Of a stretch of DNA of 23,118 nucleotides, positions 1 through 23,118 are shown in pieces. A model generated the notes under the pieces. The model saw only the letters and a program-made list of their open reading frames with translations, had not been told where the DNA came from and searched no databases. The DNA is from a virus. Where the stretch lies: positions 1-23,118 of the IMG/VR virus record IMGVR_UViG_3300031774_000163; one strand, 5' to 3'. A program made the position numbers and the translations under genes. The stretch's first letter is position 1. Each line of letters begins with the position of its first letter.

Positions 1-111
1 TATAGTAAAGGAAAATTGTTTTATATTTGAGTATTCTGCTATTCTTTCATCATTATAGCGTTTTTAGTTTCTAGGTAGAAAAGGGTTTAATCTTAATTGG
101 TTATTCCCTTT

Positions 112-170
112 TTTTTATTTACATTTGTTGAAATTAAAAGTTATAAATGAAGAGATTACAACTTATTAAC
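112..170 (+). repeat. Degenerate direct repeat, copy A
   Basis: This stretch matches 295-360 closely. Both contain TTTTTATTTACAT, then a TTGAAA-type run, AAAAGTTAT, AATGAAGAGATT and TTATTAA. Copy B carries an extra 7 bp because ACTAAAA is doubled there. In copy A the position equal to the start codon of the 58-aa gene (333) is ATA, and the frame stops after eight codons, so copy A looks like a decayed duplicate of that gene's leader and first codons. Confidence 0.75.
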
Positions 171-189
171 AGGTATTAACAAAAGGTAA

Positions 190-290
190 AAGGTATTGAG
201 TACGTTACGCCACAATTGTGTGGAAAGTAGTGACCTAGGATAGCACGAAGGATAACTACTAATACCAAGTATACGACGGTATGCATACCT
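190..290 (+). ncRNA. Candidate structured leader RNA
   Basis: Complementary segments nest into a three-way junction. P1 is GGTATT (192-197) with AATACC (261-266). P2 is CCACA-ATTG-TGTGG (210-223). P3 is AGTAGT (226-231) with ACTACT (255-260), stacked directly on P1. A further hairpin follows: GTATAC (269-274) with GTATGC (279-284), overlapping the 12-bp palindrome GGTATGCATACC (278-289). It precedes the 58-aa gene. No known riboswitch or ribozyme family is recognised, and some of these elements could instead be protein-binding palindromes. Confidence 0.35.
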
Positions 291-294
291 TTTG

Positions 295-360
295 TTTTTA
301 TTTACATATATTGAAACTAAAAACTAAAAGTTATGAATGAAGAGATTGCAAGATTATTAA
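295..360 (+). repeat. Direct repeat, copy B (start of 58-aa gene)
   Basis: This is the intact counterpart of 112-170. It spans the untranslated leader and the first nine codons of the 58-aa gene. The two copies are about 183-190 bp apart and enclose the stem-rich segment 190-290. Confidence 0.75.
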
Positions 361-509
361 AGCAGAACGCATCTAACGTAGCCAATTCGGGTACAGGTAG
401 TCGATTAGACATAGGCGATGATAAGGCGGTAGCTAGAGCCTGGAGCTTAATACAAATAAAGATTAAAGCTATAGACCCTGAGTTTTACGAAATAATTAAG
501 GAAAGATGA
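333..509 (+). CDS. Hypothetical protein, 58 aa
   Basis: The open frame runs from ATG at 333 to TGA at 507-509. The stop overlaps the start of the next gene (ATGA, 506-509), the usual sign of translational coupling. The protein starts MNEEIARLLKQN, has a Gly/Ser/Thr-rich turn, then a likely helix (AVARAWSLIQIKIKAI). I do not recognise a family. Its coupling to a MazG-like gene could mean a joint role in nucleotide metabolism, but that is guesswork. Its leader and first codons are duplicated upstream at 112-170. Confidence 0.6.
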   Translation: MNEEIARLLKQNASNVANSGTGSRLDIGDDKAVARAWSLIQIKIKAIDPEFYEIIKER

Positions 510-709
510 GCAAGATAGAAAATATAGTTTGTGCTAAGATTAAGCTACGTGCTGCGTTAGGTAAAAAGAAATATGGTACTACTATGGAGCGTGACGATTT
601 AACGCCCTTAGATTGGCTTAAACACGCTCAGGAAGAAGCAATGGACTTGGCTGTGTACCTTGAGAAGTTGATACAAGAATTAGAAGAATTAAAAAAGGGA
701 GCTAAATAG
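506..709 (+). CDS. Small MazG-like nucleotide pyrophosphohydrolase-type protein
   Basis: This 67-aa protein contains KKKYGTTMERDDL, LDWLKHAQEEAMDLAVYLEKL and a Glu/Lys-rich helical end. The E-E-x-x-D-x-x-x-Y pattern is that of the phage MazG-like all-alpha NTP pyrophosphohydrolases, which hydrolyse (d)NTPs to monophosphates and bind metal through the acidic pair. At 67 aa it is shorter than full MazG domains (about 90-110 aa), so it may be a minimal or oligomer-dependent form, and activity is uncertain. The stop codon (707-709) lies inside the terminator hairpin that closes this operon. Confidence 0.65.
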   Translation: MSKIENIVCAKIKLRAALGKKKYGTTMERDDLTPLDWLKHAQEEAMDLAVYLEKLIQELEELKKGAK

Positions 710-717
710 CTCCTTTT
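698..717. terminator. Bidirectional intrinsic terminator between convergent operons
   Basis: GGAGCT (698-703) and AGCTCC (708-713) form a 6-bp stem with loop AAAT. On the plus strand TTTT follows. On the minus strand the stem is followed by the complement of the A-run 691-696. It therefore serves the plus-strand MazG-like operon and probably also the end of the late minus-strand operon. Confidence 0.8.
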
Positions 718-725
718 CTCTTTTG

Positions 726-863
726 TTACGATCCACACGCTTCGCAATCGTCATCATCAATGCCACACGTTTCGGGTTGGTCCTGGTCGGTTAAGTCGAC
801 TATCCAACTATCCCAAGTTTGTCTAGCAACCTCTTCGTTGCGTTTCTTTTCTTCTTCGTCCAT
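726..863 (-). CDS. Small acidic cysteine-containing protein, 45 aa
   Basis: ATG at 863-861 and stop TAA at 728-726 frame a 45-aa peptide that begins 4 nt after the stop of the resolvase gene. It starts MDEEEKKRNEEVARQTWDSW and ends with ETCGIDDDDCEACGS. The three cysteines (C-x6-C-x2-C) in an acidic tail could bind a metal or form a disulfide. No family is recognised. The tight spacing and position as last gene of the late operon support it being real. Confidence 0.55.
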   Translation of the reverse strand: MDEEEKKRNEEVARQTWDSWIVDLTDQDQPETCGIDDDDCEACGS

Positions 864-867
864 TTTG

Positions 868-1251
868 TTATTTCTTTTTTTCGTTTATCCATTCTATTGG
901 AACTACTTTATCAGCCCACTTGATGTTATTCTTATCGCACCATTTAGAGTAGGTCGTCTTACTTCCTTTAAACAACTTGTTTGTGTGTCGTTGAAAGACC
1001 ATACGAATATCCTTGTCGGGATGCTGTGCTATAACTAGCAGCATTTTCTTCCTATCTGCGGTGCTAAAACGACCTTTTAACTCTAAGATGATACCATTCG
1101 GTAAAATAACGTCAGGAGTATATTTACGTTGCTCGGAAACCTCATAGTGCAAATTAACAGTTTCATACTCAAATGATACATTCTGCTCGTCAAGTTTACC
1201 GCACACAACCTTTTCATAGTTACTCCTGAACCTGTGGATTGTTTTCTTCAT
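868..1251 (-). CDS. T7 endonuclease I-like Holliday junction resolvase
   Basis: The 127-aa protein matches T7 gp3 endonuclease I almost throughout: FRSNYEK, FEYE, YTPDVILPNGIILELKG, DRKKM, QHP, DIRMVFQ, TNKLFKGSKTTYSKWC, IKWADKVVPIEWI. The PD-(D/E)XK active site is visible: E13, D47, E57 and K59 correspond to T7 E20, D55, E65 and K67. The enzyme resolves branched DNA during replication and before packaging. It overlaps the upstream HNH gene by 32 nt. In T7 the gene is in the replication module; here it sits at the end of the late operon behind lysis genes. Confidence 0.93.
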   Translation of the reverse strand: MKKTIHRFRSNYEKVVCGKLDEQNVSFEYETVNLHYEVSEQRKYTPDVILPNGIILELKGRFSTADRKKMLLVIAQHPDKDIRMVFQRHTNKLFKGSKTTYSKWCDKNNIKWADKVVPIEWINEKKK

Positions 1252-1525
1252 AAGTCTTTTTGTTATGGCACGAGTGACAAAGCGATTGTATGTTGTTATG
1301 GCTTAGTTTAGCTCCTCCTTGTTTGATTGGTTTAATGTGATCGACTACATCAGCAGGTACAACTTTACCTTCCTCTTCACAATGTAAACACAAAGGGTTC
1401 TGATTTATCCACCAACCTCTAAGTCTACGCCAAGGTGCTTGACGATAAAACGAAGTGTCACCACCCCAAGACTTATTTTTGTCTACGGGCTTAACTCTTC
1501 CTCGACCTTTAGGTAATGTAGGCAT
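1220..1525 (-). CDS. HNH endonuclease
   Basis: The 101-aa protein has the phage HNH layout: zinc-binding C46-x2-C49, the catalytic D62-H63 in VVDHIKPI, N78 in NNIQSLC, and a second zinc pair C83-x2-C86 followed by HNKK. In many HK97-type phages such a protein adjoins terS and assists terminase cleavage; here it lies about 20 kb away at the far end of the late operon, next to a resolvase. In a circular genome it would still not be adjacent to the terminase. It could aid packaging or be a homing-type nuclease. Confidence 0.9.
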   Translation of the reverse strand: MPTLPKGRGRVKPVDKNKSWGGDTSFYRQAPWRRLRGWWINQNPLCLHCEEEGKVVPADVVDHIKPIKQGGAKLSHNNIQSLCHSCHNKKTYEENNPQVQE

Positions 1526-1528
1526 CTG

Positions 1529-1933
1529 TTAAACTATAATTAATTCAAGTCCGTTTCCTTCGGTTGCTTCCAGTAACTCATTGAGAGTTCGCTTTGATGA
1601 AGTAATATCCAATAAGGAATCCCCGTTGACCTGTCCAAAGCTAGAGCCAACAAGAATACACCCTCTTGTGTCGGTATTATAGTTTCCTTGATGAATAAGA
1701 ATGTATCTTCGATTTCGAACATTATGCAATATAAGATGTTTTTTGTACTTATCTGAGGTTCTGTGAGAAACTTTATACACACCTTTAGGAACGCAACTCA
1801 CGTTAGTTTCATTATCCTTCCAAGGCAACTCCAATGTCTTACACTCAAAAACTTTTTTAAGCCCCTTAAACAGCGTTAAATGACCTAAGGTTTGTTTACC
1901 GTCATCGTCAAGTCTAGTTAGTATCGCTTTCAT
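1529..1933 (-). CDS. DUF5675 family protein, candidate lysis enzyme
   Basis: This 134-aa protein fits DUF5675, a family common in Bacteroidetes phages and type VI-like clusters. Diagnostic stretches are TLELPW, CVPKGVYKV, HLILHNV and the block ILIHQGNYNTDTRGCILVG (H81, D88, G91-C92). That block resembles the H-x-G-N ... G-C-I active site of L,D-transpeptidase (YkuD)-type enzymes. It follows the holin gene directly and no other endolysin is present, so a peptidoglycan-cleaving or binding role in lysis is a reasonable inference. No signal peptide is seen, in line with holin-dependent release. Confidence 0.75.
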   Translation of the reverse strand: MKAILTRLDDDGKQTLGHLTLFKGLKKVFECKTLELPWKDNETNVSCVPKGVYKVSHRTSDKYKKHLILHNVRNRRYILIHQGNYNTDTRGCILVGSSFGQVNGDSLLDITSSKRTLNELLEATEGNGLELIIV

Positions 1934-1935
1934 TT

Positions 1936-2319
1936 TTACCTTTTAATCTTTTCTATTGACCTACCTGCAAAGTAAGCAGCGTAAACAGTTATAAGAAGAG
2001 TTTGATATATTGGTTTGTAAGCAGCATCAATAGTAAAACCACCTATGTTGCCATCAAGAAAAGAAAGTAACACTAAGATAAGCGTAAGGAATATAAGCAC
2101 CAAAGGTCGAATGTTCTTAGATAACCAATTATCCGCTTTCATATCCGCTTCCCACCTACGACTAACTTGCTCTTGAGCGTCTGACTCAGCTTTAACTAGC
2201 AAATCTTTCATCGCTTGTTTAGCGGCTAACTTCTCTTCCTTAGATGTGCTTAAGTTGTCTAGGATTTCCCCGACTGACTTAATTACATTACCACCAAGTA
2301 TATCAACTAATTTACTCAT
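1936..2319 (-). CDS. Holin-like protein (GTA 3TM holin type)
   Basis: The 127-aa protein has an N-terminal charged helical region (residues 20-65, with EEKLAAKQAMKDLL), then W-LSKNIRPL leading into a membrane segment (about 71-88), a short loop with DGNIGG, and a second membrane segment (about 102-120, LLITVYAAYFAG), ending basic. The RP motif before the first membrane helix and this topology are those of the 3TM holins of gene transfer agents and phages. It would permeabilise the inner membrane at the end of infection. Its start overlaps the previous small gene by 8 nt and it is followed by DUF5675. Confidence 0.75.
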   Translation of the reverse strand: MSKLVDILGGNVIKSVGEILDNLSTSKEEKLAAKQAMKDLLVKAESDAQEQVSRRWEADMKADNWLSKNIRPLVLIFLTLILVLLSFLDGNIGGFTIDAAYKPIYQTLLITVYAAYFAGRSIEKIKR

Positions 2320-2476
2320 ATCTTTTATTTTTCTTGTACGCTACATAGAAATTAAATAGTGTATAAGCGATACCCAGGAGTAGGGCAGCGAACCTTAACG
2401 CTGCTTCTACCTCTGTGAAACTTAACCCTATAGCTGTACCATTGACCGCTATGTTTTTGATTGAATCGCTATCCAT
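2312..2476 (-). CDS. Small single-TM protein, possible second holin or antiholin
   Basis: ATG at 2476-2474 and stop at 2314-2312 give 54 aa. A polar N-terminus (MDSDSIKNIAVNGTAIG) precedes one strong hydrophobic helix (about residues 24-46, ALRFAALLLGIAYTLFNFYVAY) and a basic tail KKNKRYE. The stop overlaps the start of the 3TM holin gene by 8 nt, implying co-translation. Size, topology and position fit a holin, antiholin or lysis regulator; no family is recognised. Confidence 0.65.
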   Translation of the reverse strand: MDSDSIKNIAVNGTAIGLSFTEVEAALRFAALLLGIAYTLFNFYVAYKKNKRYE

Positions 2477-2489
2477 TAGTTATAGAGTT

Positions 2490-2852
2490 TTAGATGTTAT
2501 CTATATCGTTTGCGTTATCTCTAACAAACTTAGCCGCTTCGGATCGAGTCATCAAGCAATTTTTCGGATAGGCTTTGTTCTTACCTAGTTTAAGTAAAGC
2601 GGATAGCTCTCCATCTAACCAACTTGCTTCGAGTTCGATTATATAGAATTTAGCGTTTCCGATTTTAACCATTGGGTTAGCACCGAACTTTCTACGATTG
2701 TACTCTCCAAGCTCTTTAAACGTTGGATGAATTACTCCGTTCTGGATACCCTCTTCATCGTACTCAGGTATTCCGTACGTAGCTACTAACTCTGTTGGTA
2801 TTAGTTTATTAAAAGTTGTGTTATCTAAACACATATATACATTTCCTCTCAT
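2490..2852 (-). CDS. Hypothetical protein, 120 aa
   Basis: I do not recognise this family. It starts MRGNVYMCLD (M7 is an alternative start) and shows LIPTELVATYGIPEYDEEG, FKELGEYNRRKFGANPMVKIGNAKFYIIELEASWL and a helical, basic-to-acidic C-terminus. It starts 5 nt after the adhesin gene stop and ends 13 nt before the small membrane protein gene. Lying between receptor-binding and lysis genes, it could be an adhesin chaperone/attachment protein or a lysis accessory. No signal peptide or membrane segment is visible. Confidence 0.75.
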   Translation of the reverse strand: MRGNVYMCLDNTTFNKLIPTELVATYGIPEYDEEGIQNGVIHPTFKELGEYNRRKFGANPMVKIGNAKFYIIELEASWLDGELSALLKLGKNKAYPKNCLMTRSEAAKFVRDNANDIDNI

Positions 2853-2857
2853 AATAA

Positions 2858-5458
2858 TTAATCGTTTGTATGTGCAGATAAACCTGCGTTATAATTGTTT
2901 TCTATTTCGTCTGATGTTAATACGCTATCGTAAAATAAAACATCACTTATTATATTTTTTGATTGTCTTGTAGTAATAAATGAACTATCTCGACCTACAT
3001 TTAAATTATGTGATTCGTCAACTGTACCACTTACTGTAATCGAATTAGGTAAATTATCATCTAAATATAATTTAAGACCTAAAGTTGTATTTGGTTCATA
3101 AGTAACACAAACAAAAAGCCATTGCCCTGTTGGGTTTTGACTTGAAGATGTTACTTGATATTTACTAACGCTAGTATTTATTGTGGCTATAATATTATTA
3201 TTATAGTAAGTAGTACCAAAACCATATGTAGAATTTGTAGCACCAATTCCTCTTCCTTTACAAACTAAAAAATTATAATCAGTAGTAGTTGTACCCTCGT
3301 CTAATTTAACCCAAAAACTTGTAGAAAAACCACTTGACATATCTAAATCAGCATCATCAGCTACTTCAGCATAACCACTTCCATCTAAATTAAACGAGTT
3401 CAATCTATCTCGTACTGCGTTACCGAAGATGTCCTGTGTTGGTATGGTTGGGTTAGGTATAACAGTTGAGTTTAATGTTGCTGCTCCATCTGTTAGTCTA
3501 TAAGCACTTGCTGATGATGATTCTTCTAGTTGTCCACCCCAAATCTCCATATCTCTTGCAGTTGCACCACTATATGTATTAATACTATACAATGTACTTG
3601 ATGCCGATGTATCATATAATTGTATCCTATCCCAATTACCTGTTAAAGTAAATATTTGAGCTACACCATTTGATAATCTTATTGTTTCGCCTTGTGTGCC
3701 TTTTACATAAATACTGAAAGTTTTACTAGAACCTGCATTGTCTAAATATAAACTATCGTTAGCATTCATTTGCATTCTAGTAGAATCGTTTGCTCCACTC
3801 GGAGATGTACCATAGTTAGGTGTTAAAGTAACCGTAGCTTCTTTATTCCATTGACTAAAGTCTTGTGAGTAAGAAAACAAATTACTCCCCTTACTCCAAT
3901 TCATCATACCTAGTTGTGGTATTCTTGGTTGAGCATCAACGTAGTCAGCTCCATTAATCAAACCTCCGTGGTCGGATGCGGTTACTTCTCGAACGGATAC
4001 GTTGTCATAATAAATAGTCTTAGTGTCATTTACAAGTCTACTTAATGAAACATAAGTTGTTGTTGTTGTTGCAGTATATAAAACATTAATACTACCACTT
4101 GATTGATTGCTTGTGTCAAAAGTAGCTCCACTACCATTTGAGTTCGGAGATAAACCTATTAATACATTACTTAAGTTTGGATTGTCAAAATTTGCATTTA
4201 TTAAATAGGCTTTACCTATTTGCGTTGTGAATCCTTGTGTTGCTCTTGAAGAAGAAGATGTTGTTGGTGTAATTGCAAGACGCTCATTATCAATAGTAAG
4301 ACTAGCATTAAAAAATGGCGACCAACCTGTTGTTCCGTTACTAAAATCTCCATTAGTAACCTCTTCCTCTTCCAAATTAGTTCCACTATCATAAGCTACC
4401 AATCCATCGCCCTCGCTCAAAGCCCAATAGCCTTTTAAGTTTGTAACGCTTAAAGACGTACTAGGGTTATCTATTGCAAGTTTATTTGGGTTTGCGTAAT
4501 CGTATGCGATGTCATCGGTTGTCCAAGTTTCATTATAAAATTGAACATCAGAAATAGCAAAATGACCATAAACACTACTATAAACTTTACCTATTTGTAA
4601 AGACGTTGTTGTCCATTCATCAAAAGTTAATACAACCCTTTGCCAAACATCTTGTGTTACTGCTGAAGTTTGAATATTGTTTACATAAGGAGTGAAGTTA
4701 GTAAGATAACTTGTTGCTGATATGTTACCACTTGTAATAGATATTTGTCTAAATTGTGGAAAACCAGACAAACCTAAATAAAATAACCCCTCATTACTTA
4801 CAGATAAAGGTTTGATCCAAAAACTAATAGTTTTGATAGGTATTTGTGCAGTTCCAAAATTAATTTCATCATTAGATCCATCAAGCTCAATCGCCTTACC
4901 TGTAAACAACTCGCCTACATTATTGTTGCCCGATTTGTCAGGTGTGATTTGCGTTAGTTCTTTTATGGAGATGTTGTTTATAGATAATATTGTATCTAAA
5001 GTACCATTAGCAAATGCAATCTCATCGTTGTCACTTGTGATAGTTAATGTAAATTCAAACTCACCCAAAGAGTCTATTCTATTATCTGTATCAGCAACTC
5101 CACTTTGTATTGGCTTTCTAAGGTAAATATATCCACTTGTATAGGAATTACAGTTTACTTTGATAACATAAGTAGAGCCTATTGTAGTATTTAAAGATTG
5201 AGATAATCTTTTATATAAACTAGTAGCATTTATATTAGCTACACCACCTGATATTGTCCAACCTATCCCTGTTGTCCAATAAGCACCTGTTGTGCTCTCT
5301 GCCTGTGTGCCTGTTAAAATAAAATCTCCATCAATAACTTCCTCCCTACCTAATGTTTCGCTCGTTTCAAATCCAAGCCACATCTTTAGATTGGTTGTGA
5401 TTACGGAACTTATTGCGTTTCGAATAGCCCCGATTACGTTTGTAAATGTTATTATCAT
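2858..5458 (-). CDS. LamG/CBM multidomain tail adhesin (receptor-binding candidate)
   Basis: This 866-aa protein is built of beta-sandwich domains. A CBM4/9-like jelly roll lies at about 38-168 (DGDF start, ISIKEL end). A LamG/concanavalin-like domain spans 185-325 (ELDGSNDEINFG, ISFWIKPL, W-RVVLTFD, ISDVQFYNE). A second CBM-like domain is at about 363-493 (TNGDFSNGTTGWS, YYDNVSVREV), a third carbohydrate-binding-like domain at 525-660, and a second LamG at 685-860 (FNLDGSGYAEV, SFWVKLDEG, NVGRDSS). Such modules bind glycans, so it likely recognises host surface polysaccharide or capsule. It is the last and largest tail-fibre-like gene, the usual position of a receptor-binding protein. A short hydrophobic N-terminal stretch may be the virion anchor. 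Confidence 0.8.
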   Translation of the reverse strand: MIITFTNVIGAIRNAISSVITTNLKMWLGFETSETLGREEVIDGDFILTGTQAESTTGAYWTTGIGWTISGGVANINATSLYKRLSQSLNTTIGSTYVIKVNCNSYTSGYIYLRKPIQSGVADTDNRIDSLGEFEFTLTITSDNDEIAFANGTLDTILSINNISIKELTQITPDKSGNNNVGELFTGKAIELDGSNDEINFGTAQIPIKTISFWIKPLSVSNEGLFYLGLSGFPQFRQISITSGNISATSYLTNFTPYVNNIQTSAVTQDVWQRVVLTFDEWTTTSLQIGKVYSSVYGHFAISDVQFYNETWTTDDIAYDYANPNKLAIDNPSTSLSVTNLKGYWALSEGDGLVAYDSGTNLEEEEVTNGDFSNGTTGWSPFFNASLTIDNERLAITPTTSSSSRATQGFTTQIGKAYLINANFDNPNLSNVLIGLSPNSNGSGATFDTSNQSSGSINVLYTATTTTTYVSLSRLVNDTKTIYYDNVSVREVTASDHGGLINGADYVDAQPRIPQLGMMNWSKGSNLFSYSQDFSQWNKEATVTLTPNYGTSPSGANDSTRMQMNANDSLYLDNAGSSKTFSIYVKGTQGETIRLSNGVAQIFTLTGNWDRIQLYDTSASSTLYSINTYSGATARDMEIWGGQLEESSSASAYRLTDGAATLNSTVIPNPTIPTQDIFGNAVRDRLNSFNLDGSGYAEVADDADLDMSSGFSTSFWVKLDEGTTTTDYNFLVCKGRGIGATNSTYGFGTTYYNNNIIATINTSVSKYQVTSSSQNPTGQWLFVCVTYEPNTTLGLKLYLDDNLPNSITVSGTVDESHNLNVGRDSSFITTRQSKNIISDVLFYDSVLTSDEIENNYNAGLSAHTND

Positions 5459-5480
5459 AATTTAAACGTTTTAAATTAGA

Positions 5481-5738
5481 TTAATATAAAGCTACTATGT
5501 CGTCTGCGTCTGTACCTGTACTAAATACTTTTTTAACTTGAACTGCTAATACCGATCCGTTTGGCAAATTCTTAAAGGTAACATCATCGCCTGATATAGT
5601 AGTTACTTTAACATCTCCACCTGTACCGATAAATAATACACCGCCTGGTATAGCTAATGTTACATCTGCCGAAGCAACATCTACTGCGACTGCTTTAATT
5701 GCTTGTTGCGTTACTTTGTTAGTTGGAATGAATCCCAT
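5481..5738 (-). CDS. Spike-base-like small tail protein (RCAP_Rcc01079-like)
   Basis: The 85-aa protein has IPGGVLFIGTGGDVKVTT, DDVTFKNLPNGSVLAVQVKK and the ending VFSTGTDADDIVALY. This pattern (G-x-G-D-V, V-T-F-x-N-x-P-x-G, V-x-V-x-x-V-x-x-T-G-T-x-A-x-x-I-V-A-L-Y) is that of the spike base protein first named in the Rhodobacter gene transfer agent and found in many phages. It is likely a small beta-structured virion protein, in the tail fibre base or a head spike. It lies between the collagen-like and adhesin genes, behind a strong hairpin. Confidence 0.65.
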   Translation of the reverse strand: MGFIPTNKVTQQAIKAVAVDVASADVTLAIPGGVLFIGTGGDVKVTTISGDDVTFKNLPNGSVLAVQVKKVFSTGTDADDIVALY

Positions 5739-5784
5739 AATTTTAGTTTTTATTAGTTGTTATTAATTGATTGTTTAAAATTGT

Positions 5785-5846
5785 AAAAAGGTAGTGAGAG
5801 AACTAGGCGAAAAAGGTAGCGAAAACCTAACCCCCTCACACCTTTT
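5785..5846 (-). terminator. Intrinsic terminator or attenuator hairpin inside late operon
   Basis: AAAAGGT (5786-5792), bulged A5793 and GTGAG (5794-5798) pair with CTCAC (5835-5839) and ACCTTTT (5840-5846): 12 bp with one bulge. Read on the minus strand the 3' arm ends in TTTTT. It overlaps the stop codon of the collagen-like gene. A perfect TAnnTTTG box is not found between it and the next gene, so it likely acts as a partial terminator or mRNA-stabilising hairpin. Confidence 0.6.
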
Positions 5847-6297
5847 AGTTTACTTTTACTATACCTCTATCGTTCCAAAGGTCGCCTCGATTTAGACCTC
5901 TGTTAGACGTTGGTAACGTGCTTCCACTTAAAGTGTCCATAGTAGGAGTATCGCCTTTATCTCCTTTCTTCCCATTTGCACCTGTATTACCTGTATCTCC
6001 CTTATCGCCTTTATCACCTTGTGGTCCTTGTGGTCCTTGTGGTCCTTGTGGTCCTTGTGACCCACCTCCACCTGTAAAATCCTCAGTTAAATGTCGTCTA
6101 AGCTCGTCTAACTCTTCCGATACGTTTTGTAACTGAAGATATACTATACCTAACTGAGCAAACGAACCTGAGTCTTGTATATGCTCTGCGTTTTCAAACT
6201 TAGTTTCTAATTCAGTTATCTTAGCAGGCTCAACCTTATCGTTACCATCACCTGTCTTAGTGAATATAGTCTTATTTTTTTTGTCTTGTAGTGCCAT
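5845..6297 (-). CDS. Collagen-like phage tail protein
   Basis: A 150-aa protein with three parts: a charged, likely trimeric coiled coil (about 24-72, with [16 protein letters not shown]), a glycine run GGGGS, and a collagen-like Gly-X-Y stretch (82-118, GPQ repeats then [10 protein letters not shown]), followed by a short C-terminal cap ([19 protein letters not shown]). Such proteins form trimeric fibres or linkers at tail tips. It lies between the tail-tip gene (3-nt gap) and the spike-base-like gene. The length of the GPQ run is encoded by a 9-bp tandem repeat and may vary. Confidence 0.85.
6017..6061 (+). repeat. 9-bp tandem repeat encoding Gly-Pro-Gln
   Basis: Four exact copies of CCTTGTGGT plus a fifth that diverges at its last two bases (CCTTGTGAC) lie within the collagen-like gene. 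On the coding strand each unit gives one Gly-X-Y triplet (GPQ). Identical codons make it prone to slippage and copy-number change. Confidence 0.9.
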
Positions 6298-6300
6298 ATC

Positions 6301-9300
6301 TTAAGGTTGTGGTTGTGCTGGTGGTTGTGTATTATATTGTAAAACGATTGTCATCGATACTCCGTGTACTTGTGATGAGTCGGTTCTACCAAACGAAATT
6401 ATATCTCCTTTAGTGAAAGTCCAATTACTAGGACAAGAAACTTCAAAATTTCTACTATATGCAGGTGTAATAATGGTGTCACCTACTGGAGTAGTGGAAG
6501 ATGCTTTATGAAAAGTAATTGTAGATGTTTTACTCGATGTGTGAGAGTTATAATTATGTATGCTTTTTACAAACCCATCGTAAGGTGCTGTAAACATTAA
6601 ATGATAAGAACTTGTACTAAGAGTACCTTCTGCTGTGGTAGCTCCTGAAATTGGTATGTAATAAGTTGTCGTAGCCGAAGAGTGGTGATAGTGAGCTGTC
6701 CGAATGTCAAGTACGTTTTCCGCTTTTACGTTGGTTAGGTCACCCTCTAATATAGATATAGTAGAACCTTCAGGTATAGGGTATTCAGGTGTAATTGAAT
6801 TTATATTTATACCATTTGAGCCTTTTGCTTGCTCTCCATTAACAACTACGACTAAAGTTCTATTATTATTTTGAGATGTAATTATTAACTTTTGATTATC
6901 ATAAACCCTACCTAAAATATTTGAACTTGTTTGTAGTTTATTTATAGGTGAATTAGGTGTTATATCTACGTCTATAGTACCTAAAGCATTTACGCTTTTT
7001 ATGTTATTATCGCTAGATATTATGTTACCTATAGATGAATTATTAATATCAGGCAAAGAAGGACCTAAAATAGGTACACTTGAATCATCTTCTGTAAATG
7101 TAAAGCTAGATGAGTTTGCTTTAAACCACTCGCCACTCATCGTTTCACTTTGAGCTTTAAACGTACCACCTAAAAAAGTGTAATAATTAAAGTCTGTATT
7201 ATTGTTTATAGAGTATTGAATTAATTTAGTAGGCGATATATCAGGACTAAATACATCGGCTTGCAATATTTCTAACGGTTCAGCTTGCAAATCAAGATAT
7301 TCATTACACAATAATTGAGTTGGATTTATATAACCTCCTGAATTACCTACTCTAAAACCTGTGTTTGCTGACTTAGCTACGCCATCAGAGTTTAAGTATT
7401 GAATGTTTTTTACTTGTGCTGATTCAGTTCCTGAAGAACCAATTAATAAATCTTCAAACTCAAACGATTCTTCTGCAATTACATTAGATTGACTTGCTAC
7501 ATAAATAATACCCTCTTCTTCATCGTTTACAGATATACTATCTACATCGGTTATGCTTGATAAAATAAAAGGGTTTTGATTTGGATAAATCGTAAATCTT
7601 GCTTCGTTGCTAGCGTATGGATTTGTTGATGGTAAAAATGGCTGTATTATTTCTTGACCTGATTGTAGTTTATAAGTATAATATTGATTTTGAGCTGCTG
7701 TTAATTTACAAAAAACTTGACCTGTAATTGGAGGTAAATCAGCTTCTTTAGTTAAATTAAATAAAGTTGTAAAATGTATTGAACCAGGAATTAATGGTGT
7801 ATATGAATTACAAGGTGAAGTTGAACTATCACTTGAGTTAAAAGTTGAAATTAATAAAGGGTCACTACTTATAGTACCTGCGTTATAACCAACACCCACC
7901 AAATTAGTAGGTTCTGAATCTACCCAATAATACCTAGGACTATCAGGGTTGTGTGTTAACCAATAAGTATTTGAACCATCACTAATTCTTATTTGCCAAT
8001 AAAATCTAGTGTAAAAATATCTTTTCTTTAATTGTTGTCCTGAAGTAAGGTTTGCGTTTACTATAGCTGAACTTAAATTTTCATCATTATAAAGATTAAG
8101 AGATATGTTTAAGTGAGCTGATTCAGGCGCACTTGGATCGGCTTGAAGATTACCTACAAAAGTGTAATTAGTATAATCTACGTTTGGGTTTATAATAACA
8201 TTAGCTTGACCATTCTCAAATTTAGCTTGAACGCTTTTATAAGGAGGTTCGTAAGTAAAAGTAGAACCACCCATACAAACACCTTTGTTAGCATTTAAAG
8301 TTCCGTCTAACGTAAGTAATTCATTTGATTGTAATAAATTCGTTTGTCTATTATCACCCTCTTGATATTCATAGTATTTTATATTACCATTTAGGTTGTT
8401 TTTATAAAAGTTAGGTTGTATAAATTTATACCTACCTTCAGAAAGAGTACCAACAGTATTAAATACTTTTAAAGACTCATTTAAAACATCGTACTTTAAA
8501 TATCTATCAGGGAATTTTTCAGGATTTGTTACAAAAGGTAATTTAGCTATTCTGTACAAATAAAACGGATCGTCTGAATTGTGAGCATCTCCATTTCTCC
8601 ACCAATTTATTGAGTTTTGAAACCAATAGTTGTTAGTTGGGCAAGGTGCTGAATCAGTTACTAAAGTTTTTACTAAAGAAATATCAGTTAAACTAAAGTT
8701 AATAGAACCTGATATAGGAGTTGGGTTAATTCTTAATTGATTTGCATTAACTAAAGATGCTCCTTTGATAACATAATTACCATTAGAGTAAAATTGATAA
8801 GTTGATTGAGATGTGCCTAGTAAAAATTGTAAACCTTGATTTCTAAAAGATAAAGACACAGATTCATTTTCTCCTAAGTCTTGAATTGTAAATGATATAG
8901 AAATATTATCTCCTGACGTTACGCTAATACCACCACTTGATGAATTTAAGTAATTAGCAGAAGCCCCTGTAAAATTCATTTTACCTAAACCTGAATCTAA
9001 AGACCAAGCCGAACCAAAAGTCCAACCTGTAGTATCTACTAAGAAACTACCATTTTCTACTTCTTCTGCTTCTACATTATAAACACCTGCGTCATCTCCA
9101 AAGTCTTTAATGTGTTCATTTATAGTAAAAGAAGATGAAAATTCCGCACTAGGTATAGCCGATTCTGCTTGCTTTGAGTAAGTACCTATTGAGTCTGTTG
9201 CTATAATGCTAGACCCGTAAGGGTATGGTGTGTTTTGAAACGTAGAGAAAGAAGGTTGTACCCAACCAAACCACCAAATATTATCTCTTGATATAGAGTT

Positions 9301-9585
9301 TTTATATACTCTAATGTAATACTCTCTATCTCCCTTTTCTAAAATGTCGTATAGTAATGCTTCGTCTGTATCGTTTTGTACTATAAAGTTTAAAACGCAC
9401 TCAGAATTTATAAACCTTCTATTTCTAGTTCCACCTGAGCCAGTATATTTACAAGTAAATCCTTCCCCTTCTAAATCCATAGAAATAGGGTCACCTGTAT
9501 AATCTTTCTTCCAAAGTTGAACGTGCCAAGTCGTACCTGCTTGACCTAATATTCTTGTTTCTCTTAACTTACCATAAGTTGCCAT
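6301..9585 (-). CDS. Large tail-tip/minor tail protein, 1094 aa
   Basis: The gene follows the tape measure with a 3-nt gap, the place of the distal tail and tail-associated proteins in siphoviruses. The N-terminal about 160 residues (YGKLRETRILGQAGTTW, ECVLNFIVQNDTDEALLYDIL, REYYIRVYK, WWFGWVQPSF) look like a beta-rich module that could dock on the tail tube end. The middle has a CBM-like segment (about 175-310) and repetitive beta-rich sequence. The last about 120 residues (YYIPISGATTAEG, FTAPYDGFVKSIHNY, DIISFGRTDSS) resemble beta-sandwich ends of phage structural proteins. No lysozyme or peptidase motif is seen. The exact role (Dit/Tal/host-contact) is inferred from position. Confidence 0.75.
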   Translation of the reverse strand: MATYGKLRETRILGQAGTTWHVQLWKKDYTGDPISMDLEGEGFTCKYTGSGGTRNRRFINSECVLNFIVQNDTDEALLYDILEKGDREYYIRVYKNSISRDNIWWFGWVQPSFSTFQNTPYPYGSSIIATDSIGTYSKQAESAIPSAEFSSSFTINEHIKDFGDDAGVYNVEAEEVENGSFLVDTTGWTFGSAWSLDSGLGKMNFTGASANYLNSSSGGISVTSGDNISISFTIQDLGENESVSLSFRNQGLQFLLGTSQSTYQFYSNGNYVIKGASLVNANQLRINPTPISGSINFSLTDISLVKTLVTDSAPCPTNNYWFQNSINWWRNGDAHNSDDPFYLYRIAKLPFVTNPEKFPDRYLKYDVLNESLKVFNTVGTLSEGRYKFIQPNFYKNNLNGNIKYYEYQEGDNRQTNLLQSNELLTLDGTLNANKGVCMGGSTFTYEPPYKSVQAKFENGQANVIINPNVDYTNYTFVGNLQADPSAPESAHLNISLNLYNDENLSSAIVNANLTSGQQLKKRYFYTRFYWQIRISDGSNTYWLTHNPDSPRYYWVDSEPTNLVGVGYNAGTISSDPLLISTFNSSDSSTSPCNSYTPLIPGSIHFTTLFNLTKEADLPPITGQVFCKLTAAQNQYYTYKLQSGQEIIQPFLPSTNPYASNEARFTIYPNQNPFILSSITDVDSISVNDEEEGIIYVASQSNVIAEESFEFEDLLIGSSGTESAQVKNIQYLNSDGVAKSANTGFRVGNSGGYINPTQLLCNEYLDLQAEPLEILQADVFSPDISPTKLIQYSINNNTDFNYYTFLGGTFKAQSETMSGEWFKANSSSFTFTEDDSSVPILGPSLPDINNSSIGNIISSDNNIKSVNALGTIDVDITPNSPINKLQTSSNILGRVYDNQKLIITSQNNNRTLVVVVNGEQAKGSNGININSITPEYPIPEGSTISILEGDLTNVKAENVLDIRTAHYHHSSATTTYYIPISGATTAEGTLSTSSYHLMFTAPYDGFVKSIHNYNSHTSSKTSTITFHKASSTTPVGDTIITPAYSRNFEVSCPSNWTFTKGDIISFGRTDSSQVHGVSMTIVLQYNTQPPAQPQP

Positions 9586-9588
9586 AAA

Positions 9589-11751
9589 CTACCTTCTTTC
9601 TTTTCTTCTGTTAGCTCTATCGAACACTATCAATAAATCATCTCCGCTTATTCTTACATCAGGAATAGCAGCAGGTCCACCTCCGCCTAAAGCGTGGTTA
9701 GGTATAATCGTTCCGCTTTGACTTGGTACGAACAGTTCAGGTCCTCTTTCACCTACTAGACTCATCTTACCTACAGGTGGTTGACCTCCGTTTGCGAAAG
9801 CTCCACCCATCATTCCTTGTAAAATATTACTAAATCCTGCTCCTTTAGAGAATATACCTCCTGAAGCCATCGCTGTACCACCTAAACCTGTAATACTTAA
9901 TAGGGCAGCTAGTACAGCAGCCTTAATTACCATAGCAGCAATTTGCTTACCTAAATCTACGAAAATTTGACCTAAACCTTCTAATAAATTACCACCACTT
10001 ACAAGTACACTTGCAAATGAATCAGCAAAACTTGTAGCTATAGTTAGCCCATATTGATTCATTGCGTTAGACCACTCTTGAGTCTTTACTCTAGCCGATT
10101 CTAATTGTATTAAATATTGTTCGTATTCTTCGCTAAAATCAAAAGGTGATTTAACGAATTGTTGTTTATCATTGTCACCTTCTGTAGGTGTAGGTGCTGT
10201 AGTTGGTTTACCACCTGATAAGTCAAATAACTTGTCAAATGCGTCTAAATCTAAACCTGATAAATCTGATACAACATCTTTTATTGTTTCTCCAAAAGTT
10301 TTAAACTTTGCATCATCAGGATCTATATCATCAAGGTTTTTCTCTAAAGCCTCAATAGTTCCTATAGCCGCTTGCATTTCTATATACAAAGCCGATGTAG
10401 GTCCTAAAACAGAGCCTAAACCTTTTAATAAGCCTTTAATTATACCGTTAACACCTCTTGATGATTTAGCTACTGAAATTAAAAAAGCGTTCCAATTTCC
10501 TGCAAGATAAACTACTCCTGCTGCTAAGAAACCTACTAAGCCTATAATTATGCCTATAGGATTTGTAAACATAGCAAATCCAATTTTAACTACATTTTTT
10601 ATAGCAGTAAATAACATACCAAATGATGATGTTAAGGAAGCTATAACTAATAAAACAGGACCAATAGCACCTGCTATTCCTGCTACTGTTAATATAGTGT
10701 TTTTAGTTTCATCATCTAAATTTGTAAAGTTAGAAGCTAACTCTGTTATTTTATTTATCAAAGGAGTAAGAGCATCTGCAATCAAAGCACCAAATTCTAA
10801 TTGGAGTCCTTCAATAGCTGACGACATTCTTTTAATTTTGGCTTGAGTGGTTTGACCCATCTTCTTAGCCATATCGTCTAACCCAGTAGTATTGTTTTTA
10901 TACTCCTTTGTAAGTTCTTTTGTTTTATCTCTATTCTTAGATAGTATTAGTAGTTGTTTACTAAAGTTTTTACCTACTATTGCTGTTGCTCTATCTAAGC
11001 CCATTTGACCTTCAGATAACATATCTAAAGTGTCAGATAAGCTAATACCTTTTTCTTTTAACTTTATGAATAAAGAGTTAAGACCTGTACCTGCTTTAGA
11101 CGCTTTTATACCGCTATCCATAAGGACACCCATCATAGCAGACAACTCTTCTAAGTCTACTCCTACTGCACTTGCAGAAGCACCTGCGTTAGCAAATGCT
11201 GTACTAAATGTGCTTAATTTTATTGAAGAATTTGCTGAAGCTAAAGCTAGTGTGTTTGCTACCGATGCTGCTTCAGAAGAATCTTTACCAAAAGCTCTTA
11301 TCGAAGCTCCTACTACATCAGCGGCTAAGGTTAAATCTTCACCTGTAGCCAAAGATAAGTCTAATACGGATTGCTCCATATTTTTGATAGCTTCAGGATC
11401 AAAACCTTTACGACCTAAACTAAGTTGTAATTCAGCGACTTGAGATGCTGTAAATTGTGTTGTAGAACCTAATCGCTTTGCTTCTGATGTAAGCATTTTA
11501 AGTTCATCAGTAGTAGCGTTTGTAACCGTTCCTACTTTAGCCATTCCGTTCTCAAACTGAACGAATGTGTCCATAGCGGATTTACCTAAAGCGGCTAGAG
11601 GTCCTGTAACACTAAAAGTAAGTAAAGAACCCATACGAGCTGCACCCGAAGCGAATTTAGCTAAACTCTTGTTAGCTTTACCCATTCCCTTTTCTAACCC
11701 TTTAATGTTAGCTGCGACAATTATCGAGATGGTCTTTACTGATACACCCAT
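9589..11751 (-). CDS. Tail tape measure protein
   Basis: The 720-aa protein has the TIGR01760-type core: LLTFSVTGPLAALG, FENGMAKVGTVTNATTDELK, LGSTTQFTASQVAELQ, LSLATGEDLTLAADV, ELSAMMGVLMDSGIKASKAGTGL. Hydrophobic segments occur at about 350-420 and 600-630. The C-terminus is glycine-rich with ASGGIFSKG and LVGERGPELFVPS, the common tape-measure ending. It sets tail length and is ejected with DNA; the length predicts a tail of roughly 100 nm by the usual about 0.15 nm per residue rule. It starts 1 nt after the chaperone T stop. Confidence 0.95.
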   Translation of the reverse strand: MGVSVKTISIIVAANIKGLEKGMGKANKSLAKFASGAARMGSLLTFSVTGPLAALGKSAMDTFVQFENGMAKVGTVTNATTDELKMLTSEAKRLGSTTQFTASQVAELQLSLGRKGFDPEAIKNMEQSVLDLSLATGEDLTLAADVVGASIRAFGKDSSEAASVANTLALASANSSIKLSTFSTAFANAGASASAVGVDLEELSAMMGVLMDSGIKASKAGTGLNSLFIKLKEKGISLSDTLDMLSEGQMGLDRATAIVGKNFSKQLLILSKNRDKTKELTKEYKNNTTGLDDMAKKMGQTTQAKIKRMSSAIEGLQLEFGALIADALTPLINKITELASNFTNLDDETKNTILTVAGIAGAIGPVLLVIASLTSSFGMLFTAIKNVVKIGFAMFTNPIGIIIGLVGFLAAGVVYLAGNWNAFLISVAKSSRGVNGIIKGLLKGLGSVLGPTSALYIEMQAAIGTIEALEKNLDDIDPDDAKFKTFGETIKDVVSDLSGLDLDAFDKLFDLSGGKPTTAPTPTEGDNDKQQFVKSPFDFSEEYEQYLIQLESARVKTQEWSNAMNQYGLTIATSFADSFASVLVSGGNLLEGLGQIFVDLGKQIAAMVIKAAVLAALLSITGLGGTAMASGGIFSKGAGFSNILQGMMGGAFANGGQPPVGKMSLVGERGPELFVPSQSGTIIPNHALGGGGPAAIPDVRISGDDLLIVFDRANRRKERR

Positions 11752-11752
11752 T

Positions 11753-12118
11753 TTATATCTTATTAAATTTAGATTTATTGTATTTCTCGAGAACCTTTTG
11801 TATGTGTTCTTTTGAAGCTATCTCTTTTTTAGGCTTGTATTTGTTATCCCAAGGAAGAGGTAATATCTCTTGTGGCTTTAGATTCTTTTTTGAGTGTGGT
11901 TGCAAACACCCCATCAATATGATTCGAGTTTGTTCCCATTGGTTCTGCGACATCTGTTCCTGGTGCATTTTAAAGCCCTCTAAGCGATTATTAAAAGAAC
12001 GTGGGGTTAAACTATATAATTCATCATAACCTAACCCCATCATCCCTAAACCTATCTTCTCGAGCTTATCCCAATCAACATCGCCTTCCTCAGAATCTAT
12101 CTCCTCTCCCTCAACTAC
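11753..12118 (-). CDS. Tail assembly chaperone T part, made as G-T frameshift fusion
   Basis: After a -1 slip at 12118-12124 the frame is open from 12118 to the stop at 11753. It adds 121 residues to the 99 of the G protein (220-aa fusion): VVEGEEIDSEEGDVDWDKLEK, then GLGMMGLGYDELYSLTPRSF. The first ATG in this frame is at 12043-12041, so the ORF would otherwise seem a separate 96-aa gene. The segment LYSLTPRSFNNRLEGF and QNQWEQTRIILMG is of the kind seen in T portions of siphovirus chaperones, which bind tail tube protein and tape measure during assembly and are absent from the virion. It ends 1 nt before the tape measure gene. Confidence 0.85.
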   Translation of the reverse strand, partial: VVEGEEIDSEEGDVDWDKLEKIGLGMMGLGYDELYSLTPRSFNNRLEGFKMHQEQMSQNQWEQTRIILMGCLQPHSKKNLKPQEILPLPWDNKYKPKKEIASKEHIQKVLEKYNKSKFNKI

Positions 12119-12414
12119 TTTCCCTCGCCTTGAGGTTGGTCTAGTTGGAACGCTTCGAATATCTCGTTAATCTTAGAGAAATCTTCATTATCCAACCACT
12201 CTTCAATGTCAGCGATTTTATAAGTAAACTTCTCTCCAATCTTCTTAGCTCCGTACTTTAAACCAAAGTAAGCGATAACTCCGATGTGGTCTATCTCCGA
12301 TCCTAACTGATTTAATTCGTTTAGCTTTAAACCTAACTTTTTGCAGATTTCTTTTAAGCATAAATAACTAAATCTGATTGGTCGCTCCTGACCGCCTAAT
12401 TCTACCTTTTTCAT
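12115..12414 (-). CDS. Tail assembly chaperone G protein
   Basis: A 99-aa alpha-helical, charged protein (FSYLCLKEICKKLGLKLNEL, YFGLKYGAKK, IEEWLDNEDFSKINEIFEAF) located between the tail tube genes and the tape measure, where siphoviruses encode the G chaperone. The stop TAG (12117-12115) comes directly after the slippery heptamer, so most ribosomes make G and a minority make the G-T fusion. Confidence 0.85.
   Translation of the reverse strand: MKKVELGGQERPIRFSYLCLKEICKKLGLKLNELNQLGSEIDHIGVIAYFGLKYGAKKIGEKFTYKIADIEEWLDNEDFSKINEIFEAFQLDQPQGEGK
12118..12124 (-). promoter_or_regulatory. Programmed -1 ribosomal frameshift slippery site (G GGA AAG)
   Basis: On the coding strand the end of G reads GAG GGA AAG TAG. 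The heptamer G GGA AAG is in the canonical X XXY YYZ phase and is the same sequence as the lambda G-T slip site. The -1 frame continues without a stop into the T ORF. CCTCAA just before and TTGAGG just after the site can pair around it, and a purine-rich GAGGGAGAGGAG follows. Confidence 0.9.
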
Positions 12415-12433
12415 TTTTATTTGTGTTTATTTA

Positions 12434-13198
12434 TTAGTATGTACCTTTTGTTACTACTCCAGTACCTGTTATAGTCACAGAGTAAGTCACATTCTCTTCG
12501 ACCCCTGCATCCATAGAAAGACTTGATATGAAACCACTTCCTTCCCATTTAACACCTGAGTCCCGTTCTGCGAATCTTACTATCACCTCATTACGTTCGT
12601 GAACATCATCGTAGAACTCTTTAAAGTCTAAATCAGCGTTAATGTCTTGTAGTGCGTCAGATGATAACTCAAACGACCTTAAACCACCTGCATTCTCTTG
12701 ATAACCACCGCTATCTTTAGAAGTAATATCTCTCAAATCGTTGTTGAACGATATTGAAGCCGATGTGCTATGTGCAATAGGTTCTTGTCCATCTAGTGTT
12801 TCACCTGATTGTATTACGATAACTTCTACACCGCCATTTTCTATTTCGGCTGTACCATTTAAAATTTCAGCAGTAATATTATCTTGTGCAATAGCACTTG
12901 TAAAATCAACGTATATATAATCTCCATCAGTCACTTGAGAACTAATTGTGTAATTCCAATAACTTGAACCCCAATGACCTTCTAGTGTATTTAAAATAGT
13001 GACTCCATCATTGGTGCTTATATTTAGTGTAGTTGGTCCTTGATGATAAGTACCTGTTGAATCATATTGATTATAAAGTAATAAAGAACCTGTACCATCT
13101 AAAGGTGAACTTGATTTTACTCTAATTCTAGTTACCTGAGCTACGTTAGCAGGCGACTTTTTATAAACTAATAAATCCGATGCGTTTTTGATTGCCAT
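12434..13198 (-). CDS. Second tail tube-like protein with internal insertion, 254 aa
   Basis: The C-terminal half (about 140-254: IAHSTSASISFNNDLRDITSKDSGGYQENAGGLRS, VRFAERDSGVKWEGSGFIS, DAGVEENVTYSVTITGTG) is clearly paralogous to the neighbouring 133-aa major tail protein. The N-termini also agree (MAIKNASD versus MAILNATD). Between them this copy has about 120 extra residues (SSPLDGTGSLLLYNQYDST, YWNYTISSQVTDGDYIYVD) of beta-rich sequence, probably a domain displayed on the tail surface. It may be a minor tube subunit, a tube-end protein, or the main subunit itself. Confidence 0.85.
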   Translation of the reverse strand: MAIKNASDLLVYKKSPANVAQVTRIRVKSSSPLDGTGSLLLYNQYDSTGTYHQGPTTLNISTNDGVTILNTLEGHWGSSYWNYTISSQVTDGDYIYVDFTSAIAQDNITAEILNGTAEIENGGVEVIVIQSGETLDGQEPIAHSTSASISFNNDLRDITSKDSGGYQENAGGLRSFELSSDALQDINADLDFKEFYDDVHERNEVIVRFAERDSGVKWEGSGFISSLSMDAGVEENVTYSVTITGTGVVTKGTY

Positions 13199-13222
13199 AA
13201 TTAATGGATTTAAAAGTTAATA

Positions 13223-13624
13223 CTATGATTTAGATAAAGCCCCTGTACCTGTAAGAGAAATAGAATAAGTTGCGTTTTCTTCTACACCTGCGTCTATTGA
13301 AATAGAAGTTATAAGAGCCGAACCTGAGTAAATCATATCAGTTGCACCAAAGTTTACTACAACTGCTGTACGAGCTTCCCAAGTATCCCAAAGAGCTTCA
13401 ATATTACCATCACCTGCTCCGATTTCAACAAAAGCATCTCCACTTACTTCCCAAGAACGTAAACCTCCTAGGTTTTCTTGATAACCTCCTGAAGATTTAG
13501 TTGTAGAATCTCTAAGGTCCATATTCATAGATATAGATGCTGAAGTTGAATGTGCTACTGCTGTCAAAGAACCACCTGTCGGAGTTATTGAAAGAGTCAC
13601 ATCTGTTGCGTTTAAAATTGCCAT
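13223..13624 (-). CDS. Major tail tube protein
   Basis: A 133-aa beta-rich protein with VAHSTSASISMNMDLRDSTTKSSGGYQE, LRSWEVSGDAF and DAGVEENATYSISLTGTGAL, the pattern of small tail tube proteins (TP901-1/HK97 gp6-like tube fold) in Bacteroidetes siphoviruses. It lies after the tail terminator and before the chaperones, as expected. A longer paralogue follows 24 nt downstream. Confidence 0.85.
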   Translation of the reverse strand: MAILNATDVTLSITPTGGSLTAVAHSTSASISMNMDLRDSTTKSSGGYQENLGGLRSWEVSGDAFVEIGAGDGNIEALWDTWEARTAVVVNFGATDMIYSGSALITSISIDAGVEENATYSISLTGTGALSKS

Positions 13625-13630
13625 TTTTAT

Positions 13631-14044
13631 TTAGTTTTTGATTATTAAACAATTAAATATTACGTTTTTGTAGAACTTTTCAGGTGACTTAAAATACTCA
13701 TCATCTAGGGTTTCAAACCTAAACTTAGCGGTATAAGTCACACCATCTTCGGTGTAGTCCACCTCGTACAAATCTAAGGCTTCTACTACTGCCTTAGCTT
13801 GACTATATGTTGTTAAATAAACGTCAGCGAAACAAGCTATCCTAATCGACACGTCACAAGACTTTAACGAGTTGTTTTTACTCATAAAGTTGCTTACGTT
13901 GGTTATCTCGAACGTGGTCGAAGGATATGTTACACCTTGAGGTATAATTACAGGAAAGACTCTATTACTACCACCATTAGCTGTTGTGAAAGCTGATGTA
14001 GCATTGAGTCTTGTTATTATTACTTTACCTATATCTTGAAACAT
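13631..14044 (-). CDS. Tail terminator / tail completion protein (DUF3168-like)
   Basis: The 137-aa protein has the alpha/beta pattern of the DUF3168/lambda gpU-like group: an N-terminal helix (MFQDIGKVIITRLNA), VFPVIIPQGVTYPSTTFEI, SCDVSIRIACFADVYLTTYSQAKAVVEAL, YTAKFRFETLDDEY and a final strand VIFNCLIIK. The terminator caps the tail tube and joins it to the head. Position between gp10-like and tail tube genes supports this. Confidence 0.8.
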   Translation of the reverse strand: MFQDIGKVIITRLNATSAFTTANGGSNRVFPVIIPQGVTYPSTTFEITNVSNFMSKNNSLKSCDVSIRIACFADVYLTTYSQAKAVVEALDLYEVDYTEDGVTYTAKFRFETLDDEYFKSPEKFYKNVIFNCLIIKN

Positions 14045-14048
14045 ACGT

Positions 14049-14603
14049 CTATTTAAATCCTGCTTTTTTAAACATTTTATCTAGCATCTTAGATATATCT
14101 CTTTCTGCTGTTGCTGAAATATCTTTACCTTTTTGATCTATAACCTCTTTATAAAAATCAGGTTGGTTTTGTATTCTACCTGTAGATTTACCGCTTTTAT
14201 GCTTTCGTTCCTTTGTACCATTAAGCAACATCGCAGGTAAATTTCTACTTTTTTTACCATTGACCCAAGTTTGGTTAAGGTGTTTTAACCTTGTTCCAAC
14301 AAATAAGCCAGGTTTCTTAGACTTTCTTGCTGTAATGATACCAATCGAATCTGCTATAGATTTACCAACCGTTTGTTTTTTAGTTGTAGCATCGTATCTT
14401 TGTCCAGGAACTTTATTCTTAGTCCTGTGCTTATATTTCATTTTAAGAGCCTTTACTGCTTTCTGTGCAGCAGGTCTTAGAGCTTTGTTTATTAGACTAC
14501 GAGAACTCTTCTCAGTTTCGCCTAATTTCTTTAGAGATTTCTTAACATCTTCAATACCTTTAACTTGAATAAGTTGGCTCTTACTTATAGTAGGTTTAGC
14601 CAT
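14049..14603 (-). CDS. HK97 gp10-like head-tail joining protein
   Basis: The 184-aa basic protein begins with VKGIEDVKKSLKKLGETEKSSRSLINKALRPAAQKAVKALK, the signature helical start of HK97 gp10 family proteins, and continues with IITARKSKKPGLFVGTRL, a conserved-type strand, and a helical end with DISATAERDISKMLDKMF. It is thought to act in neck/tail completion. It abuts the head closure gene directly and has a lysine/arginine-rich centre. Confidence 0.88.
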   Translation of the reverse strand: MAKPTISKSQLIQVKGIEDVKKSLKKLGETEKSSRSLINKALRPAAQKAVKALKMKYKHRTKNKVPGQRYDATTKKQTVGKSIADSIGIITARKSKKPGLFVGTRLKHLNQTWVNGKKSRNLPAMLLNGTKERKHKSGKSTGRIQNQPDFYKEVIDQKGKDISATAERDISKMLDKMFKKAGFK

Positions 14604-14978
14604 CTATACAGGTGATTCAGTTGGTAAATCCTCGCTTACGAATATCTCTATAAATTCTTTTCTTGGGTCAATTACGTACCCAATAATATCTAAATCGTTG
14701 GTTGTTCCTACCTCTCTTAAAACCCAATTAGATTTTATGTTTTTTGTTTCCGAAGAATATCGGATTGTGTACACAAACCTAGAGTAAGATTGTAGCTCGT
14801 TACCTTCGAACTTCTCCTCGACATCACGAAGAGATTTAACATTTTTATTAGCCCACATAGTATGAACGGTTGCGTAAGTATTAGTCACACCACCAAAAGC
14901 ATCTTGTGAAGCTGAAAGGTCCCTTAACTCTACTCGAATGTTAAAGTCACCTGCTTTTATTTGACTTATAAACGCCAT
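14604..14978 (-). CDS. Head closure / head-tail adaptor (SPP1 gp16-like)
   Basis: The 124-aa protein fits the phage head-tail joining family: IRVELRDLSASQDAFGGVTNTYATVHTMWANKNV, ELQSYSRFVYTIRYSSETKNI, WVLREVGTTNDLDIIGYVIDPRKEFIEIFV, a small beta-barrel that closes the portal channel after packaging. It directly abuts genes on both sides. Confidence 0.85.
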   Translation of the reverse strand: MAFISQIKAGDFNIRVELRDLSASQDAFGGVTNTYATVHTMWANKNVKSLRDVEEKFEGNELQSYSRFVYTIRYSSETKNIKSNWVLREVGTTNDLDIIGYVIDPRKEFIEIFVSEDLPTESPV

Positions 14979-15599
14979 CTAGTGATAACACTTATAAGGT
15001 TGTAATAATATTTGAGAAGCCATAGGAAACTGACGCTTTCTATCTTCTCTGAAGTAATACATATCAGCTACAATTAACTTGATAGCTTGTTTAATCGCTT
15101 CAGGTACATCTGCACTATTCGTACCATATCCTGTATTGAACCAAAAGTAAAACGTATTAGCCGCATTATCCTTAAGCGTAGTGCCTGGAAAGTCCGAACT
15201 AAGGTAAACTAAGGAAGGGTTAGAGAAAGCGTCTATATACGCCTTATCTGACTCTTGAGCAGCTCCATTTGCATCTGTCCAATTAACAGGTCTTTTAGCA
15301 GCTGCAACAGGATCAGTTGTTGCATCTACATCAACTAAAGTACAATTAGGAAATATTAACGAAGCCTTATTTACTTGCTCGTTAAAGTAAAGTTTGTATT
15401 GGTGTGTTATGAAGTGGCGATTACAATAGTTCTCAGCCATATCAGTAGCAGCATCTATATAGTAACCCAACAATGTATCTTCATCGCTAGAATCAATACG
15501 CAACTGAGCCTTAATATCAGTAACCGACACCACCTTAGTAGCAGGGTTATCGACTAAAACTAAATCGCCTTGTTTGTTATCGTTTGGGTCTAAGTACAT
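14979..15599 (-). CDS. Head-tail connector (HK97 gp6-like)
   Basis: The 206-aa protein shows KAQLRIDSSDEDTLLGYYIDAATDMAENYCNRHF, the classic start of gp6/gp15-like connectors (short acidic helix followed by a helix with ENYC), and VPEAIKQAIKLIVADMYYFRED near the end. It forms the ring below the portal. Its start lies downstream of the capsid terminator hairpin with no clear promoter in between, so it depends on readthrough. Confidence 0.9.
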   Translation of the reverse strand: MYLDPNDNKQGDLVLVDNPATKVVSVTDIKAQLRIDSSDEDTLLGYYIDAATDMAENYCNRHFITHQYKLYFNEQVNKASLIFPNCTLVDVDATTDPVAAAKRPVNWTDANGAAQESDKAYIDAFSNPSLVYLSSDFPGTTLKDNAANTFYFWFNTGYGTNSADVPEAIKQAIKLIVADMYYFREDRKRQFPMASQILLQPYKCYH

Positions 15600-15620
15600 A
15601 GATTAAAAGTGAAAAAGGTT

Positions 15621-15650
15621 AAAAAAGGGAAGCCCCGAAGGACTCCCTTT
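15621..15650 (-). terminator. Intrinsic terminator after the major capsid gene
   Basis: On the minus strand AAAGGGA (complement of 15650-15644) pairs with TCCCTTT (complement of 15630-15624), enclosing GTCC-TTCG-GGGC, a C(UUCG)G stable tetraloop with one mismatch region, followed by a T run (complement of 15621-15626). It probably trims transcripts after the capsid gene while letting some polymerase pass to the tail genes. Confidence 0.75.
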
Positions 15651-15666
15651 AATTAAAAACTATTTA

Positions 15667-16905
15667 TTATATTAAAGAAGTAGCTTTAACGAAACCTGCT
15701 CCATCAGAAACACCCCAGTCCATATATTGGTTAAGTACCAATCTAGTTTGACCGTTTACAGCTACTGAATAAGGATCTACCATAATGTCTAGTCCACCGA
15801 ACATTCCCATATATAATTTAGAGAAGTCACCGAAGAAGAAGTCTGCTGATGTACTACCATCTTTAGTACAACCATTAGTGAAGAAAGTAGGGTAACCGTT
15901 AACTAAAGCACCTTGCATTCCAGCTGAAACCGCAGCTACTTGAGCAGAACGCTTTAAGTCAGCCATTAATGCAGGGTGACCTACGTAAGCTAAGTTTCCT
16001 TCAAGACCACCTGCTTCTGCAAGAGCTTGTTCTGCTATAACAAAATCATTCATAATAGAACCGTTTGGTGCATAAGGAGTTGTTTCTACAAATACACTTG
16101 TTGCTAATTCACCTAAAGAATCAGGAGCACCTGCTACACCTGCTGTAGAGAAGATAGCTGCATCCATTTTTTGTGCTGTTGCACGACCTAAGTCACGAAT
16201 GATAGCTTGTTCTGCTGCTGCTCCGTTTTGTAGCAATAATTGCTTAGAGATATTTACGTAAGAAGCTAAACGAGTTGGAGTCAATTCAACTTTACCGAAT
16301 TGTGCACCACCATCTGCTGCTGCGTCAACCTCACCTTCCCACTCAACAGAAGAAGCTCCTGCTACAGGGATTGTAGTGTTAGCACTTAAACCTGTCAATA
16401 TAGTTGCACCTACTTTGTCAAATACAGATGCTTCTCTCATTGCATCAGCAAATCCTAATACGTTTGTAGGAGCGATAGCTGAAAGACCTTGTGTTACATC
16501 AGCACGAGATTCTAACATAAAAGATGGAATACCTAAACCGTTGATTGAACGACCTGCTGAACGAGCTTCGTTTACAGCTTCTTCGTGCATTTCACGCTCT
16601 ACTCCATCTAACTTTCCGTTAGTGAAGTCATTTACTGCCTTGAAGAAAGAGAAGTTTCTTACTTCTTTTGGCTCATTTGATACTGGTGCTACTACTTTAG
16701 AAGCAATCTCAGCGTTTAATTTTTCTTGTCTTTCGATCATTTCGATAGATTTTTTTAGTTCGTCTATTTTAGACATTTTACCATCGTAAGATACTTGCTC
16801 TTCAGCAGTAAAGTCACGAGTTTCGTTTTTGCAAAGTTCAAGCATTTCGTTAGCTTCTGTGATGAAACCTGCTCTTTCTTGCTTTAATTCAACTGAATTT
16901 TTCAT
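15667..16905 (-). CDS. Major capsid protein (HK97 fold)
   Basis: The 412-aa protein has an N-terminal charged coiled-coil region (about 1-85, scaffold-like delta domain: KMSKIDELKKSIEMIERQEKL), then the HK97-type shell part: SAIAPTNVLGFADAMREASVFDKVGATILTG, IPVAGASSVEWEGEVDAA, FGKVELTPTRLASYVNISKQLL, IIRDLGRATAQKMDAAIF, GYPTFFTNG and FFFGDFSKLYMGMFGGLDIMVDPY. It assembles the icosahedral shell; the delta domain is normally removed by the protease encoded just upstream. Confidence 0.96.
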   Translation of the reverse strand: MKNSVELKQERAGFITEANEMLELCKNETRDFTAEEQVSYDGKMSKIDELKKSIEMIERQEKLNAEIASKVVAPVSNEPKEVRNFSFFKAVNDFTNGKLDGVEREMHEEAVNEARSAGRSINGLGIPSFMLESRADVTQGLSAIAPTNVLGFADAMREASVFDKVGATILTGLSANTTIPVAGASSVEWEGEVDAAADGGAQFGKVELTPTRLASYVNISKQLLLQNGAAAEQAIIRDLGRATAQKMDAAIFSTAGVAGAPDSLGELATSVFVETTPYAPNGSIMNDFVIAEQALAEAGGLEGNLAYVGHPALMADLKRSAQVAAVSAGMQGALVNGYPTFFTNGCTKDGSTSADFFFGDFSKLYMGMFGGLDIMVDPYSVAVNGQTRLVLNQYMDWGVSDGAGFVKATSLI

Positions 16906-16910
16906 TTGTT

Positions 16911-17858
16911 TTAAAGTTTGCTTTTGAGTTTTAACTCATTAGTTAATAAATTAATATTCGAAAGGTCTATAACCTCTTCCTCTTTAACCTCTTCGGTTTC
17001 GTTGTTAAACTCTTCCAAAGAACGTAAAGCTACATCAGTATTGGAGTAAGCCCCAACACCAACAATCGAAACATCAAACAACCTTCCGATCTTATTGATA
17101 TTTCTCTTTGCTACATCACCATCTTTACTCCACTCATCTTCTTCAACCGTAAAGGCAAACGAAGATTCATAAAGTAAACCTCTACGCATTAGTTCAGCGA
17201 CATCTCGCCCAACCGATGTGTTAGGTAACGTACCATCGTATCTTAAACCTAAATCATCTACAGACAATTTAAGCGTACCACCGTGATTTCTATCTAAGAT
17301 AGCGTTCATATCGTGGTTAAATGTTAAAATTACATTGTCATCTAATCGACCATCAAACGCACCTCTTGAGATAACTTCTCTGAAGCCTAAATCTCTGCTT
17401 TCGTGGTCGAACAAAGAAGCGTAACCTGTCACTTTGATTTCGTCAGAATCTTCTTCCATACGAACTTCAAGTGGCTTAGAATACACTCTGATTTCTTTAT
17501 TATCTTTCATATCTAAACTATTTTTTTCTTCGTTACGTTTAATCTCTTTTACCTTTTTCCTAGACCAACTAAATCCTGCATCACCGCCCCATAAAGCCCA
17601 AGCTATTCTACCTGCACTTGGATAGCCCTTCTCTCCTGGACTAAAACCTTCAGCTTTCTTATCAACTTCGTGTCGGCTAAAGAAACTAAACATTCTTTTA
17701 ATTGTAGATATAGATAAATTTCCGTTTATTATATCTCTTGCTCTTGATACTCCTACCTCAGTACCACCTCTTCCGTGTTCCTTTCTCCAATCTAGCCCTT
17801 TACGAGCTTCGGACTTCATTCCGCTTGTAGGAGTTGTATTTATATCTTTTAAAGCCAT
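16911..17858 (-). CDS. Prohead protease with N-terminal accessory domain
   Basis: The C-terminal part (about 122-285) is an HK97-type (U35/S78) prohead protease: VTGYASLFDHESRDLGFREVISRGAF, LTFNHDMNAILDRN with likely catalytic H182, and LLYESSFAF with likely S232 or S233. It matures the capsid. The first about 100 residues are a separate domain (ARKGLDWRKEHGRGGTEVGV, FSRHEVDKKAEGFSPGEKGY, AGRIAWALWGGDAGFSW) seen joined to various phage structural proteins. M117 (17510-17508) follows an A-rich stretch and could start a protease-only 199-aa form. The start overlaps the portal stop as TAATG. Confidence 0.92.
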   Translation of the reverse strand: MALKDINTTPTSGMKSEARKGLDWRKEHGRGGTEVGVSRARDIINGNLSISTIKRMFSFFSRHEVDKKAEGFSPGEKGYPSAGRIAWALWGGDAGFSWSRKKVKEIKRNEEKNSLDMKDNKEIRVYSKPLEVRMEEDSDEIKVTGYASLFDHESRDLGFREVISRGAFDGRLDDNVILTFNHDMNAILDRNHGGTLKLSVDDLGLRYDGTLPNTSVGRDVAELMRRGLLYESSFAFTVEEDEWSKDGDVAKRNINKIGRLFDVSIVGVGAYSNTDVALRSLEEFNNETEEVKEEEVIDLSNINLLTNELKLKSKL

Positions 17859-19111
17859 TATTCGCTTTCTACTTCTCGTTTAGTGTCCTCTCCTAGTTTA
17901 TCTAAAGGCATCATATTCGATTGCATATAGACTTTCTCGCTTTCTCCACCCATCGGGTTCATATCCTCAAACGAACGTACCTCATCAGGCGATAATACAC
18001 CGATGTTTACTAATGTTCTATAGTAGTCAGCTCGTGACTTAGAATCACCTCTTAACAAAGCGTTAAGATTAAACTTAAAGTATTGTGTGCCTTGCTTTTT
18101 AAACGGAATTAGTTTAGAGTTCAACTCAGTTTCAATTCGCTTAACATAAGGCGTAATAGTGTGAACCACAAAGTCTATTTGCTGTGCTTCTATGTTGTTG
18201 TAGCTAGCAGCAGATAAATCATTTATAAGGTGGTTCGGTACTCTAAAAATACGAGCTATTTCACTTATAGAGAATTGTCTTGATTCTAAGAATTGTGCTT
18301 GATTGTTCGGTAACATCTTAGGCATAAAGTCCATACCTTCTTCAAGTATAGCTGTCTTACCTGTGTTAGCCGATCCACCGTAGTTGTTAGACCAAGATTC
18401 TCTAAGACGTTTAGCTGTTTCGGGCTTGAGAGTCCCAGGGTGTTTAAGAATACCTCCCACAGACGCACCGTTCTTAAAGAATGAACCTGCGTGGTGGTTT
18501 AAGGCTAAAGATATTCCTAAAGTATTTGCTTGTGATTCAATAGGCGATTGTCCCTCGATACCATCAAGAGAAATACCTTTACAATGAATCATATCGATTG
18601 CGTTTACTCTGCCTGTGTATGGGTAAACGAAATTAGTATTGTTTTGATTTATTTCGTAATATACACTTTTACCATCAGGTGACATATAAATATCTACGTC
18701 AACGCATTGGATAGGGTGCAATCCAATAGGTAAACCTGCTCCGTTTCTTTCGATGTAAGCGTAGAAGTTTCCATCTAAGCTCAAGTCAACTAGCATACGC
18801 TCGAAGAACATAAAAGAATTAAATAAAGGAGAAGGTTGTTTACCTACTAAATCAGTTAGGGGGGAGTTTAATTTTTTCTTTTTGCCAGTTTCAAGGTCAA
18901 CCTCGTGTTCCGATATTGGAAGCGAAGCGATTGTTTCTGACAAGACTCTTACGCAAGACCAAACCGCTGCTATTCGCATTGCTTGCTCTTTAGATACGTT
19001 TTCGCCTGATTGTGAACCGAAAGTTGGTCCTAGTATAGTCTGTCCGTAAAGACCTCTTTCCTCTTGTTTAAGAGGTTGTTTTCTTTGTGTAAAAAAGTCA
19101 AATATTCCCAA
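17858..19111 (-). CDS. Portal protein (HK97 family)
   Basis: A 417-aa HK97-family portal: MGIFDFFTQRK start, AMRIAAVWSCVRVLSETIASLP, FMFFERMLVDLSLDGNFYAYIERNG, HPIQCVDVDI, MIHCKGISLDGIEGQSPI, and SISEIARIFRVPNHLINDLS. It forms the dodecameric vertex ring for DNA entry and exit. The start codon is TTG (19111-19109): no in-frame ATG lies upstream before a TAA, and the next Met is within the conserved core. In the 61-nt gap before it, ACACCTA occurs twice (19138-19144, 19157-19163). Confidence 0.95.
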   Translation of the reverse strand: MGIFDFFTQRKQPLKQEERGLYGQTILGPTFGSQSGENVSKEQAMRIAAVWSCVRVLSETIASLPISEHEVDLETGKKKKLNSPLTDLVGKQPSPLFNSFMFFERMLVDLSLDGNFYAYIERNGAGLPIGLHPIQCVDVDIYMSPDGKSVYYEINQNNTNFVYPYTGRVNAIDMIHCKGISLDGIEGQSPIESQANTLGISLALNHHAGSFFKNGASVGGILKHPGTLKPETAKRLRESWSNNYGGSANTGKTAILEEGMDFMPKMLPNNQAQFLESRQFSISEIARIFRVPNHLINDLSAASYNNIEAQQIDFVVHTITPYVKRIETELNSKLIPFKKQGTQYFKFNLNALLRGDSKSRADYYRTLVNIGVLSPDEVRSFEDMNPMGGESEKVYMQSNMMPLDKLGEDTKREVESE

Positions 19112-19172
19112 ATTGTCTTGATTTTATGAAAAACTATACACCTATAAATAGTAAAAACACCTAAAATGTGAA

Positions 19173-19688
19173 CTAATTTTTCGAATTATTTTTGATTTTT
19201 TTTAAAGAACGTGCTAAAACCTTATGTATATAGCGGATACTACACCCTTTAATTTTAGCTATTTCTTGTATTTTTAGCCCATATTCGAACCTTAAATACA
19301 CAATATCTTTTGCTTTTTGGCTTTCTAACTTAAACACTTCTTCCCAAAGTCGGTCAGGAAGTGAATCGTAATCATCGCTTTTAAGGGGTGTTTTAGGCTG
19401 TTTAAGACGATAAGTCGTGTGAAAGGGGCTAGAGGTAGACAAGACTTGATTAACGACCACACGAGCCACAAAATACTCTAATTGATTTGTTTCGTGTAAA
19501 GACTCGATAGTTTCACTCATCTGTGAAAGCAAAATAACGTTGATGTCCTGGACTAAGTCGTCTAAGAGGTGATAGTCTTGGTTGTTAGACAAGACACTAG
19601 AGCAAATAGCTCTAACACTACTTTGGTGTAGTGTAATTATCTCGCCTTTAGATAAAGAAAATTTCCTTGTCGTCATAACCTGTTCCAC
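19173..19688 (-). CDS. Sigma-70/ECF-like RNA polymerase sigma factor
   Basis: The 171-aa protein has a region 2-like part (about 25-85: AICSSVLSNN, LLDDLVQDINVILLSQM, EYFVARVVVNQVL) and a region 4-like helix-turn-helix (about 117-168: VFKLESQKAKDIVYLRFEYGLKIQEIAKIKGCSIRYIHKVLARSLKKIK). Length and layout match ECF-type sigma factors. It likely redirects host RNA polymerase to phage promoters. It overlaps the terL end by 41 nt and precedes portal. M5 is an alternative start. The linker between the two regions (about 86-116) is short and basic/proline-rich. It could instead act only as a DNA-binding regulator. Confidence 0.8.
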   Translation of the reverse strand: MEQVMTTRKFSLSKGEIITLHQSSVRAICSSVLSNNQDYHLLDDLVQDINVILLSQMSETIESLHETNQLEYFVARVVVNQVLSTSSPFHTTYRLKQPKTPLKSDDYDSLPDRLWEEVFKLESQKAKDIVYLRFEYGLKIQEIAKIKGCSIRYIHKVLARSLKKIKNNSKN

Positions 19689-21228
19689 TATTTTTGTTTT
19701 TCATTGCCTCACTCAAAGCCATTAGACACGAAACGATACCATCAATCTTGTCGTTAGATTTCGCTTTGTTCGGCTTTACGTTACCTGCGGGGTCTTGGGT
19801 AAGCACGATGTTAGACATCATCCACCTAAGCACAGGATTTCCTGCGTGACGAATGTTTCCTCCAAGCACTAAAGTTTCGAACTCTTTTGTTGCAGGCGAC
19901 ATAGTCCGATAACCTTGACCTACAGGTATCATCGGACAACCCTCTTCTGTAAGGTCGATTACGATTTGTGAAGCGTTCCATCTATCATAAGCTATCATTT
20001 GAATATCGTATATCTCGCTCAAGTCACGTATCTTTTGCTTGATGTAGTTGTAATCGCAAACGTCACCAGGAGTAAAGATTACGTGTCCTTCTCTGTGCCA
20101 CTTCAGGTAGTCTACTTTATCTCGTTCTGATCGTTTGTAAGCGTTCTCTTCGGGAATAAAGAAAAACGGAATAATATCGTACCCATCGTTGTTGTCAGGG
20201 AACATAAGTGATAGACAAGTAATGTCACGAGTCGAGGCTAAATCGAGTCCTGCATAACAAGGCTTGCCCTCTAATCGCCTTGCATCTACAGGAACAGCTC
20301 CTTCCATCCACTTGTCGTCACTTATAAATCTAGTTTCGTTTGCAACCCATTGGTTTAGGTGAAGCCTACGGAACGTATTTTCGTAAGAAGGCTCGTTTTT
20401 TGCCTTTACCGATTGCTGTTGCATATACTCTTCGGTGATAATCGTACCGAAGCCTGGGTTGGCTTTCTTTTGCACCTCAATGTCGTATATGTCATCGTCT
20501 TTATCTGCTTCGTAAACAACGCCTAAGAACGAGTCGTCTTGGATAGAACCTTGGATAAGTTTCTTAGAATAGTCGTAAAGCTCTTTACAAATGTGGTCCT
20601 TTTGATGACCTGCTCCAGCTGTCGTGATACCTAGTAAAAGCGGCTCTTTCCTTGCTCCCATAGAAGTAAGTAAAACATCATATAAATCTCTGTTTTTGTG
20701 AGAGTGTATCTCATCAAGTAAGCAACAAGATAAGTTCAGTCCGTGCTTAGTATCTGCGTCTGCTGAGATTACTTTGTAGTACGATCCAACCTTATCGTAA
20801 GTGATTGAATCTCTGTAAGTACCTGCTCGCTTTGATAGTTCAGGATTTTGCAAAACCATTTGCTTTGCGATAGAGAAAGATAACCTAGCTTGTTCTTTAT
20901 CAGCAGCAGCCGATACAATCTCCGCACCCTTCTCTCCATCAGAAAAAAGCATATAGAGTGCGATACCTACCATTAGGTTTGTCTTTCCGTTTTTACGAGG
21001 GATAAACACAAAGCATTGGCGAAACTTTCTAAGGTTAGTTTTCTTAGACTTCCAACCGAATAAAGGGCGAATAATATCTTCTTTTTGCCACTCTTCCAGA
21101 ATAAACTTTTGTCCTGCTAACTCTCCTTTTACGTGCTGACAAAACATTTCGATAAAGTCCACAGCTCTCTTGGCACTCTTCTCATCGAAGTACCACTTGG
21201 ACTCATCTATGTTTTGTAGGTTATTCAT
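19648..21228 (-). CDS. terL: Terminase large subunit
   Basis: The 526-aa protein has the packaging ATPase at the N-terminus (Walker A-like IPRKNGKTN at 76-84; Walker B CCLLDEIHSH with D172-E173; coupling motif LGITTAG about 199-205) and an RNase H-like nuclease at the C-terminus with acidic residues D329 (YAGLDLASTRD), D415 (IAYDRW) and D496 (NDKIDG). It belongs to the HK97/phage terminase 1 type, full length. It overlaps terS by 8 nt and the sigma-like gene by 41 nt. Confidence 0.97.
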   Translation of the reverse strand: MNNLQNIDESKWYFDEKSAKRAVDFIEMFCQHVKGELAGQKFILEEWQKEDIIRPLFGWKSKKTNLRKFRQCFVFIPRKNGKTNLMVGIALYMLFSDGEKGAEIVSAAADKEQARLSFSIAKQMVLQNPELSKRAGTYRDSITYDKVGSYYKVISADADTKHGLNLSCCLLDEIHSHKNRDLYDVLLTSMGARKEPLLLGITTAGAGHQKDHICKELYDYSKKLIQGSIQDDSFLGVVYEADKDDDIYDIEVQKKANPGFGTIITEEYMQQQSVKAKNEPSYENTFRRLHLNQWVANETRFISDDKWMEGAVPVDARRLEGKPCYAGLDLASTRDITCLSLMFPDNNDGYDIIPFFFIPEENAYKRSERDKVDYLKWHREGHVIFTPGDVCDYNYIKQKIRDLSEIYDIQMIAYDRWNASQIVIDLTEEGCPMIPVGQGYRTMSPATKEFETLVLGGNIRHAGNPVLRWMMSNIVLTQDPAGNVKPNKAKSNDKIDGIVSCLMALSEAMKNKNSGTGYDDKEIFFI

Positions 21229-21697
21229 CGTTGTTAAAGAAGTTCTCTATCTTGATGTCAGGTGTATTTGCTTGTTTTTCGATTGAGTTTACCTTTGCTC
21301 TACTCGAAGGCGTAAGACCAAATTCTTTTAGTAGTTGAAAGATTCTTACGAAAGATTGGTTAGCTATTTGTACTTCAGGTCGAATAACTGTCTTAGCGTT
21401 ACCTTCCCTAGAAATCTGTACATCGGTTACACCTAACTCGTTTACGACTTGCTTAGCTGCCTTATATTCGCTGTAAGCGTCACAAAGTAATTCTAAGGCT
21501 AGTGCATCAGCGTTTGTCAGAACAGACATATCGTGAAGTAACTCGCCTAACTCGAGAAAAGTCTTTTGTCCATCTTCGCTTAACCAGGTTGGTACAGCAG
21601 GGATAACTGAAGGCAATACAGGCTCGTTAGGGTTAGCTCTATCTTTTCTTAGAGTCCCTCTTTGCTTTTTTATTTCTGTGGGTAATCTACTTGGCAT
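21221..21697 (-). CDS. terS: Terminase small subunit (P27 family)
   Basis: The 158-aa protein starts MPSRLPTEIKKQRGTLRKDRANPNEPVLP, the typical P27 family beginning, then PTWLSEDGQKTFLELGELL, ALALELLCDAYSEYKAA and a C-terminal helix ending FGLTPSSRAKV. It recognises the phage DNA and recruits TerL. It opens the late operon. The perfect -7 box TATCTTTG ends 6 nt before the ATG, leaving almost no leader. Confidence 0.93.
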   Translation of the reverse strand: MPSRLPTEIKKQRGTLRKDRANPNEPVLPSVIPAVPTWLSEDGQKTFLELGELLHDMSVLTNADALALELLCDAYSEYKAAKQVVNELGVTDVQISREGNAKTVIRPEVQIANQSFVRIFQLLKEFGLTPSSRAKVNSIEKQANTPDIKIENFFNNDE

Positions 21698-21702
21698 AAT
21701 GT

Positions 21703-21710
21703 CAAAGATA
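21703..21710 (-). promoter_or_regulatory. Probable late promoter -7 box before terS
   Basis: The complement reads TATCTTTG, an exact Bacteroidetes TAnnTTTG element. It is followed by ACATT and then the terS ATG. No TTG is found 19-21 bp upstream, so a -33 contact is missing or replaced, perhaps by a phage sigma factor or activator. Transcription from it would start at or next to the start codon. Confidence 0.5.
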
Positions 21711-21760
21711 GTAATTATTTTCTAAGAAAGAAAAAAGTAACACAAAAAAGAAAGAACTAT

Positions 21761-21778
21761 TATCCTTATCCTTATCCT
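21761..21778 (+). repeat. (TATCCT)3 tandem repeat
   Basis: Three exact 6-bp units lie between the terS promoter and the operator-like repeats. They may be a protein-binding array or a simple slippage product. Confidence 0.85.
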
Positions 21779-21786
21779 TCTCTATA

Positions 21787-21819
21787 TAGGGGTATCGTTG
21801 ACCCCTAATTGACCCCTAA
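21787..21819. promoter_or_regulatory. Operator-like tandem and inverted repeats
   Basis: TTGACCCCTAA occurs twice without a gap (21798-21808 and 21809-21819). In addition TAGGGGT (21787-21793) is the reverse complement of ACCCCTA (21801-21807), a 7-bp inverted repeat with a 7-bp spacer. Three copies of one 7-bp core spaced one helical turn apart are what an oligomeric regulator would bind. There is no T run, so it is not a terminator. Confidence 0.6.
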
Positions 21820-21920
21820 AATGTTATTTATTGATAATCAAGTCTTTAAGCCTAAATTCGTGTATTTTGGTCAAAATTTATATGGGGTTACAGCGATATT
21901 GCGAAAAAAGAGGTTTTTAG

Positions 21921-21950
21921 TTGGTTATTAACAAATGTTTATTATCTTTG
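21921..21950 (+). promoter_or_regulatory. Bacteroidetes-type promoter for the right plus-strand genes
   Basis: TTG (21921-21923), a 19-bp spacer and TATCTTTG (21943-21950) match the Bacteroidetes sigma-ABfr consensus (TTTG, 19-21 bp, TAnnTTTG). The first gene starts 30 nt after the box at 21980. Confidence 0.85.
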
Positions 21951-21979
21951 CCTAAGAAATATTAACTAAAAACAAAATT

Positions 21980-22147
21980 ATGTCTAAAGAAAGATTCATT
22001 TATTCTATATTAGCAGAAAATAAAGTTAAGATAGTAAACAAAAAAGGTTTAGTTTGCGGATCAAATAGTGAACTTATGTTTGGTTACATAGGCTATGCAC
22101 CTCCAAAAAATAAATATTACATAAAAAAACGAGAGCTTCCTGCGTGA
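21980..22147 (+). CDS. Hypothetical protein, 55 aa (first right-hand early gene)
   Basis: ATG at 21980, stop TGA at 22145-22147. The protein starts MSKERFIYSILAENKVKIVN, continues KKGLVCGSNSELMFGYIGY and ends PPKNKYYIKKRELPA. It is basic with no recognised domain. The consensus promoter 30 nt upstream and A-rich start context (AAAAACAAAATT) support expression. First position behind a strong host-type promoter suggests an early host-takeover or regulatory peptide, by inference only. Confidence 0.7.
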   Translation: MSKERFIYSILAENKVKIVNKKGLVCGSNSELMFGYIGYAPPKNKYYIKKRELPA

Positions 22148-22283
22148 GTGGAGCATAACTAAAGCCCTACTAATTACTTTAATACCTTTTGGGATAGGTT
22201 GTTAATTAAGGTAGGCAAGTCAGCGTCAAAGGTAGAGCCTAAGTCACTCTACCCTTGGCTTTGGACTAACAAAAAAAATAATT
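22148..22283 (+). ncRNA. Candidate structured RNA in early transcript
   Basis: This 136-nt gap in otherwise tightly packed genes can fold as a three-way junction. P1 is AAAGCC (22161-22166) with GGCTTT (22257-22262). P2 is CTACTAATTA (22167-22176) with TAATTA (22203-22208) and GTAG (22211-22214), separated by a 2-nt bulge. P3 is CAAAGGTAGAG (22227-22237) with CTCTACCCTTG (22247-22257), 10 of 11 paired; its last base is shared with P1. The P3 loop GCCTA could also pair with TAGGC (22212-22216). No known family is recognised; it could be a leader element, sRNA or anti-host RNA. Confidence 0.45.
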
Positions 22284-22364
22284 ATGATTTCAAACGTAGT
22301 AATATTAGTAGCGACTATTACATCTGTTGTAGTAATAATTGAGTCGTTTAGCAAAAAGAAATGA
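22284..22364 (+). CDS. Tiny membrane protein, 26 aa
   Basis: MISNVVILVATITSVVVIIE is almost entirely hydrophobic, then SFSKKK: one membrane helix with a basic, cytoplasmic-type end. The stop overlaps the next ATG (ATGA, 22361-22364). A-rich sequence (AACAAAAAAAATAATT) precedes the ATG. Short single-helix proteins are common in phage early regions; function unknown. Confidence 0.5.
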   Translation: MISNVVILVATITSVVVIIESFSKKK

Positions 22365-22522
22365 AAACAAGTATTTTATTAATCTTAAAAAAACTTACTT
22401 ATGCGTGGTATAATATCAAGAGTTCTCCGAGCATCAATCAAAAGAGGTATGAGCTTAAACGTAGTCAAGAGATACCTGAGTATGAAGTACAAAATTGCTG
22501 TAAGCGTAGTTGTGTTGACTAA
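22361..22522 (+). CDS. Hypothetical protein, 53 aa (alternative to overlapping frame)
   Basis: The frame starts at ATG overlapping the previous stop: MKTSILLILKKLTYAWYNIK, then a polar middle and a cysteine-bearing end NCCKRSCVD. The ATGA coupling argues for it. It is overlapped in another frame by 22401-22544, and only one of the two may be real, or both. No family recognised. Confidence 0.4.
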   Translation: MKTSILLILKKLTYAWYNIKSSPSINQKRYELKRSQEIPEYEVQNCCKRSCVD

Positions 22523-22544
22523 CCGAATTAAAAACATTAAATAG
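22401..22544 (+). CDS. Hypothetical basic protein, 47 aa (overlaps 53-aa frame)
   Basis: ATG at 22401 follows the A-rich AATCTTAAAAAAACTTACTT, and the stop TAG (22542-22544) lies 2 nt before the next gene. The peptide MRGIISRVLRASIKRGMSLN and VVKRYLSMKYKIAVSVVVLT then NRIKNIK is strongly basic, with a helix that might bind nucleic acid or a membrane. Tight packing against the next gene favours it over the overlapping frame, but not decisively. Confidence 0.45.
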   Translation: MRGIISRVLRASIKRGMSLNVVKRYLSMKYKIAVSVVVLTNRIKNIK

Positions 22545-22546
22545 TT

Positions 22547-22741
22547 ATGGCTAATTTTAAGTGCGAAAAATGTGGTTCTACTTTAGAACTTAACTCACAT
22601 ACTATGAAGTTTGTTGACGACAAGATCGTAGCTCCTGAAGCAATGTGTTGTGATGACTATATGATTGAGATAAAAGAAAAAGGTGGTGGCTTTGGAGGAA
22701 TCATTAAGCGACCAGGCGGAACAGTATCTAAAAAATTTTAA
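22547..22741 (+). CDS. Small zinc-ribbon-like protein, 64 aa
   Basis: The protein starts MANFKCEKCGSTLELNS: C6-x2-C9 is followed by a C34-C35 pair (PEAMCCDDYM), a probable zinc site, then a charged strand and a glycine-rich tail GGGFGGIIKRPGG. Similar short Cys-pair proteins occur in T4-like and Bacteroidetes phages without known function. It may interact with RNA polymerase, DNA or RNA. Two bases separate its stop from the next ATG. Confidence 0.75.
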   Translation: MANFKCEKCGSTLELNSHTMKFVDDKIVAPEAMCCDDYMIEIKEKGGGFGGIIKRPGGTVSKKF

Positions 22742-22743
22742 AT

Positions 22744-23004
22744 ATGTTATATAAATTTACTTACGAAGATTCAGAACTAAACCATAGAGATTTAAAAATA
22801 TTTTACATCGAAGCAGGGTGCGATGAAGTTAAAGAGTTTACTATTGAAAACTTTGTACCTGAAGATTACGCTTTGTCGGTTAAAGGTGATGAAGAATTTG
22901 AACTAAGAGATTACTATCCACAAGATTGGTTTAACGATAATGTGACCGAAAGATATTTGAAGGAGCTTGTAAAAGAATACGAAAATGGAAATCTTAGAAA
23001 TTAA
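22744..23004 (+). CDS. Hypothetical acidic protein, 86 aa
   Basis: An acidic protein (MLYKFTYEDSELNHRDLKIF, EAGCDEVKEFTIENF, DYYPQDWFNDNVTERYLKEL) with no recognised domain, no membrane segment and no signal peptide. Its charge could suggest a DNA-mimic or inhibitor, but nothing in the sequence proves this. It overlaps the next short frame by 20 nt. Confidence 0.7.
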   Translation: MLYKFTYEDSELNHRDLKIFYIEAGCDEVKEFTIENFVPEDYALSVKGDEEFELRDYYPQDWFNDNVTERYLKELVKEYENGNLRN

Positions 23005-23065
23005 TTTACTAATCATTTTAGCCTTTGTTCTGGGGTATATCTTCGGAAACGTAGACGTACCCTAG
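22985..23065 (+). CDS. Tiny membrane protein, 26 aa
   Basis: The frame starts inside the end of the previous gene and reads MEILEINLLIILAFVLGYIF then GNVDVP. One membrane helix fills most of it. The GC-rich hairpin 23061-23095 overlaps the stop codon. Similar in size and type to the 26-aa protein at 22284. Confidence 0.45.
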   Translation: MEILEINLLIILAFVLGYIFGNVDVP

Positions 23066-23095
23066 GGTGGGGGAGTACCCCAATTACCCCTTAGG
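23061..23095 (+). promoter_or_regulatory. GC-rich nested hairpin
   Basis: GGGG (23070-23073), loop AGTA and CCCC (23078-23081) sit within an outer stem of CCTAGGGT (23061-23068) and ACCCCTTAGG (23086-23095, 2-nt bulge). No T run follows, so it is not a standard terminator. The ACCCC motifs echo the operator-like repeats at 21798-21819. Confidence 0.45.
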
Positions 23096-23118
23096 TATAG
23101 GCAGGACACACAGAAAGG

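Follow-up and report, generated by a model that had tools for sequence, protein, structure and literature searches.

A predicted ECF-type sigma factor gene and a candidate phage late promoter between the terminase and portal genes of an IMG/VR virus

Gene order and relatives of the locus

The window, that is, the whole stretch of DNA analyzed here, comprises the 23,118 nucleotides at positions 1 to 23,118 of IMG/VR virus record IMGVR_UViG_3300031774_000163. On its minus strand, a gene for a sigma-like protein lies inside the packaging module, between the genes for the large terminase and the portal protein. In the direction of transcription, the features of this region are as follows.

21703..21710, minus strand: host-type -7 box TATCTTTG of the TAnnTTTG type, in the presumed promoter of terS, terL, and the sigma gene
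21221..21697, minus strand: terS, small terminase (Terminase_4, Pfam), first gene of the transcript presumed to carry the sigma gene
19648-21228, minus strand: terL, large terminase (TerL_nuclease and TerL_ATPase, Pfam)
19173..19676, minus strand: sigma gene, phage ECF-type, 167 amino acids from a conserved ATG (Pfam region 4, TIGR02937, AlphaFold/Foldseek/VIA, and synteny in about 75 loci)
Residues 10-90 of the sigma protein: sigma2-like domain
Residues 106-165 of the sigma protein: sigma4 domain, joined to sigma2 by a linker of about 15 residues
19145..19173, minus strand: predicted phage-sigma promoter (GTTCAC at 19173-19168, 17-nt spacer, TATTTA at 19150-19145)
19135..19140, minus strand: TGTATA block, 3' of the predicted -10
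17858-19111, minus strand: portal gene with a TTG start (Phage_portal, Pfam), first gene 3' of the predicted phage promoter
15667..17858, minus strand: prohead protease and major capsid genes (Peptidase_S78 and Phage_capsid), next in the presumed late transcript

The Pfam matches identify the capsid protein as HK97-type and the protease as S78. The open frame at 19173-19688 (minus strand) encodes 171 amino acids from a GTG, shares 41 nt with terL, and has the portal gene next downstream. An ATG at 19676 (codon 5), or one codon off, is kept family-wide, and upstream GTG and ATG codons are variable. Because this ATG is common to the family and the longer starts differ, translation probably begins at ATG 19676 rather than at GTG 19688, which would reduce the overlap with terL to 29 nt. 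An earlier note on this DNA had placed a sigma-like gene between terL and portal; the position was borne out, and the 41-nt overlap given there is corrected to probably 29 nt. Across the family, the sigma gene shares 26 to 77 nt with terL, according to which start is taken, and is always separated from portal by 53 to 74 nt.

A TerL search yielded 80 IMG/VR loci. The sigma gene lay between terL and portal in every uncut locus with a TerL identity of at least about 76% (about 75 loci), and the sigma protein diverged to 38% identity while TerL stayed above 75%. Outside the terL overlap, dN/dS was 0.09 to 0.35 where synonymous change was unsaturated, indicating purifying selection. This range, together with the synteny at the same place, rules out a chance open reading frame, and the gene is probably a late regulator. 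Among 50,697 annotated phage records, the only match to the sigma protein was a 41-residue region 4 match in a Leptospira phage (E value, 0.9), and a distal family member had none. There was no match in 72,556 plasmids, and sigma and TerL profiles detected no relatives in 84,980 bacterial genomes with their prophages. Elsewhere in the window, an open reading frame at 5845-6297 (minus strand) encodes a collagen-like GPQGPQG repeat; over 40 nt, its DNA comes close to that of Lactobacillus phage EV3, and no other near match to a known phage record was found.

Domain architecture of the sigma-like protein

Profile searches matched both halves of the protein. In the window protein, region 4 scored above the Pfam cutoff (Sigma70_r4, 25.8 bits versus 24.1) and region 2 scored below it (16.5 bits versus 24); the Pfam region 2 profile matched 30 of 40 family members at an E value of ≤0.1, with a best value of 1.4e-4. 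The NCBIfam sigma70-ECF profile (TIGR02937) covered residues 12-163 of 167 with an E value of 1.7e-10 and 40.8 bits, just under the curated cutoff of 42.9, and matched all 40 family members tested (best E value, 1e-13). PHROG 1740 (sigma factor) matched residues 37-168 (1.7e-9). In a sequence search of the PDB, the best match of the family was region 4 of SigF (E value, 0.018). Within the family, region 2 was among the most conserved parts and contained a core-binding-type motif, DLVQ(D/E).

The AlphaFold model, which was built on a 40-row family alignment, is all-helical, with ten helices in two domains (pLDDT, 83.8; pTM, 0.51); the low pTM is expected because the two domains are joined by a free linker. 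The best PDB matches of the full-length model in Foldseek were ECF sigma factors, with a best E value of 2.4e-3 at a probability of 1.00 and none below 0.001. VIA aligned region 4 with that of Escherichia coli sigma-E on DNA (2h27; Z score of 9.7, 65 residues at 2.0 Å) and the model with whole sigma-E (Z score of 9.6 over 147 residues, the large root mean square deviation reflecting domain placement). When the N-terminal domain was predicted alone, it was confident (pLDDT, 90.5; pTM, 0.81). A Foldseek search with this sigma2 domain gave no significant match, the best sigma factor having an E value of 3.5, and the top 11 rows from VIA were all ECF sigma2 domains, with Z scores of 5.6 to 7.9 over 70 to 86 residues, values that are moderate for a helical domain and were weighed jointly with the profile match. 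Sigma1.1 and sigma3 are absent: the protein has 167 amino acids, and in the model only a short linker separates the helices at 84-90 and 106-114.

On this profile and model evidence, the protein is assigned to the sigma-70 family with ECF (group 4) architecture, and core binding and promoter-specific initiation are predicted for it. The earlier note had described a protein with region 2-like and region 4-like parts inside the packaging module and had named the lack of a sigma2 fold as refuting; the profiles, the fold, and the Pfam-typed neighbors support its description, the full-length TIGR02937 match, PHROG 1740, and the ECF sigma structures in the PDB agree with it, and a sigma2 domain was confidently predicted. 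Bacterial ECF sigma factors (TIGR02937; sigma-E, SigH, AlgU, and SigW) have the same sigma2-linker-sigma4 build and match over the full length in profile and fold. The protein described here differs from them in that no anti-sigma neighbor was seen, in its location inside a phage packaging module, and in its predicted -35 sequence, GTTCA(C/G).

Conserved element and host-type boxes

The sequences between the sigma gene and portal were aligned for 25 loci, after which those of 79 loci were tabulated; 18 nonredundant main-clade loci were used for a logo. The gap contains an element, GTTCA(C/G)-N16-CTATTTA, in which GTTCA and CTATTT, 17 nt apart, are invariant in 18 of the 18 nonredundant loci. 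The sigma stop codon ends on the first base of GTTCAC, and the element lies about 33 nt 5' of the portal start. Fourfold sites nearby are close to saturation, with terL identities to the window of 0.36 to 0.63, and in portal all of 32 fourfold columns vary among 17 loci. In the TGTATA block, TgTA is conserved in the logo; this block is predicted to lie near the expected transcription start or to serve as an alternative -10. As conservation runs past the -10 block, part of the element may have another role.

The element is linked to the sigma gene exclusively. Only at 19145-19173 (minus strand) does the window match the full pattern exactly. With a matrix trained without near copies, the element was the top match in 9 of 9 main-clade contigs, at 21 to 30 bits versus 8 to 12.5 bits for the runner-up; the matrix misses the form of the element found in the distal clade (G006, G007, and G013). 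An extended pattern had 53 exact matches in 2.9 million viral contigs (viral_contigs), 52 of them with the sigma gene directly upstream; the 53rd begins 42 nt from a contig end, and the sequence up to that end belongs to the 3' part of the sigma gene. Since the 53 loci share descent, this count measures linkage and uniqueness and not 53 independent events. The distal clade keeps GTTCAC (GTACAC in L070 and L071) and differs in the second part, which reads TATATAT-N-TATATGGATAA, also given as TATATAT...ATGGATAA. Rfam and tRNA scans were empty. An exact TAnnTTTG occurs in the gap in 8 of 66 loci (background, 3.8%), with offsets that differ where inspected, and was not treated as a conserved box of this gap.

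In main-clade loci with GTTCAG (L046, L029, L051, and others), the recognition helix mostly has E or D (SERY/SDRY) rather than STRY or SIRY. The sixth base of the -35 (C or G) and the recognition helix (S-T/I-R versus S-E/D-R) vary mostly in parallel, and L045 and L048 break the pattern; because of these exceptions, and because perhaps just two or three events are involved, the covariation was not used as evidence.

Upstream of terS, 53 of 57 loci (counting redundant loci) have TAnnTTTG with 0 or 1 mismatch within 50 nt of the gene. TAnnTTTG is the -7 box of flavobacterial sigma-A (PMC9723704). From the promoter type only, we infer that the hosts of these phages are probably of the Bacteroidota type. 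The earlier note had called the -33 element of the late promoter degenerate; a -33 upstream of terS is indeed not recognizable, but the promoter concerned is host-type. The -7 box lies 5 nt upstream of the terS ATG (21695-21697), and at the usual start distance the terS mRNA would be leaderless or nearly so, or else the true terS start would lie further in. Just 5' of terS, at 21758-21778, are head-to-tail GGATAA repeats with GGGGTCAA repeats nearby; these recur in many related contigs and may represent a gene's 3' end or a site of packaging or replication.

A natural comparison is provided by sister phages (L083 and L086-L090), in which TerL is about 50% identical and the order terS, terL, portal, and protease is the same. 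The sigma gene is absent from them, also by tblastn. A box of the TAnnTTTG type (TATCTTTG or TATATTTG) was present in the 110 nt before portal in 6 of 6 sister loci, which are related to each other, versus 6.8% of random stretches, and a terminator-like hairpin followed by T's directly precedes the box. Portal thus follows a host-type box in the sister group, where the sigma gene is missing, and a phage-type element where it is present. Two further sister-side loci (L202 and L203) have neither the sigma gene nor an exact TAnnTTTG before portal. The sister phages also carry a set of small open reading frames of unknown function between terL and portal.

Proposed late-gene relay, alternatives, and known systems

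The reading that we consider probable is a one-step feed-forward relay, in which a late sigma factor made from a host-type transcript switches on one adjacent promoter that serves portal through the tail genes. Transcription of terS, terL, and the sigma gene would start at the TAnnTTTG promoter 5' of terS, by host RNA polymerase carrying the host's primary sigma factor. The phage sigma factor would then bring host core polymerase to GTTCA(C/G)-N16-CTATTTA, whose first base falls in the sigma stop codon, and this element would drive the genes from portal through protease and capsid to the collinear tail genes; core binding, promoter use of the element, and this timing are the steps that we infer. 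Because the sigma gene is upstream of the promoter and outside the transcript started there, the arrangement would be a relay and not self-activation. It would split the packaging and structural region in two, setting low-dose packaging enzymes apart from high-dose structural proteins. Read-through from terS into portal is likely because no terminator was seen in the 60-nt gap, and the relay would consequently raise the dose of the structural genes and make them peak later, but would not be an absolute switch. One candidate promoter was found per contig, 5' of portal only, in contigs that may be incomplete. With somewhat less confidence, we also favor the broader view that these proteins form a distinct late-sigma family with one adjacent promoter per genome, that terS and terL are under host sigma and portal onwards under phage sigma, and that the cassette replaces the terminator and host promoter of the sister phages.

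Little is known about how phages of Bacteroidota-type hosts time their late genes, and a cognate promoter has been predicted for few phage sigma factors. Here, the gene and its predicted promoter are defined, as are sister phages that have neither and offer a natural comparison, so that a single protein and a 60-bp fragment would suffice to test the circuit. Should the circuit prove real, its sigma factor and promoter would form an orthogonal pair for hosts with expression signals unlike those of E. coli.

Three other explanations were weighed. The sigma factor might activate the very operon that encodes it, through the promoter 5' of terS, in a positive loop, as the earlier note had suggested for the late promoter. 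The sigma gene does lie within the transcript starting at terS, whose -33 region is unrecognizable, but the conserved box there is host-like (TATCTTTG), scans of the window and of 11 other contigs with the sigma gene found no GTTCA element 5' of terS, and the sigma-linked element occurs only 3' of the sigma gene. This leaves the positive loop very unlikely. A less remote but still unlikely alternative is that the sigma-like protein leaves the host sigma in place and, in the manner of Ltr or RinA, cooperates with the host holoenzyme at the gap element, as an activator or by binding an operator. The stronger match of region 4 is in its favor; it is opposed by the conservation of region 2 with its DLVQ(D/E) motif, by the coverage of the full length by the ECF profile, and by a gap with neither a positionally conserved TAnnTTTG nor direct repeats like those described for Ltr.

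The least probable of the readings takes the gap element as a pac or cos site, or as a translation or RNA element, with the sigma-like protein being a packaging accessory that binds it. Helix-turn-helix proteins are found in packaging, and terS and terL are in the neighborhood. Against this, a small terminase is already encoded, two invariant blocks at a fixed spacing fit a promoter, folding of the gap gave no common strong RNA structure, and the sister phages carry a host-type promoter box in the corresponding position.

The proposed relay has partial counterparts in known systems. In staphylococcal phages, the gene for the regulator Ltr lies directly 5' of the late promoter that it controls (PMC13123087), and Ltr/RinA-type regulators of Gram-positive phages likewise lie directly 5' of their target promoters. 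Those proteins are activators encoded before terS that work with host sigma-A, whereas the protein here is of the ECF sigma type, with the full ECF build, and is encoded after terL; because of this placement, only portal onwards would be controlled.

Phage 7-11 has proven late promoters of an ECF-like phage sigma factor, with the bipartite sequence GTAAtg-(16)-aCTA (PMC8948821), which is close in layout to the GTTCA(C/G)-N15-aCTATTTA described here. The ECF-like middle/late sigma factors gp36 of phiEco32 and gp47 of 7-11 are, like the protein here, small and phage-encoded, and phage-specific promoters precede their late genes. An hhalign comparison with 7-11 gp47 was full-length and colinear but weak (15% identity; E value, 0.0084; probability, 5%). 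In 7-11, the sigma gene is near exonuclease and ligase genes, away from the terminase, whereas here it lies between terL and portal. The host promoter of the TAnnTTTG type is a further feature that distinguishes this locus from phiEco32 and 7-11. While phiEco32 and 7-11 have six and eight phage promoters, respectively, the candidate here is one, adjacent to the sigma gene. Phage ECF-like late sigma factors are known already, and the arrangement with one adjacent promoter is best read as a variant of such systems.
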